Assembly (NCBI RefSeq): GCF_037013735.1
Contig: NZ_CP135136.1
Location: forward strand, 434,001-498,000
DNA from: Candidatus Legionella polyplacis
GTDB taxonomy: Bacteria; Pseudomonadota; Gammaproteobacteria; Legionellales; Legionellaceae
DNA length: 64,000 bases
Reading direction: 5' to 3'
The notes beneath the pieces are model-generated. The model did not search any database, was not told the DNA's origin, and saw nothing but the letters and a program-made list of their open reading frames with translations. Below, piece by piece: positions 1 to 64,000 of the stretch; positions within the stretch are counted from its first letter, which is position 1, and the number at the start of each line of letters is the position of its first letter. The position numbers and the translations under genes are program-made.

Positions 1-312
1 AGATATGTCTGTTAAAAATCCTAAATTTCCTTGGTTAATACCTATAATTGGTATGTTAGCTTGAATAGCTATTTGTGCTGCGGATAGTAGACTTCCATCT
101 CCTCCTATTACAACAATTAAATCATATTTTTTTATTAGTTTATAATCTGGATTTGCTTTTTTTAATTTAAAAATTTTTGTTATTTTGTAATCCAAAAAAT
201 ATTTTATATTATTATTTTTTAGATATTCAATTAAGTTATGTAAGCTTTGATTAATGTTTTGTTTTTTTTGTTTTTTTCTTATGTATATAATGATATGATT
301 GATTTTTTTCAT
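1..312 (-). CDS. nadK: NAD kinase, partial (C-terminal part beyond window edge)
   Basis: ATP-dependent phosphorylation of NAD to NADP, a cytosolic and essential reaction. Reverse-strand translation from the ATG at 312 gives 104 residues, open to the window edge. The diagnostic nucleotide-binding motif GGDGS lies at residues 70-74 and is followed by the family pattern [12 protein letters not shown] at about 91-102. Both are hallmarks of the PpnK/NadK family; the usual length is near 290 residues, so about two thirds is missing to the left. The N-terminal 60 residues are Lys/Asn rich, as in other reverse-strand genes here. It is divergent from the transporter gene at 819. Confidence 0.93.
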
Positions 313-818
313 TAGATTAAGATCCTATATTTTTTGCAGTTGTTATATATGATTAATTAGTGATTATTATATAAAATTGTATTAATAAAACTTAGTTTCT
401 ATAAAATTTAATGAATTTTAAATAAATTTTTAGTAAAAATTTTGATTTGTTTTTTTATGAAATTTTTTGAGGATTAACATAATTTTGACTTTAATAGTTA
501 AATTAGAATGTTTGATAAAAGTAAGAAGTATTATATATAGAAATTTTATTTCTACAATATTTATTGATCCGTAATTTATTTATTTATATTAAATATGTTA
601 TTTTAATTTATATATAAGTTATTTTTATAGAATTTAATATTGTAGATATAAGAGTTTTTATTTTTTGGTTTTTTATTATTTTTTTAGTTAAATAGTTTTA
701 GTGATAGAGTTAGTTGATTGTTAGATAATTAGTACAAGAATAATTACTATAATTTTAGTAATAATTTTAATAAAATTGATTTTATCTTAATATAGTTTAG
801 TTATAGATTTGATTTGTT
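313..818. other. 506-base AT-rich spacer, no gene seen
   Basis: Spacer between the divergent nadK and the BenE-type transporter. I see no convincing open frame, RNA gene or recognisable gene relic in any frame. It must contain the promoters of both neighbours; a TTGACT hexamer stands at 485-490 but has no good -10 partner at the usual distance. Confidence 0.5.
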
Positions 819-2036
819 ATGAAAAAATATATAAATTTTTCTAATTTAAATGCTGGTTTTACAGCTGTAATGGTTGGTTTTTTTAGTTCTTCTGCTGTAA
901 TTTTTCAATTACCTTTAGCATTTGGTTTAGGTTTAAAGGAAGCTAGTTCTTGGATTTTTGCTTTAAGCGTAGGAATTTTTTTAACTTGTGTTGGATTTTC
1001 TGCATATTATAAAATGCCTATTTTAACAGCATGGTCAACTCCTGGTGCTGCTTTTTTAATTACTAATATTTATTGTGGAGTTTCATTAAATGAATTTATT
1101 GGTATATTTATGTTTTGTGGTTTTTTGACAGTTTTATTTGGAATAACGGGTTGGTTTAAAAATATAATTATGCGGATACCTAAGTTTATTGTTTATTCAA
1201 TGTTGTCTGGAGTTTTATTACATTTTGGTATAAATTTTTTTAAAGCGATGCAAAGTCAATTTTTATTAGTTCTTTCTATGTATTTTGTTTATTTAATAGG
1301 GAAAAGAATATTTAATGAATATATTATTTTTTTAGTATTATTTATTGGTATTTTAATATCTTTTTTAAAAAAATTATTAATTTTTCATCCTTTATATTTT
1401 AATTTGATTGAATTAACTTATATAAAACCAAAGTTTTCTTTTTACTCTTTGGTTAATATTGGTTTACCATTATTTTTTATAATGATGATGACTCAAAATC
1501 TTCCTGCAATTACAATTATTAATTCTTTTAAATATAATCCTCCAATTTCATCTTTAATTATTTGGATTGGGATTATTACGATTTTTTTAGCTCCTTTTGG
1601 TTGTTATGCTATTAATTTGTCTACATTTACTGCTCCTATATGTATGGGAAGTGATGCACATAAAGATCCATCTAAACGTTATAAATCAGTTGTTTTTGCA
1701 GGATTTTTTTTTCTTTTTATAGGATCAATTGGTGGATCTTTAATGTTTTCTATACTTAGCATATTTCCTAAAGAATTAATTACAGCTATTACTGGTTTAT
1801 CATTATTAAGTATCATTAGTGAAAGTTTATATATGTCTTTTAATATTGTTGATCAGTATGCTAAAGAAGCATCTCTTGTTACTTTTATTATTATTTTTTC
1901 TGGTATTTCTTTTTTAGGAATAAGTTCTATATTTTGTGGATTAATATTTGGGTTATTTGTTTACTTTTTAAAAAAAAAAGGTTTTTTTTATAAAAAGGAA
2001 ATTTTATATAAACATTATATATGGAGAGATGGCTGA
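819..2036 (+). CDS. benE: BenE/YdcO-family proton-coupled transporter
   Basis: A 405-residue inner-membrane protein with about 11-12 hydrophobic segments. It matches the benzoate:H+ symporter (BenE, E. coli YdcO) family over its full length: the signature TAWSTPGAA at residues 70-78, a following segment LNEFIGIFMFCGFLTVLFGITG, a mid-protein PLFFIMMMTQNLPAI stretch and the conserved C-terminal GLSLLSIISESLY region. The substrate in this organism is unknown; members of the family are best known for aromatic acids, but that is not shown here. The stop codon TGA (2034-2036) lies inside the D-arm of the downstream tRNA-Ser, so the last four residues, WRDG, are encoded by tRNA sequence. It appears to be monocistronic or cotranscribed with the tRNA. 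Confidence 0.85.
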   Translation: MKKYINFSNLNAGFTAVMVGFFSSSAVIFQLPLAFGLGLKEASSWIFALSVGIFLTCVGFSAYYKMPILTAWSTPGAAFLITNIYCGVSLNEFIGIFMFCGFLTVLFGITGWFKNIIMRIPKFIVYSMLSGVLLHFGINFFKAMQSQFLLVLSMYFVYLIGKRIFNEYIIFLVLFIGILISFLKKLLIFHPLYFNLIELTYIKPKFSFYSLVNIGLPLFFIMMMTQNLPAITIINSFKYNPPISSLIIWIGIITIFLAPFGCYAINLSTFTAPICMGSDAHKDPSKRYKSVVFAGFFFLFIGSIGGSLMFSILSIFPKELITAITGLSLLSIISESLYMSFNIVDQYAKEASLVTFIIIFSGISFLGISSIFCGLIFGLFVYFLKKKGFFYKKEILYKHYIWRDG

Positions 2037-2125
2037 GTGGATTAAAGCGACGGTTTCGAAAATCGTTGAAGAAATTGTTATTTTTATAGATAAATCTTCC
2101 CAGGGTTCGAATCCCTGTCTCTCCG
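2023..2125 (+). tRNA. tRNA-Ser (anticodon CGA), unusually long variable arm
   Basis: A 103-nt cloverleaf. Acceptor GGAGAGA pairs perfectly with TCTCTCC, discriminator G. The anticodon stem ACGGT/ATCGT closes the loop TTCGAAA, giving anticodon CGA. The T-arm is CAGGG-TTCGAAT-CCCTG. The region between the anticodon stem and the T-stem is 34 nt, against roughly 16-21 nt in typical bacterial tRNA-Ser; GAAGA at its start pairs with TCTTC at its end. The first 14 nt overlap the preceding CDS. No CCA is encoded. Confidence 0.93.
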
Positions 2126-2396
2126 ATTGATATGTTAAAATATATATTTATATTGAAGAATATATAATAATTTTATAATATTAAAAAAAAGTGTTTAGTG
2201 TTAGTGTATGTATATTTTTATACTAATAATTTAATTATAAATAAAATTTATAAATTTATTTTTAATAGGTAAATTAATAAAGATTATTGGTATTTTTTGG
2301 TAAAATTAATTTTTATAGTTATATGGATAAATAGTTTTATATGAGTAATATTTTTATTGAATTATTAATTTGTTTTTTATTAGTATAAGTCATTTT

Positions 2397-3083
2397 ATGT
2401 TTTTTAAAATTTTTATTAATGTAATATATTTGTTAATATTTTTAATATTAATTAGTTTGGGGTTATTTCAATTTCATAAGGCGAATGAGAAAAGAGAATT
2501 TTTAAAAAAAAGTTATTTATTTAATAAAAATAGTTATCTAAAAGAATGGACTGTTAATATGAATTTTCCGTATAATTTAGAAAAGATTATTATTAAAGGT
2601 AAATACTTGAAAAATTTTTTGCTTTTAGATAATCAGTACTGTCATCACAATTTTGGATATCGTTTTTTTGTTCCTTTATTGTTGTTAAATGGAAAATTAG
2701 TACTAGTTGATAATGGCTGGATTAGTTATAGTAATTTTAATATAGAGAAAACAAGAAAAGAAAAGTTGCTTTCGGTTATTAATGATTTTCACAATGTTAT
2801 TGGATATGTTTATTATCCTATAAAAAATTATTGGTTATTAGGAAAGTTTTTAGAAAAACGGCATGGGATATTTTTTGTAGAATCATTAGATTTACAAGAA
2901 TTAGGCAAATTTTTGAAAAAAAGAATTTATCCTTTTATTTTGTTATTGGATTATCAAAAAAAACATAATTGTTTTTATGAAGAAAAGATTGATAGTATGA
3001 GTTTTTTTTTGAAAAATTATATTTATGCTTTTCAGTGGTTTTTTTTGTCTATAATTTTTATTGTTTTTTATTTAAAAAAATAG
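2397..3083 (+). CDS. surf1: SURF1-family cytochrome c oxidase assembly protein
   Basis: A 228-residue inner-membrane protein of the SURF1/Shy1 family, which helps insert heme A during aa3-type cytochrome oxidase assembly. It has the family architecture: an N-terminal transmembrane helix (about residues 5-24) leading into LGLFQFHKANEK, a periplasmic domain, and a C-terminal helix beginning YAFQWFFLSI. I chose the ATG at 2397; an in-frame TTG at 2370 would add nine residues and neither has a clear Shine-Dalgarno. It stands directly before ctaA, as in other proteobacteria. Its use is questionable because the adjacent cyoE is decayed. Confidence 0.85.
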   Translation: MFFKIFINVIYLLIFLILISLGLFQFHKANEKREFLKKSYLFNKNSYLKEWTVNMNFPYNLEKIIIKGKYLKNFLLLDNQYCHHNFGYRFFVPLLLLNGKLVLVDNGWISYSNFNIEKTRKEKLLSVINDFHNVIGYVYYPIKNYWLLGKFLEKRHGIFFVESLDLQELGKFLKKRIYPFILLLDYQKKHNCFYEEKIDSMSFFLKNYIYAFQWFFLSIIFIVFYLKK

Positions 3084-3135
3084 ATGTTTTATTTGTTAAG
3101 CGATTATGTATTAAATTGTAATATAAGAGGTTGTT

Positions 3136-4170
3136 TTGATTAATAATAATTTTTTTTATATTAAAAATTTTTTAATAAAAATTAAAATAATAAGAATTTT
3201 AATATGTTTTTTATTATTTTTATCTATAGTAGTAATTTTATTAGGATCATATACTCGTTTAAGTAATTCAGGTTTGGGTTGCCCAGATTGGCCATTTTGT
3301 TATGGAAATTGGGTTTACTTAAAAAGTAAATTAAGCTATTTATCTGTATTAGATACTAAGAAGGCAAATATAGAGATTACCCATAGGTATGCTGCTAGTA
3401 TTTTAGGGGTTTTTATTATTATTTTAGATTTTTTATTATTTTTTTTCAGATCATGTTTTGTTAGGTTTCCTTATAAATTGTTTTTTAGTTTGTTATTTTT
3501 ATTATTGTTACAAATAGAATTGGGAAAATTAACGATTGTTTTGAAATTATTTCCAATTATAGTAGTTGGACATTTTATAGTAGGTATTTTGATTTTTTCA
3601 CTTTTATTTTATTTTATGTTGTTTTTATATCCGAGAGCCAATATAAATTTTTATCCTCAATGGAAAATATGGATTAAGATTGGTATATTGATTGTTTTTA
3701 TACAAATTATTTTAGGTGTATGGGTTAGTTCGAATTATTCAGGAATTTCTTGTGTTGATTTTCCAAAGTGTAATGGTGTTTGGATTCCTAAGTTGTATTT
3801 TTCTTACATTTTTAATATGTTTCATTTGGTTAACAAAAATTATCAAGGAGGGATTTTTAATGTTGAAATTCGTTCTGCTATACAGGAAATGCATCGTTTA
3901 GGTTCGGTTTTTACATTAATTTATTTATTAATTTTATGTATTAGTTTTATGAAATATGTTGAAGAAAATGGATTGAAAATTATTATTTTTATTGTTTTAT
4001 TGATAGTTATTTTTCAATGTATTTTAGGGGTTATTAATGTTATTTATTTTTTACCGTTATGGGTTTCTATGATTCATACTTTTATGGCAATTTTATTGTT
4101 TTCTATATTAATATTTTTATTGTTTTTAACACAAAGGAGAAAGCATTATTGTTTATTGAAAGGTATATAA
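3136..4170 (+). CDS. ctaA: heme A synthase (COX15/CtaA)
   Basis: Oxidises the C8 methyl of heme O to the formyl group of heme A, for aa3 oxidases. 344 residues with about eight membrane helices. The first half carries the signature LGSYTRLSNSGLGCPDWP and the second half a degenerate internal repeat (SGISCVDFPKCNG). The four expected heme-ligand histidines are present: H83 (EITHR), H146 (GHF), H253 (EMHRLG) and H314 (MIHTF). The start is TTG at 3136, preceded at five bases by AAGAGG. It reads as intact, yet its substrate-producing partner cyoE immediately downstream is a relic. Confidence 0.92.
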   Translation: MINNNFFYIKNFLIKIKIIRILICFLLFLSIVVILLGSYTRLSNSGLGCPDWPFCYGNWVYLKSKLSYLSVLDTKKANIEITHRYAASILGVFIIILDFLLFFFRSCFVRFPYKLFFSLLFLLLLQIELGKLTIVLKLFPIIVVGHFIVGILIFSLLFYFMLFLYPRANINFYPQWKIWIKIGILIVFIQIILGVWVSSNYSGISCVDFPKCNGVWIPKLYFSYIFNMFHLVNKNYQGGIFNVEIRSAIQEMHRLGSVFTLIYLLILCISFMKYVEENGLKIIIFIVLLIVIFQCILGVINVIYFLPLWVSMIHTFMAILLFSILIFLLFLTQRRKHYCLLKGI

Positions 4171-4172
4171 GT

Positions 4173-4541
4173 TTTATTAAAATTAAAATTTGTTATTTGA
4201 AGTTATGTAAGGTTTTGAATAGTAATGTTTATATGTTATGAAAAAGCATTTTTGTGGTATGTATTTATTATTTGTAAATTGGAATTAGATTATTTGATAT
4301 TTTAATATCTATAATTGGAATTGGCTGTTGTATATGTTGGTTATAAGTATAAATAATTTTTTAGATAAAAAAATTGGTTTGTTAATTAATGGAACTAAAA
4401 ATATGGTTGTTGTTAAAAGTTATATATTTGTTACTAATGTTTGGTGTTTTTCAGTTTTTCTTAGGTATTATAGGTATAATAAATTATATTTTGATTTTAT
4501 TAATTGATTATATTATTTTTTTTTATATGAAAATTTTTTAG
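4173..4541 (+). pseudogene. cyoE: heme O synthase (cyoE/COX10) relic, frameshifted and truncated
   Basis: The 480-base gap after ctaA holds decayed cyoE in several frames. In one frame YLKLCK (4194-4211) matches the family's N-terminal LCKPRV/VTKP region. About 48 codons later, the same spacing as in E. coli CyoE, another frame reads NNFLDKKIGLLINGTKN (4352-4402), colinear with the family's NNYIDRDIDRKMERTKNR. The second aspartate of that catalytic motif is lost. A third frame then reads VFQFFLGIIGIINYILILL up to a TAG at 4539-4541, corresponding to the next helices. At least two frameshifts and internal stops are present, and the last roughly 170 codons are gone. Its position after ctaA is the normal COX15-COX10 synteny. 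Confidence 0.75.
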
Positions 4542-4650
4542 TTATTAGAATATGGAAGTGATATTTAATTTTTATTTTAGAAAATAATTAATTATTAATG
4601 TTGTTAGAATATGTAAGAATATTTTTACAAAATTTTAAATAAAAATTTTT

Positions 4651-5073
4651 ATGAATAGATTTTATGAAATTTTTTTAGGATTTGATTTTGGATATAAACG
4701 TATAGGTTTAGCAGTTGGACAAAGAGTAACATGTAGTGCAAATCCTTTGCCTACATTACAATCTGTTAATGGTGTACCAGATTGGAATTCCATTAAAAAA
4801 ATTATTAGTATTTGGAATCCAAATGCTTTAATATTAGGTTTACCAATTTGTATTGATAGTAGAGAACAACATATTACAGTTGCTACTCGAATTTTTGCTG
4901 ATCAACTTAGAGATAGATTTTTAAAATCAGTTTATTTTATAGATGAACGTTTATCTACTGTTGAGGCACGTGATAGATTATTTAAAAGTGGGGGTTATCG
5001 TAAAGTTATGTCTTCTCCTATTGATAGTTTTTCTGCTTGTATTTTTTTAGAAGATTGGTTAAGAAAATATTAA
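4651..5073 (+). CDS. ruvX: YqgF/RuvX-family Holliday junction resolvase-like nuclease
   Basis: A 140-residue RNase H-fold protein, normal length for YqgF. It is implicated in 16S rRNA 5'-end processing and called a putative Holliday junction resolvase. The conserved GFDFGYKRIGLAVG lies at residues 10-23 (catalytic D12), DERLST at 98-103, and the last acidic residue D125 in PIDSFSACIFLE. No Shine-Dalgarno is evident before the ATG at 4651. It follows the cyoE relic and precedes ratA. Confidence 0.9.
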   Translation: MNRFYEIFLGFDFGYKRIGLAVGQRVTCSANPLPTLQSVNGVPDWNSIKKIISIWNPNALILGLPICIDSREQHITVATRIFADQLRDRFLKSVYFIDERLSTVEARDRLFKSGGYRKVMSSPIDSFSACIFLEDWLRKY

Positions 5074-5168
5074 TTTTTTATAAAAAGAATGTTTATGTAA
5101 AAACATATGAAAATTAAGAAATTTTTAAAAGTATTTTATTAATTTTTAAAGTTTAAAAAAAGAGGTAT

Positions 5169-5612
5169 ATGATGTTTTATATAAAAAAAACTTGTGTTGT
5201 TCCATTTAGTTGTGAACAAATGTTTATGTTAGTTAATGATGTTGAAAAATATGATGAATTTTTACCATATTGTTCTGAAAGTTTAGTGCATTATCAAAAT
5301 AATAATGAATTGAAAGCTACATTAGTTATTTCTGTATTGGGACAACAAAGATCATTCACTACATATAATTATTTGTTTTTAAATAAAATGATTATAATTA
5401 ATTTAATTAGTGGTCCATTTAATTATTTACGTGGATTTTGGTATTTTGATAGAAAAAAAAATGTTAATTGTAAGATATCTTTTAGTTTAAGTTGCAAAAT
5501 TATCGAGAGGAAAATAAAGTATTTTCCTATTCAGTTTATTTTATATAAATTTTCTAATAGAATTGTGGATGCTTTTTATAAAAGAGCTAAGGATTTGTAT
5601 GTTAAATATTGA
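5169..5612 (+). CDS. ratA: RatA/COQ10-family START-domain protein
   Basis: A 147-residue START/Bet v1-fold protein of the family that includes E. coli RatA (described as blocking 70S formation) and mitochondrial COQ10 (ubiquinone binding). Family pattern seen: VPFSCEQMFMLVNDVEKYDEFLPYC near the N-terminus, GPFNYLRGFWYF in the middle and a C-terminal amphipathic helix. It starts at ATG 5169 with AGAGG four bases upstream; a second ATG follows at once. It overlaps the start of rnfH by 14 bases, the usual ratA-rnfH pairing. Whether it acts on ribosomes or quinone cannot be told from sequence. Confidence 0.85.
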   Translation: MMFYIKKTCVVPFSCEQMFMLVNDVEKYDEFLPYCSESLVHYQNNNELKATLVISVLGQQRSFTTYNYLFLNKMIIINLISGPFNYLRGFWYFDRKKNVNCKISFSLSCKIIERKIKYFPIQFILYKFSNRIVDAFYKRAKDLYVKY

Positions 5613-5874
5613 ATTAATTTATGTTAATTATGATTTTACATGGTTTCATTTCAAGTTATTTTTACCGTTTCGTTCTACGGTTAAAGATGCTTTGTATAAA
5701 ACAAATATTATTTCTTTATGTCCTAATCTTGTTGGGAAAATTATTGGAATTTTTTCAGAACAAGTTTCTTTAGAAACATTTTTAAATAATGGGGATCGTA
5801 TTGAAATTTATGAATCTCTTTTAGTTGATCCAAAAGAGATACGTAGGAATAGAATTAAAAATAGTGTTAAATAG
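5599..5874 (+). CDS. rnfH: RnfH/YfjF-family ubiquitin-fold protein
   Basis: A 91-residue beta-grasp protein of the RnfH family (UPF0125), normally encoded next to ratA. Visible family features: an N-terminal strand beginning IELIYVNYDF, a central SLCPNLVGKIIGIFSEQVSLE, and the end NNGDRIEIYESLLVDPKEIRRNR, matching the usual GDRVEIYRPL-DPKE signature. An upstream in-frame ATG exists at 5563, but the conserved domain starts at 5599, where AAGGAT precedes the ATG. Function is unclear; no rnf complex genes are in this window. Confidence 0.82.
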   Translation: MLNIELIYVNYDFTWFHFKLFLPFRSTVKDALYKTNIISLCPNLVGKIIGIFSEQVSLETFLNNGDRIEIYESLLVDPKEIRRNRIKNSVK

Positions 5875-6250
5875 TTTTTATATTTTTCGATATATGTACA
5901 TTTATTAAGTAGATTAGAATGATAAAAATAGTATTTATATATAAAATATAATATTATTATTTTTAATATAGATCAATTTTCTTTAGTAAAATTTTAAATT
6001 TAGTTGAATATTTTTAATATATATACTTTAATATAAGCATTGTATAGATATAGAATTATTTATTGTTTGTTTGAAATTATATAAAAAATTTTATATTTAA
6101 TAACATTAAAATTGAGTATTAATAGATATAGATACTTTTTATTTATTAGAAGAATTGTAATTAAGTTTTATTTTTTAAGGTTAATATGATTTAGAAACCA
6201 TTATTTTATAGTTTTTATGTTTTTTATATTTTTTAGTTTCATTATTAATA
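5875..6250. other. 376-base AT-rich spacer before alaS
   Basis: No open frame or recognisable relic seen. In many gammaproteobacteria recA and recX stand before alaS; I find no trace of either here. It presumably contains the alaS promoter, but no convincing -35/-10 pair stands out. Confidence 0.45.
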
Positions 6251-8878
6251 ATGAAAAGATTAGAAATAAAAAAAGTTTTTATTGATTATTTTTATAAAAA
6301 TAATCACCATATTGTGGATTCGACTTCTTTAATTCCTTCAGATGATTCTACGTTATTGTTTGTTAATTCCGGTATGGTTCAGTTTAAAAATATTTTTCTT
6401 GGTTTGGAAGAACCAATTGTTCATAATGTTGCTAGTGTGCAGCGTTGTATGCGTGTTAGTGGTAAACATAATGATTTTGAAAGTATTGGATATACAAAAA
6501 GACATCATACATTTTTTGAGATGTTAGGTAATTTTAGTTTTGGTGGCTATTTTAAGTATGAAGCTATTTATTATGCTTGGGATTTTTTATTAAATTTTTT
6601 AAATTTGTCAGAAGATAAATTGTGGATTACTATTTATGAAAAAGATAAAGAAACTGAAGATATTTGGTTAAATAAAATAGGTGTATCCAGTAAAAGATTG
6701 ATACGAAGGGGAAAAGATAGTAATTTTTGGTCTATGGGAGATATTGGTCCTTGTGGTCCTTGTACTGAAATTTTTTATGATAATGGAGATTCTATTTTGT
6801 TTGATTTTAATGATTTTTATGTGGGAAATCGTTATGTAGAGATTTGGAATATTGTATTTATGCAATTTAATAAAGATAAATATGGAAAGTTAAGTCTTTT
6901 ATCTAGATTTTCTGTAGATACTGGAATGGGTTTAGAACGAATTACTTCTGTAATGCAAGGGGTGAAGGATAATTATGATATAGATCTTTTTAAGTATATT
7001 ATTGATAAAATAAAAAAATTAGGAATTATAGATAGTGATAAGAAAAGTGTTTGTTTAAAAATAATTTCCGATCATATTAGATCATGTTCTTTTTTGATTA
7101 TGGATGGAGTATTACCAGAAAATGTAGGTAGAGGATATATATTGCGTCGTATTATTAGAAGAGCTATTAAATATGGAAATAAATTAGGATTAATTTCTCC
7201 TTTTTTTTATAAATTGGTGGATTCTTTAGTTTTTTTGATGGGAACTGAGTATCCAGAATTATTAAGTTCTAAAGAAAAAATAAAAGAAATTTTAATGCAG
7301 GAGGAATTACGTTTTAATCATACTTTAAATAGAGGAATTATTTTTTTAAAAAGAGAGATGAATTATTCAAAAAATAAAGAAATTTCTGGAAATGTGGCAT
7401 TTAAATTATATGATACTTATGGTGTTCCATTGGATTTAATGTTAGATATTGTTAAAGATTATAATTTTTTTATTGATGTAAAAGAGTTTGATAGATTAAT
7501 GAAAAAACGACAAGAGTTATCAAGGAGTTTTTTAAAACATTCTATTAATGTAAAAGATGATTTTTTAATATGTAAGAATTTTAATTCTACTGAATTTTTT
7601 GGATACGATCATTTTACGATAAAAGCAAAAATTATTGCTTTATTTATTGATAATAAGTCAATTTCTATTTTAGACAATTATAAAGTTAGAAGTATAATTG
7701 TTCTTGATAAAACTGTATTTTTCGCTGAAAGTGGAGGACAAGTAGGTGATTCTGGACAGATATTCTCTAATGATGGTAGTATTTTTTTTGTAAAAAATGC
7801 TAAGTTTTTTGGAAAAAATATTTTTCATTATGGATATTTAAAAAAAGGAAAGTTTTTTATTAATCAAGAGGTTGTTATTGAAATTAATATTCTTAGGCGT
7901 TGTGCAATATCTTCTAATCATACTGCGATTCACTTATTATATAGTGTATTGAAGGAAGTTCTTGGAATTCATGTGCGTCAATGTGGATCTTTGATAGAGG
8001 ATAAACGTGCTAGATTTGATTTTTTTCATTTTGATAAAGTATCTTTAAATTCTTTATATGAAATTGAGGATAGTATAAATAATAAAATTAGGTCTAATTA
8101 TTTAGTATTGATAAAGTATAAGCAAAAAAAAGATTTTAAAAATATAAATACTGGATTTTCCTTTAGTAGTCAACGTTATAGTGAAAATTTGAGAATTGTA
8201 TCTATAGGGAAAGATATATCACAAGAATTTTGTTGTGGTACTCATGTAAAGAGTACAGGAAGTATTGGATTATGTAAGATAATTTCTGAGAATGGTATTT
8301 CTAGCGGTGTAAGAAGGATAGAAATAAAAACTGGTTATTATGCTTTTTCTTGGATTCGTGAAAGAATAAACCAATTACAAACAATTTCAAATCATTTTAA
8401 TACAACAACGGAATTTATTGTAAATAAAGTATTAAATATTATAGAGAAAGAAAAAAATATAGAAAAAAAATTAAATGAACTAAATAGAAAAATGTCTTTA
8501 TATTTTATAAAAACTTTACTTAAAAATATGAAAGAAATTAATGGAATTAGTTTTTTAATTGAGCAAATAAAAAGTGATGTTGTGGATAATGTTAAAGTAT
8601 TAAAGAATACATTAGAGTTAATAAATAAAGAACTTGAAAGCACGATTTTAATTATATTTTTTATAAAGAAAAATAAACTTAATGTTATATCTAGTATCAG
8701 TAGGAATATTGTTATGTATTTTCCAAAAATTATAGATATTATTAAAGTATTATGTGATCGTGGTGGTGGAAATGATTGTATTGCTCAAGGAGGTGGAGAT
8801 ATACCAGATGATTTAAATATACGAATCAAATCAGTAAAATCTATAATTAACAAATATTCGATGATGTTTAATAAATAA
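6251..8878 (+). CDS. alaS: alanyl-tRNA synthetase
   Basis: Charges tRNA-Ala; class II, cytosolic. 875 residues, the full family length. Order of domains: the catalytic core with motif 1 region LFVNSGMVQFKNIFLG and motif 3 VDTGMGLERI, the tRNA-recognition region, the editing domain with zinc-binding HTAIH (H557, H561) and CCGTH (C661, H665), then the C-Ala domain ending in GGGNDCIAQGGG. No frameshift. It is free-standing on the + strand with convergent minE downstream. The editing site is kept, so mischarged Ser/Gly can still be cleared. Confidence 0.97.
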   Translation: MKRLEIKKVFIDYFYKNNHHIVDSTSLIPSDDSTLLFVNSGMVQFKNIFLGLEEPIVHNVASVQRCMRVSGKHNDFESIGYTKRHHTFFEMLGNFSFGGYFKYEAIYYAWDFLLNFLNLSEDKLWITIYEKDKETEDIWLNKIGVSSKRLIRRGKDSNFWSMGDIGPCGPCTEIFYDNGDSILFDFNDFYVGNRYVEIWNIVFMQFNKDKYGKLSLLSRFSVDTGMGLERITSVMQGVKDNYDIDLFKYIIDKIKKLGIIDSDKKSVCLKIISDHIRSCSFLIMDGVLPENVGRGYILRRIIRRAIKYGNKLGLISPFFYKLVDSLVFLMGTEYPELLSSKEKIKEILMQEELRFNHTLNRGIIFLKREMNYSKNKEISGNVAFKLYDTYGVPLDLMLDIVKDYNFFIDVKEFDRLMKKRQELSRSFLKHSINVKDDFLICKNFNSTEFFGYDHFTIKAKIIALFIDNKSISILDNYKVRSIIVLDKTVFFAESGGQVGDSGQIFSNDGSIFFVKNAKFFGKNIFHYGYLKKGKFFINQEVVIEINILRRCAISSNHTAIHLLYSVLKEVLGIHVRQCGSLIEDKRARFDFFHFDKVSLNSLYEIEDSINNKIRSNYLVLIKYKQKKDFKNINTGFSFSSQRYSENLRIVSIGKDISQEFCCGTHVKSTGSIGLCKIISENGISSGVRRIEIKTGYYAFSWIRERINQLQTISNHFNTTTEFIVNKVLNIIEKEKNIEKKLNELNRKMSLYFIKTLLKNMKEINGISFLIEQIKSDVVDNVKVLKNTLELINKELESTILIIFFIKKNKLNVISSISRNIVMYFPKIIDIIKVLCDRGGGNDCIAQGGGDIPDDLNIRIKSVKSIINKYSMMFNK

Positions 8879-8936
8879 ATGATTTAAAGATTTTAAATAA
8901 TTTTTATTTATTAATATTTATATCATTGAACATGTT

Positions 8937-9191
8937 TTATTTTATATGTGGCATTGTTATATTTAGTTCTATAGTAGAACTGTGATTATTGATTTTCTTT
9001 AAATGAATATTTATTTGATCTTTATTTATATGAATATATTTTGTTATTACACTTATAATTTCTTTTTCTAATTCTAATAATTTATTTTTTGTATCTTCAT
9101 TAGAATTTTCGTGAGAAATAATAATTTTTAATCGTTCTTTTGCAGTTTTTGAAGAAAATTTTTCTTTTTTGAAGAAATTTAATAGATTCAT
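8937..9191 (-). CDS. minE: cell division topological specificity factor MinE
   Basis: An 84-residue partner of MinD that stimulates its ATPase and drives pole-to-pole oscillation. The N-terminal membrane-targeting and anti-MinCD part (MNLLNFFKK) is followed by SSKTAKERLKIIISHEN, the family's TAKERL signature, then the dimerisation domain. It lies one base downstream of minD on the same strand. Length and motifs are normal. MinC, the actual division inhibitor, is not found in this cluster. Confidence 0.92.
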   Translation of the reverse strand: MNLLNFFKKEKFSSKTAKERLKIIISHENSNEDTKNKLLELEKEIISVITKYIHINKDQINIHLKKINNHSSTIELNITMPHIK

Positions 9192-9192
9192 T

Positions 9193-10014
9193 TTAATATA
9201 TTCCTATTTTTCCAAATAGACGATATAGTATTCCTCTTTTTTTATTTTTGATAAATTTAAATGGTTTGTTTTTTCCAAAAAATCTATCTACTGTATCTTG
9301 ATAAGCGATACTTGCATTACTTTTTTTATTTAAAATAATTGGAATTCCTGTGTTAGAAGATTGTAGAATACTTTTAGATTCTGGTATTATTCCTATAATT
9401 GGTATACCTAATATTTCTTTTATATCGGAAATCGATAGCATTTCCCCTTTTGTTACGCGTTTTTGATCGTATCTTGTTATTAGTAAGTATTCCTGTATAG
9501 GATTTTTATTTTCAATTGCTCTTTTAGTTTTACTTGATAATAATCCTAATATTCTATCAGCATCTCGTATAGAAGAAATTTCTGGATTAATAACTACAAT
9601 TGCGTAATCAGAAAAGTACATTGCCATTAAAGCTCCTGTTTCTATTCCTGCTGGAGAATCACATATTATATAGTCAAATTCGTTAGAAAGGTCACTTAGT
9701 ACTTTTTCTACTCCGTTAAATGTTAACGATTCTTTATCTTTTGTTTGTGAGGTTGGCAATATGAATAAATTTGCTATTCTTTTATCTTTTATAATAGCTT
9801 GATTAAGTGTGACTTCGCCATTAATTACGTTAATGAAATCATATATGACTCTTCTTTCACATCCCATTATGAGATCAAGATTTCTTAGTCCAATATCAAA
9901 GTCAATAACTATAGTTTTATATCCGTATAATGCTATTCCTGTAGCTATTGATGCAGATGTTGTAGTTTTACCAACTCCACCTTTTCCTGAAGTAATTACA
10001 ATTATTTTAGCCAA
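9193..10014 (-). CDS. minD: septum site-determining ATPase MinD
   Basis: A 273-residue ParA/MinD-type ATPase that binds the membrane in the ATP state and positions the division site. The deviant Walker A GKGGVGKTT lies at residues 10-18 with its signature Lys11; Walker B DSPAGIE is conserved, and the C-terminal amphipathic membrane-targeting helix reads GILYRLFGKIG. The start codon is TTG at 10014, fixed by the family start MAKIIV-TSGKGG. It is divergent from guaB with a 170-base gap in which minC would be expected. No minC relic is visible there. Confidence 0.95.
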   Translation of the reverse strand: MAKIIVITSGKGGVGKTTTSASIATGIALYGYKTIVIDFDIGLRNLDLIMGCERRVIYDFINVINGEVTLNQAIIKDKRIANLFILPTSQTKDKESLTFNGVEKVLSDLSNEFDYIICDSPAGIETGALMAMYFSDYAIVVINPEISSIRDADRILGLLSSKTKRAIENKNPIQEYLLITRYDQKRVTKGEMLSISDIKEILGIPIIGIIPESKSILQSSNTGIPIILNKKSNASIAYQDTVDRFFGKNKPFKFIKNKKRGILYRLFGKIGIY

Positions 10015-10062
10015 TTTTAGGATTCTATTGAATAGTAGTATATATTTGTAGTTTCTTAATAA

Positions 10063-10078
10063 AATATGATATCATATT
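10063..10078. promoter_or_regulatory. perfect 16-base palindrome in the minD-guaB divergent region
   Basis: AATATGATATCATATT reads identically on both strands. It sits about 50 bases upstream of minD, just inside the predicted minD transcript, and about 107 bases before guaB. It could be a dimeric repressor site or have no function; an AT-rich genome makes palindromes cheaper than usual. Confidence 0.3.
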
Positions 10079-10090
10079 CTGACTTATAAA

Positions 10091-10120
10091 AGTATAAAAT
10101 GTTTTATTTTTGATTTTCAA
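10091..10120 (-). promoter_or_regulatory. sigma-70-type promoter for minDE
   Basis: On the reverse strand TTGAAA (10120-10115), an 18-base spacer, then TATACT (10096-10091): five of six matches to each consensus hexamer. Transcription would start near 10084, giving a leader of about 70 bases ahead of the TTG start of minD. Confidence 0.45.
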
Positions 10121-10184
10121 GGAAACATTTATTAAATAGGTAAATATTGATCTTATCATAGATAAGAAGGAAAAATTCTTCATT

Positions 10185-11657
10185 ATGTTAGATTTTAATA
10201 TGCAAGCAGAAGCTTTGACTTTTGATGATGTGTTGTTAGTTCCATCATATTCAGATATTCTTCCTAAAGAGGTTATTTTAAAAACTCGATTAACAAATGA
10301 ATTATCTTTAAATTTACCATTTCTTTCTGCTGCAATGGATACGGTCACAGAATCTAGATTAGCTATAGCATTGGCGCAAGAAGGAGGTATTGGAATAATA
10401 CATAGAAATATGAGTATTTATTCTCAATCTGAAGAGGTAAAAAAAGTAAAGAAATTTGAAAGTGGGATAGTACGAAATCCTATAGTTGTTAATTCGGATA
10501 TTACAGTTAAAGAATTATTAGAAGTAATGAATAACTATAATGTTTCAGGTTTTCCTGTGGTTGAAGATGGTAAATTAGTTGGGATTGTAACTAGTAGAGA
10601 TATTCGTTTTGAAACTAATTTATCATTATTAGTTCAGAATGTTATGACTCCTAAAGAGCGTTTAGTTACTGTTAATGAAAATGATGATAGAGAAAAAATT
10701 ATTAGACTTTTACATAAAAATCGTATAGAAAAATTATTAGTGGTAAATAATTCTTTTGATTTATGTGGATTAATTACTGTTAAAGATATACAAAATGCTA
10801 AGAGAAATCCCTTTGCTTGTAAGGATAATTCTGGACAATTATGTGTAGGTGCTGCTATTGGTGTTAGTATGAAGGATACTGAAGACAGAGTTTATTCTTT
10901 GGTAGATTCTGGAGTAGATGTATTGGTTATAGACACGGCTCATGGTCATACAAAAAGAGTTATAGATATTATAAGATGGATTAAAAAAAAATTTTCTGTA
11001 CAGGTAGTTGGTGGGAATGTAGTTACTCCTGAAGCTGCTTTTACTTTAGTAAAAGCAGGTGTTGATGCGGTGAAAGTTGGAATAGGACCTGGATCTATTT
11101 GTACTACTCGTATTGTTACTGGAGTTGGAATGCCACAAATTACAGCTATATTAAGTATTTTTAAAAAGTTAAAAGGAGAAGTTCCTATAATAGCTGATGG
11201 AGGGATTAGATATTCTGGTGATATATGTAAGGCTTTGGCTGCTGGGGCAGATTCTGTAATGTTAGGTGGAATATTTGCTGGAACTGAAGAATCTGCTGGT
11301 AATACTGAATTTTATAGAGGTAGAGCCTATAAAAGTTATAGGGGTATGGGTTCTTTAGGTGTTATGTCTGGAATTACCAGATATTCCGATCGTTATTTTT
11401 TAGATAATGAAGAGAATTCAGATAGTATAGTTCCTGAAGGGATTGAGGGAAGAGTTCCTTATAAAGGTGTATTGCATTCTGTTGTTATACAGTTAATAGG
11501 TGGATTAAAATCTTGTATGGGATATTTGGGTTGTATAGACATAAAAATGTTACATGAAAAATCAAAATTTGTTAAAATTACTCATTCTGGAATGAGAGAA
11601 TCACATGTTCATGATGTTAATATAGTTAAACAAGCTCCAAATTATCAAATTGATTAA
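10185..11657 (+). CDS. guaB: inosine-5'-monophosphate dehydrogenase
   Basis: Oxidises IMP to XMP with NAD, the committed step to GMP. 490 residues, the usual length. The TIM-barrel start [19 protein letters not shown] is followed by two CBS domains inserted at about residues 90-205. The catalytic loop [15 protein letters not shown] has Cys306, and the flap region carries SYRGMGSLG. It is followed six bases later by guaA, the next enzyme of the pathway. A small hairpin, CTTATC-ata-GATAAG, lies at 10152-10166 just before the ribosome binding site. Confidence 0.97.
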
Positions 11658-11662
11658 ATTTT

Positions 11663-13249
11663 ATGTTAAAAATTAAAAAAAGAAATTCTATAATAGTTTT
11701 TGATTTTGGTTCACAATATACAAGATTAATTGCTAAAAGAATTCGTGAAATGGGAGTTGTTTGCAATATTTGTTTATACAATGTAGATATTAATTTTTTA
11801 AAGAGTTTATTTCCTTGTGGAATAATTTTGTCTGGAGGTCCATATTCTGTAAATTCTATATCGCATATTAAAGTTCCTAAATATTTATTTGATTTAGAAA
11901 TACCTATATTAGGTATTTGTTATGGAATGCAAATCATGGTTGCACAATTAGGTGGAAAGATTTGTTCTGTGAATAAGTTAGAATCTGGTCATACAGAGGT
12001 TTTTTTGTCCAAAAATAGTAATAGTTTGTTAGAAAATATTTATGATAGGAAAAATAGTAAAAATATTAGGGTTTTAGATGTTTGGATGAGTCATAAAGAT
12101 CATATTGTTACTTTACCAAAAAATTTTGATATTATTTGCAGTACAAGCAATAGGGTGATTGCAGGTATAGCAAATGAAAAAAAATTTTGGTATGGATTAC
12201 AATTTCATCCTGAGGTTACACAAACTTTACAAGGAGTAAAAATTTTAGAAAGGTTTGTTATTGATATTTGTAGTGCAAATGTTTGTTTTATGAAAACAAA
12301 TATTATAGATAAGATTATTTTTGATATTAAAGGTAAAGTTAAAAATGATAAAGTACTATTAGCTTTATCTGGTGGTTTGGATTCTTTAGTAGTAGCTAAA
12401 TTACTTTTTATGGCAATAAAAAATAATTTAATTTGTATATTTATTAATACAGGATTATTAGATTATAACTTTATTCGTAGAATAATAGATGATTTTACGA
12501 AAGATACTGGGATAAATGTTATTAGAATAAATGCTGAAGATAAATTTTTAAATGCTTTAAGTGGTATTGTTTCTCCAGAAAAAAAAAGAAAGATTATAGG
12601 TTCTGTTTTTGCTAAAATATTTATTGATAATGCAAGAAAGTTTTCTGATATTAATTGGTTAGCTCAAGGTACTATTTATTCAGATGTTATTGAATCTTCA
12701 TTAATTAATGATTTTAATGATTTTTCTTTTAAAATTAAAACGCATCATAATGTTGGAGGATTACCACCTAATTTTAATTTGAATTTAATAGAACCTATTA
12801 GAGATTTATTCAAGGATGAAGTCAAAGATATAGCTTTAAAATTAGGATTATCTTGTGATATAGTTTATAATCATCCATTTCCGGGACCTGGATTTAGTAT
12901 TCGTATTGTAGGAGAAGTTAAAAGAAGATATATTAATATTTTAAAAAAATCTGATGAAATTTATATTAGAGAATTAAAAAGATATGATCTTTATCATAAA
13001 GTGGATCAAGCATTTTCTATTTTTCTTCCAATTAAGACTGTTGGAATTATTGGAGATAATAGATTATATGAGTATGTTATTTGTTTAAGAGCTATAAAGA
13101 GTATGGATTTTATGACAGCTAGAATTGTAAAATTACCTTGGGATTTTTTAGAAAATGTTTCTAACAAAATTATTAATGAAGTTGAAGAAGTATCTAGAGT
13201 AGTTTATGATATTTCTGGAAAACCTCCATCAACAATAGAATGGGAATAG
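11663..13249 (+). CDS. guaA: GMP synthase (glutamine-hydrolysing)
   Basis: Converts XMP to GMP using ATP and glutamine. 528 residues, family-normal. The N-terminal glutamine amidotransferase has the nucleophile Cys86 in GICYGMQ and the His182/Glu184 pair in FHPEV. The ATP-pyrophosphatase domain has the P-loop LSGGLDS at about residues 234-240. The C-terminal dimerisation domain ends in KPPSTIEWE. It shares ten bases with the start of tadA, so the genes are translationally coupled. With guaB and purB it indicates retained guanine nucleotide synthesis. Confidence 0.97.
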   Translation: MLKIKKRNSIIVFDFGSQYTRLIAKRIREMGVVCNICLYNVDINFLKSLFPCGIILSGGPYSVNSISHIKVPKYLFDLEIPILGICYGMQIMVAQLGGKICSVNKLESGHTEVFLSKNSNSLLENIYDRKNSKNIRVLDVWMSHKDHIVTLPKNFDIICSTSNRVIAGIANEKKFWYGLQFHPEVTQTLQGVKILERFVIDICSANVCFMKTNIIDKIIFDIKGKVKNDKVLLALSGGLDSLVVAKLLFMAIKNNLICIFINTGLLDYNFIRRIIDDFTKDTGINVIRINAEDKFLNALSGIVSPEKKRKIIGSVFAKIFIDNARKFSDINWLAQGTIYSDVIESSLINDFNDFSFKIKTHHNVGGLPPNFNLNLIEPIRDLFKDEVKDIALKLGLSCDIVYNHPFPGPGFSIRIVGEVKRRYINILKKSDEIYIRELKRYDLYHKVDQAFSIFLPIKTVGIIGDNRLYEYVICLRAIKSMDFMTARIVKLPWDFLENVSNKIINEVEEVSRVVYDISGKPPSTIEWE

Positions 13250-13713
13250 TGTATCGTAAAAATGATTTTTTTTGGATGAAGAAGGCATATAACTTTGCTT
13301 TAATTGCAAAGAATCAGGGTGAAGTTCCAGTTGGTTCTGTAATAACAACGTTAGAACAAACATTAGTTGGTTATGGTTGGAATCAGGTTTTACAAAAATG
13401 TGATCCGTGTGCTCATGCTGAAATGAATGCAATTCGTTTGGCTGCTTTAAATTTAAAAAATTATAAATTATTAGATACTATGATATATACTACTTTAGAG
13501 CCTTGTTATATGTGTGCTGGAGCAATAATTCAATCTAGAATAGGTAGGATAGTTTTTTCATTGAGAAATATTAAAAATGGTGCTTGTGGTTCAATATGTA
13601 ATTTATTTAATAGTAATTTATTGAATTATAAAGTTAAAATTGATGAAGGAATTTTAGAGTTAGAGTGTTCGAAGTTGTTAAAAGACTTTTTTGACGAATG
13701 TAGAAAATTATAA
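13240..13713 (+). CDS. tadA: tRNA-specific adenosine deaminase TadA
   Basis: Deaminates A34 to inosine in tRNA-Arg(ACG), needed to read CGN codons. 157 residues. The zinc-dependent cytidine-deaminase fold is shown by HAE (His59, catalytic Glu61) and PCYMC (Cys89, Cys92). The ATG at 13240 lies inside the last codons of guaA; the ATG is followed directly by a normal N-terminal helix, FWMKKAYNFALIAKNQGEVPVG, given here in part for identification. An AT-only hairpin with a T-run lies about 50 bases downstream. Confidence 0.93.
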   Translation: MGIVYRKNDFFWMKKAYNFALIAKNQGEVPVGSVITTLEQTLVGYGWNQVLQKCDPCAHAEMNAIRLAALNLKNYKLLDTMIYTTLEPCYMCAGAIIQSRIGRIVFSLRNIKNGACGSICNLFNSNLLNYKVKIDEGILELECSKLLKDFFDECRKL

Positions 13714-13763
13714 TTTGATATAAATCAGAGAAAATATCAACTTTTAAGTTATATATATTTAGT

Positions 13764-13794
13764 TTATTAATTTACAAATTAATAATAATTTTTT
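13764..13794 (+). terminator. AT-only intrinsic-like terminator after tadA
   Basis: TTATTAATT (13764-13772) pairs perfectly with AATTAATAA (13777-13785) across the loop TACA, followed after three bases by six T (13789-13794). It lies between convergent tadA and map. The stem has no G-C pair, so its strength is uncertain. Confidence 0.35.
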
Positions 13795-14608
13795 AAATAA
13801 CATTTATTTTCTTATTAAGAGATTTTATGATATTTTTTATCGTTTCTTTCTCTTTTTTTCGTAAAGTTAAAATTTCAAATCCATTATCAGTTACTAATAT
13901 TGTATGTTCCCATTGTGCTGATAAACTATTATCTTTTGTCACGACAGTCCATTGGTCTTGTAGTATTTTTGTATCAGGCTTTCCAGCATTAATCATTGGT
14001 TCTATAGTAAAAGTCATCCCTTTTTTTAATATTTCTTTTGTTCCTGGTATTCCATAGTGTAGGATTTGTGGTTGTTCGTGAAAATATTTTCCAATTCCAT
14101 GTCCGCAATATTCTTTTACAATGGAGTATTGGTATTTTTCAGCATGTTTTTGTATCGCATGTCCTATGTTTCCTAAGTGTATATTAGGTTTGACTTGATA
14201 AATACCAATTAATAAACATTCATATGAAGTTTGCACAATATTTTTTGCTTTTTCGGAGGCTGTACCTATTATAAACATTTTACTAGTATCAGCGTGATAT
14301 CCATTTTTAATAATAGCAATATCAATATTAATTATATCTCCATTTTTTAATGTTTTATTATTTGGTATTCCATGACATACAACATTATTTATGGATGTGC
14401 AAATAGATTTTGGAAATCCAAAGTATCCCAATGGAGCTGGAATAGCTTTTTGTGTATTTACTATGTAATCATGACATAAATTATTGATTTCGTTTGTCGT
14501 TATTCCTTCTTGTATGTATGGTTCTATCATTTCTAATACAGAAGCTGCTATTTTTCCTGCAATTCTCATTTTTTGAATTTCTTGATTATTTTTAATATTT
14601 ATTTTCAT
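13793..14608 (-). CDS. map: methionine aminopeptidase, type I
   Basis: Removes the initiator methionine from nascent proteins. 271 residues, usual for bacterial type Ia. All five metal ligands are in place: D96 (NID), D107 (HADTS), H170 (CGHG), E203 (TIEP) and E234 (QWEHT). It starts at ATG 14608 with AAAGGA about nine bases upstream. It diverges from rpsB, the conserved map/rpsB arrangement of gammaproteobacteria. Confidence 0.96.
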   Translation of the reverse strand: MKINIKNNQEIQKMRIAGKIAASVLEMIEPYIQEGITTNEINNLCHDYIVNTQKAIPAPLGYFGFPKSICTSINNVVCHGIPNNKTLKNGDIINIDIAIIKNGYHADTSKMFIIGTASEKAKNIVQTSYECLLIGIYQVKPNIHLGNIGHAIQKHAEKYQYSIVKEYCGHGIGKYFHEQPQILHYGIPGTKEILKKGMTFTIEPMINAGKPDTKILQDQWTVVTKDNSLSAQWEHTILVTDNGFEILTLRKKEKETIKNIIKSLNKKINVI

Positions 14609-14835
14609 TGATATGTTTCCTTTAGTAATAAAATATGTATTTTATATTTTATAATATTAAAATATGTATAATAGTAGAATTAATTTTAAAAACATAATTT
14701 TTTTCAAAAAATATTAAGTTTGTTGTTTGATTTTTAAAATTTAATATTATTATTTTTATGTTCTATCGTTAAGATGATAATATTATTTAATAAAATATAA
14801 GTTAAAATTTAATTTTTATTTTTATGAGGAAGAAT

Positions 14836-15573
14836 ATGCATTTAGGTATACGTGAATTGTTAGAGGCTGGAGTACATTTTGGTCATCGTACTAGATTTTG
14901 GAATCCGAAGATGTCTCCTTATATTTTTGGTTCTAAAGATAAAATTCATATAATTAATTTAGAAAAAACTTTAGTTAAGTTAAAAGAAGCTGCAAATTAT
15001 GTTAGTACTTTGGTGATGCATAAAGCAAAGATTCTTTATGTAGGTACAAAAAGGGCGGCTCAGAAAAGTATTTTTGAAAATGCAAATCGATGTAAAATGC
15101 CTTATGTAAATCATAGATGGTTAGGTGGAATGTTAACTAATTGGAAAACAGTTCGTCAATCTATATTTAGATTAAAAGAATTAAGAGAAATGAGGAGCAA
15201 AGGAATTTTGGATACAATGATTAAAAAAGAAGCTTTAATTTTATTAAGGGAGTTTAATAAATTAGATAGAAGTTTAGGCGGAATTGAAAACATGGAAAGT
15301 TTGCCAGATGCTATTTTTATAGTAGATATTGGATTTGAGCATATTGCAGTTAGAGAGGCTTGTCGTTTAAAAATACCTATAATAGGAGTAGTAGATACTA
15401 ATAATAATCCTGATTATGTTGATTATGTTATTCCTGGTAATGATGATTCTATGAAAGCTATTGATATTTATATTAGTTTTATTACTAATGCTATTATTTC
15501 TGAGCAAAATAAAAATCTTATAGAGAAGAATAAATCTAATTCTTCATTATTTTTATCAAAGTCTGAAAAATAA
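14836..15573 (+). CDS. rpsB: 30S ribosomal protein S2
   Basis: Small-subunit protein that recruits S1 and stabilises the 30S head-body junction. 245 residues from this start. Conserved ELLEAGVHFGH, WNPKM and the later HRWLGGMLTNWKT segment are clear. An upstream in-frame ATG exists at 14824, but the AGGA at 14827-14830 is properly spaced for the ATG at 14836, and the family has only a few residues before RELLEAG. It leads the rpsB-tsf-pyrH-frr cluster. Confidence 0.95.
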   Translation: MHLGIRELLEAGVHFGHRTRFWNPKMSPYIFGSKDKIHIINLEKTLVKLKEAANYVSTLVMHKAKILYVGTKRAAQKSIFENANRCKMPYVNHRWLGGMLTNWKTVRQSIFRLKELREMRSKGILDTMIKKEALILLREFNKLDRSLGGIENMESLPDAIFIVDIGFEHIAVREACRLKIPIIGVVDTNNNPDYVDYVIPGNDDSMKAIDIYISFITNAIISEQNKNLIEKNKSNSSLFLSKSEK

Positions 15574-15663
15574 TATTTAAATGTTATACTAATATTTTAT
15601 TAGATAATATCTTAATTGTAAGATTAAATGTTTTTATTTTGTTTAAAGTATGAGGAGATATTT

Positions 15664-16506
15664 ATGGATTTAAATTACGTTAATTTAGTCAAAAAATTGA
15701 GGGAATATACAGGAGTTGGTATAATGGAATGTAAAAAGATTCTTATAGAATCTGAATGGAATTTTGATAAAGCTGTAGAGAATATTTATCAATATAGCAA
15801 GGATAAATTTATTAATAAATCTATAAAAAAAACCAAGGAGGGTGTTATTTTTATTAGTAGATCAGAAGATTGTAAAAGTGCAGTGATATTAGAAGTTCGT
15901 TCCGAAACTGATTTTGTATTAAGAAATGCTCATTTTATGCATTTTGTGATGAAAGTTGCAGATACAGCATTATTTATTCCAACAGTATTTAGTATAATGG
16001 ATTTAAATAATGAAAATTTGTTAGGTGAATCAATAACGGTGGATCAAAGTAAAAAGAATCTTATTTTAAAGTTAGGAGAAAATATTGAATTAAATCGTTT
16101 GAATAAGATTGTATGTAATAGCTTTGATCATAGAATTGGATATTATTTACATGGATCTCGCATTGGTGTTTTAGTTCATTTGAACGGTGGAGATGATTTG
16201 ATAGCTAAAAATATAGCTATGCATATAGCAGCATGCAATCCTATGGTAGTTAGTAGAGATCAGTTTTCTGATAGAATGATTTCTGAAAAACGCAAATTTT
16301 TTTTAGAACAATCTAAAAAACATTATAGAAATAAATCAGATGATTTATATCATAGAATAGTTGATGGAAAACTTAATAAGTTTATTAAAGAAAATTCATT
16401 ATTAGAGCAAGTTTATATAAAAGATAGTAATTTGAAAGTTAATGATTATTTAAGAGAGAAATGTGTTACTGTATTGTCTTTTATAAGATTTGAGATTGGA
16501 AAATGA
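15664..16506 (+). CDS. tsf: elongation factor Ts
   Basis: Nucleotide exchange factor for EF-Tu. 280 residues. The N-terminal UBA-like domain has LREYTGVGIMECKKIL (family TGAGMMDCKKAL). The core has RSETDFVLRN, equivalent to the TDFVARN contact with EF-Tu, and two dimerisation repeats including the HIAACNP helix. The start at 15664 is favoured by GAGGAGA ten bases upstream; the longer frame from 15628 has no such site. A small inverted repeat (15609-15624) lies in the rpsB-tsf gap. Confidence 0.95.
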   Translation: MDLNYVNLVKKLREYTGVGIMECKKILIESEWNFDKAVENIYQYSKDKFINKSIKKTKEGVIFISRSEDCKSAVILEVRSETDFVLRNAHFMHFVMKVADTALFIPTVFSIMDLNNENLLGESITVDQSKKNLILKLGENIELNRLNKIVCNSFDHRIGYYLHGSRIGVLVHLNGGDDLIAKNIAMHIAACNPMVVSRDQFSDRMISEKRKFFLEQSKKHYRNKSDDLYHRIVDGKLNKFIKENSLLEQVYIKDSNLKVNDYLREKCVTVLSFIRFEIGK

Positions 16507-16580
16507 TGAATTATATAAATTCTAATTTTAGGTGGTTTAGTATAGATTTGTTTTTATTTTAGGAGTTTTATATTGAGTTG

Positions 16581-17315
16581 ATGGTAATAAAAGAAAATTA
16601 TGTGTTTAAATATAAAAGGGTTTTATTAAAATATAGTGGAAAAGCATTGTTAGGTAACAATAGTTTTGGTATAGATTTTAATGCTGTTAATTTTATAAGG
16701 GATTCTGTTGTTGGTTTAATTAATATGGGGATTGAAGTTGCTTTAATGATAGGTGGGGGAAATTTTTTTAGAGGATCAGAATTGAGTTGTATTGGTTTTG
16801 ATCGTGTTACGGGAGATCATATTGGTATGTTATCTACTGTATTGAATGCATTAGCTATTCATGGATCTTTTAAAAAGATTAATGTTCCTTCCTTTTTAAT
16901 GTCATCTATACCTATTATGGGTATAACTAATTTTTATGATCAAAATCAAGCAATTAATTATTTGAATAAAAAATATATTGTAATTTTTACGGCAGGACTT
17001 GGAAATCCTTTTTTTACTACAGATTCTGCTGCGTGTTTAAGAGCTATTGAAATTAATGCTGATATAATGTTAAAAGCAACAATTGTTGATGGAATTTATT
17101 CAGATGATCCTATAAAAAATTCAGAGGCTATTTTTTATAAGTTTTTAACATATAATAAAATTTTAAAAGATGAATTAAAAATTATGGATACTACTGCTGT
17201 TTATTTGTGTCAAAAATATGATATGCCTTTTCAAGTTTTTAAATTTTCGGATTTTGATGTTTTAAAAAAAATTATGTTTGGTGAGCAAATTGGGACTATT
17301 GTAAGTGGTGATTAG
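16581..17315 (+). CDS. pyrH: uridylate kinase
   Basis: Phosphorylates UMP to UDP; hexameric bacterial amino-acid-kinase fold. 244 residues. Visible: YKRVLLKYSGKALLG at the N-terminus, MIGGGNFFRG for phosphate binding, GDHIGMLSTVLNALA, and FTAGLGNPFFTTDSAACLRA. It starts at ATG 16581, or at the adjacent TTG 16578; AGGAG at 16561-16565 is rather far. It sits in the canonical order between tsf and frr and ends three bases before frr. Confidence 0.95.
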   Translation: MVIKENYVFKYKRVLLKYSGKALLGNNSFGIDFNAVNFIRDSVVGLINMGIEVALMIGGGNFFRGSELSCIGFDRVTGDHIGMLSTVLNALAIHGSFKKINVPSFLMSSIPIMGITNFYDQNQAINYLNKKYIVIFTAGLGNPFFTTDSAACLRAIEINADIMLKATIVDGIYSDDPIKNSEAIFYKFLTYNKILKDELKIMDTTAVYLCQKYDMPFQVFKFSDFDVLKKIMFGEQIGTIVSGD

Positions 17316-17318
17316 AAT

Positions 17319-17888
17319 ATGATTATTAACAATATTAAGTCTGATGTTATTTGTAAAATGGATAAAGTTTTATTTTCTATGCAAGATAATTTAAAAAAGA
17401 ATGTGATGATTCGTATTAATAGTTCTTTATTGAATAATATTATTGTTAATTATAATTGTAATAAATTTTTTTTGAGAAAGATTGCTAATATTAGTATTTT
17501 AGATTTTAGAACGTTAATTGTCAAACCTTGGGATAAAAATTTAGTTAATTTTATTAAAAAATCTATTTTAGATTCTAATTTAGGATTATCTGTAATTGTA
17601 AAAAAAGAAGATATTTATGTTTATAGTCCATTATTAACTGAAGAGAAAAGGAAAAGGATAGTAGTGTATATAAAATCGATGGGAGAGGAAGCAAGAGTTT
17701 GTATTAGGAATATTCGTCGTGATGTAAATAATCATTGTAAAATATTAAGTAAGTCAAAGAAAATTTCTAAAGATGATGAACGCTATTTAATTAGAGATGT
17801 TGTTCAAAAACTTACTGATTTGTATGTATCTAAAATTAATAAATTGGTCGAAGATAAAAAAGATGAGATTTTAACTTATAGAAAATAA
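17319..17888 (+). CDS. frr: ribosome recycling factor
   Basis: Splits post-termination ribosomes together with EF-G. 189 residues, four more than E. coli. The three-helix-bundle signature is conserved near the C-terminus (EEARVCIRNIRRDVN) along with the hinge segment LTEEKRKRIV. It is the last gene of the rpsB-tsf-pyrH-frr unit; the conserved downstream uppS/cdsA genes are absent here and a convergent tRNA follows. Confidence 0.94.
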   Translation: MIINNIKSDVICKMDKVLFSMQDNLKKNVMIRINSSLLNNIIVNYNCNKFFLRKIANISILDFRTLIVKPWDKNLVNFIKKSILDSNLGLSVIVKKEDIYVYSPLLTEEKRKRIVVYIKSMGEEARVCIRNIRRDVNNHCKILSKSKKISKDDERYLIRDVVQKLTDLYVSKINKLVEDKKDEILTYRK

Positions 17889-17940
17889 ATTCTTATTTTT
17901 TTGTATTTAGTTTTAAATTTTTGTTCAAATTATTTAATTT

Positions 17941-18013
<73 letters not shown>

Positions 18014-18128
18014 TGAAGATTAATAAATATGTGCGTACTATTTTATATAAAATAATGAAGAAAGTATATATTTTTTTAATTGATTTAAATTTTAATAAAA
18101 AGTATTGATTATATGTATATGAATAAGA

Positions 18129-20006
18129 TTAAATTTTATCATTTTCAAGAAAGCTACGTAATTTTTCTGATCTAGATGGATGTCTTAATTTTCGTAATGC
18201 TTTTGCTTCTATTTGTCTAATACGTTCTCTTGTAACTTCAAATTGTTTTCCAACTTCTTCTAAAGTATGATCTGTATTCATTTCTATTCCGAATCTCATT
18301 TTTAATACTTTAGATTCTCTAGGAGTTAAAGTGGATAATATGTTTATTGTTGCTTCTTTCAGTCCATCTATTGTGGCTTTATCTGATGGAGATTCGATAT
18401 TATTATCTACTATAAAGTCTCCTAAATGTGATTCTTCATCGTCTCCTATTGGAGTTTCCATGGAAATTGGTTCTTTTGCTATTTTTAATATTTTTCGTAT
18501 TTTTTCTTCATTTATGTCCATTTTTTTTGATAATTCTTCTGGTGTAGCTTCTTTTCCTGTTTCCTGTAGAATTTGTCTAGATATTCTATTTAATTTGTTT
18601 ATTGTTTCTATCATGTGTACAGGAATTCGTATAGTTCTAGCTTGATCAGCTATGGATCTGGTAATTGCTTGTCTAATCCACCATGTAGCATACGTAGAAA
18701 ATTTATAACCTCTTCTGTACTCAAATTTATCTACAGCCTTCATCAAACCTATGTTTCCTTCTTGAATTAAGTCCAGAAATTGTAAACCTCTGTTAGTATA
18801 TTTTTTGGCAATAGAAATTACTAAACGTAAATTTGCTTCTACCATTTCTTTTTTAGCTTTTTTTGCTTTAGTTTCTCCTGATGAAATTTTATTATTTATG
18901 TCTTTTATTTCGTTAATTGTAAGCCCGTGCAGTTTTTCAAGATTGATTAGATGATTTTGAAGAAATTTTATTTTGTCACTATATTTTGATATTAATTTTA
19001 GATTTAATTTTTTAGAATATGTGTTGATTAGCGTATTAATCCAAGTTAAATTTGTTTCTTTACCTAAAAAAGAATTTATAAATATTTTTTTAGGTATGCG
19101 TGCCTTATAAACACATAATTGCATAATATTTTTTTCATATTTTTTAATATGATTTTTAAGTTTTTTAAAATATTGTGTTAAACGGTCTACTTGTCTTGTT
19201 GTTAGTTTAAATTTCAAGAACCAATTTGACATTGTTTTTATTGAGGATAGAGATTTTTTGGATGTATTTCCATATTTTTTTAGTGTTTTTATTACGTTAT
19301 TAAATTTTTTTCTTAGTTTATCAAAATACATTTTAGCTTGTTTAGGATTTAGTTCTTCTTCTGAATTAATATTATTTTTTATATTATTGTTTTCTATTGT
19401 TTCTTCAAGATTTTGTATAAAAATAAGATCGTCTTGTGGTGTTTTATCTATTACTGTTTTTTGTATGTTATCGATGTTTGATTCTTTTATTGTTTTAGTA
19501 TCTAGAAAGCCATTGATGAGATCATTTAATTTTATTTCTTCAGATAGAACTTTATCATAATCTATTAATAGTAATTCTATTGTTTTAGGATAATTTGCTA
19601 GTGATTTTAAAATTTGATTTATTCCATCTTCAATTCGTTTTGCTATTTCGATTTCTCCTTGTCGTGTTAATAATTCTACACTTCCCATTTCTCTCATATA
19701 CATTCTAATTGGATCTGTTGTTCTTCCTGTTTCTGTATCTACTGATGCGATAGCAGCTGCTACTTCTTCTACATCTTCTGGTATTTCTTCTGTTGTTCCT
19801 AGTAAGGCAAGTTCATTTTCATTGGGGGATATTTCGAATACTTTGATATTCATTGATTCTAACATGTTTATAATTACGTCAAAGTGTTCTGGATCAATGA
19901 TATTTGGTAAAAAATCATTAATTTGAGAATAAGTAAGATAATTTTGTTCTTTTCCTAATTTAATTACTTTAGTAATTTGTGAATGTTGTTCTTGGTCATT
20001 TTTCAT
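18129..20006 (-). CDS. rpoD: RNA polymerase primary sigma factor (sigma-70)
   Basis: Housekeeping promoter-recognition factor. 625 residues, close to E. coli (613). Region 1.1 is followed by region 1.2, [17 protein letters not shown] non-conserved domain rich in Lys/Asn covers about residues 140-380. Region 2 has [19 protein letters not shown] and [15 protein letters not shown]. Region 4 has the helix-turn-helix [20 protein letters not shown]. It is the last gene of rpsU-dnaG-rpoD. Promoters found nearby match its expected TTGACA/TATAAT specificity. Confidence 0.97.
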
Positions 20007-20099
20007 AGTTTGAAGTATTTAATAAAATATCGTTTAGAATAAAAAAAATAATTTGATTATAAACTAGGTATAATTAGTTTCCAATATTTATTTATATTA

Positions 20100-21833
20100 T
20101 TAATAATTTTTAATTTTTTTAGTTTTATGTTTTTTTTTTATCATATTTTGTAAAAGTGTTCTTTCTGTTTGAGTAAGTTCTTTATTTTTTGATTTTTTAA
20201 TTAATTTTTCTATTTTAGTTTCTAATTTTTTTTTTTTTAAAATTGTAATGTAATTTTTGATTTCTTGTAATAAGTTATTTTTTGATAATGTATAATCCCA
20301 AGATGCTAATTTAATAAAATATTTAAATAACGAGGTGTTTCTCCATTTTTCTAGTAATATTGCTGTATTAATTTTAGGATTTTCATGTATTTGTTTTACA
20401 ATATTTTTTATTATTATGTTACTATCAGTTAGTAAATTTAAATTCATATTATATTTGTAAATAATTTCTGGATATTGAATTAGTAAAGAGATGATATTTA
20501 ATACAGGATTCTTTGATTTGATAAAGTTGTTTTCTTTATTATATATATTTATTGTTTTATTATTATAATTATTAATTAAATGTTCTAATCTATTAATGTC
20601 AATTCCTATTTTTTTGGATATTTCTTTTAATAATAATTCTTTGTATATTTCATCTTGAATTTTTAGTATATATGGTTTGATTGTGTGTATAAATTTATGT
20701 TTTTCTATAATTGAGTTTGTGTTAAAATATTTATAAAAATTTTCTAAAAGATAAATATCTAATGATTTGGAGTTATTTATATAGTGAATAAATTTTTTTT
20801 TTCCTTCTTTTTGAATAATTTCGTCTGGATCTTGATTATTTGGTAATGAAGCAAAATAAATGTTTAATTCTTTGTTTATGTGTGATAGACAAATTTTCAT
20901 TGCGTTCCATGCTGCTTTTTTTCCTGGTAGATCTCCATCAAAGCAAAAGATTATTTTTTTTGTGTATTTTTTTAATATTTCTATGTGCTTATTTGTTATT
21001 GATGTTCCTAATACAGCAACTGTATTTCTAATTTTATTTTGAAATAGTGTGATAACATCAATATATCCTTCTACGATAATTATAGAATTAATTTTAGTTT
21101 GTGCTATTTGATATAATCCATAAAGTTCAAAACTTTTTTTAAAAAAGGTTGTTTCTGGTGAGTTGATATATTTTGGACTTTGTTTTTCTTCTAGAGCTCT
21201 TCCTCCGAAACCTATGATTTTTCCATAATGATTGTGTATAGGAAACATAATTCTGTTTTGGTATCGATCATAGATTTTTTTATTTTTTTTTATAATCATT
21301 CCAGTATCGATTAAATCTTGTTGATGAGTTTTAAATTTATCTATAAGAGTATGAAATCCTTTTGGTGCATATCCTAATTGATAAAATTTTATTGTTTCTA
21401 TTTTTATATTTCTATTTTTTAAATATTTTATTGCGTTTTTCCCTTTTTTTTCTAGTGTATTTTGGTAAAAAGAATTTATTTTTTCTAATAGATTATATGT
21501 ATTTGTGAAATAATAAAGTTTATTTTTATTTGGAATAATATTTATTTTTGTATTAATTTTTGAAGTTAATATTTTAACAGAGTCAGAAAAATTTTTGTTA
21601 AAATAATTCATAATAAAACTAATTGCATTTCCTCCTTTTCCACATCCAAAGCAATAAAAAAATTGTTTTTTTGTTTCAATTTTAAAGGATGGAGTTTTTT
21701 CTTTATGAAACGGACAATATGCAGTAAAATTATTTCCTATTTTTTTTAATTTTAGGTAATTATTAATTATTTGAACTATATCTATTTGTTTTAATACTAT
21801 ATTAGCTATATATTGTGAATCTGTTGGAAACAT
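20100..21833 (-). CDS. dnaG: DNA primase
   Basis: Makes RNA primers for replication. 577 residues, normal. The N-terminal CHC2 zinc finger has ligands C40, H43, C61 and C64; the RNA polymerase core follows, with a TOPRIM domain containing IIIVEGYIDVI and FCFDGD. The C-terminal helicase-binding domain is present but Lys/Asn rich and poorly conserved. It is in the middle of the conserved macromolecular synthesis operon, with 93 bases before rpoD and a 183-base gap after rpsU. Confidence 0.96.
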   Translation of the reverse strand: MFPTDSQYIANIVLKQIDIVQIINNYLKLKKIGNNFTAYCPFHKEKTPSFKIETKKQFFYCFGCGKGGNAISFIMNYFNKNFSDSVKILTSKINTKINIIPNKNKLYYFTNTYNLLEKINSFYQNTLEKKGKNAIKYLKNRNIKIETIKFYQLGYAPKGFHTLIDKFKTHQQDLIDTGMIIKKNKKIYDRYQNRIMFPIHNHYGKIIGFGGRALEEKQSPKYINSPETTFFKKSFELYGLYQIAQTKINSIIIVEGYIDVITLFQNKIRNTVAVLGTSITNKHIEILKKYTKKIIFCFDGDLPGKKAAWNAMKICLSHINKELNIYFASLPNNQDPDEIIQKEGKKKFIHYINNSKSLDIYLLENFYKYFNTNSIIEKHKFIHTIKPYILKIQDEIYKELLLKEISKKIGIDINRLEHLINNYNNKTINIYNKENNFIKSKNPVLNIISLLIQYPEIIYKYNMNLNLLTDSNIIIKNIVKQIHENPKINTAILLEKWRNTSLFKYFIKLASWDYTLSKNNLLQEIKNYITILKKKKLETKIEKLIKKSKNKELTQTERTLLQNMIKKKHKTKKIKNY

Positions 21834-22016
21834 TATTTTAAGATATTTTTTTATAAATTTTTTTTAAAAATCGAATTTTTGTATTTTTTACATAGAAATT
21901 TATTGGTTAATAAATAATAACTATATTAGTTTTTAATATTAAAAATTTTTTAAATTTATTAATTAATTATTCTAATAATATGATAGTTATGAAATTGTAA
22001 TGTTGATTAAATTATT

Positions 22017-22301
22017 TTAATATTTTAAATTGTTTAAATACTTTATTTTTTTATATTTTTTCGTTTTTTTATTATGTTTAGTATTTTTTTTAGATTTTTT
22101 TATAAAAAGTTCTTCTCTGGTTATTTTTTTAAAATGTCTTTTTATAGCAGCTGCTTGTTTTCTTTTTCGTTCTGTAGTTGGTTTTTCATAAAATTCTCTT
22201 TTACTTAATTCATTTAAAATTCCAGATTTCTCACATGATCGTTTAAAGCGTCTTAGTGCATATTCTAAATTTTCTCCATCTTTTATACGAATTGTTGGCA
22301 T
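22017..22301 (-). CDS. rpsU: 30S ribosomal protein S21 with basic C-terminal extension
   Basis: Small-subunit protein near the 3' end of 16S rRNA. Residues 1-70 match S21 closely ([39 protein letters not shown]). The protein is 94 residues, while S21 is usually 70-80, so about 20 extra residues of mostly Lys and Asn follow. A Shine-Dalgarno AGGAG stands ahead of the ATG, with a near-consensus promoter further upstream. First gene of the rpsU-dnaG-rpoD operon. Confidence 0.94.
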
Positions 22302-22330
22302 TTATTCTCCTAAAAAAATATAGTTGACAT

Positions 22331-22359
22331 ATTCTAATTTTATAGGATGTATTTGTCAA
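22331..22359 (-). promoter_or_regulatory. near-consensus sigma-70 promoter of rpsU-dnaG-rpoD
   Basis: Reverse strand: TTGACA (22359-22354), a spacer of exactly 17 bases, then TAGAAT (22336-22331). That is six of six and five of six consensus matches. Transcription would begin near 22324, leaving a leader of about 22 bases that contains the AGGAG ribosome binding site. The best promoter in the window. Confidence 0.75.
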
Positions 22360-22420
22360 ATTTTATTTTTTATAATAAATTATAAAAATAATAATAATTA
22401 TTATGTATTATTTAGTATAA

Positions 22421-23467
22421 ATGCGAATATTAGGCATAGAATCATCTTGTGATGAAATGGGTATGGCAATTTATGATTCTGAATATGGATTACTTTCTCA
22501 TGTATTATATTCACAAATTAAATTACATAGAGTTTATGGAGGAATAGTTCCAGAATTAGCATCTCGTGATCATATAAAGCGTTTGATACCACTAATGAAT
22601 GAAGTTTTATTGAAAGCAAAGTTGAAAATAACTGATATTGATGCTGTAGCATATACTGCAGGTCCTGGTTTAGTTGGTTCTTTATTAGTAGGCACTTGTT
22701 TTGCAAAGAGTTTAGCTTATTCGTTAAATAAACCTTCTTTAGCAATTAATCATTTAGAAGCACATTTATTATCGATTAAACTTGATTATCCAAATCTTGA
22801 TTTTCCATTTTTAGGGTTATTAGTATCTGGTGGACATACTCAGTTGGTTAAAGTATGTTCATTGGGTACTTATTGTTTATTAGGAGATACATTAGATGAT
22901 GCTGTTGGAGAAGTTTTTGATAAAATAGCTAGAATGATGGGTATTATGTATCCTGGTGGTTCTATTTTAGCTGAAATTGCAGATTCTTTTAATGAAGATA
23001 GAGATATTATTAGTGATAATAATTTATTATTTAAAAAATTTCCTAGACCAATGATTTATAAGTCTGGTTTAGATTTTAGTTTTAGTGGGTTAAAAACCTA
23101 TGCAGTTGAAGTTTGGAATAAAAGTGATAAAGATGAAAGGGCAAAAAAAAATATAGCTAAATTATTTCAAGATGCTGTTATAGATACGATTGTTATCAAA
23201 TGTAAAAGAGCTATAAAAAAAACTTTAAATAGTAAATTAGTTGTTGTAGGTGGTGTAAGTGCAAATAAAGCATTAAGAAAAGCATTGACAAAGTTGATGA
23301 AAAAATTGGATGGTGATGTATTTTTTCCTAGTTTAGAGTATTGTACAGATAATGGTGCTATGGTTGCTTATGTAGGATGTCAATATTTTTTAAAGGGAAT
23401 TCAAGATCCTGATCTTTCTATATCAGTTAAGCCTAGATGGTCCATTTTGAATGATCGTTGTATATGA
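22421..23467 (+). CDS. tsaD: tRNA N6-adenosine threonylcarbamoyltransferase TsaD
   Basis: Transfers threonylcarbamoyl to A37 of ANN-decoding tRNAs (t6A), with TsaB and TsaE. 348 residues, ASKHA fold. The start MRILGIESSCDEMGMA is typical. Metal ligands H111 and H115 are in NHLEAH; nucleotide-binding segments LVSGGHTQL and VVVGGVSANKALR are intact, as is the late Asp region YCTDNGAMVAY. It diverges from rpsU, the classical tsaD/rpsU arrangement. Confidence 0.96.
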   Translation: MRILGIESSCDEMGMAIYDSEYGLLSHVLYSQIKLHRVYGGIVPELASRDHIKRLIPLMNEVLLKAKLKITDIDAVAYTAGPGLVGSLLVGTCFAKSLAYSLNKPSLAINHLEAHLLSIKLDYPNLDFPFLGLLVSGGHTQLVKVCSLGTYCLLGDTLDDAVGEVFDKIARMMGIMYPGGSILAEIADSFNEDRDIISDNNLLFKKFPRPMIYKSGLDFSFSGLKTYAVEVWNKSDKDERAKKNIAKLFQDAVIDTIVIKCKRAIKKTLNSKLVVVGGVSANKALRKALTKLMKKLDGDVFFPSLEYCTDNGAMVAYVGCQYFLKGIQDPDLSISVKPRWSILNDRCI

Positions 23468-23504
23468 CATATAGTGTTATATGTTAATTTTGTAAAAATA
23501 TATT

Positions 23505-23590
23505 TACCGAGAACGGGATTTGAACCCGTAAAGTTATTAATAACTACTAGATTTTGAGTCTAGCGCGTTTTCCAGTTTCGCCATCTCGGT
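23505..23590 (-). tRNA. tRNA-Leu (anticodon CAA)
   Basis: An 86-nt class II tRNA on the reverse strand. Acceptor ACCGAGA pairs with TCTCGGT, discriminator A. The anticodon stem CTAGA/TCTAG encloses loop CTCAAAA, so the anticodon is CAA, reading TTG. The variable arm is of normal length. No CCA is encoded. It lies between convergent tsaD and purB. Confidence 0.93.
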
Positions 23591-23645
23591 TTTCATTTTT
23601 TATTTTTAATATTTTATAATTTTGTTTTTATTGATATATATTATT

Positions 23646-25037
23646 TTATATATTTTTATTAAAATTTTTATAAAAATTACCTGATAATAATTTAGATAAT
23701 CCAATATATTTTTCTGGGTTTAGTTTATTTAATTTGTTTTTTATTTTGATTGGTAGATTTAAATCTTTTATGATTTTTTTTATGTTGTTTTTATTGGTTT
23801 TTTTTCCTCTTGTTATTTTCTTTATTTTTTCGTAAGCGTTTGGTATTTTGTATTTTCGCATGATAGTTTGTATTGCTTCAGACATTATTCCCCAATTATT
23901 GTTTAAATCTTTTTTTATTGTTCCATGATTAATTATGATTTTTTTATTTCCTTTGATAATTGATTTGTAAGCAATTATTGTATGAGAAAAAGGAACTCCT
24001 ATGTTTCGTAATATAGTAGATCCTGATAAATCACGTTGTAATCTTGATTTTGTTAGTTTATTTGCAAAATATGCAAATAATGTATTAGATAAACTTAGAT
24101 TTCCTTCTGCATTTTCAAATTCTATTGGATTATTTTTATGTGGCATTGTAGAAGAACCTGTTTCTTTTGAAAAAAATTTTAAGGAAAAATAGTTTATTGA
24201 TATGTAGTACCATATATCTTTTGTATAATCAAGTAGTATATTGTTAATGCGTACCATTACATGGCATAATTCTGCTATATTATCATGCGGTTCTATTTGT
24301 GTTGTATAATTGTTGAATGAAATTTTAAATGAATTAATAAATTTTTTGCAATGTTTTATCCAATTTATTTTTGGGAATGCAATAATATGTGCATTATAAT
24401 TTCCTACGGCTCCATTAAATTTTGCTGATAAATTTATTTTAGATAATTGACTTTTTTGATGTTTTAGTCTAGATAAGAACACTACCATTTCTTTTCCTAT
24501 TGTTGTTGGTGATGCTGGTTGTCCATGTGTTCTAGATAGCATTGGTATATTATTATGTTTTTTCCCTAAAGTTAGGATGCTATTAATGGTTTTAGATAAT
24601 ATAGGTTCTATAACATATTGAATAGCATTTTTTATCATAATTGTATAAGAAAGATTATTTATATCTTCTGATGTGCATGCAAAATGAATATAAGGTATAT
24701 ATTGTTGTAGTATTTTAGATTTTTTAAATTTGTCTTTTAAATAATATTCTATTGCTTTTAAATCATGATTTGTTTTTTTTTCATAGTTTTTTATTTTTTT
24801 TGCTTCAGATTCATTAAAGTTGTTTAATATTTTTTTTAAATATTTGTTTTCTTTATGATTTAATTTATATAAATTTTTAATTTTTTTGTTATTTATCAAG
24901 GATTTTAACCAATAAATTTCTATTTTTAATCTATGATATATTAAAGAAAATTCACTAAAATAAGCTTTTAATATTTTTGTCTTTTTTGAATATCTACCGT
25001 CTATTGGAGATATAGAATGTAAATTGAATGATTTCAT
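23646..25037 (-). CDS. purB: adenylosuccinate lyase
   Basis: Catalyses two fumarate-releasing steps of purine synthesis (SAICAR cleavage and AMP formation). 463 residues, like E. coli PurB. The general acid His171 is in THGQPASPTT. The fumarase/aspartase superfamily signature GSSTMPHKNNP spans residues 294-304. It is very rich in Lys and Asn compared with + strand genes, reflecting the strand bias of the genome. Divergent from murG. Confidence 0.96.
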   Translation of the reverse strand: MKSFNLHSISPIDGRYSKKTKILKAYFSEFSLIYHRLKIEIYWLKSLINNKKIKNLYKLNHKENKYLKKILNNFNESEAKKIKNYEKKTNHDLKAIEYYLKDKFKKSKILQQYIPYIHFACTSEDINNLSYTIMIKNAIQYVIEPILSKTINSILTLGKKHNNIPMLSRTHGQPASPTTIGKEMVVFLSRLKHQKSQLSKINLSAKFNGAVGNYNAHIIAFPKINWIKHCKKFINSFKISFNNYTTQIEPHDNIAELCHVMVRINNILLDYTKDIWYYISINYFSLKFFSKETGSSTMPHKNNPIEFENAEGNLSLSNTLFAYFANKLTKSRLQRDLSGSTILRNIGVPFSHTIIAYKSIIKGNKKIIINHGTIKKDLNNNWGIMSEAIQTIMRKYKIPNAYEKIKKITRGKKTNKNNIKKIIKDLNLPIKIKNKLNKLNPEKYIGLSKLLSGNFYKNFNKNI

Positions 25038-25386
25038 TATGTATTCTAATTTTTTATTCTAAGTTAGAATGATTTGTAATTATAAAATATTTTTTAATAA
25101 AAATTAAATACATTATTATTGGTTAATAATTTTTATTAATGTTTGTAATCTATATTTTTTATAATTTTTTGTTTATTATAAAATGGTAATGTGTAATTTT
25201 ATATAAAATAATAGTTTTGTTAGTTGACTTTAAGCAATAGGTTATAAGTAATAACAAATAATTTTTATATTTTATATCATGATAAAATATTTGGTTATTA
25301 AATTTAGTAATTTTAAATTATATAAAATAAAATTTTAAAATTTTTATAGTATGTTCATTATAAAATAACGATATTTTATACTTTTT
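25038..25386. other. 349-base divergent spacer purB/murG
   Basis: No open frame or relic recognised. It must hold promoters for purB and murG. A TTGACT hexamer is at 25224-25229 on the + strand, with only poor -10 candidates downstream. Confidence 0.45.
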
Positions 25387-26463
25387 ATGTTTTGTATTGT
25401 TTTTACAGGAGGGGGTAGTGCTGGTCATATTATTCCAAATATAGCAATTATGGAATCATTAAAATATGATAGTAATTGGAAAATATATTATTTTGGTTTA
25501 AATAAAACATTGGATAAGTATCTTATATCATCTTTGCCATTTGTTTCATATCATTGTGTAGTAAGTGGAAAATTGAGACGCTATTTTAGTTGGAAAAATT
25601 TTATAGATGTAATAAAAGTTTTATTTGGAATAATTCAAACATTTTTTAAATTTAAAAAAATGAAAGTTGATGTTGTTTTTTCAAAAGGTGGTTTTGTTTC
25701 TTTTCCTGTAATTATTGCAGCATGGTTAAATAGTATTCCTGTAATTTTACATGAGTCTGATATAACTTTAGGATTATCTAACCGATTAAGTTTGCCTTTT
25801 GTAACATCTGTGTGCTTATCAATGGATTTAAAAAAAAAATATTTATTTTTAAAAAACAAAAAAGTATTTGTTACAGGTGTTCCTATTAGATCTTCTATAT
25901 TTCGTGGGTTGAAATCTAAAGGTTTATCTTTATGTGGTTTTCATGATAGTATTCCTTGTATATTAATAGTTGGAGGAAGTCAAGGTTCTTTGATTTTAAA
26001 TTCTATTATAAGAAAGTCATTACATTTATTTTGCATAAATTATCAAATAATTCATTTATGTGGATCTAATAATTTAGATTTATCTTTTTTTTATAGAAAA
26101 AATTATTTTCAAATTGAGTTTGCTGATGAAATTTTTTCGGATTTATTAGCGGCAAGTGATATTGTGATATCTAGGGCTGGTGCTAATATTATTTATGAAA
26201 TTCTCTCTTTAGGAAAACCAAATATTTTAATACCATTGTCTAAAAATGTTAGTCGTGGAGAACAAATTGACAATGCTTTTTATTTTAAAAAAAAAGGGGT
26301 TAGTATAGTTTTAAATGAAAATACTGTAACTGCAGAAAGTCTTTTATTATGGGTTAATAAGTTATATGCAAAACGAAAAGATATTAAAAGGAGGATAAAA
26401 TCTTTATTTGTTAATTCTTCTGTTGAAAATATAGTAAATATTATTAAGAATGAGATAAAATAG
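25387..26463 (+). CDS. murG: UDP-GlcNAc:lipid I GlcNAc transferase MurG
   Basis: Membrane-associated GT-B glycosyltransferase making lipid II for peptidoglycan. 358 residues. Glycine-rich loop 1 reads GGGSAGH (residues 8-14); the second loop is GGSQGSLILN; VVFSKGGFVSFPVIIAAW and the donor-site segment ISRAGANIIYEILSLGKP are conserved. The usual cell-wall cluster (ftsW, murC, ddl) is not around it; it stands alone, 350 bases before mreB. Confidence 0.94.
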   Translation: MFCIVFTGGGSAGHIIPNIAIMESLKYDSNWKIYYFGLNKTLDKYLISSLPFVSYHCVVSGKLRRYFSWKNFIDVIKVLFGIIQTFFKFKKMKVDVVFSKGGFVSFPVIIAAWLNSIPVILHESDITLGLSNRLSLPFVTSVCLSMDLKKKYLFLKNKKVFVTGVPIRSSIFRGLKSKGLSLCGFHDSIPCILIVGGSQGSLILNSIIRKSLHLFCINYQIIHLCGSNNLDLSFFYRKNYFQIEFADEIFSDLLAASDIVISRAGANIIYEILSLGKPNILIPLSKNVSRGEQIDNAFYFKKKGVSIVLNENTVTAESLLLWVNKLYAKRKDIKRRIKSLFVNSSVENIVNIIKNEIK

Positions 26464-27855
<1,392 letters not shown>

Positions 27856-27862
27856 TTAAAAT

Positions 27863-28723
27863 ATGGGTCATGGTAAAAAAAATCTAAGATGTTTTTTATT
27901 TTTTTTGTTTTTTTCTTTTGTTTTAATGATATGTGATTTTTATTATAGTTTTTTAGGTATGTTGAGAAATGATGTATTAATGTTGTTTTACCCGGTTAAA
28001 TATATTATTGATGGTTTTGTCAAGTATTTTCAATTAGTATATTTTTCCTTTGTTAGTAAATTTTATTTTGTAAAGGAAATTAAAAAATTAAATTATGAAA
28101 TTTTTTTTCTCAAAATAAGGTTACATCGATTAAATTTCATTGAAAGAGAAAATTTAGAATTACGTAGATTGTTATTTGCATCTATTAGAAAATCAATAAA
28201 GACAATGGTTGCAGATGTTATGTTCACTAGTATTAATAGTTCAAAGCAAATAATGGTTTTGAACAAAGGATCAAATGATGGTGTTTATATTGGACAGACT
28301 GTTTTAGATTCAAAAGGTTTTGTTGGAAAAATAATTGATGTAGGAAAAAATACAAGTACTGTGCTTTTGATTATTGATTCTAAAAGTGCGTTTTTAGTTA
28401 TGGATATTAGAAATGGTAATTACTTTATTTTAAAAGGCAATAATTCTAATAATTTATCATTGATAAATGCATATGGTAAATCTTCTGTTTATAAGGGTGA
28501 TGTTTTAGTTACATCTGGATTGGGATGTGTGTATCCAGAAGGCTATCCAATTGGATATATTACAAATGTAAAAAATATTACTGGACATTTTTTTTTAGAG
28601 GTAACAGTAAAACCATTTTCTTTATTAAATAAAGATCATTTAGTATTGTTATTATTATCTCATAAACAGGAAGTAAAATGTATTAATCAAATTACTAGAA
28701 GTATGAATGTTACATATTATTAG
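27863..28723 (+). CDS. mreC: rod shape-determining protein MreC
   Basis: Periplasmic scaffold linking MreB to wall synthases. 286 residues: an N-terminal membrane helix (about residues 8-30), a coiled-coil stretch around 70-100 (FLKIRLHRLNFIERENLELRR, quoted in part), then beta domains with VLNKGSNDGVYIGQTVLDSKGFVG, quoted in part, and VTSGLGCVYPEGYPIG, both typical of MreC. It starts seven bases after mreB and overlaps mreD by 17 bases. Confidence 0.94.
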   Translation: MGHGKKNLRCFLFFLFFSFVLMICDFYYSFLGMLRNDVLMLFYPVKYIIDGFVKYFQLVYFSFVSKFYFVKEIKKLNYEIFFLKIRLHRLNFIERENLELRRLLFASIRKSIKTMVADVMFTSINSSKQIMVLNKGSNDGVYIGQTVLDSKGFVGKIIDVGKNTSTVLLIIDSKSAFLVMDIRNGNYFILKGNNSNNLSLINAYGKSSVYKGDVLVTSGLGCVYPEGYPIGYITNVKNITGHFFLEVTVKPFSLLNKDHLVLLLLSHKQEVKCINQITRSMNVTYY

Positions 28724-29195
28724 ATATGTATTTGACATAAAATGTTTTCGTATATATTTTGTTATATTTATGACATTTGTTTTAAATGTTTATTTTTTTT
28801 CGAATTTTTTTATAGAAATTAAACCTTTTTTATTTTTGATATTAATTTTATATTTTCAATTTTATTTTTCTTATATTGTTAATCCTTTTTTTATATTTTG
28901 TATTGGCATAATATTAGATGTGTTATCTTGTGCAATATTGGGACAAAATAGTTTTTCTTTAAATTTAACTATATTTTTTTTAAGAGATAAAATTAAGTTT
29001 TTTAGTTTTTTTTCTTTTATGCAAAAGTTATTTATAATAGGATGTTCATGTTGTTTGTATCAGATTAGTATGTGTTTTACAAATATTTTATTTGGCCATT
29101 ATTATATGAATTTAATAGTTATAATCACAAATATACTGTTGAGTATTATTTTATGGCCTTTTATATGTTATTTAATGAATAAGATTTTATTATAA
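28707..29195 (+). CDS. mreD: rod shape-determining protein MreD
   Basis: A 162-residue integral membrane protein, Phe/Ile/Leu rich, with about five predicted helices, the length and topology of MreD. The sequence is divergent; identification rests on position directly after mreC with a coding overlap, topology, and a family-like GIILDVLSCAILGQNSF segment resembling the GLLLDLLSGSPLGLNAL loop of MreD. Third gene of the elongasome operon. Confidence 0.88.
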   Translation: MLHIIRYVFDIKCFRIYFVIFMTFVLNVYFFSNFFIEIKPFLFLILILYFQFYFSYIVNPFFIFCIGIILDVLSCAILGQNSFSLNLTIFFLRDKIKFFSFFSFMQKLFIIGCSCCLYQISMCFTNILFGHYYMNLIVIITNILLSIILWPFICYLMNKILL

Positions 29196-29444
29196 TTTGT
29201 TATTAGCATTATTTTTTTTCGATGAAATTAAATTATTAATGATAAATAAAATTAATTATAATAATGTAATTATATATTATGTAATATCACTTAATAAGAG
29301 TTTATTTTTAATAATAGATATTTTATACTTTGTAGATAAGGTTTTTAGATATTCTATGTTTAGTTTTTTTGAGTGGGATATATTTATATATTTAAATGTA
29401 TTAGGAAGTTATTGGATTTAATATGAAATATGGGGGGGGTAATT

Positions 29445-30695
29445 TTGAATTATATTTGTATACCAACTGATGGAGAATTTATTACTGTTAGTGATAATGG
29501 GATATTAAATATACCACATTATCCTATTATTCCATTTATTGAGGGTGATGGTATTGGGAAAGATATAACTGGATCAATGTTATATGTTGTTAATTCTGCT
29601 GTATATAAAGCTTATGGAAACAAAAAGAAAATTATTTGGTTAGAGGTTTATGTTGGAGATAAAGCACAAAAGATATATGGATTTAGTGAATTTCTTCCAA
29701 AAGAAACTTTAGATATACTTAAAAGGTCTTTGGTTTCAATAAAAGGTCCATTAACTACACCTGTTGGTGGTGGTATGCGTTCATTAAATGTAAAAATTCG
29801 TCAATTGTTAGATTTATATGTTTGTTGTAGGCCTATTCGTTATTTTTATGGGGTTCCTTCTCCTGTTAAAGAACCTTGGAAGGTTAATATGGTAGTTTTG
29901 AGGGAAAATTCAGAGGATATTTATTCTGGCATTGAATGGAAAGCAAATTCAGTAGGTGCAAAAAAAATTATAAATTTTTTGCATGAAAATATGGGAGTTA
30001 ATAATATAAGATTTTCTAATTCGTGTGGTGTTGGAATAAAATTAGTTTCTGAAAAAGGTACTAAGAGGTTAGTTAAATTTGCTATTCAGTATGCAATTGA
30101 TAATAATTATGATTCAGTAACATTGGTCCATAAAGGAAACATTATGAAATTTACTGAGGGAGCATTTAGAGAATGGGGTTATGATGTTGTATATAAATAT
30201 TTTAATGGAATTCCACATTCAAATGGAATATGGGCGAAATTAATAAATCCTAAAAATAATATGAATATTATAGTCAAAGATATAATGGCAGATGCTTTTT
30301 TTCAACAAATTTTGTTAAATCCAGAAGATTATGGTGTAATTGCTACCCTGAATTTGAATGGAGATTATATTTCAGATGCTTTAGCTGCTCAAATTGGTGG
30401 TATTGGAATATCACCAGGGGCTAATATAGGAAATAATATTGCTTTGTTTGAAGCTACACATGGAAGTGCTCCTAAATATGCTAATTTAAATATTGCCAAT
30501 CCTAGTTCGTTAATTTTATCCGCAGAAATGTTGTTAAGGCATATTGGATGGTATCAGGCTGCTGATTATATAATAAGTGGTATAAGAAAAACTATTAAGA
30601 GTAAATTTGTTACTAGTGATTTTTATAAAAAAATGAAGGATGCAGTTTGTTTAGGTACTATGGAGTTTTCTAAAAAAATAGTAGAGAATATGTGA
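29445..30695 (+). CDS. icd: isocitrate dehydrogenase, NADP-dependent
   Basis: Oxidative decarboxylation of isocitrate to 2-oxoglutarate. I chose the TTG at 29445, giving 416 residues, the same length as E. coli Icd, and placing the phosphorylatable serine at residue 113 in [11 protein letters not shown], the E. coli number. The TTG is preceded at five bases by an eight-G run that can act as Shine-Dalgarno. An ATG at 29430 would add five residues encoded partly by that run. Substrate loop and NADP region ([30 protein letters not shown]) are intact. No other TCA-cycle gene is in the window. Confidence 0.95.
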
Positions 30696-31064
30696 AGTTT
30701 ATTTTTACAATATATAAATAATTAAGTTTTGATTGTTATTAAAGTTTTTTTATTTAAGTTTATAAAATAGAATATTATACAAAATATAATGGGTAGATAT
30801 ATAAGTTTTATGTTATTATAAATTAGTTTCATATCTTTAAGAAAATATAATTAGTATTGGTAATTATATACTAAATTAGATATATAATTTTTTTTATATG
30901 ATAAAGCTATTAAGATTTAAGAAATTATAATTTTTATAATTATTTTATTATTTTTTGATTTTTTTTGTTATGTATAATGATTATTATAAATGTTTTGGTT
31001 GTTATTTGAATTAGATATATATTTTTAGTGTTGTATTATCTATATTTTATATGGAGAATTAAGT
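30696..31064. other. 369-base spacer icd/csrA
   Basis: Extremely AT-rich, no open frame, RNA gene or relic recognised. The csrA ribosome binding site GGAGA lies at its 3' end, nine bases before the ATG. Confidence 0.45.
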
Positions 31065-31271
31065 ATGTTAATTTTGACTAGGCGTCTTGGTGAAACATTA
31101 ATGATTGGTGATGAAGTTAATATTACTGTGTTAGGTGTTAAGGGAAATCAAGTTAGATTAGGAATTAATGCTCCTAAGAATGTTTCAGTTCATAGAGAGG
31201 AAATATATTTACGTATTCAAAAAGAAAAAAAAGAAAATAGTAATAAAGTATTAGATAGTAAAACTAAATAA
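31065..31271 (+). CDS. csrA: carbon storage regulator CsrA
   Basis: A 68-residue RNA-binding dimer that blocks or stabilises mRNAs at GGA motifs. Near-perfect family N-terminus [16 protein letters not shown], then [23 protein letters not shown] with the RNA-contacting VHREEI strand intact. The C-terminal 15 residues are a Lys/Asn/Ser tail. In Legionella CsrA controls the switch between replicative and transmissive phases; what it regulates in a reduced genome is unknown. Convergent with birA. Confidence 0.96.
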
Positions 31272-31331
31272 AATAGTTATCAGTATTTTTTTTAAAAGAA
31301 AATAATGGTAAAAAAGGTTTTTGGTGGTGTT

Positions 31332-32168
31332 TTATTTTTTTTTGGAAATTATATTTTTAGAATGATAATATTTGTTGATATTTCGAAAATAAATTATAGA
31401 TCCTGATGTAATATTGATAATTTTTTTGTTTGTTTTTAATATAAGGTGACCATTATTATTTATTCCTTTATATATTCCAAATAATTTTTTTTTTGATTGT
31501 GATATTCCTATATATTTTTCAAATAAATAATCAAATTTCTTCCATTTATTTAAAAAAGAATGAAATCCTGTTTTTAGGAATAATTTTAAATTATTGTTTA
31601 GTGAACATAATAAATTAGCGATTAAATGGTTACGGTTATATTTTTTTTTTGTTACTTCATGTAAAGAGCAAAAAAGATTTTTTTTTGATGAATATTTATA
31701 AGGATTTAAGTTTATATTTAATCCTATTCCTATGACAATGGTTTGTAAATTATTACATTTAATATTGTTTTCTATTAAAATGCCACCCATTTTTTTATTT
31801 TTCCAGAAAATATCATTTGGCCACTTAATTTTTAGATCTTGTTCGATATTTTTAAATTTTAAACTGTCTATAATAGATAGACCAACTATTAAGCTTAGTC
31901 CAGATAGTAGATATGATTTACATTTTAAATTCCATTTACTAGAAAGATAAATATTTTTCCCAAAAGGTGAAATCCATTTTTTGTTATTTTTACCTTTTCC
32001 ATTTGTTTGTTGTTCTGAACAGCAAATTTCTAATATTGATTTATAGGGTAATTTTTTAAGAAATTGGTTTGTTGATTTTAGAGATTTAAAAATATATAAA
32101 TTAAATTTTTTTTTAAAATTTTTTTTATATAGTAAGTTAGAAATAATTTTTTTATTTATATAATACAT
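31332..32168 (-). CDS. birA: biotin--[acetyl-CoA-carboxylase] ligase, no DNA-binding domain
   Basis: Attaches biotin to the AccB carrier. 278 residues. Ligase motifs in order: STNQFL (32-37), EQQTNGKGKNNKKW (52-65, the biotinyl-AMP loop, family GRGRRGR-W), SPFGKNIYLS, KWPNDI (115-120), MGGILIE and a C-terminal SH3-like domain with a final ITSGSIIYF. Only about 30 residues precede the catalytic domain, so the helix-turn-helix repressor domain of E. coli-type BirA is missing and it is probably a ligase only. accA is encoded nearby. Confidence 0.88.
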   Translation of the reverse strand: MYYINKKIISNLLYKKNFKKKFNLYIFKSLKSTNQFLKKLPYKSILEICCSEQQTNGKGKNNKKWISPFGKNIYLSSKWNLKCKSYLLSGLSLIVGLSIIDSLKFKNIEQDLKIKWPNDIFWKNKKMGGILIENNIKCNNLQTIVIGIGLNINLNPYKYSSKKNLFCSLHEVTKKKYNRNHLIANLLCSLNNNLKLFLKTGFHSFLNKWKKFDYLFEKYIGISQSKKKLFGIYKGINNNGHLILKTNKKIINITSGSIIYFRNINKYYHSKNIISKKK

Positions 32169-32290
32169 TTAAATAGTTTTAATAAATTTTGTTTAGTACA
32201 ATAAAAGATTGTAATTAAAAAGATTATGTTTCTTATTATAAAGAAAATATTTTTTAAATATATATATATTAATATTTTATATATAAATTA

Positions 32291-33064
32291 TTAATTATTA
32301 ATTTTATAAAAGTATTTATAGAAGTTTTGTGGATATATTGTTCTATATCGTATTGTCTTAATTTTTTGAGAATAGCAAATAGATGCATTATATAAATTTT
32401 TTGGTGAAAAAGACATTATATTCCAATATTGGTTATTTTTTGATTTTAATTCTACTTTGAGGTTGTTAATAAGAGTTTCAATAGTCCAAGAGCATGGATA
32501 TGACATAGGAAAGGTTATTTTTAATCCGAATGTTTTTATAAATGCTTCTTTTTGTGTCCATATTTTGTAAAACACGGTAGGTTTGAATTTTTCAGATATT
32601 TGATTAAATATAGTTAATTCTTCAAAATTAAGAATTTTTTTTATAATTTTATTGAAATTTCTTTTAAAAAAAAATTCAACATCAATACCTATTGGATATT
32701 TTTTTCCAATCGCTAATAATGATATTTTGTAAGAATGACTTAAATTAAATTCTAATTGGATATATTTGTAATTAATAAAAGGTTTTCCATTTTTATTAAA
32801 GTTTAGTTTTAATTTATGAATATTTTGTTTTAAATAATGACTTAATATTATTTTTAATAAAGCACGATTTATTATAAATTTATGTTTATGATAATTAAAA
32901 TTAAGTTTGGATGCTTTTGAAATTTCTTGAGAATTAAGAAAATTTTTTGCTAATTTGATTGGAATAATGTTATATGGAAATTCCCATATATCAATTTGGT
33001 TTGTTTTTAATTTAAAATTATTTAATATATTATTTTTTGTTTTTAAAAGAAAATTATATGACAT
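32291..33064 (-). CDS. Sfp-type 4'-phosphopantetheinyl transferase
   Basis: Transfers phosphopantetheine from CoA to a carrier-protein serine. A 257-residue pseudo-dimeric Sfp/HetI-type enzyme: FNLSHS at 106-111 (P-loop-like motif 1), IGIDVE at 125-130 with the Mg-binding D128 and E130, and WTQKEAFIK at 169-177. Larger than the roughly 120-residue AcpS that normally serves fatty-acid ACP. No polyketide or non-ribosomal peptide gene is seen here, so I infer that it activates AcpP. The N-terminal and C-terminal parts are Lys/Asn rich and diverged. Confidence 0.85.
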   Translation of the reverse strand: MSYNFLLKTKNNILNNFKLKTNQIDIWEFPYNIIPIKLAKNFLNSQEISKASKLNFNYHKHKFIINRALLKIILSHYLKQNIHKLKLNFNKNGKPFINYKYIQLEFNLSHSYKISLLAIGKKYPIGIDVEFFFKRNFNKIIKKILNFEELTIFNQISEKFKPTVFYKIWTQKEAFIKTFGLKITFPMSYPCSWTIETLINNLKVELKSKNNQYWNIMSFSPKNLYNASICYSQKIKTIRYRTIYPQNFYKYFYKINN

Positions 33065-33135
33065 ATAATATATTATATATTTTTATAAAGTTTTTTATTT
33101 GTTTTGATAGATAATTTTTTTTTAAATAAGTATCT

Positions 33136-34092
33136 ATGAATAGAAATTTTTTAGATTTTGAATCTCCTATAGAAGAATTATATCAAAAAATTAAAGCATT
33201 ATATGTAATAATTTGTGATGACAATAAGAAACATGTTAATAAAAAAATTAATTATCTTGAATCTAAATATTATTTTTTAATAAAAAAAATTTTTTCAAGA
33301 TTAGATCCTTGGAAAATTGTTCAGATTGCTCGACATCCATTAAGGCCTCAAACAAGTGATTATATATATAGTATTTTTACTGATTTTCAAGAGTTACATG
33401 GAGATAGATATTATTCATCAGCTCCGGCAATAATTGGAGGTTTGGCTAAGTTAGGTAATGATTCTGTTATGTTAATAGGTCATCAAAAAGGAAAACATAC
33501 AAAAGAAAAAATATATCGAAATTTTGGAATGGCTAGACCAGAAGAATACAGGAAAGCATTGCGTTTAATGAAATTAGCAGAAAAATTTGAATTGCCTGTT
33601 TTTACTTTTATTGATACTCCAGGAGCATATCCTGGAGTTATTGCAGAAAGATATAATCAATCTAGAGCAATTGCTGAGAATTTATTAGGTATGTCAAGTT
33701 TAAAGACAAGAATTATTTGTACAATTATTGGAGAAGCTGGTTCTGGTGGGGCTTTAGCGATTGGTATAGGAGATAGAATTTTAATGTTAGAATATAGTAC
33801 TTATTCTATTATTTCACCAGAAGGTTGTGCTTCCATTTTATGGAAAGATATAAATAAATCTCATGAAGCTGCATGTTCTATGGGAATTACTTCTAAAGAT
33901 ATTTTAAGATTAAAATTGATTGATAGAATTATTAAAGAGCCTTTAGGTGGAGCTCATAGATGTCCTAATGAAATGTTTTTACATTTAAAAAGTGTTTTTT
34001 TAAAAGAATTAAAGATTCTTAAATCATTTTCTCTAAATGAAATTTTAAAGAATCGTTACAAAAAATTTATTAAAATGGGAGTTAAAAATTAG
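33136..34092 (+). CDS. accA: acetyl-CoA carboxylase carboxyltransferase subunit alpha
   Basis: With AccD, transfers the carboxyl group from biotin to acetyl-CoA, the first step of fatty-acid synthesis. 318 residues, the usual length. N-terminal coiled coil with [10 protein letters not shown], then the crotonase-like core: [19 protein letters not shown], quoted in part, [19 protein letters not shown] and [20 protein letters not shown]. It ends five bases before the TTG start of tilS, so the two are probably cotranscribed, a pairing known in gammaproteobacteria. Confidence 0.97.
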
Positions 34093-34096
34093 TTCT

Positions 34097-35407
34097 TTGC
34101 TAGATTCTTATTGGTTATCTTATTTAAAAAAATATGATAGGTTATTTGTGGGTTTTAGTGGAGGATTAGATTCAACAGTATTATTATATTCTTTATTTGC
34201 AGAGCAATATTTTAGATCAAAAATAATTGCTTTACATATTAATCATAATTTAAGTGATCGTTCTTATTTTTGGGAAGATCATTGTAGACAATTTTGTTAC
34301 AATAAAAAAATTTTATTTATTTCTAAAAATATTTATTTTACTAAACTTTCTAATGTTGAACAGATAGCAAGAAGAATTAGATATAGTATTTATTTAAGTA
34401 TTCTTGGAAAGAATGATGCAATTTTATTAGGTCATCATAAAAATGATCAGGTTGAAACTTTGTTATTACATTTATTTAGAGGGTCTGGTATTTGTGGTTT
34501 ATCTGCTATGCATCCTGTAAGATCTTTAAAATTAGGATACGTAGTTAGACCATTTTTAAAATATGAATCTTATATATTGAGGCAATATGCCGATGAAAAT
34601 AATTTGAACTGGATTGATGATGATAGTAATCATAATAATGTTTTTTCAAGAAATTTTTTAAGAAATAAAGTTATTCCATTAATTACTTTACGTTGGCCTG
34701 GTATTGTTAATAATTTGTTTAGATTAGCGTCTAATTGTTTAGATGCTAGCAATAATTTGTTTGATTTGGCTAGAATTGATTGTCCTGAAATTCTGAATTG
34801 TAGATACAAAAATTTTTCTCATATTCCAATAAAAAATTTGATAAAATTAAGCATAGAACGTATAAAAAATGTTTTATATTTTTGGTTTAAAAATTTAGGT
34901 ATTCTTATTCCTAATTCAAAAATTTTTAATATTATAGCAAGTAATCTTAAAAATGCAGAGAATACTACTAATGTAAAAGTAAATTGGAAGAATATTTGCA
35001 TAAGGAGTTATAAACAGAATTTATATATTTTATTTGATGAATTTAATTATTATTGTAAATTGAATATGGTAGTGTATTGGATTAATTTTCCTAGTCCTTT
35101 ATTTTTAGGAAAAAGTTTAGGTACTTTAAATGTAATAAATACTAAATATGGATTATTTATACCTAAGGGTAGTAAAATTTTTATTAAATTTCGTTCTGGA
35201 GGTGAGAGGATTAGATGGAGAAAACAAAATAAAACATTAAAAAAATTATTTCAATATTGGAATGTACCACCTTGGTTGAGGTTTAGGATTCCTCTCTTAT
35301 ATATTGATAATGTATTAGCATGTGTTATTGGATATGCGATTAGTGATGATTTTTATTGTATTTCTGAAGAAAATTCTTCTTATTGGTTTAAATTAAAAAA
35401 TAATTAA
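34097..35407 (+). CDS. tilS: tRNA(Ile)-lysidine synthetase
   Basis: Converts C34 of tRNA-Ile2 to lysidine so that it reads AUA and is charged with Ile. 436 residues. The PP-loop SGGLDS lies at residues 21-26; HINHNLSD, LGHHKNDQVETLLLHLFRGSG and the RNFLRNKVIP segment are conserved. The C-terminal TilS domain carries IKFRSGGERIRWRKQNKTLKK, quoted in part. The start is TTG at 34097. Its substrate tRNA, anticodon CAT, is at 17941-18013. With AT-rich codon use, AUA decoding makes it essential. Confidence 0.93.
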   Translation: MLDSYWLSYLKKYDRLFVGFSGGLDSTVLLYSLFAEQYFRSKIIALHINHNLSDRSYFWEDHCRQFCYNKKILFISKNIYFTKLSNVEQIARRIRYSIYLSILGKNDAILLGHHKNDQVETLLLHLFRGSGICGLSAMHPVRSLKLGYVVRPFLKYESYILRQYADENNLNWIDDDSNHNNVFSRNFLRNKVIPLITLRWPGIVNNLFRLASNCLDASNNLFDLARIDCPEILNCRYKNFSHIPIKNLIKLSIERIKNVLYFWFKNLGILIPNSKIFNIIASNLKNAENTTNVKVNWKNICIRSYKQNLYILFDEFNYYCKLNMVVYWINFPSPLFLGKSLGTLNVINTKYGLFIPKGSKIFIKFRSGGERIRWRKQNKTLKKLFQYWNVPPWLRFRIPLLYIDNVLACVIGYAISDDFYCISEENSSYWFKLKNN

Positions 35408-35667
35408 AAATTATAGGTTTATGTTTATTAGTAAGGACAATTTTGAATTGTTTTTATATTAATAATATGGTTAATAATACAGGTTTTATTTTTATTGTTA
35501 ATAGTTTAATTTCAAGTTTTGTATATTAAAATTAGTGATTTTATATTTTATGTGGTTGTATATTAATCTTATGATTGTTATGAAATTGATATTTATCAAT
35601 AGATAAAATAGATTTATAAATAGTTTTTTGATATACTTATGGTTAAGTACAATTCATAGGTTTATTT

Positions 35668-36954
35668 ATGATTTTTAAAAGATCTTTTTTTAGTGATAGT
35701 AATAAATACTTTATGTCATGGTTAGTTTGTTTATCTTCTGGATTGTTTTTTTGTTATGAATTTTTTCAATTTAATATTTTTGATGTTATTAATGAATCTT
35801 TACGTAGTGATTTTAAAATTAATTCTGCACAGTTGAGTTGGATGTCGAGTATGTATTTATGGGCAGATGTTTTTTTCTTAATACCTGCTGGAATTATTCT
35901 AGATTGTTTTTCTGTTCGTAAAGTTGTATTGATTACTATGTTAATTTGTATTTTTGGTATTTTTGGTTTTGCAATTTCTCATTCATTTATTTTTGCTTCT
36001 ATTTTTTATTTCATATCAGGTATAGGTAATGCTTTTTGTTTTTTATCTTGTGTTGTTTTGATTTCTAGATGGTTTCCGTCATGTAGAAGAGCATTGATTA
36101 TTGGTATTGTTATTATGATGGCTTTTATTGGTGGTATGATATCTCATATTCTTTTAACATGGTTAAATAATTTTTTTAATTGGAGATTTTCATTATATAT
36201 AGATGTAGTGACTGGTTTATTTTTGTTTCTTTGGTTATATCTTGTAATTCAAGATTTTCCATATTTATCTTATCCTAATAAAGATAAGAATATATTATCT
36301 ATGGATAAGTATAGATTATTTATATGTTTTTTGAATGTTATAAAAAATAAACAAAACTGGTTAATTGGTTTATATACATCTTTGTTAAATTTACCAGTAG
36401 TGGTTTTATGTGCTTTATGGGGTGGAACATATTTGCAATATACTTATCATTTATCTAAATTAGAGTCTGTTAAAATAATTAATATGATATTTATGGGAAG
36501 TATATTTGGTTCTCCATTGATGGGATGGATTTCAGATTTTTATAAACGTAGAAAACCATTAATGTTTTTTGGAGCTATAATGAATATTATAGTCATGATT
36601 CCTTTATGTATAAAGTGTTTGTTTATATCGAAATTTTTATTGTTTATATTATTTTTTTTAATAGGATTTTTTGCGAGTTCTCAAGTTATTAGTTGTCCGT
36701 TAATTTCTGAAAGTAATTCTAGTTTAAATACTGGAGCAGCTACAAGTATTGCTTCTATTATAATTATGGGTGGAGGAGCTATAGGACAAGTCTTGTTTGG
36801 TTATTTGGTGCAAATTCATTCAAATTATTATATTAAATATTATTTAAATTATGATTTTATTTATGCAATGAGAATTTTTCCTATATCTTTAATAATTGCG
36901 TTATTTACAGTTTTCTTTATAAAAGAGACTTATTGTAGATCTTTAGTAGATTAA
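35668..36954 (+). CDS. MFS transporter, Pht-like (first of tandem pair)
   Basis: A 428-residue inner-membrane permease with 12 predicted helices. N-terminal half: FQFNIFDVINESLRSDFKI then LSWMSSMYLWADVFFLIPAG, the usual MFS start. The inter-domain equivalent of motif A is MGWISDFYKRRKPLMFFG. The protein is clearly homologous to the next gene (shared layout: gap of helix lengths, FCFLS after helix 4, the SPLMGWISD/SPIIGWISD loop and ASQVISC/ASQIISY near helix 10). The substrate is not readable from sequence; position beside deoB and the Legionella Pht precedent (PhtC/PhtD, pyrimidine nucleosides) suggest nucleosides. Confidence 0.8.
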   Translation: MIFKRSFFSDSNKYFMSWLVCLSSGLFFCYEFFQFNIFDVINESLRSDFKINSAQLSWMSSMYLWADVFFLIPAGIILDCFSVRKVVLITMLICIFGIFGFAISHSFIFASIFYFISGIGNAFCFLSCVVLISRWFPSCRRALIIGIVIMMAFIGGMISHILLTWLNNFFNWRFSLYIDVVTGLFLFLWLYLVIQDFPYLSYPNKDKNILSMDKYRLFICFLNVIKNKQNWLIGLYTSLLNLPVVVLCALWGGTYLQYTYHLSKLESVKIINMIFMGSIFGSPLMGWISDFYKRRKPLMFFGAIMNIIVMIPLCIKCLFISKFLLFILFFLIGFFASSQVISCPLISESNSSLNTGAATSIASIIIMGGGAIGQVLFGYLVQIHSNYYIKYYLNYDFIYAMRIFPISLIIALFTVFFIKETYCRSLVD

Positions 36955-36977
36955 AATAAGTTTATAGGAACGTAAAA

Positions 36978-38273
36978 ATGTTTAGAGTAGCAAAAAGAAA
37001 TATAAATTTTTGTTTTAAAAAAAAACTAAGTTTGGTTTTATTTCCATGGTTTATTTGTATATGTGGTTCTTTATTTTTTTTCTATGAATTTATACAGGGA
37101 AATATGTTTTCTTCAATTGCTGATAATGTTATGAGAGATTTTTGTATTCATGCCGATAAAATGGCTTATCTTTCTAGTATATATTACGTATCTAACGTAT
37201 GTTTTTTACCTTTTGCAGGTGGTATTCTAAATAAATATTCGGTTAAAAAAATTATTTTGTTATCTATGCTGATTTGTATAATTAGCATTTTTTGTTTTTC
37301 TTATACTAAATCTTTTTACTTAGCTTTAATTTGTAGATTTGTAATGGGAATTGGAAGTGCTTTTTGTTTTTTGAGTCCTATACGTCTTGCGTCAAATTGG
37401 ATTGTTTCAAATAAAATGGCTTTAGCTACAGGATTTATTGTTACTATTGGAATGGTTGGCGGTATATTTTCTCAATATCCTTTGACAAAATTGGTGATTA
37501 GATTTGGATGGAGAAATGCTTTATTAATTGTAGCTTGGTTTGGTGTATTTATATTGTTAATTATGTATTTAGGCATTATTGATAGAAAAGATATTAGAAA
37601 CAATTTTAGAAAAAATAATACTTCTTTTTTTTGTATTTTAAAAAAAGTATATTGTAATTTTTATATTTTGAGAGCTGCTTTGTATACTAGTTTAATGAAC
37701 ATGGTTGTTGCTGTATTTGGAGCAATGATTGGAACTATTTATTTAATGCGAAGGATGAATGTTATTAAAGAAGTAGCTTCCAGCATTAATACTATGTTGT
37801 TTTTAGGTATTATTTTTGGTAGTCCAATTATAGGTTGGATATCAGATATGTTAAAACTTCGTATTATAGTTATGCAAATTGGTGCTATATTGTCTTTTAT
37901 AGTTTCTGTATTTATTTTCTTTTATCCTGTTTCATTGTTTGAAATGAAATTGTTATTTTTTTTGTTAGGTTTTTTTACTGCATCGCAAATTATAAGTTAT
38001 GCTTTTGTATCTGAATTAGGTGATTTAGAGATTTCTACTATGTCAGTTAGTGTAGTTTCTACTATTACTCAAGGCAGTTATGTTGTGTATCAAAATATAT
38101 TTAGTTTTTTATTAATGTATTGTCAAAAAATAAGATGTTTGAAATCTACATTTTTTTATTCTATAGAAGATTATCGTTATGCAATTTTAATTATTCCTTT
38201 TGGAATGATTATTGCTTTTTTTATTTTATTTGGTTTAAAGGAAATTAATTATAATTTATTAGAGGAGAGATAA
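36978..38273 (+). CDS. MFS transporter, Pht-like (second of tandem pair)
   Basis: A 431-residue, 12-helix MFS permease, paralogue of the preceding gene by tandem duplication. Conserved points: FYEFIQGNMFSSIADNVMRDF, quoted in part, near the N-terminus, MGIGSAFCFLSPIRLASNW, GWRNALLIVAWFGV and the half-way loop IGWISDMLKLR. It begins 23 bases after its paralogue and ends one base before deoB, whose Shine-Dalgarno AGAGGAG lies inside its last codons, so the three genes look like one operon. The substrate is inferred to be a nucleoside or related host metabolite. Confidence 0.8.
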   Translation: MFRVAKRNINFCFKKKLSLVLFPWFICICGSLFFFYEFIQGNMFSSIADNVMRDFCIHADKMAYLSSIYYVSNVCFLPFAGGILNKYSVKKIILLSMLICIISIFCFSYTKSFYLALICRFVMGIGSAFCFLSPIRLASNWIVSNKMALATGFIVTIGMVGGIFSQYPLTKLVIRFGWRNALLIVAWFGVFILLIMYLGIIDRKDIRNNFRKNNTSFFCILKKVYCNFYILRAALYTSLMNMVVAVFGAMIGTIYLMRRMNVIKEVASSINTMLFLGIIFGSPIIGWISDMLKLRIIVMQIGAILSFIVSVFIFFYPVSLFEMKLLFFLLGFFTASQIISYAFVSELGDLEISTMSVSVVSTITQGSYVVYQNIFSFLLMYCQKIRCLKSTFFYSIEDYRYAILIIPFGMIIAFFILFGLKEINYNLLEER

Positions 38274-38274
38274 T

Positions 38275-39498
38275 ATGTCTTTAAGAAGAGTATGTTTATT
38301 GTTATTAGATTCTTTGGGTGTGGGAGAAAGTTTGGATGCTAATAAATATAATGATCAAGGTTCTAATACTTTTGGAAATATTTATATGGCTTGTTCTAAT
38401 GGAAAGGCAGATCTTGTAGGTATTAGAAGTGGAAAATTGAATATACCAAATTTATCAAAATTAGGAATATATCATGTGGCTGTTGCAAGTTCTGGAATAG
38501 ATTTGGTAGACTTATCTGTATTAGATAAACCATTAGGATATTATGGATATGCTGTTGAAAAAAGTTTTGGAAAGGATACACCTAGTGGTCATTGGGAAAT
38601 AACAGGAGTTCCAACTGTTTTACCATGGGGATATTTCCCAAATACTGATCCTTGTTTTCCTAAAGATTTAATTAGTGAATTTATTAAACAAGCTAATTTG
38701 CCTGGTGTTTTAGGTCAGAAGCATTCTTCTGGTACCGTAATTATAGAAGAGTTTGGTGAAGAGCATTTACGTACGGGTAAACCTATCATTTATACGTCTA
38801 ATGATAGTATATTTCAAATTGCGGCTCATGAAGATATATTCAATATAAGACAATTATATGATATTTGTAAAATTGCAAAAATATTAGTGGATAAATATAA
38901 TATTAGTAGAGTGGTTGCTAGACCGTTTTCTGGAAAACCTGGTTCATTTTTTAGAACGGAAAATCGTCGTGACTATATAGGTGAGCCACCTGAGTCTACT
39001 TTGTTAGATATCTTGAAAGAAAATAATAGGGAGGTTATTACTATTGGTAAGGTTTCTGATATTTATTCTAATCGAGGATGTACTAGAATAATTAAGGGAA
39101 AAAATAATATGGCGTTATTTGATGCTACTTTGAGCGCTCTTAAATCAGCTTCTTATGGAAGTTTGATATTTACTAATTTTGTTGATTTTGATTCTGTTTA
39201 TGGTCATAGAAGAAATGTTGCTGGTTATGCGAACGCTTTAGAGTTATTTGATTCTAGGTTACCTGAATTATTTTCTATATTACGTGAAGATGATCTTGTA
39301 TTTATTGTGTCAGATCATGGTTGTGATCCTACATTTTCTGGGTTTGGTCATACAAGAGAGCATATTCCAATATTAGGTTTTGGGCCAAAAATATCAAGTA
39401 ATTTTATTGGACGTCGTGATACATTTGCAGATATTGGACAAAGTATTGCAGAGTATTTAAATGTTGGTCCATTAATGCATGGTATATCATTTATTTGA
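38275..39498 (+). CDS. deoB: phosphopentomutase
   Basis: Interconverts (deoxy)ribose 1-phosphate and 5-phosphate, joining nucleoside breakdown to central metabolism. 407 residues, exactly the E. coli length. Alkaline-phosphatase superfamily metal-binding elements are intact: LLLDSLGVGESLDANKY, GKDTPSGHWEITG, SDHGCDPTFSGFGHTREHIP (with the Asp/His ligands). It lies one base after the second MFS gene. With tkt (54253) the product can enter the non-oxidative pentose phosphate branch. Confidence 0.96.
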   Translation: MSLRRVCLLLLDSLGVGESLDANKYNDQGSNTFGNIYMACSNGKADLVGIRSGKLNIPNLSKLGIYHVAVASSGIDLVDLSVLDKPLGYYGYAVEKSFGKDTPSGHWEITGVPTVLPWGYFPNTDPCFPKDLISEFIKQANLPGVLGQKHSSGTVIIEEFGEEHLRTGKPIIYTSNDSIFQIAAHEDIFNIRQLYDICKIAKILVDKYNISRVVARPFSGKPGSFFRTENRRDYIGEPPESTLLDILKENNREVITIGKVSDIYSNRGCTRIIKGKNNMALFDATLSALKSASYGSLIFTNFVDFDSVYGHRRNVAGYANALELFDSRLPELFSILREDDLVFIVSDHGCDPTFSGFGHTREHIPILGFGPKISSNFIGRRDTFADIGQSIAEYLNVGPLMHGISFI

Positions 39499-39680
39499 TA
39501 GGTTTCATTTTGTTGATAGATTATAATTTTTTATGGTTGAATGATGTATCATTGATATGATAGTATCAGAATACTGTACTGTTTGATCTTTTTATTAAGA
39601 AGTATAATTATTTTAATAATTTAAGATTATTTTTTTAAAGTTAGGTTGTAAAAAAAATTTTTGTTTATGAGGTTAATGAT

Positions 39681-40220
39681 TTGAATCAGTATTATGGAAC
39701 AACTATTTTATCGGTTAGAAAAGATAATGTAGTAGTAATTGGTGGTGATGGGCAAGTAACAATGGGAAATATTGTTATGAAAGCTAATGCACGAAAAGTA
39801 AGAAGATTATATCAAGATAAAGTGATAGCTGGATTTGCTGGTGCTACAGCTGATGCTTTTACTTTATTTGAAAGATTTGAAAGAAAACTTGAAATGCATC
39901 AAGGACATTTATTAAGAGCTGCTGTAGAATTAACAAAAGATTGGCGTACTGATAAAATACTTAGGCGTTTAGAGGCTATTCTTACTGTTTCTGATAAAGA
40001 ATCATCTTTGATTGTTACCGGAAATGGTGATGTTATTGAACCAGAGGGAGGTATAATTGCTGTTGGATCTGGAGGTCCATTTGCACAAGCATCTGCTTGT
40101 GCTTTATTGGAAAATACAAATTTATCTGCTCGTAGTATAGTAGAAAAAAGTTTGTTAATTGCTAGTAACATATGTATTTATACCAATGAAAATTTGACTA
40201 TTGAAGAGTTAAGCGATTGA
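39681..40220 (+). CDS. hslV: ATP-dependent protease subunit HslV
   Basis: Proteasome-like peptidase of the HslVU (ClpQY) complex. 179 residues. The catalytic N-terminal threonine is in [11 protein letters not shown] (T7), so a six-residue propeptide must be removed. [14 protein letters not shown] and [14 protein letters not shown] are conserved. The start is TTG at 39681 with GAGG eight bases upstream; no ATG fits. It overlaps the hslU region by four bases in the longer hslU reading. Confidence 0.96.
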
Positions 40221-40225
40221 TTATT

Positions 40226-41623
40226 ATGAATAATGATATGATAAATGAAAGAGTTATGACACCTAGAGAGATTGTTCAAGAATTAGATAAATATATTATA
40301 GGACAGGATGAAGCTAAACGTTCTGTAGCACTTGCATTGAGAAATCGGTGGCGTCGTATGCAAATTTCGGATTTAGTGTTGCGTAATGAAATTATGCCTA
40401 AGAATATTTTAATGATAGGTCCAACTGGTGTTGGAAAAACGGAAATTGCTAGACGTTTGGCTAAATTGGCAAAAGCTCCTTTTATAAAAGTCGAAGCAAG
40501 TAAGTTTACTGAGGTAGGTTATGTTGGTAGAGATGTTGATTCTATTATTCGTGATTTAGCTATAATTGCTTTTAAACAAGAACGAGAAATAGCTATGAAA
40601 AAAGTTGAACATTTAGCTAGAATCGCTGCTGAAGAGAGAATTTTAGATGTTTTGTTGCCACCAGCCAGAGGAGATAAACAAAAGAGTGTTAATAATATCG
40701 ATTTAACAAATAATATATCATCATCAAGTGATGGAAAAGAATCTGTAACTCGTAAAATTTTTAGAGATAAATTAAGAGAAGGAAAATTAAATAAAAATGA
40801 AATAGAAATTGAATTATCTGTTTCAAATGTTGGTATAGAAATTATGGCCCCTCCTGGTATGGAGGAAATGACCAATCAATTGCAATCTATATTCCAACAA
40901 ATTGGAAGTACACGTACTAAATCTAGGAAATTATTAATTTCTAAAGCGATGGAATTGTTAAGGGAAGAAGAAGCTTCCAAATTAGTTAATGAAGAAGATA
41001 TTAAGAGTCGTGTTATAGAAAGTGTAGAACAAAATGGGATTGTGTTTATAGATGAAATAGATAAAGTAGCTAAAAGAATTGATCATTCAAGTGGTGGTGG
41101 TGATATTTCTAGAGAAGGTGTTCAACGAGATTTGTTGCCATTATTAGAGGGAACTACAGTATCTACGAAATATGGAATGATTAGATCTGATCATATACTA
41201 TTTATTGCATCTGGAGCTTTTCATATATCAAAGCCTTCAGATCTTATAGCAGAGTTACAAGGAAGGTTACCAATTAGAGTTGAGTTAAAAGCTTTGAGTA
41301 TAAAAGATTTTGAAAAGATTTTAATAGAACCAAATTGTTCTTTAACTGAACAATATGTGGCTTTGATGGCTACTGAAGGGTTAAAGTTAGTTTTTAAATC
41401 TTCTGGAATTCGTCAAATTGCAGAAGTTGCATGGAAGGTTAATGAATGTACTGAAAATATTGGTGCTCGTAGATTATATACAGTAATGGAACGTTTATTG
41501 GAAGTTATTTCTTTTGAAGCTAGCGATAAAAATGGAGAAACTATTTATATAGATTCAGAATATGTAGGTAAGTATTTAGGAAAATTAATTGAAAATTATG
41601 ATTTAGCTAGATATATACTTTAA
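40226..41623 (+). CDS. hslU: ATP-dependent protease ATPase subunit HslU
   Basis: AAA+ unfoldase for HslV. 465 residues from the ATG at 40226. [21 protein letters not shown] at the N-terminus is quoted in part; Walker [10 protein letters not shown] about residues 65-73; the intermediate (I) domain about 110-230; Walker [11 protein letters not shown]; sensor and C-terminal [12 protein letters not shown], whose tail docks into HslV. A TTG at 40217 could give three more residues. It is immediately downstream of hslV, as usual. Confidence 0.96.
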
Positions 41624-41728
41624 AGAAATAGATTATTTTTTATTTTTTTATAGATAAATTATTGTATTTAGTTTATTGTTGATTTGGATTGATTAATTTT
41701 TTAATGTTTAAGAAGTTTTATATAAATT

Positions 41729-42639
41729 ATGGTATATAATAGAAGTCATTTTTTAAAAAGAATTATTGATTTCATTAATTTTGGTCTATATAATTCTAAT
41801 ATGTGTTCGCTTTATTTTGGTCATGGTACTAGCAATGTTTGGGATGATATTTTATTATTAGTTTTGGGAACATTGAATTTGCCACTAAGTATAAATCCAA
41901 TTGTTTTGCAAACTGTTGTTACATTTAAAGAAAAAAAAAAATTCTTAGTAATATAAATAAAAGAATTGTTAATCGTGTTCCAGTGTCTTATTTAATTAAT
42001 AAGTCTTATTTTTATGGATTACTTTTTTATGTTAATAGAAATGTATTTATTCCACGTTCACCAATGGTATCTTTATTTTATAAAAAATTTTTGCCTTGGG
42101 TAAAAACTTTAAAGGTAAAATCTATTTTAGATCTTTGTACTGGTAGTGGTTGTTTAGCAATATCTTGTTGTTATATATTTTCTGAATCCATTGTTGATGC
42201 TACAGATATTTCTGAAAAAGCGTTAGAGATCGCTAGAATTAATTGTAAAAAACATCGCTTATGTAATCGTATTAATTTTATTAGATCTGATTTATGGTGC
42301 AAAGTTCCAAATATTGAATATGATTTAATTATTTCTAATCCCCCTTATGTTGGAAAAAAAGAAATGATTGTATTACCAATGGAATATAGATATGAACCAA
42401 GAATAGCTTTAGAATGTATTGAAGATGGTTTTTATATTATAAAAAAGATTTTAGTGAATGCTTATAAGTATTTATCTGAAAATGGAATGTTATTCATTGA
42501 AGTTGGAGATAAATATAGTAGATTAATAAGTACTTTTCCAAAAATATCTTTTATAAATGTTGATTTAGAATTAGGAGGGACTGGTGTGTTATTATTTACT
42601 AAAAAAGATTTAAAAAAAATTTTTAATTATAAGTTATAA
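41729..42639 (+). pseudogene. prmB: prmB (ribosomal protein L3 N5-glutamine methyltransferase), frame broken at an A11 tract
   Basis: Two abutting frames make one PrmB. The first (41729-41956) encodes the N-terminal domain with LYFGHGTSNVWDDILLLVLG; the second carries VPVSYLINKSYFYGLLFYV, the SAM site LDLCTGSGCLAI and the catalytic NPPY. The frames meet at eleven A (41931-41941). With twelve A, or a -1 slip, the text reads EKKKILSNINKRIVNRVPVSYL with no stop, exactly joining the halves into about 303 residues. No other damage is visible, so transcriptional or ribosomal slippage at the tract may restore function. In E. coli PrmB methylates Gln150 of L3. Confidence 0.85.
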
Positions 42640-42799
42640 AATTATATAAAAAGTTTTTTATTCTATAAATAAAGAATAATTATTTTTTTTATAGGATAAA
42701 GAAAAGTTTGTTTTGATGATAGTGAATTATCGGTTTGTATTTTTTTTTAGCAATGGTGATTCTATTCTTTTAAAAGTATTTTAGATTTTTTTATTTATA

Positions 42800-43822
42800 A
42801 TGAAAAGGCTAAATATTGCAATTGTTGGAGCTACAGGAATAGTAGGAAGAATGATTTTATCTATAATAGAAGAAAGGAAATTTCCTATAGATAATATTTA
42901 TCTTTTAGCTGGAAAAAATTCTTTAGGGAAAAAAATTTTTTTTGAGAAATATGAATTGATTGTGGAAAATCTAGAATCTTTTAATTTTTCTCAAGTTGAT
43001 ATTACTTTTTTTTCATGCGGAAGTTTTATTTCTAAAAATTTTGTTCCTATAGCTGTTGATTCAGGTTCTATTGTTATTGATAATTCTTCATATTATAGAT
43101 ATGAGGAAGATATTCCTCTTATTGTACCTGAAATTAATAGTGCTTGTATTAGTAAGTATATTTCAAGAAGAATTATTTCGAATCCTAATTGTTCAACTAT
43201 AGGAATGGCTTTGGTGTTAAAGCCTTTTCTTGATTTTGTTGGAGTTCGTAAGGTTCATGTGACTACTTATCAGTCAGTGTCTGGTAGTGGGAAAAAGGGT
43301 ATTAATGAATTGATCACTCAATTCAAGTTATTGTTAAATGGATATGCTATTAATAAACCAATTATTTATCCTTATCAAATTGCATTTAATGTTATTCCTC
43401 ATATTGATGATTTTTATGAAAATGGTTATACATTAGAAGAGATGAAAATGATTTGGGAAACTAAAAAAATAATAGGAAATCATGACATACTTATTAATCC
43501 TACTGCAGTTCGTGTTCCTGTTTTATATGGACATTCTGAAGTGTTAAATTTGGAACTTAAAAATTTATTAAGTATAGATGAAGCTAAAAGAATATTAAAA
43601 AAAGCATCTGGAATAAAGTTGATTGATAGTTCAATGTGTAATAAATATCCTACACCAGTTTCTCATGCTATTGGAAAAGACGAAGTTTTTGTTGGTAGAG
43701 TTAGAAAAGATATTACAAATCCTTGTGGATTAAATTTATGGATTGTTTTAGATAATATAAGGAAAGGATCTGCTACTAATATGGTACAAATTGCTGAGAT
43801 TTTGCAGAGGGATTATTTTTAA
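42800..43822 (+). CDS. asd: aspartate-semialdehyde dehydrogenase
   Basis: Reduces aspartyl phosphate to aspartate semialdehyde, the branch point to meso-DAP and threonine/methionine. 340 residues. NADP loop GATGIVG at 10-16; catalytic Cys131 in SNPNCSTIGMAL; QSVSGSGKKG and the C-terminal HAIGKDEVFVGRVRKD conserved. With dapB (51232) it argues for DAP synthesis feeding peptidoglycan. Convergent with rne. Confidence 0.96.
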   Translation: MKRLNIAIVGATGIVGRMILSIIEERKFPIDNIYLLAGKNSLGKKIFFEKYELIVENLESFNFSQVDITFFSCGSFISKNFVPIAVDSGSIVIDNSSYYRYEEDIPLIVPEINSACISKYISRRIISNPNCSTIGMALVLKPFLDFVGVRKVHVTTYQSVSGSGKKGINELITQFKLLLNGYAINKPIIYPYQIAFNVIPHIDDFYENGYTLEEMKMIWETKKIIGNHDILINPTAVRVPVLYGHSEVLNLELKNLLSIDEAKRILKKASGIKLIDSSMCNKYPTPVSHAIGKDEVFVGRVRKDITNPCGLNLWIVLDNIRKGSATNMVQIAEILQRDYF

Positions 43823-43932
43823 ATTTTTTAAAATGAAAATAATTTATGATATTTTTATTTTATATTTGTTCATTTATATTTGATTGTTTATGTTTTTGCA
43901 TTTAATATTGTATATTATTGTTTGTTTTTTAA

Positions 43933-45894
43933 TTATTTTTCTTTGTTTACACTATTTTTTTTTAACAGATTTTGTTGATTGATTGTTGTTATTGAATAAT
44001 TTGTATTTGTATTGTATTGTTTTTGTGCACATTTTAAAATGTATTTGTTTTGATGAATTTTATTTCCTTTTTTGAGATTTTGAAAATTTTCTAATGTAGA
44101 ATTATAATAGTTATGATTGTAAAAATTTTTATGATTATACTCTTGATTAGTAATGTTAGTGTTATTTTGTTTAATATTGTTGTTTTTTTCCTTTGTATTG
44201 CTAAATAAATTATACCAAAATCGTTTTAGTAAATTTTTATGTTTTTTATATTTTTTTGTATTTTTTTGTTGTTGTGATGTTGTAGATATTTTTGACGTAA
44301 TTGGTGAATGATTTATAAAATTATTATATTTATAATCTGAATATATATTTGATGAATCTATTTTTTTTGTTGGAGAATAATTTAATTTTTTATTTTTTTC
44401 ATAATAAAAAATTTTTGTAATTATATATTGAGGTATTTCTAAATAAGGACTAGAGATAATTAAGATTTTTACTTCATGACGTTTTTCAATGTTTTGGATA
44501 AATTCACGTTTTTCGTTAAAGATAAAAGTTGCTATTTCTGCTGGTAATTGAATTTTTACTGCGAATGTTTTTTCTTTTAATGCCTCTTCTTCTGCTAATC
44601 TTAATATGGATAGACTATATGATTGTATACTTCTTACAGTTCCTCTTCCTTCACATTTTGGACATACTTCTTGAGAGGATTCCCCTAAAGATAATCTTAA
44701 TCGTTGACGAGACATTTCTAGTAGTCCAAATCGTGATATGTGACCTATTTGGATTCTTGCTCTGTCAGTTTTTAAGGATTCTCGTAAGCAATTTTCTACT
44801 TCACGTTGATTTTTGATTTGATACATATCGATAAAGTCAATAACAATTAACCCACTAAGGTCTCTTAATCTTAATTGTCTTGCAATTTCATGAGCTGCTT
44901 CTAAGTTAGTATTTAGAGCTGTATCTTCTATGTCTGTTCCTCCAGTTGATTTGGATGAGTTTATATCTATAGATACCAGAGCTTCTGTTCTATCAATGAT
45001 TAAAGAACCTCCAGATGGTAATAAAACTTTTCTTTGATAGGCTGTTTCAATTTGACTTTCAATATGAAAAAAAGTAAATAGTGGTATACTACTGTTATAC
45101 AGTTTAAGATTTGGCAAAAGTTCTGGTTTTATTTTTTCTATATATTTTTTTGCTTTAATATAAGAAAATTGGTTATCAATGATAATATCGTTTATAGTTT
45201 TATATAAGTTATCTCTAATCGATCTAATAATTATATCACCTTCTTGATGAATTAAACATGGAGCTGTTTTTGTATTAAATTCTTTTAAGATAATTTTCCA
45301 TTGATCATATAATATGTTTAAATCGGATTGTAATTCATTTATTTTTTTTCCAAATCCAGCTGTTCTAATTATAATGCTCATGTTTTTAGGAACTTTTAAA
45401 GTGTCTATAATTTCTTTAAGATTTTCTCTATCTTCTCCTTCAATTCTTCTAGAAATTCCATTTGATTTAGGATTGTCTGGCATTAATACTAAGTAACATC
45501 CTGCTAGTGTTATATACGTAGTTAATGCAGCTCCTTTATTTCCTCTTTCTTCTTTATTTACTTGAACTAGTAACTCTTGTTTTTCTTCCAATAAAGAATG
45601 AATTGGATATTTTTTAAATTCTTCTTTGAAGTTTAAGGAATTATTATTATGTTTTTGTTTTAGATATTTAGGTAATATCTCTTTTAATGGTAAAAATCCT
45701 TGCTTTTTAGATCCATATGTTACAAAAACTGCATTTAAACTAGGTTCTATACGTGTAATTATTGCTTTGTATATATTACCTTTTTTTTTAGTTTCTGATG
45801 GACATTCAACGTCTAAATCGTATAAATAATTGTTTTTAATGAGTGCAACTCTAATTTCTTCGTTTTGGATTGCATTTATTAGTATTTTTTCCAT
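43933..45894 (-). CDS. rne: ribonuclease E, catalytic half with short degenerate tail
   Basis: Endoribonuclease for mRNA decay and rRNA/tRNA processing. 653 residues, against 1061 in E. coli. The S1/RNase H-like core (MEKILINAIQNEEIRVALI, ANIYK-type segment GNIYKAIITRIEPSLNAVFV, SIDINSSKS, VIDFIDM) and the Zn-link CPKCEGRG at about residue 417 are intact. After roughly residue 500 the sequence turns into Asn/Lys/Tyr/His-rich low complexity, with no recognisable degradosome scaffold, so PNPase/enolase docking is probably lost. It lies opposite rluC, the conserved rne-rluC arrangement. Confidence 0.93.
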   Translation of the reverse strand: MEKILINAIQNEEIRVALIKNNYLYDLDVECPSETKKKGNIYKAIITRIEPSLNAVFVTYGSKKQGFLPLKEILPKYLKQKHNNNSLNFKEEFKKYPIHSLLEEKQELLVQVNKEERGNKGAALTTYITLAGCYLVLMPDNPKSNGISRRIEGEDRENLKEIIDTLKVPKNMSIIIRTAGFGKKINELQSDLNILYDQWKIILKEFNTKTAPCLIHQEGDIIIRSIRDNLYKTINDIIIDNQFSYIKAKKYIEKIKPELLPNLKLYNSSIPLFTFFHIESQIETAYQRKVLLPSGGSLIIDRTEALVSIDINSSKSTGGTDIEDTALNTNLEAAHEIARQLRLRDLSGLIVIDFIDMYQIKNQREVENCLRESLKTDRARIQIGHISRFGLLEMSRQRLRLSLGESSQEVCPKCEGRGTVRSIQSYSLSILRLAEEEALKEKTFAVKIQLPAEIATFIFNEKREFIQNIEKRHEVKILIISSPYLEIPQYIITKIFYYEKNKKLNYSPTKKIDSSNIYSDYKYNNFINHSPITSKISTTSQQQKNTKKYKKHKNLLKRFWYNLFSNTKEKNNNIKQNNTNITNQEYNHKNFYNHNYYNSTLENFQNLKKGNKIHQNKYILKCAQKQYNTNTNYSITTINQQNLLKKNSVNKEK

Positions 45895-46385
45895 TATTTA
45901 CTCCGATACATTTAAAATATAATATTTTAATTAAAGTAGTTTAGTTAAGTTAAATTATTTTTATTTCTTATTTTTTAATAATATTTCATCACTTAAAATG
46001 ATATTTTTATGTTTATTTTTTTATGAAATATTATGTATACTATATGTAGTATATTTATTTTTTTTTAAATATTTTTTAAATTATAAAGAATTTTATTTAC
46101 ATTAAAATTTATTAATTTTTTTTAGTTAATTTATGTTTGTATTATACAATTTTATTATAATAAAAATTATTTTAATTATTATTGTTTGGCATGAATTAAC
46201 ATGTATGTTTTTGATCTAATAATGATGATAAGGATGTTAATGTATTTTTATATGTAGTTAAAGTTTAAATATAGATCTAGTACATTAGATTGTTTATTAT
46301 AACAGAAAAATAAAAATGATGTAGAATATTCTAAATAAGAATTTTTTTTAAAAAAAAATTTAATAGTTTTATTTAGCAATATAAT
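45895..46385. other. 491-base divergent spacer rne/rluC
   Basis: No gene or relic seen. In E. coli the same divergent interval holds the long autoregulatory rne 5' leader; whether a leader structure is conserved here cannot be told by eye. A short inverted repeat TATACT...AGTATA lies near 46035-46052. Confidence 0.4.
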
Positions 46386-47369
46386 ATGTTTTTTGTAAGA
46401 TATTTTAAAATAGAGATGTTAAAATCATATAAAATAATTCATTCTGATTACATAGGGCAAAGATTAGATAATTATCTTATTCGAATTTTGAAGGGAGTTC
46501 CAAAAAGTCATATTTATAAAATTATTAGAATAGGATTAGTACGTGTTAATAAGAAAAAAGTTAATGTTTCCTTGCGTCTTTCTTATAAAGATGAGATACA
46601 AGTGTCATCTGTATATTTTACAGAAAAAAAGAAGAATAATATATTTATTAATTATCAAATCAAATATAGTTTAAGTAAGAGTGTGATTTTTGAAAATGAT
46701 CAATTATTAGTAATAAATAAACCGTCAAATTTAGCTGTTCATGGGGGTAGTGGATTATGTATAGGGGTTATTGAGGCTTTACGTGAGATTCGTAAAGACT
46801 TGTTTTATCTTAATTTAATTCATAGACTAGATAAAGAAACTTCCGGTTGTTTATTAATTTCCAAGAAACGTAGTGTTTCTAAGTATATTGGAAAATTGTT
46901 GGAAGATCGTAAAGTGAAAAAGGTTTATTTAGCTTTATTGTTAAATACTTGGAAACATCCAGATACAGTTAGTGTTAATGTGAGATTAAAAAAAGTTAGA
47001 ACACGTTTTGGAAAAAAAATTATTATTTCTAAAAAATTAGGTAAATATTCGTTGACAATGTTTTATTTATTGGAGAATTATCAAAATGCTTGTCTAGTAA
47101 AAATCATTCCGAAAACTGGAAGAACTCATCAAATCAGAGTGCATAGTTCTTATTTAGGAAATCCTATAATTGGAGATAAAAAATATGGAAATATGTTTTT
47201 AGATACATTGAAAACAATAAATTTTTCTATTGATAGATTATATTTACATGCTGAATCAATATCTTTTACTATAGATAAAAAATTTTATAAGTTTCAGTCT
47301 TTATTGGATAAAAATTTTTTTAGGTTATTAAAGGAATTTCGTAGTAGTAATTTTTATTTTAATTCTTGA
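46386..47369 (+). CDS. rluC: 23S rRNA pseudouridine synthase RluC
   Basis: Isomerises U955, U2504 and U2580 of 23S rRNA in E. coli. 327 residues. An S4-like RNA-binding domain (GQRLDNYLIRILKGVPKSHI, residues 24-43) is followed by the RluA-family catalytic domain: INKPSNLAVHGGSG, HRLDKETSG with catalytic Asp149, and the late TGRTHQIRVH. The GVPKS pattern fits RluC better than RluA or RluD. ATG 46386 is used; ATG 46416 is an alternative. Confidence 0.92.
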   Translation: MFFVRYFKIEMLKSYKIIHSDYIGQRLDNYLIRILKGVPKSHIYKIIRIGLVRVNKKKVNVSLRLSYKDEIQVSSVYFTEKKKNNIFINYQIKYSLSKSVIFENDQLLVINKPSNLAVHGGSGLCIGVIEALREIRKDLFYLNLIHRLDKETSGCLLISKKRSVSKYIGKLLEDRKVKKVYLALLLNTWKHPDTVSVNVRLKKVRTRFGKKIIISKKLGKYSLTMFYLLENYQNACLVKIIPKTGRTHQIRVHSSYLGNPIIGDKKYGNMFLDTLKTINFSIDRLYLHAESISFTIDKKFYKFQSLLDKNFFRLLKEFRSSNFYFNS

Positions 47370-47633
47370 TTAACATATATTAATAAATATTTTTAATGTT
47401 ATTTTTATAATATTTTGATTAAAATTAATGTTTATTGACTTTATAAAAAATAAAGTAATAATGAGTATAATATTTTTATAAAAATTAAATATTTTAAATC
47501 TTAAGTAAAATTTTAAAAAAAAATGAATTTAATTTTAAATTATATAAAAAAAAATTGTTAAAATAATAAATAATATTTAAAATTAGAGAAATTAAATTTA
47601 GTTTAATTTAATAGTTTTGTTAAAATAAATTAG

Positions 47634-48203
47634 ATGATGAATATATTTATAAATGTTCCTAATTTTTTAACTTTTGTACGTATAGTATTGATACCTATAT
47701 TTATTTTAATTTTTTATTTACCATTTTTTTGGTCAAATAAATTAGCAGCTATTGTTTTTGCCTTTGCTAGTTTTACAGATTGTTTAGATGGGTATTTAGC
47801 TAGAAAATTAAGACAAATATCAGTATTTGGTGCATTTTTAGATCCAGTTGCAGATAAGTTATTAGTAGTTTGCAGTTTATTATTGTTAGTTGGATCTAAA
47901 TGTATAAATAATATTATTGTTCCTGCATTTATTATTATTGGAAGAGAAATTATAATATCTGCTTTAAGAGAATGGATGGCTGGAATGGGTGATCGAACTA
48001 GTATTGCAGTTAAATATATTGGAAAAGTAAAGACCTTAATACAAATGATTGCACTTTTTTTATTAATTTTTTTTAATTCTTTCCATTCTTTTTATTTTTT
48101 TGTTGGATTAGTATTATTGTATGTTTCTGTGATTTTAACATTATGGTCTATGATTATATATATAAGTATAGTTCGAGCTCAATTAATATATTATAATAAT
48201 TAA
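47634..48203 (+). CDS. pgsA: CDP-diacylglycerol--glycerol-3-phosphate 3-phosphatidyltransferase
   Basis: Forms phosphatidylglycerol phosphate at the inner membrane. 189 residues with several helices. The CDP-alcohol phosphotransferase signature is complete: D49, D52-G53, A56-R57, G66, D70 and D74 (segment DCLDGYLARKLR then GAFLDPVADKL). With gpsA, which supplies glycerol 3-phosphate, it shows that anionic phospholipid synthesis is retained. Upstream uvrC, a common neighbour, is absent. Confidence 0.95.
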   Translation: MMNIFINVPNFLTFVRIVLIPIFILIFYLPFFWSNKLAAIVFAFASFTDCLDGYLARKLRQISVFGAFLDPVADKLLVVCSLLLLVGSKCINNIIVPAFIIIGREIIISALREWMAGMGDRTSIAVKYIGKVKTLIQMIALFLLIFFNSFHSFYFFVGLVLLYVSVILTLWSMIIYISIVRAQLIYYNN

Positions 48204-48332
48204 ATTATAGAAAAAAATTTTAAAAAAAGTATAATTTTATATTTAAAAGAATTTTTTTTTAAATATTTCTAATGATTTGTTTTGTATTTAATGATATTTT
48301 TTATATAAATTTAATATTTAAATTTGAGTTTA

Positions 48333-48360
48333 TTGACATAAGTTAATTTTAATATAAAAT
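48333..48360 (+). promoter_or_regulatory. sigma-70 promoter for the tRNA-Gly/Cys/Leu cluster
   Basis: TTGACA (48333-48338), a spacer of 16 bases, then TAAAAT (48355-48360): six of six and five of six matches. Transcription would start near 48367, about 18 bases before tRNA-Gly. Confidence 0.6.
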
Positions 48361-48384
48361 TTGAATTTTAATGAAATAAAATTT

Positions 48385-48457
48385 GCGGGAATAGCTCAGT
48401 TGGTAGAGTACAATCTTGCCAAGATTGTGGTCGCGAGTTCGAATCTCGTTTCCCGCT
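48385..48457 (+). tRNA. tRNA-Gly (anticodon GCC)
   Basis: 73 nt. Acceptor GCGGGAA pairs with TTCCCGC, discriminator T. Anticodon stem CAATC/GATTG with loop TTGCCAA gives GCC. T-arm GCGAG-TTCGAAT-CTCGT closes with a final G-T pair. First of three tRNAs in a row; no CCA encoded. Confidence 0.95.
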
Positions 48458-48570
48458 CTTGATTTATTATTTGATTTTATTTGAATCAAAATTCATATTG
48501 TTTATAAAAATATTTTATTGTTTTTATTTTTATATCGTAGAATAGTATAAATAGAAAAAATAATTAGTGG

Positions 48571-48641
48571 GGCTGTGTGGCAGAGTGGTTATGCAGCGGC
48601 CTGCAAAGCCGTATACGTCGGTTCAAATCCGACCTCAGCCT
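48571..48641 (+). tRNA. tRNA-Cys (anticodon GCA)
   Basis: 71 nt. Acceptor GGCTGTG with CTCAGCC leaves a T-T mismatch at position 6-67, with the other six pairs normal; discriminator T is the cysteine identity base. Anticodon stem CGGCC/AGCCG region with loop reading TGCA gives GCA. T-arm GTCGG-TTCAAAT-CCGAC is perfect. No CCA is encoded; a T-run follows directly. Confidence 0.92.
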
Positions 48642-48677
48642 TTTTTTATAAGAGTATAGTTGATTTAAAAATTTATA

Positions 48678-48766
48678 GCCCAGATGGCGAAATAGGTAGA
48701 CGCAAGGGACTTAAAATCCCTCGGAGAATCATAAGCTCCATGCTGGTTCGAATCCAGTTCTGGGTA
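48678..48766 (+). tRNA. tRNA-Leu (anticodon TAA)
   Basis: 89-nt class II tRNA. Acceptor GCCCAGA pairs with TCTGGGT through a G-T pair at 1-72, as in E. coli tRNA-Leu5; discriminator A. Anticodon stem AGGGA/TCCCT with loop CTTAAAA gives TAA, the main leucine decoder in an AT-rich genome (TTA). The variable arm is a normal class II stem. No CCA encoded. Confidence 0.95.
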
Positions 48767-48958
48767 TAAATATATAGTTTTTAATAAAATTTTTTATTTT
48801 TATTATTAAAATTGTTGAAGGTTTATGTGTAAATATTTTATAGAGAAGAGATTATGTGTTGTTTGATTATTAATGTCCATTTAAGTTTTGATTTTAAATA
48901 AATGTTTTTAGATTTTATTTTAATTATAAAGATATTATGTTTTTTGTATTTGTTGATA

Positions 48959-49930
48959 TTAATTAAAAATATTGTAAATTGCTTTTTTGATTGTAATTTT
49001 ATTATTTAATAGTAAATTTATTTGTTTGCATATGGGTAAATTTACTTTATATTTTTTGGATATTTTATATATTTGTGCAGCATTATTAATTCCTTCTATA
49101 ACATTTGAGATAAGAGATTTGGCTTTATTGATATTTTTATTTTTTCCTATATATGTTCCAAATTTGTAATTTCTTGATTGATTACTGGTACAAGTTAGAA
49201 TCAGATCTCCTATTCCTGCTAATCCTATGAAAGTTTTTTTTTTGGCTCCCATTTTTATACCTAATTTTATCATTTCGGATAATCCTTTCGTAATTAAAAT
49301 AGCTCGAGCATTTTTACCATATTTTAATTCGTCTATGATTCCACACATGATGGCTAATATATTTTTTATTGCTCCACATAGTTGTATTCCTATAATATCT
49401 TTACTATTATAGATATGTAAGTTATTATGATGTAATAATTTTTTTAGTATTTTTTGATATTGAACATTATTGCTTGCTATCATCATTGATGTTGGTAAGG
49501 AATTTGCAAATTCTTTTGCAAAAGAAGGTCCTGCTATTATTCCTATAGGAAATTGCTTACCCCATTTTGAGAATATAATTTCGCTAAATAGTTTGTTATT
49601 TATTGGATCAATTCCTTTAGTAACCCATGATATCCTTTTAGGAGGTTTTGTAAATTTATTTATTACGCTGGTAAATCCATTTGCTGGTATAGCTATTATT
49701 ATTTCGTCGGATTTTTTTAAACATTTTTCAAAATTATTGGTTGGAATGATTAAGTTTGATAAATGGATTTCTGATAAATATTTCATGTTGCGCTGTTCTT
49801 TGTATATACTTTTTATGTGATTAGAATTTTGACTCCAAAGCATTACTTTATGTTGATTACGAGATAAATGAATGGCTATGGCAGTTCCAAATGTTCCAGC
49901 ACCAAGTATAGTTATAGTTTTTTTTTTCAT
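48959..49930 (-). CDS. gpsA: glycerol-3-phosphate dehydrogenase [NAD(P)+]
   Basis: Reduces dihydroxyacetone phosphate to sn-glycerol 3-phosphate for phospholipids. 323 residues. NAD loop ILGAGTFGTA at 8-17; VTKGID; AGPSFAKEFA with the catalytic-lysine region GAIKNILAIMCGIIDEL, and the late GLAGIGDLILTCTS. Last gene of the reverse-strand block; it follows secB by 35 bases, the conserved secB-gpsA pair. Confidence 0.95.
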   Translation of the reverse strand: MKKKTITILGAGTFGTAIAIHLSRNQHKVMLWSQNSNHIKSIYKEQRNMKYLSEIHLSNLIIPTNNFEKCLKKSDEIIIAIPANGFTSVINKFTKPPKRISWVTKGIDPINNKLFSEIIFSKWGKQFPIGIIAGPSFAKEFANSLPTSMMIASNNVQYQKILKKLLHHNNLHIYNSKDIIGIQLCGAIKNILAIMCGIIDELKYGKNARAILITKGLSEMIKLGIKMGAKKKTFIGLAGIGDLILTCTSNQSRNYKFGTYIGKNKNINKAKSLISNVIEGINNAAQIYKISKKYKVNLPICKQINLLLNNKITIKKAIYNIFN

Positions 49931-49965
49931 AAGGAAAATAAGTATAAATTTTAATTATAATTTTA

Positions 49966-50436
49966 TTATTGATTTTTATTATTTTTAAGATTTTGTAAAT
50001 ATAAATTATCAAAATTGATAGGTGACAATATTAATTGTGGAAAGCTTCCTCTAGTTATTTGAGATGAATTGGCTTCTCTGGCATATGGAAATAAAATATT
50101 AGGACAATAGCTTTTTAACATATAGTTTAAATGTTGTTTATTTTTTATTTTTTTGTTTACAAGAAAAATTCCAGCTTGTTTTATTTCAGATATAAAAGCT
50201 ATAATATTTTCATTTTTTACAGTAACTGTTAATACAAGTATAACTTCATATGTATTTTTTTCTAGTACTAAATAATGAGTATTTAAATCTATTTCTATTT
50301 TGGGCTCCCATTGTTGTTTAAATATTAATGGAGTATTTGGAGATTCAAAAGATGAATCTTTGATATAGATCCTTTGTATGATTAGTTGGATATCTTGATT
50401 ATCGAATTGTTTATTGTTGTTTTTTAGTATTGACAT
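49966..50436 (-). CDS. secB: protein-export chaperone SecB
   Basis: Tetrameric cytosolic chaperone that hands unfolded preproteins to SecA. 156 residues, usual length. Family pattern visible: IYIKDSSFESPNTPLIF near residues 27-43, WEPKIEIDLNT, the YCPNILFPYAREANSSQITRGSFPQL block (quoted only in part here: LFPYAREANSSQITRG) and LSPINFDNLY. It sits between yibN and gpsA; grxC, normally between yibN and secB in gammaproteobacteria, is gone. Confidence 0.95.
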   Translation of the reverse strand: MSILKNNNKQFDNQDIQLIIQRIYIKDSSFESPNTPLIFKQQWEPKIEIDLNTHYLVLEKNTYEVILVLTVTVKNENIIAFISEIKQAGIFLVNKKIKNKQHLNYMLKSYCPNILFPYAREANSSQITRGSFPQLILSPINFDNLYLQNLKNNKNQ

Positions 50437-50596
50437 AAAAATATAATTTTTTTTAAATTTTTAAATAAAATTTAGTATTTTTTTTATTGATGTTGTAAAT
50501 ATTTGATTTTAAAATCTTTATTGTTTTAAAATATTTTTATATTTAAATTGATTTAATATCATTAAGTATTTTTTATATGAATTAGCATTTAATTAT

Positions 50597-51031
50597 TTAT
50601 TTTATATTGTTTTTTATCAATGGAAGTTTATGATTTATCCAGTTTGATATTCCTCCAGATAAAATCATGATATTTGAAAATCCATTTTTTTTAAGTTGCA
50701 TTCCTATTTTCATAGATGTTAATCCATTAGAACATGTTAAAATTAATGGGTTTTTTTTGTATTTTTCTAATTTTTTTTCTTCAAATTTTGTTTGGTTAAA
50801 TTGTATTTTTATAGAATTAATGATATGTCCATCTTTAAATAATTTTTCATTTCTTAAATCAATAACTATAGCATTGTTATAGTTAATCCATTGAATTAAT
50901 TCTTTTGGATTTATCGTTTGTGGTTGATTTTTTTTTATTTTAATTTCATTAATTAGGATAGATATTATTGTTATTGTTAACAACAATAATAATATTGGAT
51001 GTTTGTTTATAAAAAAAAATGTTTGATTCAT
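50597..51031 (-). CDS. yibN: membrane-anchored rhodanese-domain protein (YibN-like)
   Basis: 144 residues: one N-terminal membrane helix (about 12-29) and a single rhodanese domain with AIVIDLRNEKLFKDGHIINS and the active-site loop TCSNGLTS (Cys100). Such proteins bind or transfer sulfane sulfur, but the physiological role of YibN is not settled. Position next to secB and gpsA matches yibN-grxC-secB-gpsA of E. coli, with grxC deleted. The catalytic cysteine is kept, so it is probably active. Confidence 0.85.
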   Translation of the reverse strand: MNQTFFFINKHPILLLLLTITIISILINEIKIKKNQPQTINPKELIQWINYNNAIVIDLRNEKLFKDGHIINSIKIQFNQTKFEEKKLEKYKKNPLILTCSNGLTSMKIGMQLKKNGFSNIMILSGGISNWINHKLPLIKNNIK

Positions 51032-51231
51032 GAATTTTTGTTTTTTTAAAAATCATATATATTATCTATTGAATTTTTAATTTATTCAAGTCAAAAATAG
51101 ATTTTATTTTAAATATATGTATAAATATGGATAAAATTAGTAAAATGATTAGTTTTATATTATTTATATTTTATGATGAATTTTAGATTTTTTTAGATAT
51201 AAAATAGAAAATTTAATATAGTATTAAGTGA

Positions 51232-52014
51232 TTAATATTTATTTTTTATAAGGATTTTTTCTAATCCTAAGTGTAATGATTTTAATTTAGATACTTTTTG
51301 ACAAGATAAAATTATTCCTGGTAAGAAACTTTTTCTGTTTATATTATTTTGTGATATCGTAAGTGTTTCACCGATATTGCTAAAGATTATTTGTTGGCAG
51401 GATAATATTCCTGACATTCTTAATGAATGAATAGGTATTTTTTTAATGAAATTTATTTTTTTATTATGTTTATTAAATGTTTTGTGCTTAGAAGTAAGAT
51501 TTTTTTTATTTCTTGTTAAAAAACTATTTTTTATAATTTCTGCAGTTTTTATTGCAGTGTAGGATGGAATATCTTTTTTATTTTTATGATGCATTTCTAT
51601 AATTTCAATTTCTTTAAACCAATTTGTTATTTTTCGTGTTATGTATTGCATTACAATAGAACTGATAGAAAAATTTGGGACAATTAATCCTCCTAATTTT
51701 TTTTTTTTACAGATAGTTTTTAGTTTTTTTATTTGTGAATTAGTCAGACCACTGGTTCCAATGATAGGATGAACATTGTTATTTATAATAGTTAATGTAT
51801 TTTTATACACAGAATTTGAGTTTGTAAAATCAATAACAATTTTTGTATTTGTTTTTTTTATTGCCCTTTCTAAGTTGTCGGTTTTTGTTAGTTTTGCAGA
51901 TAAAATAAAGTTAGGGTTATTTTTTATAGCGGAACATATCATTTTTCCCATTTTCCCATTTGCTCCATTAACAATGATTTTTTTATGTTTTTTTATTATT
52001 ATTGGTGATGGCAT
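51232..52014 (-). CDS. dapB: 4-hydroxy-tetrahydrodipicolinate reductase
   Basis: NAD(P)H-dependent step to tetrahydrodipicolinate in DAP/lysine synthesis. 260 residues. NAD loop VNGANGKMGKMI near residues 15-26; NFSISSIV; catalytic EMHHKNKKDIPSYTA (the family reads E-HHx-KxDxPSGTA; the SG is replaced by SY). Final conserved segment FLPGIILSCQKVSKLKSL. The Gly to Tyr change beside the substrate site is unusual. It follows pgk by 35 bases on the same strand, an uncommon pairing. Confidence 0.9.
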   Translation of the reverse strand: MPSPIIIKKHKKIIVNGANGKMGKMICSAIKNNPNFILSAKLTKTDNLERAIKKTNTKIVIDFTNSNSVYKNTLTIINNNVHPIIGTSGLTNSQIKKLKTICKKKKLGGLIVPNFSISSIVMQYITRKITNWFKEIEIIEMHHKNKKDIPSYTAIKTAEIIKNSFLTRNKKNLTSKHKTFNKHNKKINFIKKIPIHSLRMSGILSCQQIIFSNIGETLTISQNNINRKSFLPGIILSCQKVSKLKSLHLGLEKILIKNKY

Positions 52015-52049
52015 GTGTGTTCTAAATATTTATTTTTTAAATCAGTATC

Positions 52050-53246
52050 TTATTGAGTGTTTATTTTTAATTTTTTTTCTAAAATAGGTATTATTGGTAG
52101 TGTTCGTTTTGTGAAATAATAAATAAATGCTCCACCTCCAGTGGAGATATAATCAATTTTTTTTAGTAAATTATATTGATTAATTGCAGATATTGTATCT
52201 CCTCCTCCAATAATAGATAGCGCTGAACTATTAGCAACAGTTCTCGCTATTTTTTTTGTTCCATATGAAAATTGTGGAAATTCAAATGCACCTAATGGTC
52301 CATTCCATATAATAGTTTTTGCTTTGTGAATATAATTAATGTAACGATTAATTGTATTTGGTCCTATGTCCATAATAGTATCATTATTATTTATATTTGT
52401 AATATATTTATTGTATGCTAAATGTGTATTTGAAAATGGTTTATTTACTATAACATCTATTGGAAATGGAATTTTACATTTGTTTGTTTTAGAAAGTTCT
52501 ATTATTTGTTTAGTTTCTTTAAGTAATTTTTTTTTATATGGAAATATTTTTGTTTGTATTATTTTAGTTTTAATAAATATGTTAATTAAACATCCTCCTA
52601 AAATTAAGTAATTGGTGCGTGTTAAAATTTTTTTTAACAACTCTAGTTTATTAGATATTTTGGCTCCTCCAATGATGGTAATTATTGGTTTTTTTAAGTT
52701 TTTAAAGGTATTTTGTAATGTGGTAAGTTCTTTTATAAATAAAGGTCCGGCTATAGCTATGCGAGCATATTTTGCTATTCCATATGTTGATGCATGTATT
52801 CTATGGGAAACTCCAAATGCGTCCATAATAAATATTTCTCCTAAATTAGATAATTTTTTTGCTAAATATTTATTATTTGATTTTTCTCCAATGTTAAATC
52901 GTACATTTTCACAAATAATTAGTTCTTTTGGTTTTGTACAGATTTTTTTATTTAGGTAATTACTAACAAATGATATTGGATAATTTAATTTTTTTTTAAA
53001 ATATTTAACGATAGGTTTTAAAGAAAAATTTTTATCAAATTTACCTTCTTTTGGTCTTCCTAAGTGAGATAAAACAATAATGGAAGCTCCTTTTTTTAAA
53101 ATACTTTTTAAAGTAGGTATAGCGGCTTTTAATCGTTCATCATTAATAATTATATTATTTTTGATTGGCACATTAAAATCTTCTCTAATAACTACTTGTT
53201 TTTGAAAAAAATTTATATCATTAATTTTAATTATTTTTTTTATCAT
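52050..53246 (-). CDS. pgk: phosphoglycerate kinase
   Basis: Makes ATP from 1,3-bisphosphoglycerate. 398 residues, normal. N-terminal VVIREDFNVPIKN (family RVDLNVP; Arg/Glu/Asp in place of Arg/Val/Asp), SHLGRPK, GGAKISNKLELL, GPLGAFEFPQF and the nucleotide loop GGGDTISAI. It follows gap by five bases. Together with tkt and gap it forms a tkt-gap-pgk operon; the usual following pyk/fba is replaced by dapB. Confidence 0.95.
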   Translation of the reverse strand: MIKKIIKINDINFFQKQVVIREDFNVPIKNNIIINDERLKAAIPTLKSILKKGASIIVLSHLGRPKEGKFDKNFSLKPIVKYFKKKLNYPISFVSNYLNKKICTKPKELIICENVRFNIGEKSNNKYLAKKLSNLGEIFIMDAFGVSHRIHASTYGIAKYARIAIAGPLFIKELTTLQNTFKNLKKPIITIIGGAKISNKLELLKKILTRTNYLILGGCLINIFIKTKIIQTKIFPYKKKLLKETKQIIELSKTNKCKIPFPIDVIVNKPFSNTHLAYNKYITNINNNDTIMDIGPNTINRYINYIHKAKTIIWNGPLGAFEFPQFSYGTKKIARTVANSSALSIIGGGDTISAINQYNLLKKIDYISTGGGAFIYYFTKRTLPIIPILEKKLKINTQ

Positions 53247-53251
53247 AAAAT

Positions 53252-54250
53252 TTAATTTTTAATTAATTTAAATAAATAATTTCCAGTATCGATCATTCGA
53301 TTGGAAAATCCCCATTCATTATCATACCATGCAATAATTTTTATTAGATTTTTTATTACTTTTGTTTGAGTTGTATCAAAAATTGCTGATGCTGAACTGT
53401 GATTGTAATCACAAGATACTAAAGGTTCTTGTGTTATATGTAGAATGTTGCTTTTCGATTTATACATAATATCATGTATTTCGTTAATACATGTATTTTT
53501 TTTTGAAATAAAAGTTAAGTCAATTGCTGAAACATTTAATGTTGGAACTCTCATGGATAGTCCATTTAATTTTCCAGATAATTCTGGCAAGATTAAATCT
53601 ATTGTTTTTATAGCGCTTGTTTTGGTTGGGATAATTGATTGAGTTGCTGATCTTGCTCGACATAAATCTTTATGTATATTATCAACTAAACATTGATCTT
53701 GTGTATAAGAATGTATTGTATTTACTAGTCCCTTTTGAATTCCTATAAATTTATGTAATGGTTTTATTACAATAGCTAAACAATTTGTTGTACATGAAGC
53801 ATTAGATATGATATTATTTGTCGATTTTATTTTTTTATGATTAACTCCATAAACTATAGTGGCATCAGCTGCATTACTTGGTGCAGAAATAATAACTTTT
53901 TTAGCACCAGCTAATAAATGTTGTTTTACTTGTTTTTTGGTTGTAAATAGTCCAGTACATTCAAAGACTAAATCTATGTTTAATAATTTCCAAGGAAGAT
54001 TGATAGGATTTTTCTCAGAAAAAAATATAATAGTATGATTCTTAATAAATAAATATTTATGATTAAAATTTATTGGGTATTTAAATTTTCCATGAGTGGA
54101 ATCATATTTTGTTAAGTGTGCAATTGTTTTAATATCTGTCAAGTCATTAATAGCGATGATATTAAATTTATGTTCTTTTTTATTTTCAAAAATAGTTCTT
54201 AAAATACATCTTCCAATTCGTCCATATCCATTTATGGCGATTCGAATCAT
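53252..54250 (-). CDS. gapA: glyceraldehyde-3-phosphate dehydrogenase
   Basis: Oxidative phosphorylation of GAP with NAD. 332 residues. MIRIAINGYGRIGR start; catalytic Cys153 in SNASCTTNCLA; active-site His in VNTIHSYTQDQ; C-terminal SCDYNHSSASAIFD and AWYDNEWGFSNRM. It lies two bases after the tkt stop. A few exchanges are seen (KYDSTHGKF conserved; LDLPH-type positions varied), but all catalytic residues are present. Confidence 0.96.
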   Translation of the reverse strand: MIRIAINGYGRIGRCILRTIFENKKEHKFNIIAINDLTDIKTIAHLTKYDSTHGKFKYPINFNHKYLFIKNHTIIFFSEKNPINLPWKLLNIDLVFECTGLFTTKKQVKQHLLAGAKKVIISAPSNAADATIVYGVNHKKIKSTNNIISNASCTTNCLAIVIKPLHKFIGIQKGLVNTIHSYTQDQCLVDNIHKDLCRARSATQSIIPTKTSAIKTIDLILPELSGKLNGLSMRVPTLNVSAIDLTFISKKNTCINEIHDIMYKSKSNILHITQEPLVSCDYNHSSASAIFDTTQTKVIKNLIKIIAWYDNEWGFSNRMIDTGNYLFKLIKN

Positions 54251-54252
54251 TT

Positions 54253-56256
54253 TTAATTCTCCAATATTTCTTTTGCTTTATTTATAATGTTTTTTATAGT
54301 AATTTTAAAATATGTAAAAATTTGTTTCTCAGGGGCAGATATTCCAAATTCGTTTATTCCGATTATTAATCCGTCTAATCCAACAAATTTATGCCAATAA
54401 AATGTACTGGAAGCTTCAATAGCTATTCTTTTTTTTATAAATTTTGGTAATACATATTCTTTATATGTACTTTTTTGTGATAAAAAACGCTCACAACAAG
54501 GCATAGAGATTACTCTTATATTATATCCTAATTTTTGTAGGCATTTTTTTGCAGAAATAGCTAGTTGTAATTCTGATCCAGTAGATATTAAAATTATATT
54601 TAATTTTTTGTATGTATCGTCTATAATATATCCTCCTTTTTTTATGTTATTTATGTTTATATTGGTATGTTTTAGTTCTGGTAATTTTTGTTTTGATAGA
54701 ATTAAACAAGATGGACCTGAATTATGTTCTATAATTTCGATCCAGGCAATGATAGTTTCTATTGAGTTAGATGGTCTCCATATTTCTATATTTGGTATGT
54801 TACGTAACATAGAAATTTGTTCAATAGGTTGATGTGTTGGTCCGTCTTCTCCAATTCCAATTGAATCATGAGTGAATATATAAATAACATGTTGTTTCAT
54901 TAATGCACTCATACGTATTGCGCTTTTTGCATAATCTGAAAATACTAGAAATGTTCCTCCATATGGAATATGTCCCCCATACAATGATAATCCATTCATA
55001 ATAGATGCCATAGCAAATTCTCTTACACCATAATGTATGTAATTTCCTGGAAAATTATTATTATTTATTGCGTTTTTGTTCTGAAATCCAGTTTTATTAG
55101 ATTCAGTTAGATCTGAGGATCCTCCAAATATTTCTGGAAGTATTTTTGTAAAATTTTGAATACATTTTTGGGATATATTTCTTGTAGATTGATATTTATG
55201 TTTATTGTTAGATGTATATTTTTTTATTAAAGATTCTTTAAAACATTTCCATTGTTTTGGTAATGTTTTATTTATGCGACGTAAAAATTCGTGATAATCA
55301 TTTTTATATTTTTTTTTATATTTATTACATATATTTATCCAGGATTTTTCTTCTTTTTCTCCATTTTTTATATGATTCCATTGTTTATATATATGTTTTG
55401 GTATAAAAAATGGTGGGTATGTCCAGTTAAGTATTTTTCTTGTTTGTTTTATATAATGTTTTCCAAGTGGATTACTATGACATTTTTTATTTCCTGCAAT
55501 AGGGGATCCAAATCCTATAATTGTTTTACAGATAATAATACTAGGTTTTTTTGTTTCTGATCTTGCTTTTTGAATAGCTGTTATAATTTCTTTTGTGTTA
55601 TGTCCATTTATTGGTCCTATAACTTTCCAATTGTAAGATTGAAATCTTTTTTTTGTATCATCTTTAAACCAGTTTTTTACTTTTCCGTCAATGGAAATAT
55701 TGTTGTTATCATAAAATAGAATTAATTTATTTAATCCTAAAGTTCCTGCTAATGAACAAGATTCATGAGAAATACCTTCCATTAAACATCCATCTCCGGC
55801 AAAGACATAAGTATAGTGATCGATTAAGTTTAGATTTTGTTTATTAAATGTTTTAGATAAGTTTTTTTCTCCAATAGCAATTCCAATTGCCATAGCTATT
55901 CCTTGCCCTAATGGTCCAGTTGTTGCTTCAATTCCTGGTGTTTTTAAGTATTCTGGATGCCCAGGTGTTTTTGAATGTAATTGTCGGAAATTTTTTAAAT
56001 CTTTTATAGATAAATTATATCCAGTTATGTGTAATAAAGAATATAATAATGCTGAACAATGTCCGTTCGATAAAATAAATCTATCTCTATTGAACCACAA
56101 TGGATTTTTAGGATTGTGTTTTAGGAATTTTTTCCATAAAACTGTGGCAATGTCTGCCATTCCTAATGGAGTTCCTGGATGTCCAGATTTTGCTTTTTCT
56201 ATGGAATCTATACTCAAAAATCTTATAGCATTAGCTAGATTTTTAAAATGTTTCAT
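54253..56256 (-). CDS. tktA: transketolase
   Basis: Thiamine-diphosphate enzyme moving two-carbon units in the pentose phosphate pathway. 667 residues. SGHPGTPLGMADIA, GPLGQGIAMAIGIAIGEK, the ThDP motif GDGCLMEGISHESCSLAG, and the pyrimidine-domain EFAMASIMNGLSLYGG and DSIGIGEDGPTHQPIEQ. The ATG at 56256 fits the family start; the frame opens at a TTG three codons earlier. First gene of tkt-gap-pgk-dapB. It probably serves ribose 5-phosphate made from nucleosides via DeoB. Confidence 0.97.
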   Translation of the reverse strand: MKHFKNLANAIRFLSIDSIEKAKSGHPGTPLGMADIATVLWKKFLKHNPKNPLWFNRDRFILSNGHCSALLYSLLHITGYNLSIKDLKNFRQLHSKTPGHPEYLKTPGIEATTGPLGQGIAMAIGIAIGEKNLSKTFNKQNLNLIDHYTYVFAGDGCLMEGISHESCSLAGTLGLNKLILFYDNNNISIDGKVKNWFKDDTKKRFQSYNWKVIGPINGHNTKEIITAIQKARSETKKPSIIICKTIIGFGSPIAGNKKCHSNPLGKHYIKQTRKILNWTYPPFFIPKHIYKQWNHIKNGEKEEKSWINICNKYKKKYKNDYHEFLRRINKTLPKQWKCFKESLIKKYTSNNKHKYQSTRNISQKCIQNFTKILPEIFGGSSDLTESNKTGFQNKNAINNNNFPGNYIHYGVREFAMASIMNGLSLYGGHIPYGGTFLVFSDYAKSAIRMSALMKQHVIYIFTHDSIGIGEDGPTHQPIEQISMLRNIPNIEIWRPSNSIETIIAWIEIIEHNSGPSCLILSKQKLPELKHTNININNIKKGGYIIDDTYKKLNIILISTGSELQLAISAKKCLQKLGYNIRVISMPCCERFLSQKSTYKEYVLPKFIKKRIAIEASSTFYWHKFVGLDGLIIGINEFGISAPEKQIFTYFKITIKNIINKAKEILEN

Positions 56257-56265
56257 TATACACAA

Positions 56266-56917
56266 TGTTTGTTTTAAGAAAGAAGATTGTTTTTAAAATA
56301 AAAGTGTTATTAATTTAGATTATTTATTAAAATTCTTGATTGTTTCAAAATTATTATTTCGAGTCAATATGATCTATTTATAAAAAATTTTGTAAAAATT
56401 GTAATTTTACTTTATTAAGTTTGATTGTACAATTTAAAATTAAGATATTCAAGTGATTTTGTACTATATAGTTTTTTAATTACTTATCTCAAATTTATAA
56501 ATTTGATAGAATTATTGGATTAAACTTAAATATTTATTTAATAGTAGATTGATTTTTAGAAAGATAGTTTATTTTAAAATAAAGTTATTATGTATATTTT
56601 AATAATCTGTATGAATTATATTTTAGTAAATTAATTTTTAAATAATTGTTTATTTTGGTCATTTATTTTTAAGTATAATAAAGTTATATGTGTTGTATAT
56701 ATTTAGGAATATATGTTATGATGTCTTCATATATTAAATATGTTAATTATTTTTTGTAAATATTTTAAAATAAAAGTTTATTAATTTTTATTAGTAAAAT
56801 CTTTTTTAGAGATGATTATTTAAGATTATTAAATATTTTTATTAAAATATTAGAGATTTATAATAAATATTATATCTTTATATGAATAATTTTAGCTTTT
56901 ATATTAAAAAAAATAGG
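56266..56917. other. 652-base AT-rich spacer tkt/ssrA, longest in the window
   Basis: Read in all frames and on both strands: no open frame of note and no recognised relic or structured RNA. It holds the candidate tkt promoter and must contain the ssrA promoter; TATATT at 56900-56905 lies 12 bases before the tmRNA 5' end and could be its -10. Confidence 0.45.
56339..56367 (-). promoter_or_regulatory. possible promoter of the tkt-gap-pgk operon
   Basis: Reverse strand TTGACT (56367-56362), 17-base spacer, AACAAT (56344-56339). Five of six and four of six matches, about 80 bases upstream of the tkt ATG. Confidence 0.3.
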
Positions 56918-57383
56918 GGGGATGATTGGATTAGACGTAATCTAGAATAATCTTTATGGTGCATGTCGAGAAAGAATACTCGTAAAACATTCTTATAAAA
57001 AGTGCAAAAAATGATATGACATATACAAGTATGTCCATTGCTGCATAAGTAAAATTTGCTTATCAGTTTTTTGTATATGCAATTTAGTATATCCCTATAT
57101 GTACAGTGTAATTATTTTAATTTAATTATATAATTTACATATAGTTAATGTAAAAGATCATTTTGATTTTTGCTTGTTTATGCTAAGTGATATTATAAAA
57201 ATATAAATAAGCTAGTTTTTTTACATTTTATTGTTCGATAGTAAAAAAATTAAATAAATGAACAAATCTTATAAGAATTTTGCTTATTAAATAACTTATA
57301 ATTTTGTTAAAATAAAATAAGATAAACATGTAGAGCTAAGGATAAAAAGATTTCGGACGCGGGTTCGAATCCCGCCATCTCCA
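56918..57383 (+). ncRNA. ssrA: tmRNA, expanded, with an unusual tag frame
   Basis: Rescues stalled ribosomes with SmpB. The ends form the alanyl acceptor: GGGGATG (56918-56924) with CATCTCC (57376-57382), then A. 3' portion AAGGAT...TTTCGGACGCGGGTTCGAATCCC gives the T-arm, quoted in part; 5' portion has GATTGGATTAGACG and GGTGCATGTCGAG as in other tmRNAs. The tag frame ends ...MTYTSMSIAA then TAA; the stretch reads AKNDMTYTSMSIAA if translation resumed at the GCA, but alignment with E. coli puts the resume codon slightly later (ATG or ACA). 466 nt is about 100 nt longer than E. coli, the excess being AT-rich sequence in the pseudoknot region. Confidence 0.9.
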
Positions 57384-57671
57384 TAGTTTCAGTCATATAT
57401 GACATAATTTATATGTAAGTAAATATATTTTATTTATTTAAAGTGGTAAATATGTAAATTTGAATTTTATTATCGTATGTTAATTGATAATTGTTGTATG
57501 TTAGAGAAGATTTTGATAATCTGTATTTTTTTAGTCATATAGAGAGTATATTATTCTTTATGTTTTTATTTATTGTTATTTTATGATAATATGATTCGTT
57601 CAGCCTATTTTTTTTAGATAAGTATATTTTTATTTTTACCAGTGTTATAAAAAAGGAGATAATTTGTTCTT

Positions 57672-58028
57672 ATGACATTTATTCATAAAGCATTTGCTTC
57701 ATATCAATCTGGTTCATTAACATCATCTCGTGATGGTATTGTATCATTGATAATGATTGTTGGTATATTTGTTTTATTTTATTTAGTTATTATTAGACCT
57801 CAATATAAGCGTGCAAAAGAACATAGGGATATGATTAGTAAATTAAAAAAAGGCGATGAAGTTATTATTTCAAATGGAATTTTAGGGAAAATAGTTCAAT
57901 TGACGAGTGTTGATTATATAAAAGTTATGATTTCTGAGAATGTAGAAATTTATTTACAAAAACAATCGGTTAGTATGCTTTTACCTAAAGGTACTTTAAG
58001 ATCATTTTTATCTGATAAGAATCAATAG
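57672..58028 (+). CDS. yajC: YajC, Sec-translocon accessory subunit
   Basis: A small inner-membrane protein of the SecDF-YajC complex. 118 residues: short periplasmic N-terminus, one helix (about 24-41) ending in YLVIIRPQYKRAKEH, the family signature FFLIRPQ-KR-KEH, then LKKGDEVIISNGILGKIV. It is normally followed by secD and secF; here the next gene is a dsbA-like gene and no secD is present. AGGAG lies 12 bases before the ATG. Confidence 0.93.
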   Translation: MTFIHKAFASYQSGSLTSSRDGIVSLIMIVGIFVLFYLVIIRPQYKRAKEHRDMISKLKKGDEVIISNGILGKIVQLTSVDYIKVMISENVEIYLQKQSVSMLLPKGTLRSFLSDKNQ

Positions 58029-58230
58029 AATATTTTTAGATTTTTTTATTTTGAAAAAATTTATTATAATAAAGGTAAATATGATAATATAAAATTTTAT
58101 TTTACAAAAAACATAATGGGGATAGATTTTATATATTGATGATTATCTTTATAGATATGTTGAAGTTTTATTTATTTGTATTTGATAAAATAAAGTTAAT
58201 AATTTGTTTTTTAATTGAATTAAAATTTTA

Positions 58231-58239
58231 TGGTACAAT
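58231..58239 (+). promoter_or_regulatory. extended -10 promoter for the dsbA-like gene
   Basis: TGGTACAAT is an extended -10 element (TGn followed by TACAAT, five of six). A -35-like TTGAAT is at 58215-58220, closer than usual, which extended -10 promoters tolerate. It lies about 67 bases before the ATG. Confidence 0.4.
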
Positions 58240-58305
58240 ATATATTATGCGTTTATATGTTTAATTAGTGAGTTGAATAAACAAAAATAAATAAGGGAAA
58301 CTTTT

Positions 58306-59103
58306 ATGAAAAGATTTTTTACTGTTTTTACTTGGTTTTTTTCTATATTTGTATTTCCATTCGTTAATATGCAATTTATTCATAGTAGTTTTGCAGAGGT
58401 TGCAGATGTTAAAAGAAAAGATATAGAATTGATAGTAAAAAATTATTTATTATCTCATCCTGAGATACTTTTAGAAGTGTCTCAAATACTTCAACAAAAA
58501 CAACAAGAAGTTTTTCAAAAAAAGATTCAAGACTCTATAAAGAGATATTCTAATCAGTTATTTGTAGATGATTTAAGTACTGTTGGAAATCATAATGGTA
58601 CTGTAACATTAGTTGAATTTTTTGATTATCAATGTGTTCATTGTAAGAAGATGAATAGAATAATAAATTCATTAATTAGTAAAAATCATAATTTAAAAGT
58701 GGTTTATAAAGAATTTCCTATATTTGGCAAAATTTCTAATTTTGCTTCTAGAATTTCATTGGCTTCGTCCTTTCAAGGAAGATATAAAAATATTCATGAT
58801 ATATTAATGGATTTTCATGGAAAATTAAATGGTAGAATGATTGTAAATATTGCTAGATTATCTGGAGTAGATTTATTTCAGTTAAGGAAAGATATAAGAA
58901 ACAATTCTATATCTAAAGATTTAGATATTAATAGGAATTTGGCTGATAAATTACATTTAATGGGAACTCCAGCTTTTATTATTGCATCAACAACTTCATC
59001 TGGAAAATTGAAGTATGATTCAAAACATATTCCTGTATTTATTCCTGGATTTGTTAGTGAGAATATTTTACAGAAATTAATTGAAAAATTTTCTTTAATA
59101 TAA
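58306..59103 (+). CDS. DsbA-family disulfide oxidoreductase, Com1/DsbA2-like
   Basis: A 265-residue exported thioredoxin-fold protein. The N-terminal basic-hydrophobic signal is about residues 1-30 (cleavage plausible after SFA). A helical region (37-80, with LSHPEILLEVSQIL) precedes the catalytic domain: FFDYQCVHCKKM with Cys110 and Cys113, and the cis-Pro loop GTPAFI. Layout and the CVHC site are those of Coxiella Com1 and Legionella DsbA2, which serve as periplasmic or outer-membrane-associated oxidase/isomerase dimers. No dsbB is in the window. AAGGGA lies eight bases before the ATG. Confidence 0.85.
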   Translation: MKRFFTVFTWFFSIFVFPFVNMQFIHSSFAEVADVKRKDIELIVKNYLLSHPEILLEVSQILQQKQQEVFQKKIQDSIKRYSNQLFVDDLSTVGNHNGTVTLVEFFDYQCVHCKKMNRIINSLISKNHNLKVVYKEFPIFGKISNFASRISLASSFQGRYKNIHDILMDFHGKLNGRMIVNIARLSGVDLFQLRKDIRNNSISKDLDINRNLADKLHLMGTPAFIIASTTSSGKLKYDSKHIPVFIPGFVSENILQKLIEKFSLI

Positions 59104-59149
59104 TTTTTTTATATAAAAAGGTATTTTTTGTTATTATTTTTGTATATTT

Positions 59150-60043
59150 ATGAGTAGTAAAGTTACTTTCCAGGATATTTTTATAAAATTACAGGAATTT
59201 TGGGTAAATAGTGGTTGTTTACTTTTACAACCATTAGATATGGAAGTTGGTGCAGGTACATTTCATCCTGCTTCATTTTTTCGTACTATTGGACCAGAAC
59301 CTTGGTTTGTATCTTATTTTCAACCATCTAGAAGACCTTTAGATGGTAGGTATGGAAATAGTTTTAATCGACTTCAATATTATTGTCAATTTCAAGTTAT
59401 TATAAAACCATCTCCGGATAATGTACAGGAAATGTATTTTGACTCGCTTAAATATTTAAATATTGATTTGTCTATTAATGACATTCAATTTATAGAAGAT
59501 AACTGGGAATCTCCTACATTGGGAGCTTGTGGAGTTGGCTGGGAAGTTCGGCAAAATGGATTGGAGATTTCGCAATTTACATATTTTCAACAAATGGGTG
59601 GATTGGTGTGTGATCCTATATCTGTTGAGCTAACATATGGATTAGAGCGTATTTCTATGTTAATATTGGATGTAGATAATGTTTTTGATATACCTTGGAC
59701 AAAAACAAAGCAAGGAGAAGTAATTAATTATAGAGAAATTTATTATCAAAATGAAGTTGAAATGTCTCTATATAATTTTAAATTAGTTGATATTGATAAT
59801 TTATTGAAAAATTTTGAGTTTTGTCAAAATGAAGCTGATAGATTAATTTCTATAGGATTAATTATTCCTGCATATGAGATGGTAATAAAAGCTTCTCATT
59901 TTTTTAATTTATTAGAGGCTAGAAGAATATTTTCCATTAATGAGAGACAAGATTATATTTTTAAAATTAGAAAATTATCGACTTTAATAGCAGGGATTTA
60001 TTTTGTTCAGCGTAAAAATTTAGGTTTTCCTTTAAAGAAATAA
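59150..60043 (+). CDS. glyQ: glycyl-tRNA synthetase alpha chain
   Basis: Catalytic subunit of the bacterial alpha2beta2 GlyRS. 297 residues, usual length. Very conserved: TFQDIFIKLQEFWVNSGC, quoted in part LQEFWVNSGC, GAGTFHPASFFRTIGPEPW, QPSRRPLDGRYGNSFNRLQ and DNWESPTLGACGVGWEV. It is nine bases ahead of glyS, with which it must be coexpressed. Confidence 0.97.
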   Translation: MSSKVTFQDIFIKLQEFWVNSGCLLLQPLDMEVGAGTFHPASFFRTIGPEPWFVSYFQPSRRPLDGRYGNSFNRLQYYCQFQVIIKPSPDNVQEMYFDSLKYLNIDLSINDIQFIEDNWESPTLGACGVGWEVRQNGLEISQFTYFQQMGGLVCDPISVELTYGLERISMLILDVDNVFDIPWTKTKQGEVINYREIYYQNEVEMSLYNFKLVDIDNLLKNFEFCQNEADRLISIGLIIPAYEMVIKASHFFNLLEARRIFSINERQDYIFKIRKLSTLIAGIYFVQRKNLGFPLKK

Positions 60044-60052
60044 GGAAATTTT

Positions 60053-62152
60053 ATGGGAGTTGATTTTTTATTTGAATTAGGGTATGAAGAATTACCATCA
60101 AAAGATTTATTGGTTTTTTCTGGAATATTTTTTAAAAAAATTTTAGATGGTATAAAATCTTATAACATTTTATATGAATGTAAAGAAATATTTTTATCTT
60201 CGAGAAGATTAGCTATATATATAAAAAATATTCAAGAGAAAAAAAAAGCAATTAGTGGTAATTTTTTACGATACGGTCCATTATATGGCTTGTCCTATGA
60301 CAAGTTAGGACAACCAACCAGTATTTTATTAAACTTTATTAAAAATAATAATTTGTCATTACAAGATATTACTGTTGCTTATTATAATAATAAAAAATAC
60401 GTAGCATACTATACTACGTTAGACAAAAAAAAACTTAGAGATTTGTTATCCGAATTGATATTAAAATCTTTTTCTTCTTTATCTTCTGTTAAGTTTATGC
60501 GTTGGAATTTAAGTAATTTTGTATTTATTAGACCTGTACGTTGGTTAGTATTTTTATTGGGAAAAGATGTTGTTGATTTTATGATTTATGGATTGAAGTC
60601 TGAACGTTTTACTTATGGTAATAAATTTTTTATGAAATCAAAAATTTATATTGACCATCCAAGTTTTTACAAAAAATTATTAAATAAATTTTATGTTATT
60701 CCAAATTTTTTTACAAGGAAACAATATATTTTAGATGAAATAAAAAAGATAGAAAGAAATTATAATGTTCATGTTATTTTTTCAGAAAATTTAATTAATG
60801 AAGTGACTTCTACAGTTGAATGGCCAAGAGTTTTATTGGGGAAATTTTCTAAAAAGTTTTTAATTTTACCAAAAGAAGTAATAATAGAGATTTTAGAAGT
60901 AAATCAAAGATGTTTTGCGTTACAAGATTCACAATTTTATTTAAGTCCATATTTTATTATTGTTACCAATATTGTGGGTAATAATTTTGATAAAGTTATT
61001 AGAGATAATGAAAAATCTGTCCATTTTAAACTTAATGATGCTGATTTTTTTTTTAATGAAGATAAAAAATATTCATTGATTAGTAGATATAGAAATTTAA
61101 ATAATATAATCTTTCAAAAAGATTTAGGTACGTTGAAAGAAAAAATTTATCGTATAAGGTATATTATAGAAACTGCGTTGGCAAATCCATTAAGTTTAAA
61201 TATTAATGATGTTATGAGGGCTATTAAATTATCTAAATGTGATTTATTAACTGAAATGGTACATGAATTTCCTAAATTACAAGGTTTTGTGGGATACCAT
61301 TATGCCATTTGTAATCGGGAAAGGATGTCTGTAGCTACAGCATTAAAAGAACAGTATTTTCCTCGTTTTTTTAATGATACGTTACCTATATCAAGGATAG
61401 GAATAGCTTTATCACTGGCTGATTGTTTAGATACATTTGTAGGTATGTTTTTAAAGTATGGCGAACCTACAAAATCTAAAGATCCTTTCAAATTAAGAAG
61501 GTATGCTTTATCTTTGGTTCGATTGCTTTTAAATATTTCTTATCCATTTAATTTGTCTTTTCTTATTAATTTAGTATATAACACTTATATTCGTTGTAAT
61601 TTTGTTAATTTTGATAATATTTATACTGTTAATAAAATGAATAATTTTATTCTTGATCGTTTTAAATATTATTGTTATAAGAATGGTGTTAATAAATCTT
61701 TATTAGAATCTATACTTATTTTTAATAAAGATTGTTTTTATGAGATTAATAATAAAATTGAAATATTGAAGCAATTTTTTCTTTTTAAGAAAGAATGTGG
61801 TTTTTTAATATCGGTTTGTAAACGTATTAATAATTTTTTGCTTAAAATACCAAAAATTAAATTTAATAATTTTGTAATTGATGAATTGTTTTTTAATAGT
61901 AATTTTGAATTTAGTTTATTTAAGTTTTTGATTGTTTTTGAAAAAAAAATAAAAAGTCTTATTTACAATAAAGAATGTGAATTACTTTTAAAGTATTTAG
62001 TAAAATTAGGAAAACTTTTGAATGATCTTTTAAATCATGTAAAGATCATGGATAATAATAATTTAATTTATTTTAATAGATTATCTTTAATTAAGAGATC
62101 ACAAAAATTATTTTTTGAAGTTTCTAATTTTTCATTATTAGAATTGGATTAA
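60053..62152 (+). CDS. glyS: glycyl-tRNA synthetase beta chain
   Basis: tRNA-binding subunit. 699 residues (689 in E. coli). FLFELGYEELPSKDL at the start, VEWPRVLLGKF, HFKLNDADFFFNEDKK and GFVGYHYAICNRE, the last two in the HD-like region, whose DPFKLRR segment (residues near 475) is intact. The C-terminal anticodon-binding domain is Asn/Phe/Lys rich and poorly conserved. AAGGAA precedes the ATG. Confidence 0.95.
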   Translation: MGVDFLFELGYEELPSKDLLVFSGIFFKKILDGIKSYNILYECKEIFLSSRRLAIYIKNIQEKKKAISGNFLRYGPLYGLSYDKLGQPTSILLNFIKNNNLSLQDITVAYYNNKKYVAYYTTLDKKKLRDLLSELILKSFSSLSSVKFMRWNLSNFVFIRPVRWLVFLLGKDVVDFMIYGLKSERFTYGNKFFMKSKIYIDHPSFYKKLLNKFYVIPNFFTRKQYILDEIKKIERNYNVHVIFSENLINEVTSTVEWPRVLLGKFSKKFLILPKEVIIEILEVNQRCFALQDSQFYLSPYFIIVTNIVGNNFDKVIRDNEKSVHFKLNDADFFFNEDKKYSLISRYRNLNNIIFQKDLGTLKEKIYRIRYIIETALANPLSLNINDVMRAIKLSKCDLLTEMVHEFPKLQGFVGYHYAICNRERMSVATALKEQYFPRFFNDTLPISRIGIALSLADCLDTFVGMFLKYGEPTKSKDPFKLRRYALSLVRLLLNISYPFNLSFLINLVYNTYIRCNFVNFDNIYTVNKMNNFILDRFKYYCYKNGVNKSLLESILIFNKDCFYEINNKIEILKQFFLFKKECGFLISVCKRINNFLLKIPKIKFNNFVIDELFFNSNFEFSLFKFLIVFEKKIKSLIYNKECELLLKYLVKLGKLLNDLLNHVKIMDNNNLIYFNRLSLIKRSQKLFFEVSNFSLLELD

Positions 62153-62364
62153 GTACAATAAATATATTTAATATTTTATTATTATAATTTAGTTAATTTA
62201 TATTTAAAAATAAAGAAATTTTCTAGTTTTTTATATTTTTTTATAAAAAAATTATCATAAAATATATTTTATAATGTAGTTGGTTTTTTTTAAAAAAATA
62301 GTAGTGTTTTTTTATTAATTAATTTTATTAATTTTATTTGATAAGAATTTATGTTAAATAGATT

Positions 62365-64000
62365 ATGAAATTTATAATTAAATCGTTAATTATTGATGCT
62401 TTTAAAAAAATGAATTATTCAAGTATTATTTTTGATAAAGTTATTAATAATTTTAAAGTAGATTATACTAAAAATAAGAAATTTGGTGATTTTTTTACAA
62501 ATATATCTTTAGTTATTGCAAAAGTTACAAAAAAAAATCCTATGTGTATTGCTAAACATATGGTTGTTTTATTTTCAAAACATATAATTATTAAAGCTAT
62601 TGAAATAGCTTATCCAGGTTTTATTAATTTTTTTATATCTTATGATGAGAAATTTAACGTAATTAAAAAAATTTTAGAACAATCAGAAAATTATGGAAAA
62701 TTTTCGTTAGGTAGTGGAAAAAAAGTACTTATTGAATTTGTTTCAGCTAACCCTACAGGACCATTACATGTTGGTCATGGTAGGATAGCAGTTGTTGGTT
62801 CTATATTGTCTAAATTATTTGAGTTGTTAGGTTATCGCGTAATTAAAGAATATTATATAAATGATTTTGGAAAACAAATAGATATTTTATTGTTAAGTAT
62901 TTGGTTAATATATTTAAATTTAATTGGAGAACATGTTATTTTTCCAACTGGTGTTTATCGTAATGAATATGTAAAAAACATTGCTAATTGTATGTATAAA
63001 GAATATGGATCAAAATTTAAATATTCCTGGAATAAAATTAAGAATAAGTGGTTATCTAAAAAAATAGTAGAAAATGAAAAAGAAGTTTATATTGATTTTT
63101 TAATTGGAATAACTAAATCAGTTTTAGGGAGTTTTTATTATAAAATCATTTATAAAAATTCTTTATTTTTTATAATATGTAATATTAAAAAAGATTTGTC
63201 AGATTTTAAAATTTATTATGATAATTGGATATCTGAATGTGAATTATTAAATTCTGGAGTTGTTCAAAATATTATAGAGAAATTAAAAAAAAATGATTGT
63301 ACTTATATTAGTAATGGTGCTTTATGGTTTAAATCAACTAAATTTGGAGATGAAAAAGATAGAGTTTTAATTAAATCTAATGGTTCTATTACATATTTTG
63401 CGTCAGATATTGCATATCATATTGATAAATATAGTAGGGGATTTGATAAAATTATAAATGTTTTTGGTTGTGATCATCATGGTTATGTTGAGAGAATAAA
63501 GTCTGCTATAAAATCTTTTAATTATAACATAGATATTTTAAATATATTATTAATTCAATTTGTAGTCCTTTATAAGAATGGAAAAAATGTTAAATTATCA
63601 AAAAGAAATAATTATTCTATTAGTTTACATGATTTATATGAAGAATTAGGAAATGATGTTACTCGTTTTTTTTATATAATGAGAAAATCTGATCAATATA
63701 TAGAATTTGATCTGAATTTAGCAAAATTAAGATCTAATGAAAATCCTGTTTATTACATTCAATATGCATATGCTCGTATTTGTTCTGTAATTCGGCAAGT
63801 TAGTAAACGTAAATTATATTTTGATCAAGATGTAGGTTTATTACATTTATCTTTGCTTAATAAAACTCAGGAATTGGAGATTATATCTCTTCTTAATAAA
63901 TATTTAGATATTATCATTGGTGTATCAAAATCTTATGATCCACATAGAATTTCTTGTTATCTTTTAGATTTATCTTCTAAACTTCATAGTTATTATAATT
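62365..64000 (+). CDS. argS: arginyl-tRNA synthetase, partial (3' end beyond window)
   Basis: Class I enzyme charging tRNA-Arg. Reading from the ATG at 62365 is open to the window edge, 545 codons. The N-terminal Add-1 domain is followed by VSANPTGPLHVGHGR at about 125-139 (HVGH is the HIGH motif), GCDHHGYVERIK, and KLSKR as the KMSKS equivalent. The DALR anticodon domain begins near the edge (PHRISCYLLDLSSKLHSYYN). E. coli ArgS has 577 residues, so only some 30 residues are missing. Confidence 0.95.
   Translation, partial: MKFIIKSLIIDAFKKMNYSSIIFDKVINNFKVDYTKNKKFGDFFTNISLVIAKVTKKNPMCIAKHMVVLFSKHIIIKAIEIAYPGFINFFISYDEKFNVIKKILEQSENYGKFSLGSGKKVLIEFVSANPTGPLHVGHGRIAVVGSILSKLFELLGYRVIKEYYINDFGKQIDILLLSIWLIYLNLIGEHVIFPTGVYRNEYVKNIANCMYKEYGSKFKYSWNKIKNKWLSKKIVENEKEVYIDFLIGITKSVLGSFYYKIIYKNSLFFIICNIKKDLSDFKIYYDNWISECELLNSGVVQNIIEKLKKNDCTYISNGALWFKSTKFGDEKDRVLIKSNGSITYFASDIAYHIDKYSRGFDKIINVFGCDHHGYVERIKSAIKSFNYNIDILNILLIQFVVLYKNGKNVKLSKRNNYSISLHDLYEELGNDVTRFFYIMRKSDQYIEFDLNLAKLRSNENPVYYIQYAYARICSVIRQVSKRKLYFDQDVGLLHLSLLNKTQELEIISLLNKYLDIIIGVSKSYDPHRISCYLLDLSSKLHSYYN

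Follow-up and report, generated by a model that had tools for sequence, protein, structure and literature searches.

How can a bacterium keep a heme A oxidase when the gene for the preceding cofactor step lies in ruins directly behind its heme A synthase gene? The question is raised by a window of 64,000 nucleotides (bases 434001-498000) from an L. polyplacis-type louse symbiont, whose single-contig genome measures 530,980 bp and is 99.94% complete. CtaA converts heme O to heme A, and the formation of heme O from heme B needs CtaB (PMC9145763). A preliminary description of the window had placed a decayed heme O synthase behind an intact ctaA, and had read the locus as a pathway caught midway through its loss. 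The nearest relative compared is a sister genome of the same genus (G001; 529,746 bp), in which gene order matches that of the window genome and which likewise has a broken cyoE and intact cox genes. Legionella polyplacis PsAG (GCF_002776555.1), the symbiont of the louse Polyplax serrata, has been described with 529,746 bp (PMC12175528).

On the forward strand of the window, SURF1, a factor of heme A insertion and assembly of cytochrome c oxidase, is intact at 2370-3083 (Pfam PF02104, E 1.5e-16; dN/dS between the two symbionts 0.265), and is followed at 3136-4170 by an equally intact ctaA (COX15), encoding a heme A synthase of 344 aa with a TTG start (PF02628, E 7.4e-52; dN/dS 0.216). The next intact gene, at 4651-5073 on the same strand (open reading frame lists; dN/dS 0.40), is presumably of the ruvX/yqgF family, and bounds the gap in both symbiont genomes. 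Within the gap no ORF exceeds 60 aa. The three frames and the peptides quoted in the preliminary description are all present: YLKLCK near 4194 in frame 3, NNFLDKKIGLLINGTKN in the ORF at 4328-4507, and a third frame at 4389-4541. Elsewhere in this part of the window, positions 819-2036 encode an intact membrane protein of the BenE family (benzoate transport; PF03594, E 7e-104), whose ortholog in the sister genome shows 94% identity, an odd gene to keep in a 530-kb genome, and at 5563-5612 an rnfH frame overlaps the end of ratA, to an extent that depends on the choice of start codon.

Taken from the window alone, the likeness of the gap to CyoE is suggestive only. A profile search, proposed earlier as the check on this point, gave a borderline result. 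The NCBIfam heme O synthase model NF003348 matches the ORF at 4328-4507 with an E-value of 0.0021 over profile positions 56-101, in the expected place. A frameshift-aware alignment of the interval to a profile built from 21 CyoE proteins of relatives scores 23.2 bits, more than any of 300 dinucleotide shuffles (16.4 +/- 1.8); in this membrane-protein-rich window, however, 3 of 266 other tiles of 480 nt outscore the interval with the same profile. A Pfam search of the small gap ORFs gave no CyoE match, and an Rfam search of 4100-4700 found no RNA.

The identity of the interval is settled by the sister genome, because a full-length pseudogene stands there at the syntenic position and aligns to the window DNA. 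This copy (L034:2266-3098) covers profile positions 16-294 of 296, shares 128 of 272 residues (47%) with the Legionellaceae consensus and reaches E-values down to 1e-37 in tblastn. It has no intact frame: four frameshifts and three TGA stops interrupt it, 22 of 76 invariant CyoE residues are changed, and the spacing between Asn and Asp in its motif, IN-ILDKKID, is shortened. At the DNA level the window interval matches it with E-values of 5e-66 and 5e-34 and identities of 77-82% (82% in global alignment). Comparison with a sister strain, another of the checks suggested at the outset, thus bore out the decayed heme O synthase and found the same broken gene with different lesions.

This alignment also gives the layout of the remnant. 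The N-terminal part, about CyoE residues 16-118, occupies 4171-4489 on the forward strand (77% identity to L034:2250-2592, E 5e-66) and carries several small indels and stops. A deletion junction follows at 4490-4494 in the global alignment, where the middle of cyoE and most of its C-terminal half are gone; the net loss relative to the sister copy is about 513 nt, as two gaps of 226 and 287 nt flanking a 5-nt island. The final piece of the C-terminus lies at 4495-4541, again on the forward strand (blastn of window 4483-4650 against L034:3071-3235, 79% identity, E 5e-34), and homology runs on past 4541 into the intergenic stretch before ruvX. Like the sister copy, the window copy lacks an intact reading frame, and its N-x3-D-x3-D motif is damaged: it reads NNFLDKKIG, the second Asp having changed to Gly. 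We conclude that window positions 4171-4541 almost certainly represent a shrunken cyoE/ctaB pseudogene directly behind intact ctaA. On homology and synteny, the interval is a relic of the protoheme IX farnesyltransferase gene from a former SURF1-ctaA-cyoE cluster.

Sequence comparison shows cyoE to be dead in the two genomes of the genus, with lesions particular to each. In the region that both retain, no frameshift or stop is common to the two. An insertion at L034:2395 and a TGA at 2462 are found in the sister copy only, while small indels around 4211, 4230, 4256, 4283, 4339, 4455 and 4483 are particular to the window. Lesions of the sister copy within the part deleted from the window could be ancestral, so cyoE may have died before or after the split of the two lineages. 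Over 97 gap-free codons, pN is 0.19, pS is 0.15 and dN/dS is 1.27, by the NG86 method, which is rough in a region of about 21% GC. As judged from these rates, cyoE has been without constraint for most of the divergence between the two genomes.

Elsewhere in the family the gene is kept. In a sample of 143 Legionellaceae, ctaA is present in 117 of 117 near-complete genomes and CyoE scores over its cut-off in 128 of 143; an intact cyoE is found in nearly all near-complete genomes, and ctaA adjoins it in most of the loci checked. Apart from the two symbionts, the exceptions are draft assemblies, mostly of low completeness or with a locus that is broken or at a contig edge; in several without a full cyoE match, ctaA or cyoE is split or lies at a contig end (G014, G069, G115, G119). 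One draft (G040; 2.3 Mb, 90% complete) contains ctaA and has no heme O synthase match better than 4e-9, which may reflect its incompleteness or be another case of ctaA without cyoE. Another draft has cyoE in two overlapping frames that together span the full profile (G038:C21:14718-15516), equivalent to a single frameshift; this is either a sequencing error or another young loss. A CtaA scan of the named genome collection yielded no confirmed relative.

Did the decay extend to the enzymes that use heme O and heme A? In both symbionts, CtaA retains His83, His146, His253, His314, Glu80 and the cysteine pairs C49/C55 and C206/C212. The search for the oxidase, also suggested earlier, recovered an intact ctaD and no cytochrome bd. 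CtaD scores 707 bits against TIGR02891, over the cut-off of 670.75 (subunit I of the caa3/aa3 type), and keeps its heme and copper ligands H83, H260, Y264, H309, H310, H395 and H397 in both genomes. It is the one COX1 gene found, and sits in an intact operon with ctaC, which carries a cytochrome c domain, ctaG/Cox11 and ctaE, with matches to COX2, CtaG/Cox11 and COX3. Between the two genomes, dN/dS is 0.05 for ctaD, 0.09 for ctaC, 0.10 for ctaG, 0.22 for ctaA, 0.24 for ctaE and 0.27 for SURF1, values inside or under the range of the other genes compared (0.09-0.40). Had lesions accumulated at the rate of the sister cyoE, ctaA should carry about 9 of them and the six genes together about 49; none was observed. 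Nor is there a clear excess of changes at conserved positions in the window lineage, the one with the most decayed cyoE, when compared with its sister (3 versus 0 in ctaA, 6 versus 7 in ctaD). A search for cydA in either symbiont genome found no cytochrome bd, and no alternative oxidase is present.

Since ctaA, SURF1 and the cox genes are open and constrained, ligands are kept and there is no alternative oxidase, the oxidase seems to be needed rather than dying. It also seems to function in a bacterium that has no heme O synthase of its own, because cyoE drifted neutrally while ctaA and ctaD stayed constrained and free of lesions. As to its electron supply, bc1 cytochrome b (PF00033) and cytochrome c1 (PF02167) were not found in either symbiont, and the caa3-type oxidase is kept all the same. 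Beside ctaC (L049:2846-4240) lies a gene for a triheme cytochrome c, similar to the cytochrome subunit of quinone-linked alcohol/fructose dehydrogenases, which is kept in free-living relatives (50-54% identity) and has a dN/dS of 0.14; this predicted electron carrier may link quinol to the oxidase without bc1.

We found no second cyoE in either genome, the condition on which the preliminary description had rested its reading, and its view that heme O would then need an outside supply holds. The sole other UbiA-superfamily gene is the ubiquinone gene UbiA, which scores 223 bits against TIGR01474 (ubiA_proteo), below that model's own cut-off of 275, versus 67 bits against TIGR01473 (cyoE_ctaB). 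Searches for ferrochelatase and HemB showed both to be absent from the symbiont genomes, so all heme must come from outside. Genes for heme handling of the CcmC and CcmF type are kept along with c-type cytochromes; imported heme must therefore already reach the c-type cytochrome machinery. COQ7, a ubiquinone gene, is kept beside the cox operon. Two polyprenyl synthase genes (PF00348) remain, which makes the lack of a prenyl donor an improbable cause of the cyoE loss.

Heme O is thus probably supplied from outside and, we infer, most likely by the insect host, since the symbiont must import heme anyway. The symbiont would import heme from the blood-fed louse; the imported hemes would include heme O, the product of the host mitochondrial COX10; and the symbiont CtaA would oxidise this heme O to heme A for the only terminal oxidase. 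That CtaA is retained points to import of heme O rather than of finished heme A, since with import of heme A the gene for CtaA should decay alongside cyoE, unless CtaA has a second role in heme delivery. As a whole, this account (a dead cyoE, a kept oxidase, and heme including heme O imported from the louse) falls a little short of an even chance of being right. Its most specific element, a sole terminal oxidase dependent on heme O from insect mitochondria, with the pathway split at the heme O step and finished by the symbiont's own CtaA, we advance tentatively, as a possibility that could well fail.

Several other explanations must be set against heme O import, and two of them, a promiscuous symbiont enzyme and an altered heme composition, would also agree with the observed gene content. 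A working cyoE masked by sequencing or assembly error, or by programmed recoding, deserves practically no credence. Transcriptional slippage can compensate for frameshifts in AT-rich symbionts, but two separate genomes carry different lesions here, the sister copy combines four frameshifts with three TGA codons at non-Trp sites and the loss of invariant residues, and the window copy is without over half the gene, a deletion that by itself refutes error or recoding there. Reassignment of TGA was considered and rejected: the TGA codons of the sister cyoE stand at non-Trp sites, and ratA ends normally with TGA. The reading of the preliminary description, in which the heme A pathway and the oxidase are on their way out and cyoE was merely the first to go, agrees with a dead cyoE, with a far advanced genome erosion and with a respiratory chain already pruned of bc1 cytochrome b and c1. 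It fits poorly with ctaA, SURF1 and four cox operon genes that are constrained (dN/dS 0.05-0.27, versus about 1.3 for cyoE) and free of lesions in both genomes while cyoE drifted, and with the want of a substitute oxidase, and we regard it as distinctly improbable.

If the oxidase is at work, the missing step may have passed to another protein. The obvious candidate within the symbiont is UbiA, through a side activity on heme B and farnesyl-PP: its gene is intact in the two symbionts and evolves under ordinary constraint (dN/dS 0.22), its substrates are partly of the same kind, two polyprenyl synthases remain, and in B. subtilis a CtaB paralogue can complement the loss of CtaB (cited in PMC9145763). 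That paralogue, however, is a close relative of CtaB and not a UbiA, and the symbiont protein looks like a plain UbiA by its 223 versus 67 bits, with a job of its own given that COQ7 is also kept; such a takeover is unlikely, though worth keeping in mind. Supply of the step by a host-encoded COX10-like protein, or by another resident bacterium, for instance the Neisseriaceae symbiont of Polyplax serrata, is very improbable, for although a second symbiont does accompany L. polyplacis in that louse (PMC9376444), it does so only occasionally, and no protein import into L. polyplacis is known. The oxidase might instead run without heme A, with heme B in subunit I or with formyl heme B made by CtaA from unfarnesylated heme, CtaA being kept for this or for heme delivery. 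The retention of both CtaA and SURF1 is compatible with this, and in several bacteria subunit I accepts either heme O or heme A at its heme sites (PMC9145763), yet that published flexibility concerns farnesylated hemes, and every CtaD ligand and conserved residue checked matches those of heme A oxidases. In E. coli, moreover, an oxidase that carries heme B in a cyoE mutant reportedly does not function. We consider an unusual heme in the oxidase to be rather doubtful.

By itself, gene decay in a reduced symbiont is nothing out of the ordinary, and host-symbiont patchworks of gene loss are common; the step lost here, however, is one that provides a hydrophobic intermediate of a cofactor. The usual view is that CtaB passes heme O straight to CtaA. 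Provided that the oxidase works, either heme O can move between organisms, or a different prenyltransferase makes heme O, or the oxidase tolerates another heme, and each option bears on how hemes O and A are trafficked. The combination is unusual: no heme synthesis and no heme O synthase, yet a heme A synthase and a sole aa3-type terminal oxidase under selection. Our literature search returned no case in which cyoE had been lost and the oxidase kept; the paper that first described the L. polyplacis genome (doi 10.1093/gbe/evx217) lay outside that search, and an earlier mention there is possible.

Set beside working heme O synthases (CyoE/CtaB/COX10; TIGR01473, UbiA superfamily PF01040), the symbiont copies occupy the same place behind ctaA, with YLELCK and the N/D motif region still recognisable, but they are closed in both genomes, the catalytic motif is damaged and over half of the window copy is deleted. 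The nearest parallel for the cell as a whole is the tick Coxiella symbiont CLEOA, also a gammaproteobacterium of a blood feeder, which lacks heme biosynthesis and presumably takes up heme b from the host for its heme-copper oxidase (PMC8290121). In CLEOA, however, ctaB is the sole intact heme gene, and heme O is made from the imported heme b (PMC8290121). L. polyplacis presents the reverse, with ctaB dead and ctaA kept: the tick symbiont has held on to exactly the gene that the louse symbiont has lost.
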